Shown here piece after piece: positions 1-41,941 of a stretch of DNA of 41,941 bases. The stretch comes from Candidatus Nealsonbacteria bacterium (GTDB lineage Bacteria > Patescibacteriota > Minisyncoccia > Minisyncoccales > RBG-13-36-15): the NCBI GenBank assembly GCA_011050465.1, contig DRFQ01000008.1, positions 1 through 41,941 of the forward strand, read 5' to 3'. Under the pieces are notes generated by a model. It was not told the origin of the DNA and searched no databases. It saw nothing but the letters and a program-made list of their open reading frames with translations. A program made the position numbers and the translations under genes. Position 1 is the first letter of the stretch, and each line of letters begins with the position of its first letter.

Positions 1-132
1 GGAAATTGACCCCGCTCCTATGCCTATTGAGATACGAATGAAACAAAAAAATGAATTAGACTTAAATTCCTATCATTAATCGTCCACCTCAAGTTTTAGG
101 GGCGGGGTCATATTTCCGAACGTTTACTTTGA
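1..132. repeat. Terminal direct repeat, left copy, containing a 117-bp MITE-like element
   Basis: Bases 1-132 are identical to 41810-41941. Bases 1-117 form a short element with imperfect inverted ends: GGAAATTGACCCCGCTCC at the left and, on the other strand, GGAAATATGACCCCGCCCC at the right. It has no coding capacity, as expected of a non-autonomous (MITE or REP-like) element. Bases 119-132 continue into the right end of another palindromic family (see 122-151). The repeat is best explained as an interspersed element at which the assembly closed, not as a phage terminus. Confidence 0.9.
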
Positions 133-151
133 GACTTCGTTGCCGAACGAT
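122..151. repeat. Truncated right end of the multi-hairpin (GCATGGT-family) palindrome, after rseP
   Basis: The stretch TACTTTGAGACTTCGTTGCC at 125-144 matches the right end of the large palindrome after fusA (39162-39182) with one or two differences. Like the other copies it lies a few bases beyond a minus-strand stop codon, here rseP. The rest of the element is missing and the 117-bp MITE-like element stands in its place. Confidence 0.6.
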
Positions 152-165
152 TCACTTACCTTTAG

Positions 166-1251
166 TTAAAATAGTCTTTGGATATCTCGGAAAGTGACAA
201 ATATGATCATAGCAATTAATAGAAAGAAAAATAAAGCGGTAATGTTTTGTTCAATTTTTTGAGAAATTGGTTTTCTTCTGACTGCTTCAATTACTAAAAA
301 GGCAAGCTTTCCGCCATCTAAAGCGGGAATGGGTAAGATATTGAAAACAGCAAGATAAACTGAGATTACGGCTACAAATCTTAGAAAATAACTTGTTCCA
401 AGTTGAGCCATCTGGTTAAATAAACCAAAAATTCCCACCGGCCCCATTATACGAGTGCCAGGAGGAAGTCCTTCTCCGGTAATTACACTCTTTAAAAGCA
501 AACCAAAGCTCTTCGTTATAACTATCGTCAGATCTGCTGTAGCTAAAATTCCTCGAAAAGGGGCTTGATACCAGGGATAAGTTATTGTTGCCGTTCTAGC
601 TAAATCTATTCCCATCGGTCCTTCTCCTTCTGGTGGTGAGTCTCGCGGAGTCAACTTTATTTCAGACGTTTCTTTTCCTCTCTGGATTGTTAAAGTAATC
701 TCTTTCCCTAAGTTTAAAGCAGTAAAATTTTGCACTTCTTTTACCTTATCTATCGACAGCTGCTTGTCGCTGCTTTTCAAATATCTTATAGTGTCACCAA
801 TTTTTAATCCTGCCTTTTCGGCTGGTGAATTGGCTACAACTTGGGCAATTTGAACTTTAGGGTTAACTAAATTGTCATTAGCTTCATCTCCCACGATAGT
901 TGCCATTCCGATAACCATCAATATACTTAAAATAACAAAAGCTACTATCCAAAAAACAACCACTCCCCCTATAATAATTAAAATTCTTTGCCAAATTGGT
1001 TTTGAACTAAAACTTCTAGGATCTTTAATATCTTTCTCTTCTCCGTAAAGTTTGACAAAAGCTCCAAGCGGTAAAAGGTTTAAAGAATAGATTGTTTCTC
1101 CAATTTTTTTTCCAAAAATTCGAGGAGGCAGCCCAATGCCAAATTCTTCAACCCTTACTCCAAAACGCCTAGCCATTATAAAATGGCCAAGCTCATGTAA
1201 AACGATTAGTCCAATAAGGCTAATAAAAGTGATAATGATTGTAAAAAACAT
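166..1251 (-). CDS. rseP: RseP-type site-2 membrane metalloprotease (M50)
   Basis: Intramembrane zinc metalloprotease that cuts transmembrane segments of substrates such as anti-sigma factors or signal-peptide remnants. Seen: HELGH zinc motif at residues 19-23 inside the first membrane helix, a second hydrophobic segment near 90-115, a PDZ-like region about 125-205, and the second catalytic element (PIPALDGG, LDG at 311-313) within the C-terminal membrane part. At 361 residues it is a one-PDZ form, shorter than the two-PDZ E. coli protein. It follows frr by 31 bp on the same strand, an arrangement also seen elsewhere near translation and envelope genes. Substrates cannot be told from sequence. 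Confidence 0.93.
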   Translation of the reverse strand: MFFTIIITFISLIGLIVLHELGHFIMARRFGVRVEEFGIGLPPRIFGKKIGETIYSLNLLPLGAFVKLYGEEKDIKDPRSFSSKPIWQRILIIIGGVVVFWIVAFVILSILMVIGMATIVGDEANDNLVNPKVQIAQVVANSPAEKAGLKIGDTIRYLKSSDKQLSIDKVKEVQNFTALNLGKEITLTIQRGKETSEIKLTPRDSPPEGEGPMGIDLARTATITYPWYQAPFRGILATADLTIVITKSFGLLLKSVITGEGLPPGTRIMGPVGIFGLFNQMAQLGTSYFLRFVAVISVYLAVFNILPIPALDGGKLAFLVIEAVRRKPISQKIEQNITALFFFLLIAMIIFVTFRDIQRLF

Positions 1252-1282
1252 TTCAATATAGTTATTTAACTGTGAAACCGTT

Positions 1283-1843
1283 TTAACCTTCCATTATTTC
1301 TTTTTTCTTTCTCTCCATCGTCTTTTCAACTTTTTCATTATATTCATCGATTAGTTCTTGAAGTTTATCTTTGCCGCGGAATTTATCATCCTCTCGAATC
1401 TCTCCTTCTCTAAATCCTGCTTGAATTTTATCCCAAGCTTCTTCCCGCCATCTCCTGATTGTTTTTTTTGCTTCCTCTTTTTTTGTTGATAAAATATTTA
1501 ACAAGTTTTTCCGATATTCTCCGCTCAGCTGAGGAAAGGAAATTCGAATGAGGTCTTGATCAACAATCGGACTCACCCCTAATCCAGCCCGAGAGACCGC
1601 CTTTTCAATCGATTCTAAATAAGATTTATCCCAAGGTTGGATAATAAGCTGCCTGGAACCTGCCGAAAAAATTGAGGCCAGCTGTTTTAAGGGAAATTTT
1701 TGATTAAAACATTCGACCTCAATATCTTCAACTAAAGAAGGGGTAGCCCGGCCAGTCCGAATTTTCCCGACTTCTCTTTCTAAAAAAATAATCACCTTAT
1801 CCAGCTCGGGCTTAATTTTGTCAATAATTTCTTGATAGGTCAT
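1283..1843 (-). CDS. frr: Ribosome recycling factor
   Basis: Splits the post-termination ribosome together with EF-G, which is also encoded in this window. The 186-residue length is the family norm. The N-terminal helix carries the conserved GKIRTGRATPSLVEDIEVE region (about 26-44), the middle gives the beta domain (PLKQLASI, LIIQPWDKS), and the C-terminal half is the long charged helical bundle (ISTKKEEAKKTIRRWREEA-like, then KDKLQELIDEYNEKVEKTMERK). The start ATG at 1843 gives the usual N-terminus. It probably shares a transcript with rseP just downstream; the 361-bp gap before holB suggests its own start of transcription. Confidence 0.96.
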   Translation of the reverse strand: MTYQEIIDKIKPELDKVIIFLEREVGKIRTGRATPSLVEDIEVECFNQKFPLKQLASIFSAGSRQLIIQPWDKSYLESIEKAVSRAGLGVSPIVDQDLIRISFPQLSGEYRKNLLNILSTKKEEAKKTIRRWREEAWDKIQAGFREGEIREDDKFRGKDKLQELIDEYNEKVEKTMERKKKEIMEG

Positions 1844-2149
1844 CTTTTGTAATTTTCGGCCAATCTGGTGATGGATGGCCTTTACGCGGATTAACGCGGA
1901 TCACTTTTCCGCGTTCTTCCGCTTCTATCCATGAAATACTCGCTTCCTTTTCCAACCAAAATAAGAGAGGACTACCGAATTACGTGGCTAGAAAGTACTC
2001 TTTAAATATAGCAGAATTTTTGTTCTCTGTCGAGCTGAATAAAATTAACCGGGGAAATGCTTGGCTTGCTTATTTACTTACTTAGCGTTTAGCAGAATAT
2101 AGCAATGGCCTTGCGCTAGTATCTTAAATAGAAATTTCTTATTCTAACA
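1844..2149. other. Gene-free spacer between frr and holB with CPR-type repeat debris
   Basis: No open frame of note. Near 1878-1920 it contains a short inverted repeat built on ACGCGGATTAACGCGGATCA and TTTTCCGCGTT, the same motif family as at 10940-11040. The rest is AT-rich with two copies of a TAGCAGAAT word (about 2010 and 2092). No tRNA-like cloverleaf was recognised. Confidence 0.5.
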
Positions 2150-2199
2150 TAAAACCTACTTCGCCCCCAGCTTGAGGCGAGGTAGGTTTTATGTTAAAT
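2150..2199. terminator. Strong 20-bp hairpin after holB
   Basis: AACATAAAACCTACTTCGCC and its reverse complement (one G-T pair) are separated by 10 nt, six bases beyond the holB stop codon on the minus strand. The long stem at a gene end suggests transcript termination or 3' end protection. There is no clear run of T after the stem, so an intrinsic terminator is not certain and it may simply be a palindromic repeat. Confidence 0.5.
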
Positions 2200-2204
2200 G
2201 TATT

Positions 2205-3218
2205 TTATATTTTTAACATTATCTGCTCCAAGGCTAATTTTAAATTAACGTTAGTTGAAGAAATTAAGAAATTTATTTTTTCAATGGAGTTAATGATTTG
2301 TTTAATTTGAGGAATAGAAGGATTATAACCAAAAGAAGATGAAATTTCTAACTCTGGAGGTAAACCAATTTTTATTCTCAAAATATCTCGAAAATATCTC
2401 AACCAGCTCTCTAAAATCTCTTTCGGGTCATGCTCTTGAGAAGCCAAAGTTTTTACATACTGAAAACGATCAGCTAACTCTAACTGGCTCATTTCAGCTA
2501 TTTCTTTGATTGTCTTGTATGCTTTTTCTAATTTTTCTGGATTCTTAGAAAATTCCAAAGCCAAACCTGGCCTGCCAAAAGAAAGAGAAGATATCAATTC
2601 AATATTTGATGAAGAAATTTTGTGAGTTTTTAGATAATCTTTTATTTCAGATTTTGGTACTGGGAAAAATTTAATTGTCTGAACCCGGGAAAGAATAGTC
2701 GGTAAAAGCATTCTTGGGTGTTCTGTAAGTAAAAATAACAGAGAATTCTTCGACGGCTCCTCCAGGGTCTTTAAAAGACAGCTCTGAGCTTCTGAGTTCA
2801 TTCTCTCTGCCTCTTCTAAGACTACAGCCTTAAAGAGAGAAGAATGAGGCCGGAAAGAAAGAAAATACTGAAGGTGTCTGATCTGAGAAATCTTAATTTC
2901 TTTTCCCTCGGATTTAATAAAAATTAAATCAGGGTGAATTTCTCTTTGAAATGCCTGGCATGACCAACACTTCTGACACCCCCCGCTACTTTTTGTGAAA
3001 TTCGTTTGGCCGGATGAACTATTAGAAAAATGGCGGGGGTCTTCTTGACAATTAAGCAATCTAACAAATTCTTTAGCTATAACTCTTTTCCCTAAGTGAG
3101 ACTGACCCCAAAAAAGATAAGCATGATTGAAACGATTAAGTTCGGCTGACTTTCTTAAAAATTGCCATTGTTTTTGATGCCCAATAATCGCCACGGATAA
3201 GGCACTAATTTTAATCAC
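2205..3218 (-). CDS. holB: DNA polymerase III delta-prime subunit (clamp loader)
   Basis: Stator subunit of the clamp loader that places the sliding clamp on DNA. Seen: a degenerate P-loop (GQSHLGK near residue 38), a zinc-knuckle of four cysteines (NCQED, then CQKCWSC), a Walker-B-like VVLEEAERMNSEAQSCLLKTLEEP region and the SRVQ (SRC-like) motif. The zinc knuckle is split by an exactly 63-bp imperfect palindrome (2978-3040) that adds 21 residues rich in Ser, Gly and Asn between the first and second cysteine. The start is uncertain: GTG at 3218 lies in an AT-rich repeat, and GTG at 3194 would give the more usual short N-terminus before IIGHQ. Confidence 0.88.
   Translation of the reverse strand: MIKISALSVAIIGHQKQWQFLRKSAELNRFNHAYLFWGQSHLGKRVIAKEFVRLLNCQEDPRHFSNSSSGQTNFTKSSGGCQKCWSCQAFQREIHPDLIFIKSEGKEIKISQIRHLQYFLSFRPHSSLFKAVVLEEAERMNSEAQSCLLKTLEEPSKNSLLFLLTEHPRMLLPTILSRVQTIKFFPVPKSEIKDYLKTHKISSSNIELISSLSFGRPGLALEFSKNPEKLEKAYKTIKEIAEMSQLELADRFQYVKTLASQEHDPKEILESWLRYFRDILRIKIGLPPELEISSSFGYNPSIPQIKQIINSIEKINFLISSTNVNLKLALEQIMLKI
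2978..3040. repeat. 63-bp palindromic insertion inside holB
   Basis: Arms ACCCCCCGCTACTTTTT and, on the other strand, ACCCCCGCCATTTTTC bound a 63-bp stretch, a multiple of three, that keeps the holB frame open. It encodes a low-complexity loop between zinc-binding cysteines. Family length and cysteine spacing in ordinary clamp-loader proteins support an insertion. Confidence 0.7.
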
Positions 3219-3280
3219 TAATCATCGCGAATAAGTTATTGATGAAGATTCGTGAATAAATTCGTGATTTCATTAGTGGT
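3217..3280. repeat. AT-rich CACTAAT/CGAAT inverted repeat between mreB and holB
   Basis: Contains CACTAATCATCGCGAATAAG and an inverted partner ending in TTCATTAGTG, separated by TTCGTGAATAAATTCGTG. The same words recur at 8212-8256, 11714-11770 and 12897-12945, always in the spacer before a minus-strand gene. No gene is present. Confidence 0.6.
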
Positions 3281-4288
3281 TTATTTTTTACTCATTATAC
3301 TTTTTTTATAAAAATCTAAATTTTCCATGACTACGCCCGTTCCCTTGGCCACACAAAATAAAGGATGCTCGGCAATAAAACAAGGTACTCCGGTTGAATT
3401 CGCGATTAATTCGTCAATATTGCGAATCAACGCCCCTCCTCCCGAAACTATCATTCCTTTATCCATAATATCGGCTGAAAGTTCCGGAGGAGTTTCTTTT
3501 AAAACTTGTTTAATTATCTGAATAATTTCACTTAAAACATCGGAAATAGCTGAGGCTATCTCGTTAGATGAAATCTTAATTGTCCGGGGAAGACCCGCAA
3601 TTAAGTCTCTACCGCGAATTTCAAAAACTTTTTCTTCTTTCTCGGACAAAGCAGTGCCAATTTTAATTTTTATTTCTTCGGCAGTTTGATCCCCAATGGC
3701 CAGATTGTATTTCTTTTTAATATAATTGGAAATGGCTAAATCCATCTTATCTCCAGCCACCCTTATTGAACTCCAAGTGACTATGCCTCCCAATGAAATT
3801 ACCGCCACCTCGGTTGTCCCTCCTCCGATATCAATAATCAAATGGCCAGAACATGCATTAATAGGAATACCGGCCCCAATGGCGGCTAAAATTGGCTCTT
3901 TGGCTATGAAAACTTGCTTGGCGCCGGCTGCCAATCCTGCTTCAATTACTGCCCGTCTCTCAGTCGAACTTCCACCGGCTGGAATGGCAATCATTAACTC
4001 TGGCTTAAAGAAAGACAGCCTGCCTCCGGTTCTCTTGATGAAATATCTCAACATTGCCTGAGTTACTCGATAATCAGCAATAACCCCGTCTCTTAAGGGA
4101 CGGTAAACTCTAATTGTATCAGGAGTGCGACCAATCATTTCTTTGGCTTCCAAACCAATGGCTAAAATTTTATTGTCGGCAATGGAAATAGCCACCACTG
4201 AAGGCTCATTTAAAACCACTCCCTTTTGAGGGATAAAAACTAAAGAATTACAGGTCCCAAGATCAATGCCGATTTTTTTGAAAAACAT
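3281..4288 (-). CDS. mreB: Rod-shape actin homologue MreB
   Basis: Bacterial actin that forms membrane-bound filaments and guides cell-wall synthesis. Seen after the start chosen here: phosphate-1 loop IGIDLGTCNSLVF at about 6-18, NEPSVVA, the DYRVTQAMLRYFI region, IPAGGSSTERRAV (normally GIPSGIT-like), phosphate-2 IDIGGGTTEVAVIS and adenosine motif VSGGGALIRNI. The longer frame to 4312 adds eight residues that come from a palindromic repeat; ATG 4288 is preferred because AGGAAG stands eight to ten bases before it and the family begins at this point. The next minus-strand gene upstream is murA, which fits a wall-related group. Confidence 0.93.
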   Translation of the reverse strand: MFFKKIGIDLGTCNSLVFIPQKGVVLNEPSVVAISIADNKILAIGLEAKEMIGRTPDTIRVYRPLRDGVIADYRVTQAMLRYFIKRTGGRLSFFKPELMIAIPAGGSSTERRAVIEAGLAAGAKQVFIAKEPILAAIGAGIPINACSGHLIIDIGGGTTEVAVISLGGIVTWSSIRVAGDKMDLAISNYIKKKYNLAIGDQTAEEIKIKIGTALSEKEEKVFEIRGRDLIAGLPRTIKISSNEIASAISDVLSEIIQIIKQVLKETPPELSADIMDKGMIVSGGGALIRNIDELIANSTGVPCFIAEHPLFCVAKGTGVVMENLDFYKKSIMSKK

Positions 4289-4297
4289 GTTTCTTCC

Positions 4298-4337
4298 TGA
4301 GCACCGAAGCACATAACGCTTTATGTACTCGATTGGT
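4298..4337. repeat. Short palindrome before mreB (GAGCACCGAAGCACATAA type)
   Basis: GAGCACCGAAGCACATAA is followed after three bases by a partial inverted copy (TTATGTACTCGATTGGTC). The same inverted word flanks the larger element at 12668-12774. It covers the mreB leader, and TTGACC at its upstream end could serve as a -35 box. Confidence 0.5.
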
Positions 4338-4433
4338 CAAGATTAAAAATAAAATATAAGAACCTATTTCATAGAACCTTGATTTCTCGTTTTGCTCAAA
4401 ATTAAAAAATAAAAGATTTTTGGTTTTTAATTT

Positions 4434-5699
4434 TTAAGTGCTAACGCACTTGATATCGGCTCCTAATTTTTGGAGCTTTTCTTCTATTTTTTCGTAACCT
4501 CTATTTATCTGAAAAATATTTTCAATTGTCGTCTGACCTTTGGCGATTAAAGCAGCTGTAATGAGAGAAGCCCCTGCCCTTATGTCCCAGCTTTCAATCC
4601 TCAACCCAGAAAGAGGAGTTCTTCCAAACACAAAAGCTCGATGAGGATCAACAACCTCAATATCGGCTCCCATTTTCTTTAATTCCTGGGTAAAACTAAG
4701 TCTATTTTCATATAAAGGATCGTGGATCAGGCTTTTCCCTTCAGCTTGGGTAAGAAGCGACAAGACCATTGGCACCAGGTCGGTTGGAAATCCTGGATAG
4801 GGCAAAGCCTGGATCTTAACAGGTCTAAGTTTGGAAGAAGAACTAATCTGAATAAAATCTGAACCTTTTTTAAAATTAACTCCGATTTCCTCTAATTTTG
4901 CCAGGAAAATATCTAAATGAGAGGGGAGACAACCCCTTATTTCTATTTCCCCGGAGGTGATAGCCCCCATGATGACAAAAGTACCAGCTTCTAAAGGATC
5001 GGGTAGAATTCGATGAGAAGTACCTTTCAATTCTTTGACCCCTTCAATGAAAATGGTGTGAGTTCCTATTCCTTTTATTTGTGCGCCCATATTGTTAAGC
5101 ATCTTTCCTAAGTCTTGAACCTGAGGTTCGGCCGCAGCCCCTTTAATCACTGTCTGCCCTTCGATTAAAACAGATGTCATCATTAAGTTCTCGGTGGCTG
5201 TCACGCTAAATTCTTTCAAAATAATCTCTGAGCTTTCTAATGTTTTCTTTTGAAAACAATAAAAATCACCTTCTTGGGAAATTTCCACTCCTAACTTTTT
5301 AAAAGCTTCCAGGTGAGTTGAAATAGGCCGAACTCCAATTCTATCTCCGCCGGGATGAGAGATTTTAAAATTATTAAATCTAGAAAGTAAACTGCCAATA
5401 AGTAAAACTGAAATCCGAGACTTACTCACTAAATTAAAATCCATTTTTTCTGGGTCAATATTGGCACCAGCTCTAATTTTGATTTCTCTTTCACCCTGCC
5501 AAGAAATTTCTACTCCAATTTGTTCTAAAATTTTCAAAAGAGAAAAAATATCTTGAACCAAAGGCAAATTATCAATCAGACATTCTTCCTTGGTCAATAA
5601 AGTTGCTGCCAAGCAGGCACCAGCTGCATTTTTATATCCTCCGATCTCTACTGTCCCTTCAAGCTTCTTCCCTCCTTGAATGATAAATTTTTTTGCCAT
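4434..5699 (-). CDS. murA: UDP-N-acetylglucosamine 1-carboxyvinyltransferase
   Basis: First committed step of peptidoglycan synthesis: transfer of enolpyruvate from PEP to UDP-GlcNAc. The 421 residues match the family. Seen: the substrate lysine-asparagine pair K23-N24 (GGYKNAAGA, normally GAKNAALP), the loop PGGDRIGVRPISTHL at 116-130, FPTDLVP with the catalytic-base aspartate, and NRLSFTQELKKMGA. The loop residue that is cysteine in most bacteria (Cys115 of E. coli) is aspartate here (D119), a change known to make the enzyme insensitive to fosfomycin. The start codon directly abuts a MITE-like element, whose end supplies an SD-like GGAG. Confidence 0.95.
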   Translation of the reverse strand: MAKKFIIQGGKKLEGTVEIGGYKNAAGACLAATLLTKEECLIDNLPLVQDIFSLLKILEQIGVEISWQGEREIKIRAGANIDPEKMDFNLVSKSRISVLLIGSLLSRFNNFKISHPGGDRIGVRPISTHLEAFKKLGVEISQEGDFYCFQKKTLESSEIILKEFSVTATENLMMTSVLIEGQTVIKGAAAEPQVQDLGKMLNNMGAQIKGIGTHTIFIEGVKELKGTSHRILPDPLEAGTFVIMGAITSGEIEIRGCLPSHLDIFLAKLEEIGVNFKKGSDFIQISSSSKLRPVKIQALPYPGFPTDLVPMVLSLLTQAEGKSLIHDPLYENRLSFTQELKKMGADIEVVDPHRAFVFGRTPLSGLRIESWDIRAGASLITAALIAKGQTTIENIFQINRGYEKIEEKLQKLGADIKCVST

Positions 5700-5890
5700 A
5701 CTCCGTAGGAAGTTAAATATTTTCAGTTGTTATTATATTTGACCATTGGATCATTGTATAATTCACGGTTTAAAAGATAATCTTGGATTTTCAGTAGAAA
5801 ATATTTTGAAATGTCTATGTCCCAAGGAAATCTAATATTGAATGCACCATCTTGTCTTATCAACGAGAACCCTTTGATTTCCTGCGGGTA
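5700..5890. repeat. MITE-like element, CCCCGTAGGAAAT family, copy 1
   Basis: About 191 bp with inverted ends CTCCGTAGGAAGTT and, on the opposite strand, CCCGCAGGAAAT. It aligns over its whole length with 18437-18629 and, apart from an internal insertion, with 14671-14908. It is non-coding and begins at the base next to the murA start codon. Read on the minus strand it contains AAATATAATAA about 40 bases before the ATG, a possible -10 box. Confidence 0.8.
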
Positions 5891-5959
5891 CACGTAAAAC
5901 ATAATATTTTCTACGGGGCATAAAAAACTTCTTTTTTATCGTATCTCAAAATTATTCTT

Positions 5960-5988
5960 TTGACAAGCCCCGCCAAAGGCTATATTAA
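5960..5988 (+). promoter_or_regulatory. Candidate promoter for the PEGA-domain gene
   Basis: TTGACA at 5960-5965 is followed by TATATTAA starting at 5981. Either TATATT (15-bp spacer) or TATTAA (17-bp spacer) could act as -10. The ATG at 6038 would lie about 45 bases downstream of the start of transcription; no Shine-Dalgarno sequence is evident. Confidence 0.5.
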
Positions 5989-6037
5989 CTAGTAAATATT
6001 AACTGGCAAAAAGAGCATCTTTTGCTAAAATTAAAAC

Positions 6038-7435
6038 ATGACCAAGCAAGCTAGGACAATTTTATTTGTTTCAATCACTGCTTTATTTTTCCTAATGGCT
6101 CCTCTAATAATTTTTTATTCTCAAGGGTATCGTTTTGACTTCAAAACTAAAAAAATTTTTCAAACGGGAGCTTTTTCTTTTAAGGCCTGGCCCCAAGAAG
6201 CCTGGATTTCAATTGATAATAAATTAGTGAAAAAAACTGACTTTTTCTTTGGTACCGTCTATATTGAAAATATTCTGCCCAAAGAATATAGAGTAAAAAT
6301 TGAGAAAGAAGGTTATTTGCCATGGAAAAAAACCTTAGAGATAAAGGAAAAATGGGTAACAGAAAATAAAAATATTTTTTTAGTTCCAGAAAACCCTCGG
6401 TTCAATCTTTTAGAAGAGGGGGGTGATAACTTTTTCTTGTCCCCCGATGGAAAGAAAGGTATCTTGAAAAAAGACGAAAAAGATGGCTGGGCCCTGATTC
6501 TTCTTGATTTTGAGAAAAATATATCCTCTTCATTATTTCAAGAAAAAGACTTCTCAGAGAAAGATAAAAATACCGACTTCATTACACTAGAATGGTCATC
6601 AGATTCAAAAAGGTTTTTACTAAAAAATAAGGCAGGAAAAAATCAATATTTTGTTATTGAAGTAGAAAATGAGCCAAATATTTTTCCTTTAGATTTCTTG
6701 AGTATGAACTTGAGCGACGCTGTTTTCCACCCCCGAGACCCTCAGGTTATACTTTTAACCCAAAACCTAACGAAGGAAGACAATCTTTTCTCTGTTAATT
6801 ACAAAGAAAAAAGTCTTTCTGGACCAATCTTGAGCGGTTTCTTAGCCCTTAAAGCTTTCGATAATAGTCTCTTTTGGTTAGACGAAGAAGGATTTCTCCG
6901 TCAATCTAATTTGTCGAGTAATGAAATTCGTCAATTGAACAAAAAACCTCTCTCTTTAAATCCTGACTCTCAATATGAATTATTCACTTTCGCTAATGAT
7001 AAAATATTTCTTAAAGAAGACGACGACTTTTACTTTTTAAACCAAGACAGACAGTCGCTTGAAATGATTTCAGGAAGAATAAAAGGGGCGCGAATTTCTC
7101 CTGACTCAAAAAAGATAGTCTATTTTACCGATAACGAAATTTGGGTCTTATTTTTGGAAAATATCGAAGAACAACCTCGAAGGAAAAATGGGGAAAAACT
7201 GTTTTTAACCCGCTTCTCAGAAGAAATTGGAGATGCCTTCTGGTGGACGTCGCATTATTTAGTCTTTTCAGTTGGCGATAAAATTAAAATTACCGAGATT
7301 GATGACCGAGATAGAATAAATATCTATGATTTGGTTATATTTAAAAACCCGGAAATATTCTGGAATAAATACGATAAAAAACTATATGTTTTAAGTGAAG
7401 GAAAAATTTTTATTTCAGAGCAATTAATCCCCTAG
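6038..7435 (+). CDS. Membrane-anchored PEGA-domain protein with propeller-like C-terminal part
   Basis: Function unknown. One N-terminal membrane helix (about residues 7-27, then YSQGYRFDF) would anchor the protein with the rest outside. Residues about 45-115 look like a PEGA domain: WISIDNK, an extended strand pair, LPKEYRVKIEKEGYLPWKKTLEI. The remaining 340 residues repeat short motifs of the TolB/WD40-like kind (SPDGKKG, WSSDSKRF, ISPDSKKIVYF), compatible with a beta propeller. Proteins of this build are frequent in Patescibacteria and are thought to act at the cell surface. It is one of two plus-strand genes here and is closed by a strong terminator at 7456-7493. Confidence 0.75.
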   Translation: MTKQARTILFVSITALFFLMAPLIIFYSQGYRFDFKTKKIFQTGAFSFKAWPQEAWISIDNKLVKKTDFFFGTVYIENILPKEYRVKIEKEGYLPWKKTLEIKEKWVTENKNIFLVPENPRFNLLEEGGDNFFLSPDGKKGILKKDEKDGWALILLDFEKNISSSLFQEKDFSEKDKNTDFITLEWSSDSKRFLLKNKAGKNQYFVIEVENEPNIFPLDFLSMNLSDAVFHPRDPQVILLTQNLTKEDNLFSVNYKEKSLSGPILSGFLALKAFDNSLFWLDEEGFLRQSNLSSNEIRQLNKKPLSLNPDSQYELFTFANDKIFLKEDDDFYFLNQDRQSLEMISGRIKGARISPDSKKIVYFTDNEIWVLFLENIEEQPRRKNGEKLFLTRFSEEIGDAFWWTSHYLVFSVGDKIKITEIDDRDRINIYDLVIFKNPEIFWNKYDKKLYVLSEGKIFISEQLIP

Positions 7436-7455
7436 GAATCATATTTATTCACCAA

Positions 7456-7493
7456 CTAAAAAGCCGCGTTAGTACGCGGCTTTTTAGTTTTTT
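7456..7493. terminator. Intrinsic, probably bidirectional terminator
   Basis: A perfect 14-bp stem CTAAAAAGCCGCGT / ACGCGGCTTTTTAG with a TAGT loop is followed by TTTTTT on the plus strand; the stem itself gives a T-rich run on the minus strand. It lies between two convergent genes (the plus-strand PEGA gene and the minus-strand nuclease gene). Confidence 0.9.
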
Positions 7494-7507
7494 ATTCAAT
7501 AATATTA

Positions 7508-8206
7508 TCAACTTTCCTTTGAGTTGAGCTGTTCAATCTTTCTCTTAAATCCTTCCCAGTTAACTTCTCCGCTTCCTGCCATTCGACATATCTCTTTAAA
7601 CTGGCAATATCTACATTGCCAATTACTCGGCCAACTTTCCATTCTCGAGGGAACAATATTAGAATGAATTTTTGTTTTAAGGTTGGTTAGTCCGCTTAAA
7701 AGAGACTGAACCTGGGCTTTATCATAATCAACAACGAATTCTTTTAGCTCTTGAGTATCTTTGTTAACATAAAGCAATATCCCTTTTTTAATTTTAAAAT
7801 AATGTAAATATAGTTGAATTTGATTAACGTTTTCTTCTTTCGGCTGCTGCAGATTTCTAAAAATTATACTATTCATGCTCTTAATATCGAGAACATGCAG
7901 CTCCTGACCGTCGCTAATTATGGCATCGGCTCTTCCTGAAATTAATTCTTGAGGAGGGATGTTTACCTCTGAAGCAACCACATGGATTTCTCTTATGCCG
8001 AGTAAGGGTTTCATAATGAGCTGATGAATATAATCACCATGATCAAACATTCTCAAAATCTTTGCTTCCATTTCTTTTCTGGGAGCGTTTTTAAATTTCA
8101 AAAAAGTTGCCCGGGGGCATCTTCCAGCATCTGTGATATAAAAATGATGCTGTTCTTTGTCTTTCTGTCTGTCTAAATAAAATTTATCAATGAGTTCTTT
8201 TAACAT
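7508..8206 (-). CDS. PD-(D/E)XK nuclease with Cas4/RecB-like iron-sulfur cysteines
   Basis: Predicted DNA exonuclease of the RecB/Cas4 superfamily. Seen: GRAD with metal-binding D94, the D-x-K core LDIKS with D107 and K109, a following Q-x3-Y element (QIQLYLHYF, near 129-136), and four cysteines placed as in 4Fe-4S members of the family (C30, then C198, C201 and C207). The length of 232 residues matches Cas4-like proteins. No CRISPR array or other cas gene is in the window, so a repair role is more likely than spacer acquisition. It converges with the plus-strand PEGA gene at a shared terminator. Confidence 0.8.
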   Translation of the reverse strand: MLKELIDKFYLDRQKDKEQHHFYITDAGRCPRATFLKFKNAPRKEMEAKILRMFDHGDYIHQLIMKPLLGIREIHVVASEVNIPPQELISGRADAIISDGQELHVLDIKSMNSIIFRNLQQPKEENVNQIQLYLHYFKIKKGILLYVNKDTQELKEFVVDYDKAQVQSLLSGLTNLKTKIHSNIVPSRMESWPSNWQCRYCQFKEICRMAGSGEVNWEGFKRKIEQLNSKES

Positions 8207-8278
8207 AGATCGACACTAATATACGAATTAATACCAATGATACTAATTTATGAATAACGAACATATGTCAAGGACGAA
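8207..8278. repeat. AT-rich CACTAATATACGAAT repeat before the nuclease gene
   Basis: CACTAATATACGAATTAATA followed by CCAATGATACTAATTTATGA resembles the spacers at 11714-11770 and 12897-12945. Nothing coding. Confidence 0.55.
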
Positions 8279-8456
8279 GGAGGTTCTCAAAGGCCACTTT
8301 CGGCATTGATGGCCTGTTCAAGGTAGCAAATCCGAGGTCGCCCGGAAATGCTCCTCGCAACTCAAGGCTTTCTGAGAGCCTTTCCATTTCTCTCCAATCA
8401 TTCTGGAGCGAGGGTAAGCCCCTCAAAGAGCACCTCGGAGGCCGAGCAGGCATGGT
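8279..8456. repeat. Large multi-branched palindromic element D
   Basis: A closing stem (GAGGTTCTC at 8281-8289 with GAGCACCTC at 8429-8437) encloses several hairpins: AGGCCA/TGGCCT, CGAGG/CCTCG, AAGGCT/AGCCTT and CTCC/GGAG. It is richer in GC than its surroundings, and the open frame across it on the minus strand has no recognisable protein character. It ends at GGCATGGTTCGAGCG, which shares the CATGGT word of the other large palindromes. It could be a structured RNA or a mobile palindrome. Confidence 0.55.
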
Positions 8457-8458
8457 TC

Positions 8459-8500
8459 GAGCGAATTATCTCTTCTGCCCCTGTGCCTCTTTTAAAGCGA
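8459..8500 (-). pseudogene. Possible duplicated relic of the rpsI 3' end
   Basis: On the minus strand GGGGCAGAAGAGATAATTCGCTCG repeats the end of rpsI and the eight bases after its stop (ATGGCAAAAGAGATAATTCGCTCG at 8637-8660) with three differences. In frame this reads QGQKR-stop against QWQKR-stop. The two copies flank palindrome A. Homology further upstream is weak, so the relic call is tentative. Confidence 0.45.
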
Positions 8501-8506
8501 GGCGAC

Positions 8507-8629
8507 GGGTATTAAAGTAGCTTTCGCAGGCAGCTAAGCATGGTCTCTGAGCAAAGCGAGGAAGTCAGCTGTCGAGAACGCAGGCTGCCAAATCTCGCTG
8601 GGATTTGGACAGCCGGTACTTTATATACC
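8507..8629. repeat. Multi-hairpin palindrome A (GCATGGT family), after rpsI
   Basis: Outer arms GGGTATTAAAGTAGC and (opposite strand) GGTATATAAAGTACC enclose two hairpins. Hairpin 1 is CAGCTAA...TCAGCTG with GCATGGT at 8538-8544. Hairpin 2 is GGCTGCCAAATC...GATTTGGACAGCC. The order and the words AGCATGGTC, AATCTCG and GGTACTTT are shared with the element after fusA, although host genes differ. It begins 13 bases after the rpsI stop codon on the minus strand. Confidence 0.75.
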
Positions 8630-8642
8630 GTTGCCGAGCGAA

Positions 8643-9194
8643 TTATCTCTTTTGCCATTGTGGTGCGCGTCTGGCTCGTTTTAAGCCAAATTTCTTTCTC
8701 TCTCTCATGCGGGAATCACGAGTCAAAAAACCCGCTTTCCTTAGTCTTTTTCGGAAATTGGGATTAAATTTAACCAAAGCCCTAGCTGTAGCATGGCGCA
8801 CAGCTTCTGCTTGAGCATGACAACCTCCTCCCCTTACCTTGACTAAAACTCGTAATCTATCGAGAGTATTCATTTTTCTTAAAGAAGACGAGGCAGTCTG
8901 CCAGTAATCTAATATAGGAAAATATTCTTGATATAATTTATCATTAACTAAAAATTTTTTCTCTCCTTTTGCAAAAAGTCTAGCCCGAGCCACTGCCGTC
9001 TTTCTTCTCCCTACTCCTGCCCAATATTTCTCAGATATTTCTTTTTCTAAAAAAGTCTTTTCAACCTTTTTTTTAGCTTTGACTTTAACCTTCTCTCTCT
9101 TTGTCTTCTCTTTTTTTGATTTGCTTGCTTTCTTTTTCTTAAGAGTTTTTTTGGATATTGCCTTTTCCTTAGTTGTTGAAGCGGTTTTGGACAT
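8643..9194 (-). CDS. rpsI: Ribosomal protein uS9
   Basis: Small-subunit protein whose C-terminal tail reaches the P-site tRNA. The core starts near residue 55 (YWAGVGRRKTAVARARLF) and contains VKVRGGGCHAQAEAVRHATARAL and the basic end KKFGLKRARRAPQWQKR, where the terminal KR is the family signature. About 50 residues of Lys/Ser/Thr-rich sequence precede the core, making it 183 instead of about 130 residues. The gene follows rplM with a single-base gap, the usual rplM-rpsI pair. Its 3' end is next to a large palindrome and possibly duplicated. Confidence 0.96.
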   Translation of the reverse strand: MSKTASTTKEKAISKKTLKKKKASKSKKEKTKREKVKVKAKKKVEKTFLEKEISEKYWAGVGRRKTAVARARLFAKGEKKFLVNDKLYQEYFPILDYWQTASSSLRKMNTLDRLRVLVKVRGGGCHAQAEAVRHATARALVKFNPNFRKRLRKAGFLTRDSRMRERKKFGLKRARRAPQWQKR

Positions 9195-9195
9195 T

Positions 9196-9555
9196 TTATT
9201 TAAATTTTAATTTCTTAATTATTTTGGCGCGTAATTTATTTTTAGGCAACATTCCCCAGACAGCTTTCCTTAAAATCTCTTTCGGGTTTTGTTGAAAAAG
9301 TTTTTTAAGGGGAGTTTCTTTTAATCCTCCCAGATAACCGGAGTGACGATAATATTTCTTTTGTTCAAGCTTTCTGCCGGTGAATCTGATTTTATCAACG
9401 TTTTTCACTACCACAAAATCACCCATGTCTTTGTGATATAAGAAATCTGGTTTATGTTTTCCTCGCAGTAAAACGGCTATTTCGGTAGATAAACGCCCCA
9501 AAACCTTGCCAGAGGCATCAATAGTATGAAGTTTAGAATTCATATTAGAAGCCAT
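9196..9555 (-). CDS. rplM: Ribosomal protein uL13
   Basis: Early-assembling large-subunit protein. The sequence shows the family landmarks [63 protein letters not shown] and [20 protein letters not shown]. At 119 residues it is slightly shorter than the common 140-residue form, lacking the end segment. An alternative start at the internal ATG four codons on (MNSKLHT) is equally good. It sits one base after rplQ and one base before rpsI, so the three genes are surely co-transcribed. Confidence 0.96.
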
Positions 9556-9556
9556 A

Positions 9557-9907
9557 TTACTTAACTAATTCTATAATTGCCATTCTTGCTTTATCGCCCT
9601 TTCTTAAGCCAATTTTAACAATCCGGGTATATCCCCCCTTTCTATCTTTATATCTTGGGGCAATGTCTTCAACTAATTTTTTTACGACCTGAGGAGAAAA
9701 AAATCTTAATAGTAATCTTCGGGTATGGAGATCTCCTTTTCTTGCTTTGGTAATAAATTTTTCAACAATTCCTCGAAGCTCCTTGGCCCTAGCTTCAGTA
9801 GTTTTTATCTTTTCGTTCAATAAAAGAGCCCTCCCTAATCCTCTTAATAGGGCTTGCCGCTGATCCTTTTTACGTGAAAATTTCCTGCTTCGTTTGCGTT
9901 TATGCAT
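9557..9907 (-). CDS. rplQ: Ribosomal protein bL17
   Basis: Large-subunit protein near the exit tunnel. It starts [24 protein letters not shown], close to the family consensus MRHRKKGRKLGR, followed by the [28 protein letters not shown] block and the C-terminal [13 protein letters not shown]. Length 116 is typical. It follows rpoA after a 90-bp spacer of TTTAAA-type repeats, as in the classical alpha operon rpsM-rpsK-rpsD-rpoA-rplQ. Confidence 0.97.
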
Positions 9908-9916
9908 ACCGTCTCA

Positions 9917-9996
9917 GCATTTAAACGTCTAAGCATCTAAATATCTTTAATCTAAAGTTTGTTTAAATGTTAATATATTTAAATGTTTATATAAGT
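9917..9996. repeat. Inverted array of 8-nt units between rpoA and rplQ
   Basis: Units such as ATTTAAACGT, ATCTAAATATC and the inverted TTTAAATGTT recur in the 80-bp spacer and can fold back on each other. It resembles the spacers at 26884-26990 and 33913-33993. Confidence 0.55.
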
Positions 9997-9997
9997 T

Positions 9998-10930
9998 TCA
10001 TTTCAGTTTTAATTCCAGTTTTTTGAGCTTTCTCTTAATCTCTTTAACCCCTTTTTCTCCCATTCCTTCCAATTTAAGAAAGCTTTTTTCGCTCTTTTGC
10101 AGGATTCCTCCTATTGTCTTTATATTACTCTGCAATAAAGCATTTAAGGTTCTGGTGGAAAATTTTAAGTCTTCGACTTTGGTTCTAATCAAATCTTCCT
10201 TGACCGACAATTTTTTTTCTTTCTTCTCTGGAGAAGGAGGAATCTCTTTTTTAATGCTTTCAGAAAATAAAGAAAAATGCTTAATTAAAATCTCCGAAGC
10301 CTGATAGAAAGCTTCTTCGGGGGTAATGGTTCCATCCGTTTCAATCTCTAATTTTAATCTATCGAAATCGGTTCTCTCCCCTACTCGCATATTCTCGGTC
10401 TGATAACTTACCCTTCTAATAGGAGTGTAAATTGCATCTATGGGAATTATCCCTATTTCTAATTTTTCTTTTTTTCTCTTTTCTACCGGCTCATATTCTA
10501 ATCCCCTTTCAATCTGGATCTCCATTTCGAAGTCTGCTTTTTTGTCTGTTAAAGTTGCGATATGACAATCTTTGTTTATTAATTCAACTTGAGAGGGAAA
10601 TTTAAAATCAGAACCCTTTATTGTTTTTTCCCCTTTTATTTTTAAAGTGGCTTTTTGCGGCTCTGCAGTAAAAATCTTAAATCTTAGCTGTTTCAAATTC
10701 AACATTATATTCACGACATCCTCCAGAACTCCGGGGATAGTGGAGAATTCATGATGAACTCCTTTAATTTTCATTTGAGTTATGGCTGCTCCGGAAAGCG
10801 ACGAGAGCAAGACTCTTCTGAAGACATTTCCTATTGTTACTCCATAACCAGGATAAAGAGCTTCAATTTCAAATAAGGCCCTATTTCTTTTCTTTTCGAT
10901 TATTTTAGGAGAATGAGGCAAAGGAAGCAT
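9998..10930 (-). CDS. rpoA: RNA polymerase alpha subunit
   Basis: Scaffold subunit for assembly of the polymerase and contact point for activators and UP elements. The N-terminal domain (about 1-225) shows GYGVTIGNVFRRVLLSSLSGAAITQMKI and HEFSTIPGVLEDVVNIMLNLK, then PIDAIYTPIRRVSYQTENMRVGERTDFDRLKLEIETDGTITPEEA. The C-terminal domain (about 250-310) is a helix-hairpin-helix fold with TRTLNALLQSNIKTIGGIL and LEGMGEKGVKEI. Length 310 is normal. Its position between rpsD and rplQ is the standard alpha-operon place. Confidence 0.97.
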   Translation of the reverse strand: MLPLPHSPKIIEKKRNRALFEIEALYPGYGVTIGNVFRRVLLSSLSGAAITQMKIKGVHHEFSTIPGVLEDVVNIMLNLKQLRFKIFTAEPQKATLKIKGEKTIKGSDFKFPSQVELINKDCHIATLTDKKADFEMEIQIERGLEYEPVEKRKKEKLEIGIIPIDAIYTPIRRVSYQTENMRVGERTDFDRLKLEIETDGTITPEEAFYQASEILIKHFSLFSESIKKEIPPSPEKKEKKLSVKEDLIRTKVEDLKFSTRTLNALLQSNIKTIGGILQKSEKSFLKLEGMGEKGVKEIKRKLKKLELKLK

Positions 10931-11084
10931 ATTTTATTCGCTTCGTAAAAACGCAGATCAGACGCGGATCTTTATTGGTCCAATTTCATTGAACCTCTGC
11001 CGCAGATAAGACGCGGATCAAAATATCTGCGTGGGATCAGGGCAGTAGATCAGTGTTGAATCAACAGTTTTTGCGGAGCAAGAA
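10931..11084. repeat. ACGCAGATCAGACGCGGATC palindromic repeat before rpoA
   Basis: Words AACGCAGATCAGACGCGGAT, GCCGCAGATAAGACGCGGAT and the inverted ATATCTGCGTGGGATC occur in the 154-bp gap between rpsD and rpoA and can form nested hairpins. Related words occur at 1878-1920. No gene is present. Confidence 0.6.
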
Positions 11085-11711
11085 TTATCTTGAATAAAAT
11101 TCGAAAATAGATGACACTTCAACTGGCAGATTAGCTTCTTCAAAGGTTGGTTCCCCAACTATCTGTCCTTCTAAATCTTGCTTATCAAGTTTTAACCAAG
11201 AAGGAGGTTGGTATTTTTTGATGGAAGACGTTAAGTTCTGAAAGATTTTTTTTTGTTTTTTCGGAGACAAAATTGTGATCTTGTCTCCTTTTCTGGTTTG
11301 ATAAGACGGGCTTTTAACCTTTTTTCCGTTAACTGAAAAATAACCGTGATTAACAAGCTGCTTAGCCAGAGGCCTTGAACTAACGAAACCAAGTCGAAAA
11401 ATTATATTATCTAACCGACTTTCTAACTTTTTGATTAAAAGATCAACCGTTTCTACTGTGCCCTTTTTCCTTAAAACTTCTTTCACATATTTTCTTAATT
11501 GTGCTTCTCTTAAATTATACCATGATTTAAGTCGCTGCTTTTCTCGTAATTCTCTACCGTATTCAGAAATGGGCGGTAGTCTTCTTTTACTCTTCCTACC
11601 TGGCGGATAGGGCCTTTTAATCATCGGACATTTTGGAGAAAAACATTTCTCACCTTTTAAAAAAAGTTTTTGCCCTAATCTTCGGCAAATTTTACATTTT
11701 TTATTAATCAT
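11085..11711 (-). CDS. rpsD: Ribosomal protein uS4
   Basis: Primary 16S-binding protein. It has a zinc-type N-terminus (KKCKICRRLG, KCFSPKCPM), the central YGRELREKQRLKSWYNLREAQLRKYVKE, and the S4 RNA-binding domain (LESRLDNIIFRLGFVSSRPLAKQLVNHGYFSVNGKKV). The ATG at 11711 gives the normal N-terminus MINKKCK. The frame stays open to 11744, but those 11 residues are the translation of an AT-rich spacer repeat. No Shine-Dalgarno sequence is visible. It lies between rpsK and rpoA as usual. Confidence 0.95.
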   Translation of the reverse strand: MINKKCKICRRLGQKLFLKGEKCFSPKCPMIKRPYPPGRKSKRRLPPISEYGRELREKQRLKSWYNLREAQLRKYVKEVLRKKGTVETVDLLIKKLESRLDNIIFRLGFVSSRPLAKQLVNHGYFSVNGKKVKSPSYQTRKGDKITILSPKKQKKIFQNLTSSIKKYQPPSWLKLDKQDLEGQIVGEPTFEEANLPVEVSSIFEFYSR

Positions 11712-11713
11712 AA

Positions 11714-11796
11714 AACGCGATACTAATATACAAATGCATACCAATTATACTAATAAACTTGTATCATTGGTTATGGTAATTAATTTTATTGACATC
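11714..11796. repeat. AT-rich GATACTAATATAC inverted repeat between rpsK and rpsD
   Basis: GATACTAATATACAAATGCA and CCAATTATACTAATAAAC match the spacer words at 8212-8256 and 12897-12945. The element reaches to two bases from the rpsD start codon. Confidence 0.55.
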
Positions 11797-11798
11797 GA

Positions 11799-12251
11799 TT
11801 ATACTCTTCTGACCTTGGGTGGACGACAGCCGTTATGAGGAATAGGAGTAATATCTTTGATAGATTCTATTTCTAACCCACGGACGGATAAAGATCTAAT
11901 AGCCGACTCCCGACCAGAGCCTATTCCCTTCACTAATATTTCTATTTTTTCTATGCCTAATTTTTGAGCTTTCTGGGATATGGCTTCGGCCACTTTAGAG
12001 GCAGCAAAAGGAGTGGATTTTTTTGTTCCCTTAAAACCGATGTTACCAGCCGAACTCCAAGCCAAAACCTTCCCTTCAAGATCAGTCAGGGTAATCAAAG
12101 TATTATTATAAGAAACGGAAATATAAACCCTGCCTTCGTCAATTCTTCTCTTGGGCTTAACTCTAACTTCTTTTCTTAAAGCTTCGTCAATCTTATCTCT
12201 CTCTTGTAATAGCTCTTTTTCAGTTTGTTTAATTATGCGTTTTTTTCCCAT
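11799..12251 (-). CDS. rpsK: Ribosomal protein uS11
   Basis: Platform protein of the small subunit. Core motifs are GRVYISVSYNNTLITLTDLEGKVLAWSSAG, GFKGTKKSTPFAASKVAEAI, KGIGSGRESAIRSL and the conserved end DITPIPHNGCRPPKVRRV. The 150 residues include about 30 extra charged residues at the N-terminus. It follows rpsM by 13 bp in the alpha-operon order. Confidence 0.97.
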   Translation of the reverse strand: MGKKRIIKQTEKELLQERDKIDEALRKEVRVKPKRRIDEGRVYISVSYNNTLITLTDLEGKVLAWSSAGNIGFKGTKKSTPFAASKVAEAISQKAQKLGIEKIEILVKGIGSGRESAIRSLSVRGLEIESIKDITPIPHNGCRPPKVRRV

Positions 12252-12264
12252 CTTTTTCTATTTA

Positions 12265-12654
12265 TTACTTGGGTTCTAGTGATGACCTTTTGCCAGATCC
12301 TACAGTTTTTCTAACATTTCCTCTGACCGTCCGAGTGTTGGTTTTCGTCCGCTGCCCCCTAACCGGCAGGCCTTTGATGTGACGAATTCCCCGCCAGCAA
12401 CTAATATCTTTTAATCTTTTAATATTCAAAAGCAGCTCTCTTCTTAATTCTCCTTCAATCTTATAATTCTTCTCAATAATTTCTTTAAGTCGACTGATCT
12501 CTTGAGAAGTTAGTTGTGAGGCTCTCTTTTGGGGGTCAATTTGGGCTTCGGTTAAAATTTTACGACTCAAAGAATTACCTATTCCATAGATATAAGTTAA
12601 AGCAATTTCTATTTGTTTTTTTTCGGGAATATTGACTCCGATAATCCGTGGCAT
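12265..12654 (-). CDS. rpsM: Ribosomal protein uS13
   Basis: Head protein of the small subunit that contacts P-site tRNA and uS19. It begins MPRIIGVNIPEKKQIEIALTYIYGIG and contains LRRELLLNIKRLKDISCWRGIRHIKGLPVRGQRTKTNTRT and the basic tail GNVRKTVGSGKRSS. ATG 12654 gives the family N-terminus; a TTG two codons earlier is less likely. The spacer before it is filled by a palindromic element (12668-12774) that separates it from rpmJ. Confidence 0.97.
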   Translation of the reverse strand: MPRIIGVNIPEKKQIEIALTYIYGIGNSLSRKILTEAQIDPQKRASQLTSQEISRLKEIIEKNYKIEGELRRELLLNIKRLKDISCWRGIRHIKGLPVRGQRTKTNTRTVRGNVRKTVGSGKRSSLEPK

Positions 12655-12667
12655 ATGCAAAAATAGT

Positions 12668-12774
12668 GAGCACCGAGCACATAGCTTGACTTTTCAAAAT
12701 GAAATTAGATTTTAACAAGGGCGAGCAAAAACCAGATTATTGCTTAATAAAATACTATGTGCTCGGTTTCGCTC
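12668..12774. repeat. MITE-like element between rpmJ and rpsM
   Basis: A perfect 13-bp inverted repeat (ACCGAGCACATAG at 12672-12684, CTATGTGCTCGGT at 12755-12767) bounds an AT-rich non-coding centre. The outer arm GAGC...GCTC extends it. The element fills the whole rpmJ-rpsM spacer; its right end nearly touches the rpmJ stop codon at 12778. The same arm word occurs as a short palindrome before mreB (4298-4337). Confidence 0.8.
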
Positions 12775-12777
12775 CGC

Positions 12778-12891
12778 TCAACCTTGACGTTGTTTATGTT
12801 TGGGATGTTTACAAACAATATAAACCCGGCCTTTACGCCTGACAACTTTGCAGTCTTTACAAATTTTTTTAACCGAAGGTCGAACTTTCAT
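12778..12891 (-). CDS. rpmJ: Ribosomal protein bL36
   Basis: 37-residue zinc-ribbon protein of the large subunit. The translation begins [20 protein letters not shown] and ends [10 protein letters not shown]. The zinc ligands C11, C14, C27 and H32 are all present. Position between infA and rpsM is the standard one. The stop codon TGA lies at the edge of a palindromic element that separates it from rpsM. Confidence 0.95.
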
Positions 12892-12896
12892 AAAAA

Positions 12897-13024
12897 CTGA
12901 CACTAATACACTAATTTAATACCAATGTCACTAATAATTATTCGTGTCGTTCGTGCTTAATCAGCCCTACGGGGAATCTCGCTATTTCTGAAGAAAGAGC
13001 GATCCAGCGTAAATTGGTGTCGCC
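12897..13024. repeat. Spacer with CACTAATACACTAAT and CGCTATTTCTGAAG palindromes between infA and rpmJ
   Basis: 12897-12945 carries the AT-rich CACTAAT family. 12955-13015 contains a GC-richer imperfect palindrome (GGGGAATCTCGCTATTTC with a later GAAAGAGCGATCC). No coding sequence. Confidence 0.5.
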
Positions 13025-13240
13025 TTATTTTCCCCGATAAACTATTCTTCCTTTTTCGTCATCATACGGAGAAATTTCTACTGTCACCCGATCACCGAGT
13101 AAAACTTTAATTCGATAGATTCTTAATTTTCCAGCCAAATGGGCCATGATTTCTTTTCCGTCATCTAACCTAACTCGGAAATGAGTATCGGGCAAAGTCT
13201 CTGTAACCCGTCCTTCTTTTTTGAGAACACCCTTTTTCAT
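13025..13240 (-). CDS. infA: Translation initiation factor IF-1
   Basis: Binds the ribosomal A site during initiation. The 71 residues form a single OB fold: KKEGRVTETLPDTHFRVRLDDGKEIMAHLAGKLRIYRIKVLLGDRVTVEISPYDDEKGRIVYRGK, matching the family end to end. It precedes rpmJ and the alpha-operon genes. A good promoter (13253-13281) would start transcription only about six bases before the ATG, so the mRNA may be nearly leaderless. Confidence 0.97.
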   Translation of the reverse strand: MKKGVLKKEGRVTETLPDTHFRVRLDDGKEIMAHLAGKLRIYRIKVLLGDRVTVEISPYDDEKGRIVYRGK

Positions 13241-13252
13241 TAGTAATGATGA

Positions 13253-13281
13253 ATAATAACGGATTATTTTAATTTAGTCAA
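13253..13281 (-). promoter_or_regulatory. Candidate sigma-70-type promoter for infA and the alpha operon
   Basis: On the minus strand TTGACT (13281-13276), a 17-bp spacer and TATTAT (13258-13253). Transcription would begin near 13246, six bases from the infA start codon. The -35 box joins a CCCCGTTA word that resembles the end of the element at 38844-38954. Confidence 0.7.
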
Positions 13282-13395
13282 CCCCGTTACCGATCCTGGA
13301 GTACCTTATTAAACTTATAATGGCTTGAGCCGTTTAGATGACTTCGCCTTACGGCTTTCGAAAATCCACTATTTTTGACTGAGATTGATGTAAAG

Positions 13396-14670
13396 TTAAC
13401 TCCTGTCAATCTCTTGTTTGATTTCTATCTTATGCGTGTCTTGAGGAACTCTTCTCGTCCAGAAGGGCCAAAGGTTTATATCTGATTTAGTGATTCGAGG
13501 GTCATTAGTCAAAAACTCTTTTGCTTCAGGCAATAATCTTCCAGCTAATTCTTTTTTGAGATAATCATCTGAAATTCCGAAATAAATTTTAGCTGAAGAA
13601 TTCAATCTTAGGGTCATTTGTCCTTGTCTCGTATTAAAGCCTTGGAAAAAATAGTTGATTCTCAGGCTTTCTAAATGTATCTTTTGATCTTTTGATATTT
13701 GAGAAAGAATATATTCTTTAGTAAAATTTTCTAGATCCGATTGTTTAAATGTTAGGGCTGTGAAAGAAAGCCCTCCTTCGCCTACAAAGGAAGTTTTCTC
13801 GTCTCCAACTTTCGCTGAAAAAACCGGGGTTGAAAAATCTTTCGTTGAAGCTTCGTCTAATATAATGATTTCTTCAGAAACTTTATTCTCTAAAGAAATT
13901 TTAACAGCTGTCAATAGTTTTTCTCTCAAGATATTCTCGGCTTTATTGAGGTCTTTTTGGGTGACCTCAGGAACTTCTCCTTTAAAACCTCTTTCCATTG
14001 GTTCAAAAGACTTTCCATAAAAAGCAGTATAACGAACTGTTCCTGCGAATCCTGGGATAGAAAAGGTAGAAGGGCCAATATTATACTCTTCGCCTGGCTG
14101 GTCGGCTCGAATCTTTATATCAAGAAAACCAGGTTCCAGTTTTCCTCCTTTATAGATTCCGCCGGGAATAGTCACCCTTTCCAACGAACGGAATAATTCA
14201 CCATTAGCTGAAATGAAACGAGTAGTAGCCACCAACACCTGAGGAGAAGTGGAATAAACATTATAAACCCGGATTATTCCCTCGGCCTTTATCTCTCTCA
14301 AGCCTTTACCTGAAGAAAAAAATTCTTGGACGATTGTCTGTTCTTTTTTAAAAATATCTCCTGGAATAGTATTTGTCAAAAACTCAACCTCTTCTGTCTC
14401 TGAGTTAATAATTACCCTTTCTTCAAAGTTTACTTCTTGAGTTTTTGGCCAAATTGTTATTTCTGCTTTCTGAAAAGTAAAATAAGAGAATATCCCCCCT
14501 AAAACCAAGAAAAAAATGAATGCTAAGAAAAATATCTTTAAAGATTTTCTGGGCCGGGGTTGAAGATATTTCCTGTCCCTGGTTTTTTTACCAGAGAAAG
14601 CTTTTCCCTCTATTTTTTCGGGAGGGATGATATCAAAAATTTTCTGAGAAGATGATTTAAACATTGGCAT
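13396..14670 (-). CDS. Membrane-anchored protein with baseplate-J-like region
   Basis: Function unknown. A basic cytoplasmic head (1-43) is followed by one membrane helix (about 44-66, SLKIFFLAFIFFLVLGGIFSYF) and a long outside part. In that part TIPGGIYKGGKLEPGFLDIKIRADQPGEEYNIGPSTFSIPGF resembles the baseplate J/gp47 type of beta-rich domain, which in Patescibacteria is often found in single-pass membrane proteins. This assignment rests on pattern memory, not on a search. The first codons lie next to a MITE-like element, and either ATG 14670 or ATG 14664 may be used. The FtsA/PilM-like ATPase gene lies just upstream, so a joint envelope role is possible. Confidence 0.55.
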   Translation of the reverse strand: MPMFKSSSQKIFDIIPPEKIEGKAFSGKKTRDRKYLQPRPRKSLKIFFLAFIFFLVLGGIFSYFTFQKAEITIWPKTQEVNFEERVIINSETEEVEFLTNTIPGDIFKKEQTIVQEFFSSGKGLREIKAEGIIRVYNVYSTSPQVLVATTRFISANGELFRSLERVTIPGGIYKGGKLEPGFLDIKIRADQPGEEYNIGPSTFSIPGFAGTVRYTAFYGKSFEPMERGFKGEVPEVTQKDLNKAENILREKLLTAVKISLENKVSEEIIILDEASTKDFSTPVFSAKVGDEKTSFVGEGGLSFTALTFKQSDLENFTKEYILSQISKDQKIHLESLRINYFFQGFNTRQGQMTLRLNSSAKIYFGISDDYLKKELAGRLLPEAKEFLTNDPRITKSDINLWPFWTRRVPQDTHKIEIKQEIDRS

Positions 14671-14908
14671 ACCACGTAGGAAATTAAATATTTTCAGTTG
14701 TTATTATATTTAGACCTTGAACATCTTTATTAATTCTGGGGGAATTACAAGGAGGAGCGAAGCGACGACTGGTTTGCTTAATTATTGTTATTCATATAAT
14801 CAAGGATTTCTGGAGAAAAAATACTGTAATTCATATGTCCCGAAGAAAACAGTTTTAAGTTTTCTGCTTCGCTTTATCCACGGAAACCCTCTTGTTTCCT
14901 ACGGGGTA
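14671..14908. repeat. MITE-like element, CCCCGTAGGAAAT family, copy 2
   Basis: About 238 bp with ends CCACGTAGGAAATTAAATAT and, on the opposite strand, ACCCCGTAGGAAAC. It is longer than the other copies because of an internal insertion near 14738-14780 (GGAGGAGCGAAGCGACGACT). At one end it abuts the start codon of the baseplate-J-like gene. At the other its end supplies the last codons and TAG stop of the FtsA/PilM-like gene. Confidence 0.8.
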
Positions 14909-16077
14909 TAACAAAGCAATAAAGATGGAATATATTGGATTGTGCTTATTATCTTTGCTCTATCCTCAATATTTTTCAAGTCTTTTGGTGAAATAAATTT
15001 TACCTGGGGCCGGTTTAAAAACGGTAAATCATCCCATTCCTCTCCGGCCAGAATTTCTTCTATTTCCGGCAACAAACTTCCTCCTCCAAAAAGAAGAATT
15101 GTTTGAGGAAGTATTTTCTCTTCCCCCCGAGAAATCTCTCGTAATTTAAGCTTTAAATTACTAAACCACGACCGACAGTCATAAAGTAGGATTTCGCTGA
15201 TTCTTTTTCTTACTTCTTCGCTTAAAGTTCTCTGAGCATATCTAATCTTTAAATCTTCTGCTCGAATTTTGGTTATTCCTAAAATCTGCGACAGTTTCTG
15301 AGAGAAAATTTCTCCGCCCATCTCAAAACCGCTTAAAGTCTGAAGTTTACCCTCTTTCATTGAGACTATTTGGGTGAATTTTCCTCCGATATCCAAAAAA
15401 ACGGCTGTAATTTTCTGGCTAGAAAATGCTAAACATAAATTCTCTGCTTCTGAAACTATTTTCAGCCTCTCTAAGCCTAGGTCTTTGGTTATTTTTTTAA
15501 CATTTTCTAAATAATTTTTAGCTAAAAAGGTAAATAATATTCGGAAAACCAGATTTTGTCCAGAAATTCCCGTTAATTGATTAATCTGGTAGCCATCCAT
15601 TTTCCTTTCCAGAATTTTAAAATCTATAAAATGAATGTCTTTGGGTAAAATGCCAGATTCCTGGAAAACTCCTTGGGAGACTTCTTGTTGAGTCTGATTA
15701 ATAATTTTATGGTAAATTTCATCCTCTTCTTCTTGATCAATAATTTTCTTGGGGTTTTTTCTCTGAAAAGAATTCAGAACTATCTTTTCTTTCAAAATAT
15801 TTCCCGGAAGTCTCCAAAGGATCAAGCATTCTTTCATTTCTGTTTTAGCTTGTTTTTTGGCCTGGCTGACTACTTCTAAAATAGCTTCCTTCATTACCTC
15901 TTTATCGAGATCTGCTCCGTCCTGAATGCCCAAACGATAGTATTCTTTTAAATCTGCTCCTAGAATAATATTTTTTTCTTTTTCTTTTGTAAAGATTAAA
16001 GATTTAATTGCCTCTGTTCCAATATCTAAGGCTAAAAATATTTCCTTTTTCTGTTTTAAGGCAGGGAAACCTATCAT
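14899..16077 (-). CDS. FtsA/PilM-like actin-fold ATPase
   Basis: Actin-superfamily protein. Seen: phosphate-1 motif FLALDIGTEAIKSLIF at about 14-29, a middle region that could hold an SHS2-type insert, phosphate-2 motif AVFLDIGGKFTQIVSM and adenosine motif ILLFGGGSLLPEI. Family members either tether FtsZ to the membrane (FtsA) or form the cytoplasmic ring of type IV pilus machines (PilM); sequence alone does not decide. No pilN/pilO-like neighbour was recognised. The stop codon and the last two codons come from the end of the adjacent MITE-like element, so the native C-terminus was altered. Confidence 0.75.
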   Translation of the reverse strand: MIGFPALKQKKEIFLALDIGTEAIKSLIFTKEKEKNIILGADLKEYYRLGIQDGADLDKEVMKEAILEVVSQAKKQAKTEMKECLILWRLPGNILKEKIVLNSFQRKNPKKIIDQEEEDEIYHKIINQTQQEVSQGVFQESGILPKDIHFIDFKILERKMDGYQINQLTGISGQNLVFRILFTFLAKNYLENVKKITKDLGLERLKIVSEAENLCLAFSSQKITAVFLDIGGKFTQIVSMKEGKLQTLSGFEMGGEIFSQKLSQILGITKIRAEDLKIRYAQRTLSEEVRKRISEILLYDCRSWFSNLKLKLREISRGEEKILPQTILLFGGGSLLPEIEEILAGEEWDDLPFLNRPQVKFISPKDLKNIEDRAKIISTIQYIPSLLLCYTP

Positions 16078-16155
16078 TAGTTTATTTTACCTCGTTAGTA
16101 ATCTTAAATCTATTCTCAGATAAACAATAGAATGACAATTTCTAACGGGCTTTTG

Positions 16156-17961
16156 TTATAAAGCTTCATCTCCTATAATTGCTCGAATTCTTCTTACTCC
16201 TGCTCCGGCTGATTCTTCTTTGATAATCTTAAATTTTCCCAATTCTTGAGTCTGTGAAATATGAGGACCGGCGCAAATCTCCTTAGAAAAAACTCGCCCT
16301 GAAGGGTCCGAAGAATCACCAATTGAATAGATAGTTACTCTTTCTGGGTATTTTTCTTTAAAAAAAGCCAAAGCTCCTGATTCTATAGCCTGCTGATATT
16401 CGACTTCTTCTTGTCTGACGTCCAAATTCTCCTGGATTTTTTGGTTAATAAGATCTTCTACCTTCTTTTTTTCTTTTTCTGTCATTTTTGAGGAATGAGA
16501 AAAATCAAAACGAAGCCTTTGAGAAGTAATATCGGAGCCCATTTGTTTAACGTGTTTTCCTAAGATTTCTCTTAAGGCTTGGTGCAGCAAGTGCGTAGCA
16601 GTGTGCAATTTTGTTGCTTCATATGTGGCTTTTTTGCCAACGCCTCCAAACTTTTTCTCTGCCCCCGCCCTTGAAATTTCTTGGTGCTTTTCAAAGGCCT
16701 CTCTAAAACTTTTTTGGTCTACTTTCAAATTTTTCCCTTTGGCTAATTCCTCGGTTAATTCTAAAGGAAAGCCATATGTTTCAAAAAGCCAGAAAGCTTT
16801 CTCTCCTGGAATTATCTTTTTATTTTTAATCTGGGTGGTTTCTATTAATTTATCAAATTCTTTCAGGCCTTTTTCTAAGGTTCTATCGAATTTTTCTTCT
16901 TCGTTTTGAATTATAGTCAAAATATCAGCTTGCGAAGATTTAATCCCGGGATAAGTATCACCATAAATACTAATTACTTTTTTGGCTAAAGATATTAAAA
17001 AATTTTCAGGTAAATTCAGCAGTTTCCCGAACCTAATTGTCTTTCTCAGGACTCGACGCAGAATATAGCCTTCTTCAATATTAGAAGGAATGACCCCTTC
17101 TGAAGATAAAAAAACAGCGCCCTTAATGTGGTCAGCGACAATTCGATAGGCCCTTTGATTTGAGTTATAGGATTTAGACGTATTTTCTTCTATCTCTCTA
17201 ATTATTGGTTCAAATAAATTAATTTCAAAGACTGAAGACTTTTTCTGAAGAACCACAGCTAGTCTCTCCAATCCCATGCCGGTATCAACTCCTTTTGTTT
17301 TCAGAGAAGTAAATTTTTTTTCTCTATCTTGGTAATATTCATTAAAAACCAAATTCCAGACTTCCAAAAAACGGCCGCAATCACAATTAGGACGACAACT
17401 TTTTCTCTTCTGGCAGGGTTTTTGAGTTATATCAAAATGAATTTCGGTAGTTGGACCGCAGGGACCTTCTTCGCCAGTCGGCCCCCAAAAATTATCTTCT
17501 CTACTGAACCCGGAAATTCTTTCTCTAGGAACACCTAATTTATGCCAAATTTCTTGAGATTCTTTGTCTTCGGGAATATTTCCATCGCCTCTAAAATAGG
17601 TCACCCATAAATTAACGGCCGGCAGCTCGTAGTCTTTGACTAAAAGCTCATGGGCAGATTCGATTGCCTCTTCTTTAAAGTAGTCTCTAAAACTAAAGTT
17701 TCCTAACATTTCAAAGAAAGTTAGATGAAAATCATCTCCCACCTCATCAATATCTGAAGTTCGAAAGCATTTCTGGCAAGAAGCAACTCTATTTCCCAAA
17801 GGAGAAGGTTTATCTAGATAATATTCCTTAAACTGCTGCATACCGGCTGTTGTCAATAAAACTGTCGGGTCGGAAGATAGAAGCGAGCTTGACGGAACTA
17901 TAGTATGGCCACGTTTTGCAAAAAAATCTAAGAATTGTTTTCTTATTATAGATGAATCCAT
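16156..17961 (-). CDS. alaS: Alanyl-tRNA synthetase, short form without C-Ala domain
   Basis: Charges tRNA-Ala and clears mischarged Ser and Gly. Present: the class II core with TTAGMQQFKEYYLDK and FEMLGNFSFRDYFK (motif 2 region), the GTGLERL-like motif 3 (DTGMGLERLAVVLQ), and the editing domain with HTATH (H453, H457) and CAGPH (C563, H567). The protein stops right after the editing domain at about 601 residues, whereas E. coli AlaRS has 876, so the C-Ala segment is absent. ATG 17961 gives the normal start MDSSIIRKQFLDFF, with GGAGGA about 11 bases before it. A second, diverged copy of the gene's 5' end lies upstream (18018-18170). Confidence 0.94.
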   Translation of the reverse strand: MDSSIIRKQFLDFFAKRGHTIVPSSSLLSSDPTVLLTTAGMQQFKEYYLDKPSPLGNRVASCQKCFRTSDIDEVGDDFHLTFFEMLGNFSFRDYFKEEAIESAHELLVKDYELPAVNLWVTYFRGDGNIPEDKESQEIWHKLGVPRERISGFSREDNFWGPTGEEGPCGPTTEIHFDITQKPCQKRKSCRPNCDCGRFLEVWNLVFNEYYQDREKKFTSLKTKGVDTGMGLERLAVVLQKKSSVFEINLFEPIIREIEENTSKSYNSNQRAYRIVADHIKGAVFLSSEGVIPSNIEEGYILRRVLRKTIRFGKLLNLPENFLISLAKKVISIYGDTYPGIKSSQADILTIIQNEEEKFDRTLEKGLKEFDKLIETTQIKNKKIIPGEKAFWLFETYGFPLELTEELAKGKNLKVDQKSFREAFEKHQEISRAGAEKKFGGVGKKATYEATKLHTATHLLHQALREILGKHVKQMGSDITSQRLRFDFSHSSKMTEKEKKKVEDLINQKIQENLDVRQEEVEYQQAIESGALAFFKEKYPERVTIYSIGDSSDPSGRVFSKEICAGPHISQTQELGKFKIIKEESAGAGVRRIRAIIGDEAL

Positions 17962-17991
17962 AAAAAATGAAGTCCTCCGCCAGAGCGAGGC

Positions 17992-18118
17992 GAAGAAGCC
18001 CCGCATAAGAACAAGTTCTATGCGGGGTAAAAGGACGTAATTCTGCCTGCCCCGTAGTGAGATTTCTTTACTACGGGACCTGCCTCGAAGTGAGATCTAG
18101 TGCCTATTTCGGGGTGTC
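17992..18118. repeat. Palindrome cluster between alaS and its duplicated start
   Basis: Three hairpins in a row: CCCCGCATA / TATGCGGGG (18000-18028), CCCCGTAGT / ACTACGGG (about 18050-18080), and a weaker CCTCGAAGTGAGAT / ATTTCGGGG pair. These separate the true alaS start from the upstream relic start. Confidence 0.7.
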
Positions 18119-18170
18119 CCTTTTTCTTAAAAAAATTCAAGAAGCTCTGACGAATTTCTGCTGAGGTCAT
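18018..18170 (-). pseudogene. Relic of a second alaS 5' end
   Basis: A 50-codon minus-strand frame starts MTSAEIRQSFLNFFKKKGHP. This matches the start of the true alaS (MDSSIIRKQFLDFFAKRGHT) at 12 of 20 positions, although the DNA is only about half identical. After residue 20 it runs into palindromic repeats and stops. Its ATG overlaps the stop of the upstream gene as TAATG, the close coupling expected of the original operon. It therefore looks like the old alaS start, left behind when the gene body moved or was replaced. Confidence 0.75.
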
Positions 18171-18436
18171 TAAGATTTCTTTTTTTCTAAGAGAAACTTT
18201 TTCTCTTCAAATTCTCTTCTTTTTGATTCCAGGTCAGATAGCTCAATTAACAACTTAGCTAAACGTTTTCTAGCCAAAAAAACCTCACTGTCCAGTTTTC
18301 TGACTGTTGCCTTTTTTTGTTTAAGTTCTTCTTCCAGCTTTCCTTTTTCTCCTAGTCTATTTTCGATTTCTTTGCCTAATTTTATTAAGAACCTAGAGAA
18401 TTCTTCTAATAATTGTTCTTTTGATGTCTCGACCAT
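18170..18436 (-). CDS. Small coiled-coil protein of unknown function
   Basis: 88 residues, almost entirely charged heptad-like helix from about residue 20 on (ENRLGEKGKLEEELKQKKATVRKLDSEVFLARKRLAKLLIELSDLESKRREFEEKKF). No enzyme motif, signal or membrane segment. The start codon is directly preceded by a MITE-like element whose end gives ACGGGGT before the ATG. Its stop overlaps the relic alaS start (TAATG), so it was once co-translated with alaS. A structural role is all that can be suggested. Confidence 0.6.
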   Translation of the reverse strand: MVETSKEQLLEEFSRFLIKLGKEIENRLGEKGKLEEELKQKKATVRKLDSEVFLARKRLAKLLIELSDLESKRREFEEKKFLLEKKKS

Positions 18437-18629
18437 ACCCCGTAGGAAATTAAATATTTTCAGTGGTTATTATATTTAGACTTTTTATCATCTCTATAAT
18501 TATTGTTATTTATAAAAGCAAGGGTTTTTAAGGAAAAAATATTTGGATCTATATATGCTTCTAGGAAATCTGATCTTGAATGCTTTATTGCGCTGTATCA
18601 ACGAAAACCCCTTTGTTTCCTACGGGGCA
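18437..18629. repeat. MITE-like element, CCCCGTAGGAAAT family, copy 3
   Basis: About 193 bp. The ends are near-perfect inverted repeats: ACCCCGTAGGAAAT and, on the opposite strand, GCCCCGTAGGAAAC. The first 40 bases after the left end match copies 1 and 2 nearly base for base, and the right third (AGGAAATCTGATCTTGAATG, then CAACGAAAACCC) matches copy 1. Read on the minus strand it carries AAATATAATAA about 35 bases before the start codon of the 88-residue gene. Confidence 0.85.
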
Positions 18630-18688
18630 TAATTAGAATCTACTTAAAGAATACCAAAGAAGTTTAATTTAAACAAGTATCTCTTGGT

Positions 18689-19960
18689 CTATATTTTTTT
18701 TATTATCCCGCCGCCCAAAAGCTCTTTTTCTCGATAAAACACAACTGATTGACCAAGGGTTATCGCTCTTTGGGGTTTTTTAAATTCTACCAAGACCTGC
18801 TTTTTATTTTTTATTCTTTGGTCTTTGATAATTGCCGGCATCATCTCTTGCCTATATCTGACTTTTGATTTTACTCTCAACGGTAGTTTTGGTTTTTTAC
18901 CTGAAATCCAATGAACGTTTCCTGCTACTAGCTCTTTTTTGTATAAATCTCTTTCATTTTTAGTAACAACCAAAAAATTTCGCTTTAAATCTTTGTCTAA
19001 AACGAAGTATGGCCCACCGGGCAATCTAATTCCCCTTCTCTGGCCAATAGTATAGAAAGCCAGACCTTGATGCTGACCAATGATTTTTCGTTTAGCATCA
19101 ATAATTTTGCTTGCCCTGTAGTGAGCTTGCTCTACTATGGGGCCTGGTTTTTGTTTTAGGTAGCGCTTTAAAAAATCATTGACTGTAGTTTGAATAAAGC
19201 ATATCTCTTGAGATTCTGGTATATTTAGAACTGGCAATTTAAATTTCCTGGCCAAAGAAATTACTTCTTTTTTAGTCAAATTCTCCAGAGGAAACAAAAT
19301 CTTTTTAAGTTGCTTCTGGGACAACTGCCATAAAAAATAAGATTGATCTTTTTCTTTGTCTTTAGCCCTTAATAATTTATAGATTTTGTTTTTTACTTGT
19401 AAGCCTGGGCCTTGGTCCCCCTCCGCGGTCTTGCTGCGAAAGACGGGGCGAAAACGGGTTTCCTGTTTCTTGACATAGTGACCGGTAGCCACATAATCAG
19501 CCCCTATGTCTAAAGCTTTTTCCAATAAAAGTCCGAATTTAATTTCTTTATTGCAAACCACACAAGGGTTTGGGGTAAAATTTTTCTTATGTTCTTTCAA
19601 AAAATAATTAACAATTCTCTTTTTAAACTCTTTTCCAAAATCTAAAACATAGAACGGAATGCCTAAAAGAAGGGCCACTCTCCTTGCTCTTTTTTCGGCC
19701 TCTGGAGAACAACACCTGTTCCACCTTTGCAAGACAGGATCACGCCAAAATCTCATAAAAACTCCTACTACTTCAAAACCAGCCTTTTTTAATATGGCTG
19801 TCGCCACGCTCGAATCTACTCCGCCAGACATAGCCACGAGAACTTTTTTCTTTTTTTTAAACCTTCCTGCTTGCCCCGCAGACCGAGCACTCAAGGCGTT
19901 GAGTGCTCGGTGCCGCGGGGACATTGCTATAATCACTTTTTTTTCTTTAGGCTTTCGCAT
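18689..19960 (-). CDS. mnmA: tRNA-specific 2-thiouridylase
   Basis: Makes the 2-thio group of the wobble uridine in tRNA-Lys, -Glu and -Gln. Seen: PP-loop SGGVDSS (45-51), catalytic C133 in FTPNPCVVCN, C254 in ESQEICFI, and GLAFYTIGQRRGI. The protein has 423 residues against about 360-370 normally. The excess comes from three palindromic insertions: at the N-terminus (residues 15-34), around residues 169-191 (RFRPVFRSKTAEGDQGPG), and near the AHYRASK segment. The first insertion separates two copies of a KKVxxAMS sequence, so the N-terminal strand of the domain is duplicated. Confidence 0.95.
   Translation of the reverse strand: MRKPKEKKVIIAMSPRHRALNALSARSAGQAGRFKKKKKVLVAMSGGVDSSVATAILKKAGFEVVGVFMRFWRDPVLQRWNRCCSPEAEKRARRVALLLGIPFYVLDFGKEFKKRIVNYFLKEHKKNFTPNPCVVCNKEIKFGLLLEKALDIGADYVATGHYVKKQETRFRPVFRSKTAEGDQGPGLQVKNKIYKLLRAKDKEKDQSYFLWQLSQKQLKKILFPLENLTKKEVISLARKFKLPVLNIPESQEICFIQTTVNDFLKRYLKQKPGPIVEQAHYRASKIIDAKRKIIGQHQGLAFYTIGQRRGIRLPGGPYFVLDKDLKRNFLVVTKNERDLYKKELVAGNVHWISGKKPKLPLRVKSKVRYRQEMMPAIIKDQRIKNKKQVLVEFKKPQRAITLGQSVVFYREKELLGGGIIKKI
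19114..19142. repeat. Palindromic insertion in mnmA (third)
   Basis: CCCTGTAGTGAGC and GCTCTACTATGGGG pair around a short centre. The frame is kept. The arms belong to the CCCCGTAGT-type palindromes also seen at 18050-18080. Confidence 0.6.
19874..19920. repeat. 47-bp palindrome in the 5' end of mnmA, between duplicated coding segments
   Basis: CCCCGCAGACCGAGCACTCA pairs with TGAGTGCTCGGTGCCGCGGGG almost completely. On both sides the minus strand encodes KKV(I/L)(I/V)AMS, once before (19921-19945) and once after (19827-19852), with different codons in the two copies. Confidence 0.8.
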
Positions 19961-20032
19961 AATTTAATAAAGCCACCTCTAAGGATGGCGTCTTGGGAGG
20001 CTCAAGAACCCTTTTCAAATGGGTCAAAGTAA

Positions 20033-20542
20033 TTAGGAATATCGATCAGCCACTACTGAGGCGGCATAGGCTTCGGGTTTAATTTTAGGCTCAAAACCGT
20101 TTCCCCGGATCAACCCAACTACTTCTTTAATCATATCTTTAGTCTCTCCTTGTTCGCCAACATCAGCATGGATATAACGAAATTGATAATTTAAAGAAGG
20201 AGATAAATCTCGGATTTTTTTCTCGAATTTTTCTTTCAAGAATAAAGCAAGTTCGCACGACAATAAGACCTCTTCTAAAACGCGCTCTTTCCAGTTGTAA
20301 AATTTTCGGTTTTGGTATCTAATTTTTTTAAGAAAAAATCTCCCTCCTTCTCCCCTTCTCAGGACAACTATAGCTACTGGAAAATGTGGCTCCTGGCCAG
20401 AAGACGAATCGCACCCAACAATAATATCATAAAACCCTTCGTTTTTTTCCTCCATATATTTGGCCACCTCTTCTATTACTCCGTCAAGGGATAAATTTCC
20501 TCGACTGGGATTATAAAAATATCCTTTAAGAAATCTTTCCAT
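20033..20542 (-). CDS. YkuK/DUF458-type RNase H-like protein
   Basis: The family has a ribonuclease-H-like fold and no firm function; in Bacillus YkuK is linked to RNA or stress processes. Seen: an acidic first strand IIVGCDSSSGQ, the segment RYIHADVGEQGETKDMIKEVVGLI and the very typical end IKPEAYAASVVADRYS. The 169-residue length fits. It follows mnmA and precedes tpiA by 31 bp on the same strand, so it is likely in one transcript with them. Confidence 0.8.
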   Translation of the reverse strand: MERFLKGYFYNPSRGNLSLDGVIEEVAKYMEEKNEGFYDIIVGCDSSSGQEPHFPVAIVVLRRGEGGRFFLKKIRYQNRKFYNWKERVLEEVLLSCELALFLKEKFEKKIRDLSPSLNYQFRYIHADVGEQGETKDMIKEVVGLIRGNGFEPKIKPEAYAASVVADRYS

Positions 20543-20573
20543 ATCAAATTTCTATCATATTTAATAATTGTAA

Positions 20574-21359
20574 TCAAGCTCTACTTACATTTTTTATTAT
20601 TTTGACAAATTCTTGAGGATCCAATGAGGCGCCACCAACCAAAAAACCTTGTAGGTTCGATTTTGCTGTATAACTTAAGGCATTTTGACTATTGATACTG
20701 CCCCCATAAAGAATAGGAATTCTCTTGGTTATTTTCTGACTATAAATCTTAGAGATAATTTTCCGAATAAAGATAGCCACCTTCTCTGCCCCTTCTGGCA
20801 AACAGGCTTTACCCGTTCCAATTGCCCAAATTGGTTCATAGGCAATAATAACTTGATTAATATCTTTTTCTGTAATTTCTCTAAGGCCTTTTTCAATTTG
20901 AGACTTTAAAATCTTCTGGGTTAATCTCTTTTTTCGTTCGTTTTCAGCTTCACCGATACATAAAATTGGCTTTAATTTTACCGAGAGAACAGCTCTCATT
21001 TTTCTGTTTATCATCTCATCGGTCTCTTTGAAATATCTCCGCCTTTCAGAATGGCCTAAAATTACATATTGGCAACCTAAATCTTTGAGCATTAGAAACG
21101 AAATTTCACCAGTGAAAGCTCCCTTTTCTTCCCAAAAACAATCCTGTGAGCCCAAGGCGAGTCCTCCGAAGCTCGTCTTTCGGTGAGCGAGGGAAGAGCC
21201 TCCTAAAATTGATAAATAAACAAATGGTGGACAAACTACTACTTCCGTGCTTTTGTTTTTGATATTTCTTAAGCCCCTTTTGACTGAACTAAAAAGGCGC
21301 TTGGCCTCTTGAAGAGTGGTGGGATTACATTTCCAATTGGCAACAATAATGGTTTTCAT
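20574..21359 (-). CDS. tpiA: Triosephosphate isomerase
   Basis: Interconverts dihydroxyacetone phosphate and glyceraldehyde 3-phosphate. Catalytic residues are all present: K10 in ANWKCN, H103 in LGHSERR and E175 in AYEPIWAIGTG; the phosphate-binding end YGGSINSQNA and GFLVGGASL is intact. 261 residues, slightly long. The surplus lies at about 53-66 (GGSSLAHRKTSFGG), which is the translation of a palindrome at 21156-21203 inserted in a surface loop before LALGSQDCF. It ends two bases before the start of the next gene's reading direction (21362), so coupling is tight. Confidence 0.96.
   Translation of the reverse strand: MKTIIVANWKCNPTTLQEAKRLFSSVKRGLRNIKNKSTEVVVCPPFVYLSILGGSSLAHRKTSFGGLALGSQDCFWEEKGAFTGEISFLMLKDLGCQYVILGHSERRRYFKETDEMINRKMRAVLSVKLKPILCIGEAENERKKRLTQKILKSQIEKGLREITEKDINQVIIAYEPIWAIGTGKACLPEGAEKVAIFIRKIISKIYSQKITKRIPILYGGSINSQNALSYTAKSNLQGFLVGGASLDPQEFVKIIKNVSRA
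21156..21203. repeat. Palindromic insertion in tpiA
   Basis: About 48 bp with imperfect arms (GGCGAGTCCTCCGAAGCTCG and, on the opposite strand, GGAGGCTCTTCCCTCGCTC). It keeps frame and encodes roughly 16 residues absent from usual triosephosphate isomerases. Confidence 0.65.
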
Positions 21360-21361
21360 AG

Positions 21362-21823
21362 TTAAATTAACTTAGATATTCCTAAGGTTAGAATGATGAC
21401 GATTATTCCAGCAAGCGAAGACCCAATTATAATTAAAGGCAGGGCTTTTTTAAAGGAAATTCCGAAAACAAAAGCAGCTATAGCTCCCGTCCAGCCGCCA
21501 ATGAAAGGAATGGGGATGGCTACCAAAATTATAACAGTTAAATTTTTTCCCCATTTTTCGAATTTTGACTGATGAATTTTTCTGGTATGGATAAAAATCC
21601 AGGTAAAAAATTGATCGAAAAATCCGAATTTCTTGCTCAGAAACCGAGAAACTGGACTAAAGATAGAAATGATTAAAATTAAGGGTACTAAATTCCCTAA
21701 AACCGAAAAAAGATAAGCTGACCAAACAGGCATTTTGTAAACTTCCAAGGCCATAGGAATTGATCCCCTTAACTCAACTACTGGGGACATGGCAATTAGA
21801 AAGGTTTTAAGTTCGGGAATCAT
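21362..21823 (-). CDS. Small membrane protein of the COG2426 (Sm_multidrug_ex) family
   Basis: 153 residues with about four hydrophobic helices. The N-terminal LIAMSPVVELRGSIPMALEVYKMP is the family signature (ELRGSIP), and IPIPFIGGWTGAIAAFVFGI is the second conserved glycine-rich helix. The family is annotated as small multidrug export protein, but transport was never clearly shown. Its ATG (21821-21823) overlaps the stop codon of the relic galT end (TGA, 21820-21822), proof of an earlier 4-base overlap with galT that an insertion has since broken. Confidence 0.8.
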   Translation of the reverse strand: MIPELKTFLIAMSPVVELRGSIPMALEVYKMPVWSAYLFSVLGNLVPLILIISIFSPVSRFLSKKFGFFDQFFTWIFIHTRKIHQSKFEKWGKNLTVIILVAIPIPFIGGWTGAIAAFVFGISFKKALPLIIIGSSLAGIIVIILTLGISKLI

Positions 21824-21879
21824 TGTTTTCTTAAATATTCGGCGGCTCTCTCTGGTTCGATAGTAGAAATCACGATCAC
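21820..21879 (-). pseudogene. Relic of the original galT 3' end
   Basis: On the minus strand this encodes VISTIEPERAAEYLRKQ followed by TGA. The true galT, 130 bases upstream, ends with nearly the same residues (EISTIEPERAAEYLRRQR). The DNA is about 90 percent identical over 50 bases. The relic stop overlaps the next ATG, the normal operon junction, so this is the ancestral end of galT cut off by an inserted palindrome. Confidence 0.85.
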
Positions 21880-21880
21880 A

Positions 21881-21985
21881 CGGTTTCCCCCGACCCCCCC
21901 TCTTTTAGATACCTTCGGTTTCTAACGTTTTTGCCCTTCGCTTCGCTCAGGACAAAAGCCTGTTTTTCCACCACGGGGGAAACCG
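21881..21985. repeat. Palindromic element between the two galT ends
   Basis: A perfect 12-bp inverted repeat CGGTTTCCCCCG / CGGGGGAAACCG bounds a 105-bp insert with an internal hairpin (GCCCTTCGCTTCGCTCAGGAC). Next to it, 21985-22004 is an inverted copy of the galT segment at 22042-22061 (one mismatch in 20), so direct and inverted copies of the same gene end flank the element. Confidence 0.8.
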
Positions 21986-22004
21986 AGATTTCGCCTATCG
22001 AACC

Positions 22005-23087
22005 CTATCTTTGTCTTCGTAAATATTCGGCGGCTCTCTCTGGTTCGATAGTCGAAATCTCTATCTTTGCTCCCATTTCAAACCCAGCCCAAGTTGAAGT
22101 TTTTGGCAGAATCGTCCAATGCCAATGGTAATAATCATAATTTTTGCCATCGCAAGGAGCAGTGTGTAAATAAAAGTTATAAGCCGGATCATTCAAGGCT
22201 TTATAGAGTTTATTTAAAGCTATTTTAAAGGCTTCGGCTAACTGCTGTTTTTCTTTTTCGGTAATCCTCTCAAAGTAAGAATGGTGTTTTTTAGGAGAAA
22301 TAATAACTTCAAAAGCAGATTTTGAGGCAAAGGGGCAGATAACTAAAAAATCCTCGTTTTCAAAAATTATTCGTTTTTTAATCTTTATTTCCCATTGAAC
22401 CATCTGGCAATAGATACATTTTTTATGAACCTTAAAATACTTTTTGGAATTCACCAAGGATCTTTTAAGATCAACGTCAATAAGTGGAATAGTTACAATC
22501 TGAGAATGGGGATGGACAATTGTTGCTCCAGCTTCTATGCCGTGATTATGAAAAATAGAAACATAACTAACAAACTTTTCTTTCATTAGTTCCAAATATC
22601 TCTGCTGATAAACATCTATTGTTTCTTTCACCTGGCTAATTGAAAACTGGGCTAATTGTTTTTCGTGGTCTCTGGTAATAACCACTTCGTGAAAACCAAC
22701 AGCGTTCATTGTTTGATATATATTGCCTTCAATTTTCTCGTCGAACTCAGGAGAAGGAATAAAGGCGGGATATTTGTTTGGAATAGAAATGGTTGTCCAC
22801 CCCGTTAGAAATTTTCTAATTCCTAGCGGGGCCAAATTTTCGAGCTTTTCGTTTGGAGGAAACACTTTTCTACTATTAGAAAAAATAACGGTAGGGATTT
22901 CTTGAGTATGAATCTGACAAAATGGACATCGACTCTTTGGAATAGTCTCTTTCTTTCGTCTTTCTTGCTTAAAAGTTTCGAGCCTCCGGGCTCTGCCAGT
23001 GGCAATAACTACCCAGTCCCTGGAGACAAGATCTAAACGTAGTTCTGAGGGAAATCTCGATTTTTTAAGTTTTCTCTTTTTTTTCAT
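22005..23087 (-). CDS. galT: Galactose-1-phosphate uridylyltransferase family protein
   Basis: HIT-superfamily nucleotidyltransferase that exchanges UMP between sugar phosphates. Seen: zinc-type CPFC (54-57), the nucleophile motif VHPHSQ at 191-196 preceded by HNHGIEAGAT, KCIYC in the second half and HWHWTILPK near the end. Residues about 84-96 (NLAPLGIRKFLTG) are encoded by a palindrome (22800-22831). Its start overlaps the glycosyltransferase stop (ATGA), so sugar activation and transfer are probably linked. The 3' end is duplicated downstream. The sugar specificity is not certain; ADP-glucose phosphorylase-like activity is an alternative. Confidence 0.85.
   Translation of the reverse strand: MKKKRKLKKSRFPSELRLDLVSRDWVVIATGRARRLETFKQERRKKETIPKSRCPFCQIHTQEIPTVIFSNSRKVFPPNEKLENLAPLGIRKFLTGWTTISIPNKYPAFIPSPEFDEKIEGNIYQTMNAVGFHEVVITRDHEKQLAQFSISQVKETIDVYQQRYLELMKEKFVSYVSIFHNHGIEAGATIVHPHSQIVTIPLIDVDLKRSLVNSKKYFKVHKKCIYCQMVQWEIKIKKRIIFENEDFLVICPFASKSAFEVIISPKKHHSYFERITEKEKQQLAEAFKIALNKLYKALNDPAYNFYLHTAPCDGKNYDYYHWHWTILPKTSTWAGFEMGAKIEISTIEPERAAEYLRRQR
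22800..22831. repeat. Palindromic insertion in galT
   Basis: CCCCGTTAGAAATT and AATTCCTAGCGGGG form a 32-bp near-perfect palindrome within the coding sequence. The arm is the same word that forms the ends of the element at 38844-38954. Confidence 0.75.
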
Positions 23088-23809
23088 ACCCCGTAGAGTC
23101 CTTTGACTGAATTCAATCTTATTTGAATTAAGTCAATTGCCATTCTGATTATTGATTTAAATTTAACTTTGCTTTCGGGGTCATTTTTCCAATGAATGGG
23201 AATTTCTTTTATTTTATATCCCAATTTATTCGCAATAACTAGAATCTCTGGATCGAAAGCAAAACGATCTATTTTGCATTTAGGAAAAATCTTCTCGGAA
23301 GCCGCTCTTGTAATCCCCTTGAAACCACACTGACTATCTTCAATTTTCCAAAGCCCAATAATTATTTTTCTAAATAATTTAAAACCTTCTCCCAAAATAA
23401 TATTTCTTATCCAGGGCTGAGGAGGATCTAAAACTGCTCCATTAACATCTCTCGAACCAATAACAATATCGTATCCTTTTTTGAATTCTGGCCACATTCT
23501 TTCAACCTGATCAATAGAGGTCGAATTATCAGCGTCAGTAAATACTCGGTATTCGCCTGAAGCAGCTAATATCCCCTGCCTCACCACATAACCTTTACCA
23601 TGATTTTCCTTATTATCAATTAATCTTAGATTTTTTATTTGGCTTTGCAGGTTTTTAACGACTTCTGCTGTCTTATCTCTCGAACCATCATTAACCACAA
23701 TAACCTCGTAATCATAGGTTTGTTCTCTTAGGTATTCATCGACTTTCTCTAAAGTTTTGGGTAATCTTCTCGCTTCGTTATAAGCTGGAATGATAACAGA
23801 TAAATACAT
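23084..23809 (-). CDS. Dolichyl-phosphate-sugar-synthase-like GT2 glycosyltransferase
   Basis: GT-A-fold enzyme expected to move glucose or mannose from a nucleotide sugar to a lipid phosphate. Seen: LSVIIPAYNEARRLPKTL, VVNDGSRDKT (nucleotide binding), the D-x-D motif FTDADNST with D92 and D94, GSRDV, and QCGFKGITRAASEKIF, the typical DPG/DPM-synthase segment. 241 residues without C-terminal membrane helices, which places it with the soluble DPM type. Its TGA overlaps the galT ATG. A good extended -10 promoter lies 35-60 bp upstream. Confidence 0.85.
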   Translation of the reverse strand: MYLSVIIPAYNEARRLPKTLEKVDEYLREQTYDYEVIVVNDGSRDKTAEVVKNLQSQIKNLRLIDNKENHGKGYVVRQGILAASGEYRVFTDADNSTSIDQVERMWPEFKKGYDIVIGSRDVNGAVLDPPQPWIRNIILGEGFKLFRKIIIGLWKIEDSQCGFKGITRAASEKIFPKCKIDRFAFDPEILVIANKLGYKIKEIPIHWKNDPESKVKFKSIIRMAIDLIQIRLNSVKGLYGV

Positions 23810-23817
23810 TGTTGGAT

Positions 23818-24121
23818 TATTGAAATATTATAGTATTTTTTGATTATAACATTTCTTAGTATAAAACAAAATGGAACGCTCAGTAACTGAAACGCCCCTT
23901 TTAAGAGAGGAACTTGAGGAATTAGAAGACGAGTCGGTCTTCCCGTTCACCTGCCGGCATTTTTTGACTTCCCATCCAACAGTAGTCGGAGAGGAAGCGT
24001 TCCATAGGCTCCATTGCCTCGAGAACGTCATCGTCCTCATCATTGTCTTATCAAACCTCCTTCTCCCGATCTACCAAATGGCCAAGATTTATGGGATTTT
24101 GTGCTGATTTTTTTCTATTTT
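23818..24121. other. Spacer between map and the glycosyltransferase gene with GC-richer ambiguous short frames
   Basis: About 300 bp. 23880-24060 is richer in G and C than its neighbours and stays open in several frames. The candidates are a plus-strand frame of 78 codons from 23871, a minus-strand frame of 71 codons from 24043, and a shorter minus frame ending MPAGEREDRLVF at about 23930. An AGGAGG precedes the minus-strand ATG pair by 12 bases. None is recognisable; one may be a foreign small gene or its remains. Confidence 0.35.
23843..23869 (-). promoter_or_regulatory. Candidate extended -10 promoter for the glycosyltransferase-galT operon
   Basis: On the minus strand TTGTTT (23869-23864) is followed after 15 bases by TATAAT (23848-23843), with TG one base before it (TGTTATAAT). 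The glycosyltransferase ATG is 34 bases further on. Confidence 0.6.
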
Positions 24122-24871
24122 CTATAATATTTCTGTCAATACTCGCGAACCATCTTTTGTTACGGCAACTGTTTGTTCAAAATGGGCTGAGAGAGAATTG
24201 TCTTGAGTTGTGTAGCCGTGGTCATCTTCTGTTTTTTTAAGTTTCCAGCCCCCTATTGTTACCATTGGCTCCAAACAAAGAACCTGCCCTTCTTTTAGTT
24301 CCTCGCCTTTGTGCCTTTTTCCATAATTTAAAATTTGAGGATCTTCATGTAATTCTCTACCAATTCCATGACCGCAAAGTTCTCTAACCACATTAAATCC
24401 CTGAGATTCAACAAACCTTTGAATAGTATTGCCGATATCACCAACTGTATTTCCTGGCCTAATCTTTTTAATTCCCCTTTTTAAAGCTTTTTTTGTAACC
24501 CGAATTAATCTTTGAAATTCAGAATCAACTTTCCCTACTGGCAGAGTAACTGCCATATCAGTATGAAACCCCTTATAGATAAGGCCTAAATCCAAAGAAA
24601 TAATATCACCCTCTTTCAGGTTTCGAGCAGAAGGAACGGCATGGACAATTTCTTCGTTTATTGAAGTACATAAAACTGCCGGGAAGTTCTGATATCCCTT
24701 AAAAGAGGGTTTGGTTTTAGAATCTAAAATCAGGCTTTCCGCACACCTATCTAATTCACGGGTTTGAACTCCTGGCCGAACCTTCTTTTCCAGTTTCTTC
24801 ATAATTTCTGCCAGGATTCTGCCGCCTTCTGTCATTATTTTAATTTCTTCCGGCGTTTTAATCGTAATCAT
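24122..24871 (-). CDS. map: Methionine aminopeptidase, type I
   Basis: Removes the initiator methionine from new proteins. Metal ligands appear in the usual places: SLDLGLIYKGFHTDMAVTLPVG (two Asp), CGHGIGRELHEDP (His), LCLEPMV (Glu) and HFEQTVAV (Glu). 249 residues is normal for the type I enzyme. It overlaps the end of adk by 14 bases, the usual secY-adk-map order. The next expected gene, infA, is 11 kb away because of an inserted gene block. Confidence 0.96.
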   Translation of the reverse strand: MITIKTPEEIKIMTEGGRILAEIMKKLEKKVRPGVQTRELDRCAESLILDSKTKPSFKGYQNFPAVLCTSINEEIVHAVPSARNLKEGDIISLDLGLIYKGFHTDMAVTLPVGKVDSEFQRLIRVTKKALKRGIKKIRPGNTVGDIGNTIQRFVESQGFNVVRELCGHGIGRELHEDPQILNYGKRHKGEELKEGQVLCLEPMVTIGGWKLKKTEDDHGYTTQDNSLSAHFEQTVAVTKDGSRVLTEIL

Positions 24872-25595
24872 TTAATGGTTCGGTAAATTTACCATCCTGA
24901 GTTGGCCGAAGGATTGCTTTTAAAACATCCTTGAAAACATTTTCTATGCTCTGTCCTCCGTTTATTTTTCTTAGCTTTTCTTGTTTTTTATAATAATTTA
25001 TTACTGGTATCGCTTCGTTTTTAAATTCTTCTAAACGTTTTTTTATAGAGCTTAATTTATCATCGTGTCTTGCAATAAGCTTCCCTCCGCATTCATCGCA
25101 TTTATTAATCTTTTTAAAATGGCCCAGCCAAGGAAAAACCCTGCCGCATTTCCTGCACATTCTTCTTTTGGTTAAACGATTAATTGATTCTCTTCTTGAG
25201 ATATCAACCAAAATAACCCTTGCATATTTTTGCCATTCATACCACTTTATTGCCTCATTAAGGAGTTTGGTCTCTTCCATTTTCCTCGGGCTGCCATCTA
25301 TTACAAAACCTCGAAATTTTCCTGTGTGTGAACGGTGGGTTTTTTGCTTAAATTTTTCCAGTATATCTACCCAAAGTTTAGAAATAATAAAACTGGGGAC
25401 CAATTCTCCTCTGCCCATCACTTTTATAAGTTTTTTAGCTGTAAAATCACCCACTTTCTGTCGTCTGCGTAAGACATCTCCGCTACCGAGATATTCGAGG
25501 CCAAATTCTTTAACAAGCAATTTGGCTTGGGTTCCTTTGCCAGACCCTGGCGGCCCTAACAAAATAATAATTTTTAATTTTTTAGAAAGTCTCAT
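24858..25595 (-). CDS. adk: Adenylate kinase
   Basis: Converts AMP and ATP to two ADP. Seen from the chosen start: P-loop LLGPPGSGKGTQ (about 12-23), SGDVLRRR (AMP site), GFVIDGSPRKMEE, and a lid domain with four cysteines (CRKCGRVF and CDECGGKL) that should bind zinc. ATG 25595 (MRLSKKLK) is preferred over the longer frame to 25658, which would overlap secY by 77 bases. The chosen start overlaps the secY end by 14 bases. The C-terminal RPTQDGKFTEPLNDYD looks like a palindrome-derived tail. Confidence 0.94.
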   Translation of the reverse strand: MRLSKKLKIIILLGPPGSGKGTQAKLLVKEFGLEYLGSGDVLRRRQKVGDFTAKKLIKVMGRGELVPSFIISKLWVDILEKFKQKTHRSHTGKFRGFVIDGSPRKMEETKLLNEAIKWYEWQKYARVILVDISRRESINRLTKRRMCRKCGRVFPWLGHFKKINKCDECGGKLIARHDDKLSSIKKRLEEFKNEAIPVINYYKKQEKLRKINGGQSIENVFKDVLKAILRPTQDGKFTEPLNDYD

Positions 25596-26868
25596 ATTCG
25601 CGCATTTGTAACTGGGCTCTAATTTGACGCATAGTTTCGAGAACCACTGACACGACAATTATTAGAGAAGTTCCCCCAACCAAAAATCCAAAGACCGTAA
25701 TATCGGTTATTGCCTGAACAAGAAAAGGCATCACGGCAATCAACCCCAAAGAAACTGCGCCAATAACCAAGACTCGGTTTAAAATATAATGCAGAAAGTC
25801 AGCCGTTGCTCTGCCAGGTCTAATACCCGGAATAAATCCTCCCATCTTTTGTAAATTTGAGGCAATAGATTTAGGATCAAAGGTAACAGCAGTGTAAAAA
25901 AAAGTAAAGAGGATAACCAATATAAAATAGATAGACACATAGCCCAAAAGGTTCTGTTGGGGATCGAAAAAAGCGCCTATGTTTTGAGCAATATTACCAA
26001 CAATTCCCCCTGCCCCACTTAAAAAATTGGCAATCATTCCGGGGAAAAGTAGAATCGATAAGGCAAAGATTATCGGGATAACTCCAGCCGGATTAACGTT
26101 TAAGGGTAAGTAAGTAGAAGCACCTCCATACATTTTCATTCCCCTCACTCTTTTGGCATAAGAAACTGGAATATTCCGCCTGGCTTCATTAATTAAAACC
26201 ACTCCGGCAATAATCAGAACAGCCATTCCAAAGAAGAGTAATAAAGAAGGAATTTGTGCGGGTGTATAGCTAATTGCCAGTTGACGAATATTATTGGGAA
26301 AACCAGACACAATGCCAGCGAAAATCATGAGAGATATGCCATTACCTATCCCTTTTTCAGAAATTAACTCACCCAACCACATTAAAAAGACGGCTCCAGC
26401 AATAATGGTCAGAATGGCAGTTAAAAGTAATTGAGGCGAAAGGGTTCCTATGACATTCTGCTGCTGAAACAAAGCTAACATTGCATAACCCTGAAGGGCG
26501 GCGAAGGGAACAGTTAAAAGACGACCGTACTGATTGAATTTTTGTCGTCCCTGCTCTCCTTCTTCTTTGTAAAGACGCTCAAGTTGAGGAAAAATCATGG
26601 TTAAAAGCTGCAAAATAATCACTGAGGTTATGTAGGGACCCAATCCCAGCATGACAATAGAAAGATTGTCGAGGGCACCTCCTGTAAAAATATTTAAAAG
26701 ACCAAAAAGTTGGTTAGATTCAAAGAACTCTCGCATTCTCTGGGCATCAATCCCAGGAATAGGAATAGTAGCCATTATTCGGAAAATGGCAAAAATTGCT
26801 AAGATAAATAGAATCTTATTGCGAAGATCTTTTATCTTAAAAACTTGGATAATTTTTTGATACCACAT
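25582..26868 (-). CDS. secY: Protein translocase subunit SecY
   Basis: Channel of the Sec translocon. 428 residues with about ten hydrophobic helices. Landmarks: the first helix with IPIPGIDAQ, the plug and N-terminal helix region with GGALDNLSIVMLGLGPYITSVIILQLL, KRVRGMKMYGGASTYLPLNVNPAGVIPIIFA and the cytoplasmic LQKMGGFIPGIRPGRATADFL. It follows the spc cluster (rplO) after a 173-bp repeat-rich spacer and overlaps adk. Confidence 0.97.
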   Translation of the reverse strand: MWYQKIIQVFKIKDLRNKILFILAIFAIFRIMATIPIPGIDAQRMREFFESNQLFGLLNIFTGGALDNLSIVMLGLGPYITSVIILQLLTMIFPQLERLYKEEGEQGRQKFNQYGRLLTVPFAALQGYAMLALFQQQNVIGTLSPQLLLTAILTIIAGAVFLMWLGELISEKGIGNGISLMIFAGIVSGFPNNIRQLAISYTPAQIPSLLLFFGMAVLIIAGVVLINEARRNIPVSYAKRVRGMKMYGGASTYLPLNVNPAGVIPIIFALSILLFPGMIANFLSGAGGIVGNIAQNIGAFFDPQQNLLGYVSIYFILVILFTFFYTAVTFDPKSIASNLQKMGGFIPGIRPGRATADFLHYILNRVLVIGAVSLGLIAVMPFLVQAITDITVFGFLVGGTSLIIVVSVVLETMRQIRAQLQMREYETF

Positions 26869-26883
26869 ATCTTTTGATTTGCA

Positions 26884-26990
26884 GAAGAAATCTCAAATTC
26901 TAATATCTAAATATCTAAATTCCAATTTTCTAAATTTTAAATACGTGTTTAGAATATTAGGATTTAGGGTTTAGGATTTGTTTCGAATTT
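26884..26990. repeat. Inverted array of AATATCTAAAT / GATTTAGG units between rplO and secY
   Basis: Left half: TCTAATATCTAAATATCTAA and related words. Right half: TTTAGAATATTAGGATTTAG, which is largely their inverse. About 100 bp in all, without coding capacity. A GC-richer hairpin (CCGCTTTGCGTCCAGCGG) follows at 27012-27029. Confidence 0.6.
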
Positions 26991-27041
26991 AGAATGCAAC
27001 CCTCCGGGGAGTCCGCTTTGCGTCCAGCGGATTTCGGATTT

Positions 27042-27473
27042 TTATTTTATGACGCCGCCGGCTTTCTCAATCTTCTCTTTAGCTTGCTCTGAAACCTGGC
27101 ATTTCTCAAGAACTAATTTCTTTGCCAGCTTTCCTTTCCCCAAAACCTTAACTTCCGGAGTCCTTCCTTTTATTCTACGAACTAATCTTTTATCGAGCAA
27201 GGTTTTAGGAGAAACCACTTCTGAAGACTCAAACTCCTTCTCAAGAGTTTCAACATTAATAACAACCGGCTTCAAGTGTTTACTCTTAAATCTATAACCC
27301 CTTAGTTTTGGGTATCTTTTTATTATTTGTCTAATAACCGGCTTAAGCCTTCTTCCCGACCGGGACTTCTGACCCTTAACTCCTCGACCAGAATAAGTTC
27401 CTTTTTTTCCGCCACGACCAACTCGTTTCTTCGGTCTTAATTGATGTTTTGGGCCTAATTGATGTAGTTGCAT
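27042..27473 (-). CDS. rplO: Ribosomal protein uL15
   Basis: Late-assembly large-subunit protein. It starts MQLHQLGPKHQLRPKKRVGRGGKKGTYSGRGVKGQKSRSG, the glycine-rich family N-terminus, and ends with the typical KCQVSEQAKEKIEKAGG. 143 residues. In most bacteria rpmD (uL30) lies between rpsE and rplO; here only a 132-bp repeat-bearing spacer is found. Confidence 0.96.
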   Translation of the reverse strand: MQLHQLGPKHQLRPKKRVGRGGKKGTYSGRGVKGQKSRSGRRLKPVIRQIIKRYPKLRGYRFKSKHLKPVVINVETLEKEFESSEVVSPKTLLDKRLVRRIKGRTPEVKVLGKGKLAKKLVLEKCQVSEQAKEKIEKAGGVIK

Positions 27474-27605
27474 AGTATTAGAAATTATAAATCTTAATAT
27501 CTAAATTTGAAACCCCGAAGTATAACTCGCTACGCTCGTTAACTGCGGGGCAGGCAATATCCAAATTTTAGAATTTGCTGTGCTCCGAACTTAAATCCGA
27601 AGGAT
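27474..27605. other. rpsE-rplO spacer without rpmD
   Basis: 132 bp holding a hairpin CCCCGAAGTATAACTCG... / CGTTAACTGCGGGG (27513-27549) and ATATCTAAATTTG / CCAAATTTTAGAAT words. No frame for the about 60-residue uL30 is present on either strand. Confidence 0.7.
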
Positions 27606-28124
27606 TTATGGTTTTGGGGTTTCGAGTTTAGAAGTTCGGATTTCGGGTTTTCGCAGCCGCTCTAATGCCATAATTGTTGCTTTGGCATTATTTAATTTAT
27701 TCCCTGTTCTTCCTAAGATTTTTGAAGAAATATTTTTTATACCGGCTAAAGTGCAAATTACCCTCACCGTTCCTCCTGCCACCAATCCCCTGCCTTTTCT
27801 TTGAGGTTTTAATAAAACTCTAGCCGAAGAATGTTTGGCGAAAACTTCGTGAGGAATGGTATCTTGAAGAATAGGAACGTCGATTAAATTTTTTTTCGCC
27901 ATTCTAGTTGCTTTTTCGACTGCTTGGGCAACATCTGTACCCTTAGCCACTCCTACCCCTACCTTTCCTTTTTTATTACCTATTATCATTACTGCCCGAA
28001 ATCGAAAATGCCGGCCACCTTTGGTAACCCTAGTCACTCTCGCTAAATTCAAAAGCTTTGAGTCAAATTCTTTATCTTCTCTAGCCCTAGTGAAAAAAGA
28101 TTTTCTTGATCCTACCATAATCAT
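27606..28124 (-). CDS. rpsE: Ribosomal protein uS5
   Basis: Small-subunit protein that takes part in decoding accuracy and mRNA unwinding. Seen: ARVTRVTKGGRHFRFRAVMIIGNKKGKVGVGVAKGTDVAQAVEKA (double-stranded RNA-binding part) and VRVICTLAGIKNISSKILGRTGNKLNNAKATIMAL. 172 residues. The last about 14 residues (EIRTSKLETPKP region) are the translation of the following spacer repeat, so the native stop seems to have been lost into it. Confidence 0.96.
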   Translation of the reverse strand: MIMVGSRKSFFTRAREDKEFDSKLLNLARVTRVTKGGRHFRFRAVMIIGNKKGKVGVGVAKGTDVAQAVEKATRMAKKNLIDVPILQDTIPHEVFAKHSSARVLLKPQRKGRGLVAGGTVRVICTLAGIKNISSKILGRTGNKLNNAKATIMALERLRKPEIRTSKLETPKP

Positions 28125-28151
28125 ATTTTTACCGTATTAAAGAAACAATGA

Positions 28152-28595
28152 TTAGAATTTTAATCCCCCTTCTCTTGCTCCTTCAGCCAGTGCTTCTACT
28201 CTACCATGGTAATCAAAACCTCCCCGGTCAAAAACTACCTTTTCAATTTTCTTTTTAAGCGCTCTTTCGGCAATTAATTTTCCAATCTCGTAAGCTATAG
28301 CTACTTTCCCTGCCCTGGCTTTTTCTATTTTTGTTTTTTGCCTGCCCCGCACCGAACTTGCCTGCCCCGTAGGAAGCCGAAGGCTTTCCTTTGGGGTTCT
28401 GGTGCGGGATCCTTTAAGCTCTTGATCTCTAGCTGAAACCAAAACACTTCCTTTCTCGTCATTAATTAGTTGGGTATAAATATGTTTATTAGAACGGAAG
28501 ACATAAAGACGAGGCACTTTAGCTGTACCAGAAATCTTAGCCCTTATTCTTTTATGACGTCTATGTCTTTTTTCGAGTCTCGATGATTTAACCAT
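28152..28595 (-). CDS. rplR: Ribosomal protein uL18 with palindrome-encoded insert
   Basis: 5S rRNA-binding protein. Core motifs: [38 protein letters not shown], then [51 protein letters not shown]. Between them, about residues 63-87 ([20 protein letters not shown]) are not part of the family. They come from two nested palindromes at 28345-28408. The total is 147 instead of about 115-120 residues. The reading frame is kept and the essential C-terminal core is intact. Confidence 0.95.
28345..28408. repeat. Two nested palindromes inside rplR
   Basis: The outer arms CCCCGCACCGAAC and GTTCTGGTGCGGG enclose an inner palindrome CCCCGTAGGAAGCC...GGCTTTCCTTTGGGG (28365-28396). The nesting suggests one palindrome inserted into another. 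The inner arm CCCCGTAGGAA equals the end of the MITE-like family at 5700, 14671 and 18437. Confidence 0.8.
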
Positions 28596-28638
28596 TGTTA
28601 ATTGCCGGCTGGTAACCCTATTAATTACTAATAATTAG

Positions 28639-29187
28639 CTATTGGCCCGTTGTTGTTATTGCCCTCTTTCCCACTTTTCTCCTAACAATCTCTCCAAGAT
28701 ATCTTATGCCTTTTCCTTTATATGGTTCTGGGGGCCGGATTTTTCTGATTTTGGCTGAAATCTGACCAACTAATTCTTTGTTGATTCCTGAAATAGTAAT
28801 AATATTCTTTTCAACTGAAAAATTAATTCCCTCTGGAACTTTTACTGTAACGGGATGAGTGAAACCAACCCGAACAACTAAATCTTTTCCTTCAAGCGAG
28901 GCTTTATAACCCAAACCCTCGATTGCTAATTTTTTTTCGTATCCGTTAGTAACTCCTTGAATCATATTGGCAAGAAGAGTCCTTGTTAAGCCCCAGAAAG
29001 ATTTGGTTTTTTTGGTTTTTCGAGATGGTAAAACAGAAATCTTTCCCTCTTTTATTTCTACCTTAATCTCAGGATGGATCTCATAGAAAAGCTCACCCTT
29101 GGGACCTTTTATGGTAACCTTGTGGCCTTCAGTTTTAACCTCCACTCTTTCTGGTATTAGAATTAATTTTTTTCCTACACGTGACAT
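28639..29187 (-). CDS. rplF: Ribosomal protein uL6
   Basis: Large-subunit protein near the factor-binding site. From ATG 29187 it reads MSRVGKKLILIPERVEVKTEGHKVTIKGPKGEL, with the second repeat GYEKKLAIEGLGYKASLEGKDLVVRVGFTHPV and the end PEPYKGKGIRYLGEIVRRKVGK. The frame is open to 29217, but those ten residues would overlap the rpsH end and are not family-like. 182 residues with this start. It follows rpsH after 14 bp. Confidence 0.96.
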   Translation of the reverse strand: MSRVGKKLILIPERVEVKTEGHKVTIKGPKGELFYEIHPEIKVEIKEGKISVLPSRKTKKTKSFWGLTRTLLANMIQGVTNGYEKKLAIEGLGYKASLEGKDLVVRVGFTHPVTVKVPEGINFSVEKNIITISGINKELVGQISAKIRKIRPPEPYKGKGIRYLGEIVRRKVGKRAITTTGQ

Positions 29188-29201
29188 AGATAATTTGCAA
29201 T

Positions 29202-29591
29202 TTACCAAATTTCGCAAAGTATTTCTCCTCCTAGTCTTTTTTTTCTTGCCTCTTTCCCGGTCATCAAACCTTCTGACGTAGAAACGATAGATATGCCATA
29301 TCCTTCCCTTACCGGCTTTAATTTTTTAGTCTTCAAATAAATTCTTTGGCCTGGTTTTGAGATTCTTTTTAATCCAGAAATAACGGAAGTTCCATCATCA
29401 TATTTCAAAGTAATTTCAATAATTTTTCTTGTTCTCCTCCCTCGCTTCTCGGCTTTCTGGATACAACCGTTTTTTTCTAAAACCTTAGCAATTTCGTATT
29501 TTAAATTAGAAAAATCAACATCAACCGTAGAATGTGAAACGGCCTGAGCATTACGTATTCTATTTAACATATCTGTTATGGGGTCGGTCAT
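29202..29591 (-). CDS. rpsH: Ribosomal protein uS8
   Basis: 16S-binding and spc-operon regulator in some bacteria. It begins MTDPITDMLNRIRNAQAVSHSTVDVDFSNLKYEIAKVLEKNG and ends YGISIVSTSEGLMTGKEARKKRLGGEILCEIW, the family C-terminus. 129 residues is normal. Encoded between rpsN and rplF as in the classical spc order. Confidence 0.97.
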   Translation of the reverse strand: MTDPITDMLNRIRNAQAVSHSTVDVDFSNLKYEIAKVLEKNGCIQKAEKRGRRTRKIIEITLKYDDGTSVISGLKRISKPGQRIYLKTKKLKPVREGYGISIVSTSEGLMTGKEARKKRLGGEILCEIW

Positions 29592-29676
29592 AAGCGTTTT
29601 GCTAAAATAAAATATTAAAAATAAAGGATGAAAGATATTTTTGCGTTTTTATGTTTTGGTTTTTCATTTTTTATCT

Positions 29677-29862
29677 TTACCATGACGATTTTCGAACCCC
29701 GGGTATCTCGCCTTTATTTGCCATCTCTCTAAAACATATCCGACATAAACCAAATTTCCTCATATAACTTCGCTTCCTGCCACATCGAAAACAACGCCTA
29801 ACGATTCGGGTTGTGAATTTAGGGTTCTTTTTTGATTTCGCAATTTGTGACTTTGTTGCCAT
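29677..29862 (-). CDS. rpsN: Ribosomal protein uS14, zinc-binding type Z
   Basis: 61-residue small-subunit protein. The zinc ribbon is complete: CFRCGR and CRICFRE, followed by the end [14 protein letters not shown]. It is the short C+ form with four cysteines. Flanked by two inverted-array spacers. Starts [20 protein letters not shown]. Confidence 0.96.
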
Positions 29863-29865
29863 ATA

Positions 29866-29946
29866 TCGGTGAACAAAAAACAGTAAACAATATTTCGACT
29901 AAGAATTCTTTCTCCCTGTTCTCTGTTTCTTGTTCATTGTCCTCTG
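29866..29946. repeat. Inverted GTGAACAAA/TTGTTCATTGT array between rplE and rpsN
   Basis: GGTGAACAAAAAACAGTAAA on one side, TTCTCTGTTTCTTGTTCATT and TCTGCTCATTGTTTT on the other, form a fold-back made of AACA-type tandem units. The same sequence type occurs at 31528-31608, 35276-35365 and 38681-38744. Confidence 0.6.
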
Positions 29947-29947
29947 C

Positions 29948-30505
29948 TCATTGTTTTATCGGAAATCCAATTAGTTTCAGAAGCTCTAACCCTTGTTCCA
30001 TTGTTTTGGCGGTAGTGGTTACGGTAATTTCGAAACTAAAAATAAACCTTGTCTTCTCTGGTAATATCTCAGGAAAAGATATTTGCTCTTTAACCCCAAT
30101 GGTTAAATTTCCTCTTTTATCTACTGATTTTGGATCAATCCCTCGAAAATCACGGGATCGAGGCAAAGCAATATGAATTAATCTGTCTAAAAAATTATAC
30201 ATTTTTCTTTTTCTTAAGGTGACCTTAGCTCCGACTGCCATTCCTTGTCTAATTTTAAAACCAGCGATAGATTTTTTTGCCTTTGTTAAAACTGATCGCT
30301 GTCCAGCAATTAAAGACAGATCGTTCAAAATATTATTAAAAACTTTTTTCTGTTCTTCTGAGCTTTTCCCGGTAATCAACTTACCAAAACCAGTATTTAG
30401 AATAACCTTCTCAATCTTAGGGACAGCCATGGCGTTTTTGTAGCCAAACTTCTCTTTCATAGCCGGAATAATCTCTTTTTTGTATAGTTCTTGTAATCGA
30501 AGCAT
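29948..30505 (-). CDS. rplE: Ribosomal protein uL5
   Basis: 5S rRNA-associated large-subunit protein touching the P-site tRNA. Seen: LQELYKKEIIPAMKEKFGYKNAMAVPKIEKVILNTGFG, AKKSIAGFKIRQGMAVGAKVTLR, and IGVKEQISFPEI. 185 residues, standard. Twelve bases after rplX and preceding rpsN, in the classical order rplN-rplX-rplE-rpsN. Confidence 0.97.
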   Translation of the reverse strand: MLRLQELYKKEIIPAMKEKFGYKNAMAVPKIEKVILNTGFGKLITGKSSEEQKKVFNNILNDLSLIAGQRSVLTKAKKSIAGFKIRQGMAVGAKVTLRKRKMYNFLDRLIHIALPRSRDFRGIDPKSVDKRGNLTIGVKEQISFPEILPEKTRFIFSFEITVTTTAKTMEQGLELLKLIGFPIKQ

Positions 30506-30517
30506 ATTTTTTTATTA

Positions 30518-30823
30518 CTATATTCTTTGTCCACACTTCTTGCAAATCCGATATTTTTCCTTCTCTCCAAGTTTATACCCTATTTTTGTTGCCTTACCGC
30601 ATTTTGGACAAATAAGCTTGACATTAGAGACGTTCATTGGAGCGACAATTTCTACAATTTGTCCCTTCTCCCCCGATTTTCGTGGTCTGATGTGTTTTTT
30701 TCTTAAATTAATTCCCTCAACCATAATTTTCTCTCTCTTCGGAAGAACCTTTAAAACCTTCCCTTTTCTTCCCCTGTCTTTTCCCGAGATTATTAGAATA
30801 TTATCGCCTTTCTTAATTCTCAT
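30518..30823 (-). CDS. rplX: Ribosomal protein uL24 with C-terminal zinc-ribbon cysteines
   Basis: Assembly-initiating protein of the large subunit. It starts MRIKKGDNILIISGKDRGRKGKVLKVLPKREKIMVEGINLRKKHIRP (KOW-type domain). The C-terminal part has two cysteine pairs, CPKCGKATKIG and CKKCGQRI, that should bind zinc, as in many bacterial uL24 proteins. 101 residues. Two bases separate it from rplN. Confidence 0.97.
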   Translation of the reverse strand: MRIKKGDNILIISGKDRGRKGKVLKVLPKREKIMVEGINLRKKHIRPRKSGEKGQIVEIVAPMNVSNVKLICPKCGKATKIGYKLGEKEKYRICKKCGQRI

Positions 30824-30825
30824 AT

Positions 30826-31194
30826 TTATACAAGTTCTTTGGCTAAAGTAGCTATTTTCTCAAATCCCTTTTCTTTTATTTCATAAGGAACAGGCCCAAA
30901 AATCCTTCCACCCTTAGGGTTCTTCTTTATATCTAAAATGACAGCTGCATTATCATCGAAACGTATATAAGTACCATTTTTCCTCCGATACGATTTTTTC
31001 TGCCTTATGACTACTGCTCTTACTATATCATGTTTTTTAACTGGTTTTCGAGGCTCTGCTTTTTTGACCGCAGCAACAATTATATCGCCAATTTGAGCAT
31101 ACCTCTTCCTCGTTCCCCCTAAAACCCTAAAACACTGGATAATCTTTGCTCCGGTGTTATCAGCTACCCTTAACATTGTTTGAGGCTGAATCAT
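30826..31194 (-). CDS. rplN: Ribosomal protein uL14
   Basis: Large-subunit interface protein and docking site of the silencing factor RsfS. It starts [27 protein letters not shown] and ends [27 protein letters not shown], both family hallmarks. 122 residues. First gene of the spc order after rpsQ, separated from it by a 95-bp inverted repeat spacer. Confidence 0.98.
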
Positions 31195-31197
31195 AAG

Positions 31198-31289
31198 TGT
31201 TACCGTTAAAATAAAATAGAAAAGATAAAATATAAAAAATTTTTGGTTTTTAAACTGTATTTTTTATCTTTTATTTTTAATTTTTGGTT
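31198..31289. repeat. AT-rich fold-back between rpsQ and rplN
   Basis: AAAATAGAAAAGATAAAATA is followed by the inverse TATTTTTTATCTTTTATTTT with TTTTTGGTTTTTAAACTG in the middle. Closely similar spacers occur at 29592-29676 and 4340-4432, where AAAATAAAA and TTTTGGTTTTTAATTTTT words are also paired. Confidence 0.6.
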
Positions 31290-31523
31290 TTAGGCCTTGC
31301 CGACTACTCGCCATTTTTTTTCTTTGCTTATCGGCCGGCATTCTTCAATAATCACCCTATCTCCTGCTTTATACTCTTTTTTTCCGTCGTGAGCTTTATA
31401 CTTTTTATGAACCTTATATCTTCTCTTATATTTAAGATGTTTCTTAATGCGTTCAATCTCTACCACTACGGTCTTCTCCATTTTATTAGAAATAATTGTT
31501 CCGATTAATTGACGTTTTGGCAT
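31290..31523 (-). CDS. rpsQ: Ribosomal protein uS17
   Basis: Primary 16S-binding OB-fold protein. It reads MPKRQLIGTIISNKMEKTVVVEIERIKKHLKYKRRYKVHKKYKAHD, then KAGDRVIIEECRPISKEKKWRVV, an end-to-end match to the family at 77 residues. It sits between rpmC and rplN. Confidence 0.97.
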   Translation of the reverse strand: MPKRQLIGTIISNKMEKTVVVEIERIKKHLKYKRRYKVHKKYKAHDGKKEYKAGDRVIIEECRPISKEKKWRVVGKA

Positions 31524-31527
31524 ACTT

Positions 31528-31608
31528 CAGTAAACAAAAAACAGTTAACAAAAAACAATGATTTTATTAAGAAGTAATTTGTTTATTGTTCTTTGTTCTT
31601 TGTTCATT
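31528..31608. repeat. Inverted CAGTAAACAAAAAACA array between rpmC and rpsQ
   Basis: CAGTAAACAAAAAACAGTTA and ACAAAAAACAATG pair with TTTATTGTTCTTTGTTCTTT on the far side. The 3' end of rpmC itself (TTGTTCATTC) runs into the array. Confidence 0.55.
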
Positions 31609-31779
31609 CAACAAAGTTAATATTTTAGCAATATCTTTTTTTATTCTTCTTGCCTCTCTAACGTTTCTCACTTTTCCTAAAGCTAAATTAAAATGCAATA
31701 ATCGTAAATGTTCTCTGCTTTCCTGCAAAATTTTGAGCAGTTCTTTCTTGGTTTTTTGATGAAGTTCAGAAATTTTCAT
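31567..31779 (-). CDS. rpmC: Ribosomal protein uL29
   Basis: Small two-helix protein at the exit tunnel. With ATG 31779 it starts MKISELHQKTKKELLKILQESREHLRLLHFNLALGKVRNVREARRIKKDIAKILTLL, the family pattern. The frame is open to 31827, but the extra 16 residues are the translation of a palindrome (31784-31840). The last few residues (KNNKQITS) come from the following spacer array. Confidence 0.95.
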   Translation of the reverse strand: MKISELHQKTKKELLKILQESREHLRLLHFNLALGKVRNVREARRIKKDIAKILTLLNEQRTKNNKQITS

Positions 31780-31783
31780 CCTG

Positions 31784-31840
31784 TTAGAAATTTCGATAAA
31801 CCCCGCTAAAATTATTGAAAATCCCAATAATTTCTAACGG
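31784..31840. repeat. Palindrome with TTAGAAATT ends between rplP and rpmC
   Basis: TGTTAGAAATTTCGATAAAC and (inverse) AATAATTTCTAACGG enclose about 57 bp. The end word TTAGAAATT/AATTTCTAA is the same as in the MITE at 38844-38954 and the galT insertion. Confidence 0.65.
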
Positions 31841-31847
31841 AATTCAT

Positions 31848-32264
31848 TTATCTTTTTACAAATTTTGTTTTTATCGGAAGCTTATCGGTCGCCATTCTAA
31901 AAGCTTCCTTGGCTATCTCTTCTTTGATCCCTTCTAATTCAAAAATAATTCTGCCGGGCTTAACTGGAAAAACATAATGAGAAACCGCTCCTTTTCCTCC
32001 GCCCATAGGAACTTCGACTCCTTTTTGAGTCACGGGCTTATCAGGAAAAATCCTAATCCAAAGCTTACCACCTCTTTTTAAATAGCGAATGATTGTTCTT
32101 CTGGCGGCCTCAATCTGACGAGAAGTAATCCATTTAGCTTCTAATGCTTTTAAACCAAAACTGCCAAAAATAAGTTCTGTTCCTCGAGTCTCGATTTCTC
32201 TTCCCCTTGAACGACCCTTATGCCATTTTCGATGTTTTACTTTTTTTGGTATCAATATGGCCAT
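31848..32264 (-). CDS. rplP: Ribosomal protein uL16
   Basis: Large-subunit protein that helps seat A-site tRNA. Seen: [95 protein letters not shown]. 138 residues, normal. It follows rpsC by 11 bp. Confidence 0.98.
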
Positions 32265-32275
32265 AGTATCAATGT

Positions 32276-32929
32276 TTAAAACTTATCTCCTTTATAAATC
32301 CAAACCTTCACTCCAATTACTCCATAAGCGCAATGAGCTTCGCAGAGTTCATAATCAATATCGGCTCTCAGTGTTTGACGAGGAAGACGGCCCCTTTTTA
32401 ACCATTCTCGACGGGCAATTTCTGCCCCTCCAAGACGACCAGCAATTTCTATCCTAGCTCCTTTTACTTCTTTGTGAACCATAATTTTATCTAAGGCTCG
32501 TTTTAGCACTCTCCGGTGATGAATTCTCTTCTCTAGTTGTTGAGCAACCCATTGGGCAACCAAGCTGGCTTTTAGCCAAGGATTTTTAATCTCTTTAATT
32601 TCAATTTTTAATTCTTGTTTTTTGACGCCTTTTTTGGCTGGAATTAAAATTTTTTGTTCTAATGTTCTTTTCAGTTCTTCAACACCCTCTCCTCCTCTGC
32701 CAATAATCAAACCCGGCCTCGCTGTCTCGATAATAATATTTACTTTTCCGGGAAATCTTTCAATTTCAATCTTTCCTATGCTGGCTTGGAATAATTTTTC
32801 TTTCAAGAACTTTCTAATTTTAAAATCTTCCTTTAAAAACTGAGGAAATTTTTTTTTAGATAGCCAACGAGAATCCCAATCAGCAATCCCTCTTATTCTA
32901 AAAATTTTAGGATGGACTTTATGAGCCAT
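32276..32929 (-). CDS. rpsC: Ribosomal protein uS3
   Basis: mRNA-entry protein of the small subunit. It begins [22 protein letters not shown], carries the KH-domain loop [13 protein letters not shown] (about 72-84), and has the C-terminal domain [59 protein letters not shown]. 217 residues. Four bases after rplV, as in the classical S10 order. Confidence 0.98.
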
Positions 32930-32933
32930 ATTT

Positions 32934-33506
32934 TTAGAAGGCTTTTCGCCTAAATATTCTTCTTATTCCTCTTTCTGTTTTGGGTCTAACGGCTTTTATT
33001 TCTGTCCTCAATCTTGGTTTCTCGATTTTAGACGCCTTTTCATCTTTCTCGACTTTCTCTTTAATAACCTCGGCTTTCCCGGCACCAGAAATTTCTTTTC
33101 GGTGTCGGACTAGCCCTGCATCAGGCTTCGACTTGGTGCGGAATTTCGGTTTTTTTGCTTTCTTTGGTTTTGTCTCAAATTCATCTAAGACAATGATTAT
33201 ATGAGAAGTCTTCTTCTGAATTTCATATGCTTGGCCTCGAGCTCTAGGCTGCCATCTTTTTAATTTCGGCCCTTCATCGACTGTTATTTTTGAAATATAA
33301 AGGTTGCCTTCCTCTAATTGAAAGTTATTTTTAGCAGAATCTATGGCTGATTTTAAAAGCTTATCTATAGGCAAACTTGCTCTCTTTGGTAAAAATCGAA
33401 GCAATGTCTGGGCCTCAATCGCTTTCTTTCCTCGAATTAAATCAACTACTAATCTTACTTTCCGGGGAGCAATCCTTAAATACCTTAATTTTACGGTAAT
33501 TGCCAT
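32934..33506 (-). CDS. rplV: Ribosomal protein uL22 with long basic tail
   Basis: Tunnel-lining protein. The core (MAITVKLRYLRIAPRKVRLVVDLIRGKKAIEAQTLL, then KLLKSAIDSAKNN and VDEGPKLKRWQPRARGQAYEI) occupies about 1-112. A further 78 residues follow, rich in Lys, Arg and Glu. Within this tail SKPDAGLVRHRKE is encoded by an imperfect palindrome near 33098-33140. ATG 33506 is the family start; the 12 residues before it come from a spacer. The tail may interact with rRNA on the surface. Confidence 0.95.
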   Translation of the reverse strand: MAITVKLRYLRIAPRKVRLVVDLIRGKKAIEAQTLLRFLPKRASLPIDKLLKSAIDSAKNNFQLEEGNLYISKITVDEGPKLKRWQPRARGQAYEIQKKTSHIIIVLDEFETKPKKAKKPKFRTKSKPDAGLVRHRKEISGAGKAEVIKEKVEKDEKASKIEKPRLRTEIKAVRPKTERGIRRIFRRKAF

Positions 33507-33587
33507 AATCTTTTCTAAATATTTAAGTATTTTAACATTCAAACGAGTTTGATATTTTATAGAAACTCGAACGTCTAGAAATTAAGA

Positions 33588-33911
33588 CTACTTAGACGGT
33601 TCTTTTGATGGCTCTGCCTTTACGGTTCCTTTCTGGACTTCTTTCTGTTCTAACTCTCTTTGCATTCTTCCTCCGTGTCTAACGAACTTTGTCGTTGGAG
33701 AAAATTCTCCTAATTTATGGCCAACCATGTCATCCGTTACCTGAACAGGAATAAATTCCCGCCCATTGTGAACACCAAAAGTAAACCCAATCATTTCTGG
33801 GGTAATGGTACAAGCTCTTGCCCAGGTTTTAATAATGATTTTAGAGCCTGGTTTTAGTTTTTTAAGAAGTTTTTGGTCAATATAAGGACCTTTTTTAAGA
33901 CTACGAGCCAT
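33588..33911 (-). CDS. rpsS: Ribosomal protein uS19
   Basis: Head protein of the small subunit. It begins [81 protein letters not shown], an excellent match to the family. 107 residues including a short Lys/Glu/Pro-rich C-terminal addition. Between rplB and rplV as usual. Confidence 0.98.
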
Positions 33912-33912
33912 T

Positions 33913-33993
33913 GTTACATTGTTAAATTGTTACATTGCTACATTGCTAAACTATTTTATCGGTTTAACAATTTGACAATTTAGCAATTTAACA
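33913..33993. repeat. Inverted array of TTACATTG / CAATTTA units between rplB and rpsS
   Basis: Left: TTGTTACATTGTTAAATTGT and TACATTGCTACATTGC, tandem 8-9 nt units. Right: AACAATTTGACAATTTAGCA and ATTTAACAG, their inverse. The whole 80-bp spacer folds back on itself around TTTATCGG. This is the clearest example of the spacer arrays in the window. Confidence 0.75.
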
Positions 33994-33994
33994 G

Positions 33995-34777
33995 TTATCG
34001 CTTTTTTCTACGCGATATTATTAATTTATTTGTCCATTTTTTCCTTTTTCTGGTCTTCACTCCCAAGGCTGGCTTCCCCCAAGGAGTTTTCGGATGTTTC
34101 AGGCCAATAGGGGCCTTGCCCTCTCCACCACCATGAGGATGATCGGGAGGAACCATTGCTGAGCCCCGTACCGTTGGCCTTTTTCCCTTCAAACGAGACC
34201 TTCCGGCTTTTCCAATAACCTGATAAATATGGTCGGGATTAGAAACAACTCCTATGGAAGCAAAACATTCTCCAGAAATTCTCCTAATCTCAGAGGAAGG
34301 CATTTCTAAATTGGTATATTTTCCTTCTTGGCCTAAGACACGAGCAGATGTCCCTGCCCCTCTTATGAATTTTCCTCCTCTACCTGGTTCAACTTCAATA
34401 TTATGAACTAAGGTTCCACTCGGAATATTTTTTAACCTCAAACGATTACCTGGTGAAAGAGAAGTATTCTCTGAAGTAATAATCTCCTGGCCGACTTTTA
34501 AATCTTTTGGAGCAAGAATGTAACGTTTTTCATTGTCTTGATACTGTAAAAGGGCAAGAAAAGCTGTGCGATAAGGATCGTATTCTAGGGCGATAACTTT
34601 TGCGGGCATATTAAGTTTTGCTTGTCCAAAATCGACAATCCTATAAAGACGTTTAGCCCCTCCTCCACGATGGCGAACGGTTATTCTCCCAGAACTCCCC
34701 CTGCCTGCCTTCCTTTTGATAAATAAGAGGAGCTTTTTTTCTGGCTCTTTTTTTGTAAGCAATTTAGAAACTCTCAT
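33995..34777 (-). CDS. rplB: Ribosomal protein uL2
   Basis: Core protein of the peptidyl-transferase region. Seen: RGSSGRITVRHRGGGAKRLYRIVDF, LALLQYQDNEKRYILAPKDLKVGQ, EVEPGRGGKFIRGAGTSARVLGQEGKY and the catalytic-site loop RGSAMVPPDHPHGGGEGKAPIG with its conserved histidine. 260 residues; the N-terminus (MRVSKLLTKKEPEKKLLLF) is about 15-20 residues shorter than usual, but the rest is complete. Confidence 0.97.
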   Translation of the reverse strand: MRVSKLLTKKEPEKKLLLFIKRKAGRGSSGRITVRHRGGGAKRLYRIVDFGQAKLNMPAKVIALEYDPYRTAFLALLQYQDNEKRYILAPKDLKVGQEIITSENTSLSPGNRLRLKNIPSGTLVHNIEVEPGRGGKFIRGAGTSARVLGQEGKYTNLEMPSSEIRRISGECFASIGVVSNPDHIYQVIGKAGRSRLKGKRPTVRGSAMVPPDHPHGGGEGKAPIGLKHPKTPWGKPALGVKTRKRKKWTNKLIISRRKKR

Positions 34778-34803
34778 AAAATTTTATTTAAATATTCTAT
34801 TCT

Positions 34804-35271
34804 TTATCTTGGCAGAACTTCAATTTTTTGTCCTTCCTTAATTTTTACAATTGCTTTTTTATATCCTTTCCGCCACCCTGCAGTTCTTCCCAGCCTTCTT
34901 CTTTTTGGGGGAATATTAATAATTTTTACCGACACTACATCAACATCGTAAAGACCTTCGACTGTTTGCTTAATTTCTACTTTGTTAGTCTCTTGCCAAA
35001 CCTTAAAGATGTATTTATTTTCCTTGGTAAGATCGGTTGCTTTTTCTGTGACATGGAACGCTTTCAAAACTTTATAAGCCTGAATAAACTTTTTCTTTCT
35101 CTTGGTTCTTAGTTTTTCAACTGTCGGAACTTTCTTTTTGTCCTTTTTCTTTTCTTTTTCATCGGCCTTAGGTTTCTTTGGTTTTTCTTTTGCTTCTTTT
35201 TTTTTCTTGCTTTCTGTGGCCTTGGCGAAGGAGGGTTTTTCTTTTTTCTTAAAAATATCTAAAATTGCCAT
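34804..35271 (-). CDS. rplW: Ribosomal protein uL23 with charged N-terminal extension
   Basis: Tunnel-exit protein that docks SRP and trigger factor. The core starts near residue 60 (AYKVLKAFHVTEKATDLTKENKYIFKVWQETNKVEIKQTVEGLYDVDVVSVKIINIPPKRRR) and ends GYKKAIVKIKEGQKIEVL. About 55 residues of Lys/Glu/Pro sequence precede it. This includes SFAKATESK, a short palindrome-derived stretch (CCTTGGCGAAGG). ATG 35271 (MAILDIFKKK) is preferred; the frame before it crosses a spacer repeat. Confidence 0.94.
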   Translation of the reverse strand: MAILDIFKKKEKPSFAKATESKKKKEAKEKPKKPKADEKEKKKDKKKVPTVEKLRTKRKKKFIQAYKVLKAFHVTEKATDLTKENKYIFKVWQETNKVEIKQTVEGLYDVDVVSVKIINIPPKRRRLGRTAGWRKGYKKAIVKIKEGQKIEVLPR

Positions 35272-35275
35272 AAAT

Positions 35276-35365
35276 TCAGTGAACAGAGAACAGTGAACAG
35301 AGAACAACAATTTTCGCGCCTTTTATAAAGATAATTTTGTTCTTTGTACTTTGTGCTTTGTGCTT
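35276..35365. repeat. GTGAACAGAGAACA / TTGTGCTTTGTG array between rplD and rplW
   Basis: AGTGAACAGAGAACAGTGAA is tandemly repeated, and TTTGTACTTTGTGCTTTGTG follows in the inverse sense. The end of rplD is inside it, so the last about 17 residues of uL4 (from NQSTKHK on) are the translation of repeat units. Confidence 0.65.
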
Positions 35366-35994
35366 TGGTTTAGAAATGTTTCTTTAATTGTTTTTATTGT
35401 TTCTTTTGGCATTATTAAATATTTAGAAGAAAGCAGATCGAACACATTTAGATTTCTAGCTTCCATTATTTGCAATCCTGGAATATTTCTTCCAGCTCTC
35501 AATATCTTTTCATCTTTCTTTGGTAAGGCTATTAGAGCAGATATTTTCGGGGAAAGTATTTTTCTAAAAATATTTAAAATCTCTTTTGTTTTAGGTTTTT
35601 CTAGCTTTAAATCGTCTAAAACAATAATTAATTTTTCTTTAGCTTTGGCAGATAAAACTATTAATAAAGCTTTCCTCTTCATTTTTTTATTAATTTTCTT
35701 TTTAAAAACCCTGTCTTTGGTTGGGCCAAAAGTCACTCCTCCTCCTCGCCATATAGGAGACCTTATTGAACTTGCCCTAGCACGACCTGTCCCCTTTTGA
35801 CGCCAGGGCTTTCTTCCTCCGCCCCTCACCTCTCCTCTTCCTTTGGTATGAGCAATGACTCTTCTTCTATTTGCCATCTGAGAAACTAATACCTGATGAA
35901 CCAGGTCAAGGTTAATTTTAATATCGAAGATCTCCTTTGGAAGTAAGACCTGGCCGATTTTTTCACCATTTTGGTTGTAAATTTCAATTTTCAT
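35323..35994 (-). CDS. rplD: Ribosomal protein uL4
   Basis: Tunnel protein with a long loop. Seen: HQVLVSQMANRRRVIAHTKGRGEVRGGGRKPWRQKGTGRARASSIRSPIWRGGGVTFGPT, the hallmark loop, then the Rossmann-like core KRKALLIVLSAKAKEKLIIVLDDL. 223 residues. Its last residues extend into the following spacer repeat. The 208-bp gap to rplC contains large palindrome C. Confidence 0.97.
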   Translation of the reverse strand: MKIEIYNQNGEKIGQVLLPKEIFDIKINLDLVHQVLVSQMANRRRVIAHTKGRGEVRGGGRKPWRQKGTGRARASSIRSPIWRGGGVTFGPTKDRVFKKKINKKMKRKALLIVLSAKAKEKLIIVLDDLKLEKPKTKEILNIFRKILSPKISALIALPKKDEKILRAGRNIPGLQIMEARNLNVFDLLSSKYLIMPKETIKTIKETFLNQSTKHKVQRTKLSL

Positions 35995-35999
35995 TTTCC

Positions 36000-36074
36000 T
36001 ACGAATTACGCTGTCGCATTAAGCAACTCCACGTAGTGTTGATATTGATGAATCTACGAATGTCCTTAAGGCGA
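36000..36074. repeat. CCTACGAATTACG-type spacer repeat before palindrome C
   Basis: CCTACGAATTACG and ATGAATCTACGAATGTCC resemble the flanks of the large palindrome after fusA (38985-39022) and the end of the window (41763-41797). Nothing coding. Confidence 0.5.
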
Positions 36075-36196
36075 GGGAATCAACTTTCGGGACCATCCGC
36101 AGCGAATTAGCATGGTGTCGCTGAAGGCGACTAATTCACGAGGACATGAGCGAGCTTCTCGCTGGGAATCTCGCGTGTACCGAAAGTTGCATTCCC
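36075..36196. repeat. Multi-hairpin palindrome C (GCATGGT family), after rplC
   Basis: Outer arms GGGAATCAACTTTCGGGAC and (opposite strand) GGGAATGCAACTTTCGGTAC. Hairpin 1 is GAATTAG...CTAATTC with GCATGGT at 36110-36116 and a nested GTCGC/GCGAC stem. Hairpin 2 is AGCGAG/CTCGCT. It starts six bases past the rplC stop on the minus strand and separates rplC from rplD in the S10 cluster. It has the same layout as A and B but different arm sequences. Confidence 0.75.
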
Positions 36197-36202
36197 GAGC
36201 AC

Positions 36203-36868
36203 CTATCCTCTAATTTCAATTAATGTTCCTTTTCTGCCCGGAATAGCACCTGTAACAACAAGTATATTATTTTTAGAATCAACTTTTGCTATTTTCAAAT
36301 TTTTAACTGTTATTCTTTCTGATCCCATTCTGCCCGGCATTTTTCTGCCTTTAATAACTCTTTCTGGAAAAGAAGATCCCACAGAACCCAAAGTTCTGGC
36401 TTCGTGCTTTACACCGTGAGAAGCTCCCCTACCCGCAAAACCCCATCTTTTTACTGCTCCTTGGAAACCTTTACCCTTGGAAATTCCAGAAACTGAAACC
36501 TCATCTCCCTCTTCGAAAATTGAAACGTCAATAATATTACCGACTTTGTATCTTGAAATATCTATATCACCTCTAAATTCTCGAATATATCTAAATGGTT
36601 TTTGTTTTTGTGGTTTTTTTACTTTTTTCTCTTTTAATTTTTGGAATCCAATCTGAATTGCCTCATAGCCATCTATGCCTCGTACCGAATTTTCGCTGGT
36701 ACGGGGTTTCTTGTCTTGTAGCTCTCTCTTGGCGATGCTGTTAGGCTCCTTTGTTTTTATCTGTAAAACCTGGCAAGGACCGGCCTCAATTAGAGTAACC
36801 GGTATTACATTCCTTTTTTCATCAAATATTTGGGCCATCTTTAGTTTTTGGCCTAAAATAAATTTCAT
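36203..36868 (-). CDS. rplC: Ribosomal protein uL3 with small palindrome-encoded insert
   Basis: Early-assembling protein near the peptidyl-transferase centre. Seen from ATG 36868: MKFILGQKLKMAQIFDE, then VIPVTLIEAGPCQVLQIKT, GYEAIQIGF, and the hallmark loop SKGKGFQGAVKRWGFAGRGASHGVKHEARTLGSVGSSFPERVIKGRKMPGRMGSE. Residues about 58-68 (RTSENSVRG) are encoded by a palindrome (36678-36706). The frame is open upstream to 36925, but those residues are not family-like. Confidence 0.96.
   Translation of the reverse strand: MKFILGQKLKMAQIFDEKRNVIPVTLIEAGPCQVLQIKTKEPNSIAKRELQDKKPRTSENSVRGIDGYEAIQIGFQKLKEKKVKKPQKQKPFRYIREFRGDIDISRYKVGNIIDVSIFEEGDEVSVSGISKGKGFQGAVKRWGFAGRGASHGVKHEARTLGSVGSSFPERVIKGRKMPGRMGSERITVKNLKIAKVDSKNNILVVTGAIPGRKGTLIEIRG
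36678..36706. repeat. Palindromic insertion in rplC
   Basis: CCTCGTACC and GGTACGGGG flank an 11-base centre inside the coding frame. This is the smallest in-frame palindrome in the window. Confidence 0.65.
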
Positions 36869-37035
36869 ATTTATGAACAATTTTATAAACAATTGAAAAC
36901 CGGGCATAGCCCGGTCTTCGTCCATGGCTATTTAAGATTAATCAATAATCTAAAGAAATATTTTTACCATTTTAGTTAAAATATATTCTGGTAAATTTAC
37001 TCTTACAATTCCTTTATGATGCTTCTATGCTTTTA

Positions 37036-37386
37036 TTACATTTTGATTTCGATATCAACTCCGGCGGGCAGGTTCAGGTTCATTAAAGCATCAATAACTT
37101 TTGGATTCGGATTTAAAATATCAATTAATCTTTTGTGAATCCTTGTCTCAAATTGTTCTCGGGCATCTTTATGAATAAAAGAAGACCGATTGACCGTATA
37201 TTTATGAATTTCTGTCGGAAGGGGAACGGGGCCTAAAACTTCTGCATCATAACGTAAAGCGGCCTCAACGATCTGTCGAGCACTGCTGTCTATTACCTTG
37301 TGATCATAGGCTTTCAGCTTTATTCTTAATTTCGACTGAAAGCCATCTTTGGTTTCTTGAGCTCCCCGTTTTCCTTTTGCTATCAT
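37036..37386 (-). CDS. rpsJ: Ribosomal protein uS10
   Basis: Small-subunit protein, also NusE in antitermination complexes. Core: [97 protein letters not shown]. 116 residues with about 15 extra at the N-terminus ([15 protein letters not shown]). First gene of the S10 cluster, right after tuf, as in many bacteria. Confidence 0.97.
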
Positions 37387-37469
37387 CTTAAAAGAACGAA
37401 TAAAAAATTAACAGGTAGAAATAACAGAAATCGTAACAAAATTGTCAACGGTTTCAACGTTCAGGCTTA

Positions 37470-38669
37470 TTATTTGATTATCTTTGTTACTACTCCAGCT
37501 CCCACGGTCTTGCCCCCTTCTCTAATTGCAAACCTCTGTTTCTCCTCAAGGGCAATCGGAGCAAGCAATTTAATCGTTAAATTAACCGTATCACCAGGCA
37601 TAACCATCTCTGTTCCCTTGGGTAAGACCACGTCTCCCGTAACGTCGGTAGTCCGGAAATAAAATTGAGGTTTGTAACCAGAAAAGAAAGGGGTGTGACG
37701 ACCTCCTTCTTCTTTGGCCAAAACATAAATCTCTGCATCAAATTCGGTATGAGGAGTAATTGAACCTGGTTTAGCTAGAACTTGGCCTCTTTCAACGTCC
37801 TCTTTCTTTAATCCTCGGAGTAAAATTCCAACATTATCTCCTGCCATCCCTTCATCCATAATTTTGTTAAACATTTCGATACTGACTGCTACTGTTTTAA
37901 CGGTTGGGCGAAGACCTATCAACTCTACCTCTTCATTAGAATGAATCACTCCTCTCTCTATTCTTCCAGTCGGAACTGTTCCCCTGCCAGCAATAGAAAA
38001 AACATCTTCAATAGCCATTAAAAATGGTTTATCTGTGTCTCTTTTGGGATCTGGAATATAATCGTCTAAAGCCTTCATCAGTTCTAGAATAGGCTTGACT
38101 GCTTCATCATCAGCAGAATCTGCCTCCAGGGCTTTTAAGGCCGACCCTTTAATTATTGGAATCTCATCTCCCGGAAAATCATACTTTTTTAAAAGTTCTC
38201 GTACTTCAGATTCTACTAAAGTAATCATCTCTTGATCATCAACGAGATCGCATTTATTCAAGAAAACAACAAGAGAAGGTAATCCCACTTGTTTGGCCAA
38301 TAAAATATGCTCTCTGGTTTGAGGCATGGGGCCATCAAGAGCTGAAATCACTAAAATGGCTCCGTCCATCTGGGCAGCTCCCGTAATCATGTTTTTAATG
38401 TAGTCAGCGTGTCCTGGGCAGTCAATGTGAGCGTAATGTCTCTTCTCTGTCTCGTACTCGACATGACAAACGTTTATAGTTAAACCTCTGGCTTTTTCCT
38501 CGGGAGCAGAATCGATTTCTTCTATTGATTTTTTTGAAGCCCTGAAACCTTTTGATCCTAAGGTTTTCAAGATGGCGGCTGTAAGGGTTGTCTTGCCATG
38601 ATCAACATGACCAATGGTTCCCACATTAACATGAGGTTTTACTCTCTCAAATTTTTCTTTTTCTGCCAT
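37470..38669 (-). CDS. tuf: Elongation factor Tu
   Basis: GTPase that delivers aminoacyl-tRNA to the ribosome. Seen: [17 protein letters not shown] (P-loop about 20-27), [15 protein letters not shown] (switch I, normally RGITI), [25 protein letters not shown] (switch II), NKCD and SALKAL (G4/G5), then domains 2 and 3 with [13 protein letters not shown] and TDVTGDV. 399 residues from ATG 38669; a TTG three codons earlier is less likely. Two candidate promoters precede it. Confidence 0.97.
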
Positions 38670-38680
38670 AACATCCAATA

Positions 38681-38744
38681 AACAGAGAGCAGAGAACAGA
38701 GAACGGAATGTTCATTGTTCATTGTTCATTGTTCATTGTTAAAT
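38681..38744. repeat. Inverted CAGAGAACAGAGA / TTCATTGTTCATTGTTC array before tuf
   Basis: Five tandem TTCATTGT-type units (38710-38742) follow CAGAGAGCAGAGAACAGAGA in inverse sense. It lies in the presumed tuf leader, between the promoters and the start codon, and could form a hairpin in the mRNA. Confidence 0.7.
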
Positions 38745-38758
38745 TAGCTTATATTACT

Positions 38759-38786
38759 ATTCTATTAATTTTTAGAAAATAGTCAA
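38759..38786 (-). promoter_or_regulatory. Candidate tuf promoter, proximal
   Basis: Minus strand: TTGACT (38786-38781), 16 bases, TAGAAT (38764-38759). Transcription would begin near 38752, upstream of the array in the leader. Confidence 0.6.
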
Positions 38787-38818
38787 CCCTTCATTAGGTA
38801 AAAATCTGATTCGAGTAA

Positions 38819-38847
38819 TTTATACCAAAGATTAAGTACTTGGTCAA
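38819..38847 (-). promoter_or_regulatory. Candidate tuf promoter, distal
   Basis: Minus strand: TTGACC (38847-38842), 17 bases, TATAAA (38824-38819). The TTGA of the -35 box is also the 4-base target duplication at the edge of the MITE-like element next to it, so the element inserted exactly at the -35. Confidence 0.65.
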
Positions 38848-38954
38848 CCCCGTTAGAAATTTTACATTTACATAAATCATCGTAACTCATTGACATAACC
38901 AAAAGGGATTGCTTTTACTATCATCTTGGTATTAAGAATTTCTAACGGGGTCAA
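38844..38954. mobile_element. MITE-like element with TIR CCCCGTTAGAAATT and TCAA target duplication
   Basis: Ends CCCCGTTAGAAATT (38848-38861) and its exact inverse AATTTCTAACGGGG (38937-38950) bound a non-coding AT-rich body of about 103 bp. Both sides carry TCAA (38844-38847 and 38951-38954), consistent with a 4-bp target-site duplication. It is too small to encode a transposase. The same end word is found in the galT palindrome and the rpmC spacer. Confidence 0.8.
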
Positions 38955-38984
38955 CAGATTGCCTGTGGATTAATTCTATTTCCT

Positions 38985-39022
38985 ACGAATTACGAATCAT
39001 TACGAATATACGAATAAGTGAA
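38985..39022. repeat. ACGAATTACGAATCATTACG repeat flanking palindrome B
   Basis: Tandem ACGAAT units. The same text with few changes stands at 41763-41797, next to the right-hand terminal repeat, indicating that both belong to one composite repeat type. Confidence 0.65.
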
Positions 39023-39181
39023 GCAACAAGTCTTCAAAGTAGCCTTCGGAAGCGGCTGAGCATGGTCACGCCGAAGGCGGGTCAGCCGCTGAGAAAGCAG
39101 ACCCAAAAAATCTCGGGCTTCGACTGAGCTCAGCCGAATGTCCTGGGATTTTGAGGGTCGGTACTTTGAAAACTTCGTTGC
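39023..39181. repeat. Multi-hairpin palindrome B (GCATGGT family), after fusA
   Basis: Outer arms GCAACAAGTCTTCAAAGTA and (opposite strand) GCAACGAAGTTTTCAAAGTA. Hairpin 1 is AGCGGCTGA...TCAGCCGCT with GCATGGT at 39060-39066. Hairpin 2 is GACCC...AAATC with GATTTTGAGGGTC, containing a TGAGCTCA palindrome. It starts about a dozen bases after the fusA stop codon. It has the same architecture as palindromes A and C, and the words TAGC-TTCG, AGCATGGTC, AATCTCG, TGGGATTT and GGTACTTT are shared with A. Confidence 0.8.
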
Positions 39182-39193
39182 CGAGCGCTCTAT

Positions 39194-41296
39194 CTAACGC
39201 CTTTTTCCTTCAATTATCTCTTGAGCAATATTTCCCGGGACTTCTCCGTAGTGATCGAATTCCATCGTAAAACTTCCGCGACCTTCACTCACTGAACGAA
39301 GAACGGTCGCATAACCAAACATTTCGGCTAAAGGAACTTTTACATCGATAACTTTCAGATTAAGCCGGTCTTTTGTTTCCTCAATTTTTCCCCTCCTCGC
39401 ACTTAGGTCTCCTGTTACATCGCCGAAAAATTCTGAAGGACAAACCACCTCTAATCGCATTATTGGTTCAAGTAAAATTATTTTTGCTCTTTTTGCCGCT
39501 GATTGAAAAGCGATAGAGGCTGCAATCTTAAAAGCAACCTCTGAAGAATCGACTTCGTGGAAAGAACCGTCATATAAAACTACCTTTAAATCAACCATTG
39601 GATAACCGGCTATCACCCCTTTATCCTTGGCCTCTTGCGCTCCTTTCCTAACTGCTGGAATGAACTCTTTAGGAATAATTCCTCCTCTGATTTCATCAAT
39701 AAATTCAAACCCCTCCCCCCTTGCCTTGGGTTCTAATTTTAACCAGACATGTCCATACTGACCTCTTCCGCCCGATTGCTTAATATACTTACCCTCGGCT
39801 TCAGCCGTACCTTTTATCGTTTCTTTATAAGCTACCTGAGGCCGTCCTACGGAGGCTTCCACTCCAAACTCTCTCTTCATCCGGTCACTAATTATTTCCA
39901 AATGTAATTCCCCCATGCCTGAAATAATCGTTTCGCCGGTTTCCAGGTCTCCCTTTACTTTAAAAGTAGGGTCTTCTTCAGATAACTTCTTTAGAGACAA
40001 ACTCATTTTTTCTTGATCAGCTTTGCTTTTTGGCTCAATTCTAATAGAAATAACAGGCTCTGGAAAAGTAATCTTTTCTAGAACAATCGGATGATCAATG
40101 TCGCAAAGAGTGTGGCCGGTAGCAGTATTTTTAAGACCGACTGTTGCGTTAATCTCGCCGGTATAAATTTCTTCAATCTCTTCGCGAGTATTAGCGTACA
40201 TTCTGAGGATTCGGCCAATTCTTTCCTTTCCTCCGCTAGTCGGGTTAAAAACATAAGAACCTCTCTTTAAAGAGCCGGAATAAACACGAAAGAAAGTTAA
40301 AGTGCCAGCATAAGGATCGGTCGCAATCTTAAATGCTAGGGCTGAAAAAGGAGCTGAGTCTGAAGCTTCTCTTTCAATCTCTTTACCGGTCTTTGGGTCG
40401 GTTCCCTTAATAGGGGGAAGATCAATGGGGCTGGGAAGATAATCACAAATAGCATCAAGCAAGAGCTGAACTCCCTTGTTTTTTAGAGCTGACCCGCAAA
40501 AAACAGGAATAAGCTTATAATTTATGGTGGCTGTCCTTAGAATTTTCTTCAAATCACCAACTGAAATTTCTCTGCCAGCTAAATATTCTTCTAAAAGTTT
40601 ATCGTCCTCTGCAACAATTTTCTCAACCAATTTATCTCTCCACTCTTTAGCTTTTCCTTGAAGATTTTGAGGAATTTCAGCTTCTACTATCTCTTGGCCA
40701 AAATCGCCTTCGAATCTCAGGGCTTTCATGGTTAAAAGATCAATTACCCCTGCGTGTTGCTCTTCTTCCCCAATCGGCAGTTGAAGAGCTACAGCATTGG
40801 GAGATAACTTTTCCCAGATTGATTCTAGGCTTTTTTCAAAAGAAGCACCGGTCCTATCTAATTTATTTATAAAACAAATTCGTGGAACTTTAAATTTATC
40901 AGCTTGGCGCCAAACTGTTTCTGATTGAGGTTCAACTCCTGCCACTCCGTCAAAAACAACCACTCCGCCGTCTAAAACCCTCAAAGACCTTTGAACTTCG
41001 GCCGTGAAATCGATGTGACCGGGAGTATCAATTATGTTTATCCGACATTCGTTTTCTTTTTTTCTCTCTAACCCCTTGGGAATCCAGAAACAAGTGGTAG
41101 CCGCGGATGTAATAGTAATTCCTCTTTCTTTCTCTTGAACCATCCAGTCCATAATTGCTTTACCGTCATGAACCTCGCCAATTGAATGAGAAATCCCGGT
41201 GTAAAATAAAATTCGCTCGGTCACTGTGGTTTTGCCGGCGTCAATATGAGCAATAATACCAATATCTCTAACTCTTTCTATGGGATATGTTCGCAT
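39194..41296 (-). CDS. fusA: Elongation factor G
   Basis: GTPase that moves tRNA and mRNA through the ribosome and, with RRF, recycles it. Seen: [20 protein letters not shown] (P-loop 16-23), [15 protein letters not shown] (switch I), [13 protein letters not shown] (switch II), NKLDR (G4), CGSALKNKG (G5), domain [12 protein letters not shown], and domain [20 protein letters not shown]-like ([21 protein letters not shown]). 700 residues, full length. rpsL and rpsG, which usually precede fusA, are not upstream; a divergent small gene is there instead. A good promoter lies 20-50 bases upstream. Confidence 0.97.
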
Positions 41297-41316
41297 ACGC
41301 TCAAAATAAAATGTTA

Positions 41317-41345
41317 AAAATAAAAAACTCTAATTTATTTGTCAA
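41317..41345 (-). promoter_or_regulatory. Candidate fusA promoter
   Basis: Minus strand: TTGACA (41345-41340), 17 bases, TATTTT (41322-41317). The start of transcription would lie about 15 bases before the fusA ATG. Confidence 0.65.
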
Positions 41346-41350
41346 AGAAA

Positions 41351-41390
41351 TTTTGTCCTTGACAAAAATTTAATAATATATTTATATAAT
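41351..41390 (+). promoter_or_regulatory. Candidate promoter and operator-like palindrome for the divergent small gene
   Basis: TTGACA at 41359-41364 is followed by AT-rich sequence with TTATAT at 41382 (17-bp spacer) and TATAAT at 41385-41390 (20-bp spacer). The -35 lies within a palindrome TTTTGTC-CTT-GACAAAA (41351-41367) that could bind a dimeric regulator. As fusA starts only 20 bases away on the other strand, both could be affected. Confidence 0.45.
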
Positions 41391-41424
41391 TATTGGTACA
41401 CAATGCCAGGAAAGAGGTTATAAC

Positions 41425-41709
41425 ATGGCCAGACGAAGCAAAAAGGAAGTCGATCTTGAGAAGGTGGTAGTTGAATACCTTAACCGTCTCAAGGTGCAGA
41501 TAAGTATCACCAATCCTACCTTCATTTTTTTTCTTGAGGGACTCATGAAATGGATTTCTGATAATTGGGACTGGGAAAGGGTAAAGAGAGCAAAGGTCAA
41601 CTTCCATCCAAAATTAGGTTCTATCTTAACCAATTTAATTAGGGAGGGAAAGCTGGAACTTTATATAACTCCCGAACACCGTATTCACTTTGGGCAATCG
41701 TCCCACTAA
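41425..41709 (+). CDS. Small protein of unknown function
   Basis: 94 residues, not recognised. It starts MARRSKKEVDLEKVVVEYLNRLKVQ and contains an amphipathic segment FIFFLEGLMKWISDNWDWERVKRAKVNFHPKLGSILTNLIREGKLELYI. Basic N-terminus, two tryptophans and a WISDNWDW cluster; no cysteine, no clear membrane helix or signal. AGGAAAGAGG stands before the ATG, a promoter candidate lies 35-65 bases upstream, and a strong terminator follows 21 bases after the stop, so it looks like a complete independent transcription unit. It is divergent from fusA, in the place where rpsL-rpsG would be expected on the other strand. Confidence 0.65.
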   Translation: MARRSKKEVDLEKVVVEYLNRLKVQISITNPTFIFFLEGLMKWISDNWDWERVKRAKVNFHPKLGSILTNLIREGKLELYITPEHRIHFGQSSH

Positions 41710-41729
41710 CCCCTCCTCCACCGCCCCAA

Positions 41730-41760
41730 AGGCGTCGTTCATTCGACGCCTCTTTTTGTT
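41730..41760 (+). terminator. Intrinsic terminator after the small plus-strand gene
   Basis: Stem AGGCGTCG / CGACGCCT with loop TTCATT, followed by CTTTTTGTTT. A textbook rho-independent terminator. Confidence 0.9.
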
Positions 41761-41762
41761 TC

Positions 41763-41809
41763 CCTACAAATTACGAATCAGTGCGAATATACAAAAAATA
41801 AGTTAGTGA
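41763..41809. repeat. CTACAAATTACGAATCAG flank of the terminal repeat
   Basis: CTACAAATTACGAATCAGTG and CGAATATACAAAAAATAAG match the left flank of palindrome B (38985-39022) with scattered changes. The terminal repeat follows directly at 41810. Confidence 0.65.
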
Positions 41810-41941
41810 GGAAATTGACCCCGCTCCTATGCCTATTGAGATACGAATGAAACAAAAAAATGAATTAGACTTAAATTCCTATCATTAATCGTCCACCTCA
41901 AGTTTTAGGGGCGGGGTCATATTTCCGAACGTTTACTTTGA
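41810..41941. repeat. Terminal direct repeat, right copy
   Basis: Identical to bases 1-132 throughout. It contains the same 117-bp element with GGAAATTGACCCCG-type inverted ends (41810-41926). Confidence 0.95.

Follow-up and report, generated by a model that had tools for sequence, protein, structure and literature searches.

At the 3' end of galT in the window, the whole 41,941-nt stretch of DNA analysed here, a folded palindromic element separates two copies of the gene end that behave as two alleles, and the same layout recurs at many other gene ends. Along the plus strand the order is To-E-T'-Ti (Table 1), where To is the outer, displaced copy of the target gene end (T), E is the structured element, T' is an inverted copy of the E-proximal end of T, and Ti is the inner copy that belongs to the working gene. 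Our preferred reading, to which we assign a probability of about 0.48, is that E-T'-Ti is a gene-end-restoring element that was placed by pairing between T' and T and joined at the homologous point to the resident gene.

Table 1. Parts of the galT end in the window, with the genes on either side
Feature	Position	Strand	Sequence and basis
Next gene, small membrane protein	21362..21823	-	ATG overlaps To stop codon
To, outer (displaced, ancestral) copy of the galT 3' end	21819..21870	-	ends in ISTIEPERAAEYLRKQ and stop; TGA overlaps ATG of next gene
E, structured palindromic element, type 1	21871..21986	+	CACGATCACACGGTTTCCCCCGACC...CACGGGGGAAACCGA; other copies in the window's genome (G000) and order; covariation; fold
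E helix a, 5' arm	21881..21892	+	CGGTTTCCCCCG; covarying in family
E helix b, hairpin	21905..21925	+	TTAGATACC-ttc-GGTTTCTAA; covariation, fold
E helix c, hairpin, sequence variable	21928..21959	+	other copies, fold
E, most conserved stretch	21960..21977	+	CTGTTTTTCCACCACGGG; family copies
E helix a, 3' arm	21974..21985	+	CGGGGGAAACCG; covarying in family
T', inverted copy of the E-proximal T end	21987..22004	+	GATTTCGCCTATCGAACC; nearer Ti than To
galT (galactose-1-phosphate uridylyltransferase), restored target gene	22005..23087	-	
Ti, inner copy of the galT 3' end, belongs to working gene	22007..22058	-	

The initial annotation had described direct and inverted copies of the galT end around a palindrome of 105 bp, and coordinates, identities and perfect arms all confirm this. 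The direct copies (21819-21877 and 22007-22065) share 90% identity over 59 nt at a spacing of 188, the inverted copy (21985-22004 against 22042-22061) matches its counterpart at 95% as a 20-mer, and the 12-bp ends of the palindrome are perfect. Working galT has the C-terminal end EISTIEPERAAEYLRRQR at 22005, with its stop codon (22005-22007) at the T'/Ti junction. Because CACGATCA, which starts at 21871, recurs at other E copies, we assign it to the element, and the outer direct copy proper stops at 21870. To and Ti differ by two synonymous changes, one K/R exchange and the new stop; given that both carry the derived PERAA and have diverged so little, any donor was close. E is about 115 bases long at galT, and To-E-T' folded as single-stranded DNA (z = -5.5) gives one extended hairpin with side hairpins. 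The 42-kb window contains a single case of direct, inverted and direct copies in combination, and 20 shuffled versions of it together yielded one. All genomes used are drafts, and an assembly artefact is unlikely, since genomes assembled independently show this layout too.

Three further features were seen in the window. The start of mnmA (19860-19960, minus strand) is doubled, KEKKVIIAMS ... KKKKVLVAMSGG, around the in-frame palindromic insert GCGGCACCGAGCACTCAACGCCTTGAGTGCTCGGT, and its two copies differ mainly by silent or conservative changes; judged by sequence, a different element may follow the same principle here. In tpiA (21140-21200), an in-frame palindromic insert, GGSSLAHRKTSFGGL, is apparently out of place. 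The contig ends (1-132 and 41810-41941) form an identical 132-bp direct repeat, which may reflect an assembly overlap, a circular contig or a repeat.

Relatives without the element indicate which copy is the resident one. In the E-less genomes G084, G085 and G070, galT ends in AAEYLRKQ or a close variant, and its TGA overlaps or abuts the next gene. This is the junction seen at To, which makes To the resident end and E+T'+Ti the added stretch. The comparison with element-free relatives, suggested in the initial annotation as a check, thereby bears out its proposals that the outer copy sits in the ancestral operon junction and that the element came together with a fresh gene end. At fusA, E is absent from G090 and from G003, which belongs to the same genus as the window; the outer copies of G001 and G002 retain the downstream intergenic DNA, so that To is ancestral there too. 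At galT, fusA, gyrB and others, the copy carried with the element restores the gene and the displaced end lies on the far side, which is the arrangement of gene-end islands. As a separate observation, the window's galT has 73-75% amino acid identity to genes of other families (G084, G085 and G074) and 59-61% to those of its own family, and a possible cause would be horizontal replacement in one of the lineages.

The element belongs to a dispersed, structured family. About nine copies are present in the window's genome (772 kb) and about 100 in the class; G002 has 12 copies, and G090 and G046 have five each. Of the 247 genomes searched in the order, 33 match the pattern CTGTTTTYCN{1,3}CACGGG, with no more than 12 matches in any one of them, and the reversed pattern, used as a control, matches at most once per genome. 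In a sample of the class, 16 of 384 genomes match this pattern. Every real E among the matches listed for named contigs comes from Patescibacteria or from a MAG contig tied to the same order, which is only indicative of a restriction to Patescibacteria. Carriage by phages was rejected, as 48 viral contigs match the short pattern and contain no real E. The family occurs as two circular permutations: type 1, found in the window, opens at helix a, and in type 2 helix a is closed as the hairpin CACGGGGAGAT-accca-ATCTCCCCGACC and the opening falls between GACCCCYTCTG and GTCGC...TTAGA. In 29 type-2 cores, seven of 17 predicted pairs show compensatory changes, which in helix b include TT/AA, CC/GG and CT/AG, indicating that E is conserved as a fold. 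An Rfam search matched no family at either threshold, so a known structured RNA was rejected, and the part of the literature that was covered yielded no described family matching E.

Several groups of copies have features of their own. In the window's genome, L003, L004 and L015 have in common a small palindrome, ACTTCGTCCTGAGCTCAGTGTCGAAGGA, nested in the helix b loop, a sharing of sequence that hints at one E lineage having spread to new targets within that genome. A subclass (L056, L194, L210, L212, L219 and L231) has the common left flank AGTGGTAATA..TA[GTCGC] directly before start codons, as in the groES-groEL gap, together with the right end TTCCGATRTGGG; it is possibly a regulatory variant. 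At tRNAs (L208, L253, L257, L236 and L211) the left end of E directly abuts the apparent tRNA 5' end, and at a tmRNA (L252) it abuts the 3' end, in each case with no T'.

How often the galT layout recurs was assessed on 89 parsed E copies, with partners swapped between loci as the null and the 99th percentile as cut-off. About one copy was expected to exceed the cut-off in each comparison; To resembled Ti in 29 of the 89, T' resembled Ti in 32 and T' resembled To in 18, and 44 copies had at least one significant pairing. About half of the 89 have no recognisable T or T', which counts against our preferred reading. In a separate set of eight copies, mostly from other orders and judged by preset thresholds, To resembled Ti in seven and T' resembled Ti in five. 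Protein-coding targets, named from translations and not from a family search, are galT, fusA (start and end), rpsT and dnaX (start), and gyrB, rpsJ, GAPDH and polX (end); tRNA 3' ends are used as well. The rpsJ end is targeted in two genomes at neighbouring positions, and distant families use the same targets with a T' that fits the local sequence (L007, L207 and L354; L062, L205 and L233). To ends flush with E in about 20 loci, and T ranges from 17 nt to over 90 nt, often stopping at a start or stop codon. For gene starts and gene ends alike, the body of the target gene is on one and the same side of E. The polarity of E thus follows the position of the gene body, not the direction of transcription. 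This places its determination at the DNA level and speaks against a function in RNA, for instance in splicing; as E is sense at starts of genes but antisense at their ends, RNA splicing and translational bypassing were rejected.

The two direct copies carry different coding histories. Synonymous and non-synonymous differences between To and Ti number 17 and 1 in gyrB, 18 and 3 in fusA, 7 and 1 in dnaX, and 8 and 3 in GAPDH. The 19 coding loci, on which the argument rests, sum to 111:50 (an automatic sum that includes non-coding loci gives 129:101), compared with roughly 1:3 for unconstrained DNA. Given this preponderance of synonymous changes, To and Ti behave like alleles of a functional gene end. 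In gyrB of G002, the To-Ti divergence is about that of orthologues from different genera; To has its best DNA identity with G001 (64/79), and Ti with G170 (65/79) and G046 (64/79), a comparison that places neither copy firmly among the orthologues. The gyrB body is nearest to that of the family mate G001, and a Ti foreign to its gene body finds no support in this gene, as Ti and body are similarly distant from G001. Constraint on To is not uniform: in L007 the count is six synonymous to nine non-synonymous and To is without clear constraint, replacement changes are in excess in the To of both L007 and L207, and the To of L057 has a nonsense change.

These last loci bear on the idea that both gene ends are in use, with precise loss and re-gain of E-T'-Ti, much as in phase variation, keeping To and Ti under long coding selection. 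Such dual use would explain why To keeps its frame and its stop or start codon in the diverged pairs (gyrB, fusA, dnaX and GAPDH) and why the fusA To copies of G001 and G002 differ mostly at silent codon positions. We nevertheless judge it quite improbable, given the damaged To copies and the lack of an excised form in the assemblies.

The inverted copy bears on the remaining possibilities. At sites within hand-picked T' footprints that distinguish To from Ti, T' agrees with Ti at 26, with To at none and with neither at four, and every locus with informative sites agrees that T' goes with Ti. It follows that T' did not arise by simple fold-back copying of the adjacent To, and that E, T' and Ti share one allele history and To has another. 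The initial annotation had favoured fold-back template switching. In detail, such fold-back (or snap-back) would occur during replication: a 3' end at E would fold on the E stem, copy T into T', re-anneal upstream and recopy T, with E as a passive hotspot. Direct and inverted copies do adjoin a palindrome, the E stem does extend into a To:T' pairing in the single-stranded fold, and template switching between inverted repeats is documented in general (PMC8604942, PMC7202029). However, fold-back from the adjacent To predicts a T' equal to To, the reverse of the 26:0 count, and it leaves the allelic divergence of To and Ti unexplained; the palindrome belongs to a conserved family with scattered copies and had to reach the site in the first place, and the layout recurs at dozens of unrelated gene ends. 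We consider fold-back unlikely as the overall explanation. As a single local event at galT it finds no support, and it may still explain how T' first originated.

A different account takes E to be an old, fixed and immobile insert: strain exchange replaced the gene up to E and left To behind, and hairpin template switching kept T' equal to Ti. T' and Ti are close enough to form hairpins, the conserved coding ends are the sole homology remaining to the left of E, and the window's galT is nearer to other families than to its own, all of which this account accommodates. However, the differences between To and Ti often begin 3-6 nt from the E boundary, so crossovers would be needed at that boundary every time, and homogenisation should also act on To and T', which E brings together, yet T' never equals To. 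We therefore give little credence to exchange around an immobile insert. Homogenisation of inverted-repeat arms by template switching is documented in general (PMC8604942), and could yield part of the T' result.

The preferred reading, pairing of T' with T, accounts for the flush junctions, the tolerance of mismatches, the repeated use of conserved targets and the restored genes. The transferred unit would be E-T'-Ti, with the resident To displaced and the gene completed by Ti. The folded E would set its own 5' end beside the start of T'; on pairing of T' with the resident T, the 3' end of T would abut E like a nick in one helix and so become joinable, and since Ti runs on into the gene body the gene would be restored. 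We infer that the unit is mobile or passes from strain to strain, that it acts as single-stranded DNA, and that the T'-guided join is sealed by a trans-acting enzyme or by plain host repair. On entry into a new gene, T' would most likely be made by snap-back synthesis on the E stem. A partner enzyme was sought in the E-rich genomes, and neither a Y1 transposase, a reverse transcriptase nor extra integrases could be tied to E.

What we take to be new here is the To-E-T'-Ti layout, and the mechanism is put forward as a proposal. Comparison of the copies suggests that the E family represents a mobile element of a type not yet described, one that mends whichever gene it enters. We propose, more tentatively, a new minimal class of mobile DNA. 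Its members would be folded non-coding elements that bring along a target-specific antisense guide (T') and a second copy of the target's end (Ti), find conserved gene ends in further strains through pairing of strands, and do the gene no damage. Should E, T' and Ti move together, about 200 nt of non-coding DNA would spread through essential genes without breaking them, with the choice of target written in the element by base pairing. Such mobility would add a class of mobile DNA and account for the way in which insertions recur at a shared set of conserved gene ends in different orders of Patescibacteria; it would also suggest a new enzyme or competence-linked strand joining. Even if E is immobile, the recurring To-E-T'-Ti scar allows past exchange of gene ends among strains of mostly uncultured bacteria to be read from the sequence.

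Several known systems share part of this layout. Quasipalindrome template switching (PMC8604942, PMC7202029) makes or homogenises inverted copies beside a hairpin, as at E, but brings no dispersed element and no divergent gene-end allele. REP sequences, with their Y1 transposase RAYT, and bacterial MITEs are, like E, short, palindromic, multi-copy and intergenic, and an ordinary MITE or REP insertion with a long target-site duplication would accord with these traits. In contrast to both, E lacks a Y1 association and a short target duplication and has a duplicated gene end with an antisense copy. We find such an insertion very improbable, in line with the remark in the initial annotation that the arrangement is unlike an ordinary target-site duplication: T varies in length and often ends at a start or stop codon, T' is present at far more loci than expected by chance, and the copies differ as alleles of which T' goes with one. 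Membership of RAYT/REP was rejected because G002 (12 copies) and G090 (5) have no PF01797 match, and membership of MITEs because the type 2 ends, GTCGC and TCTG, are not inverted and T, at 17 to over 90 nt, is no fixed duplication.

Group I and group II introns that home with exon co-conversion resemble E in target pairing, in co-transfer of flanking coding sequence and in their use of conserved genes, but E-rich genomes have no reverse transcriptase and E has no Rfam match. A retro-element or group II intron was rejected, RVT_1 being absent from G000, G001, G002, G005 and G090. The attC sites of integrons are imperfect folded hairpins thought to act as single-stranded DNA. E is likewise an imperfect folded hairpin, but by eye it has no attC core sites, nor is an integron integrase evident, and it inserts beside unrelated targets. 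Genomic islands and satellites integrate at the 3' ends of genes for tRNAs or proteins and bring a substitute for the end that they displace. E resembles these gene-end islands in its insertion at gene ends, tRNA 3' ends included, in the element-borne copy that completes the gene and in the displaced end on the far side. No integrase is encoded by E-T'-Ti, which contains no ORF; one or two Xer-type integrases are found per genome, and none in G046, which has five copies. Unlike the islands, the E unit is only about 110-250 nt long, with no ORF and no linked integrase, and it also uses gene starts, adds a T' that matches the incoming end and occupies many target genes per genome.
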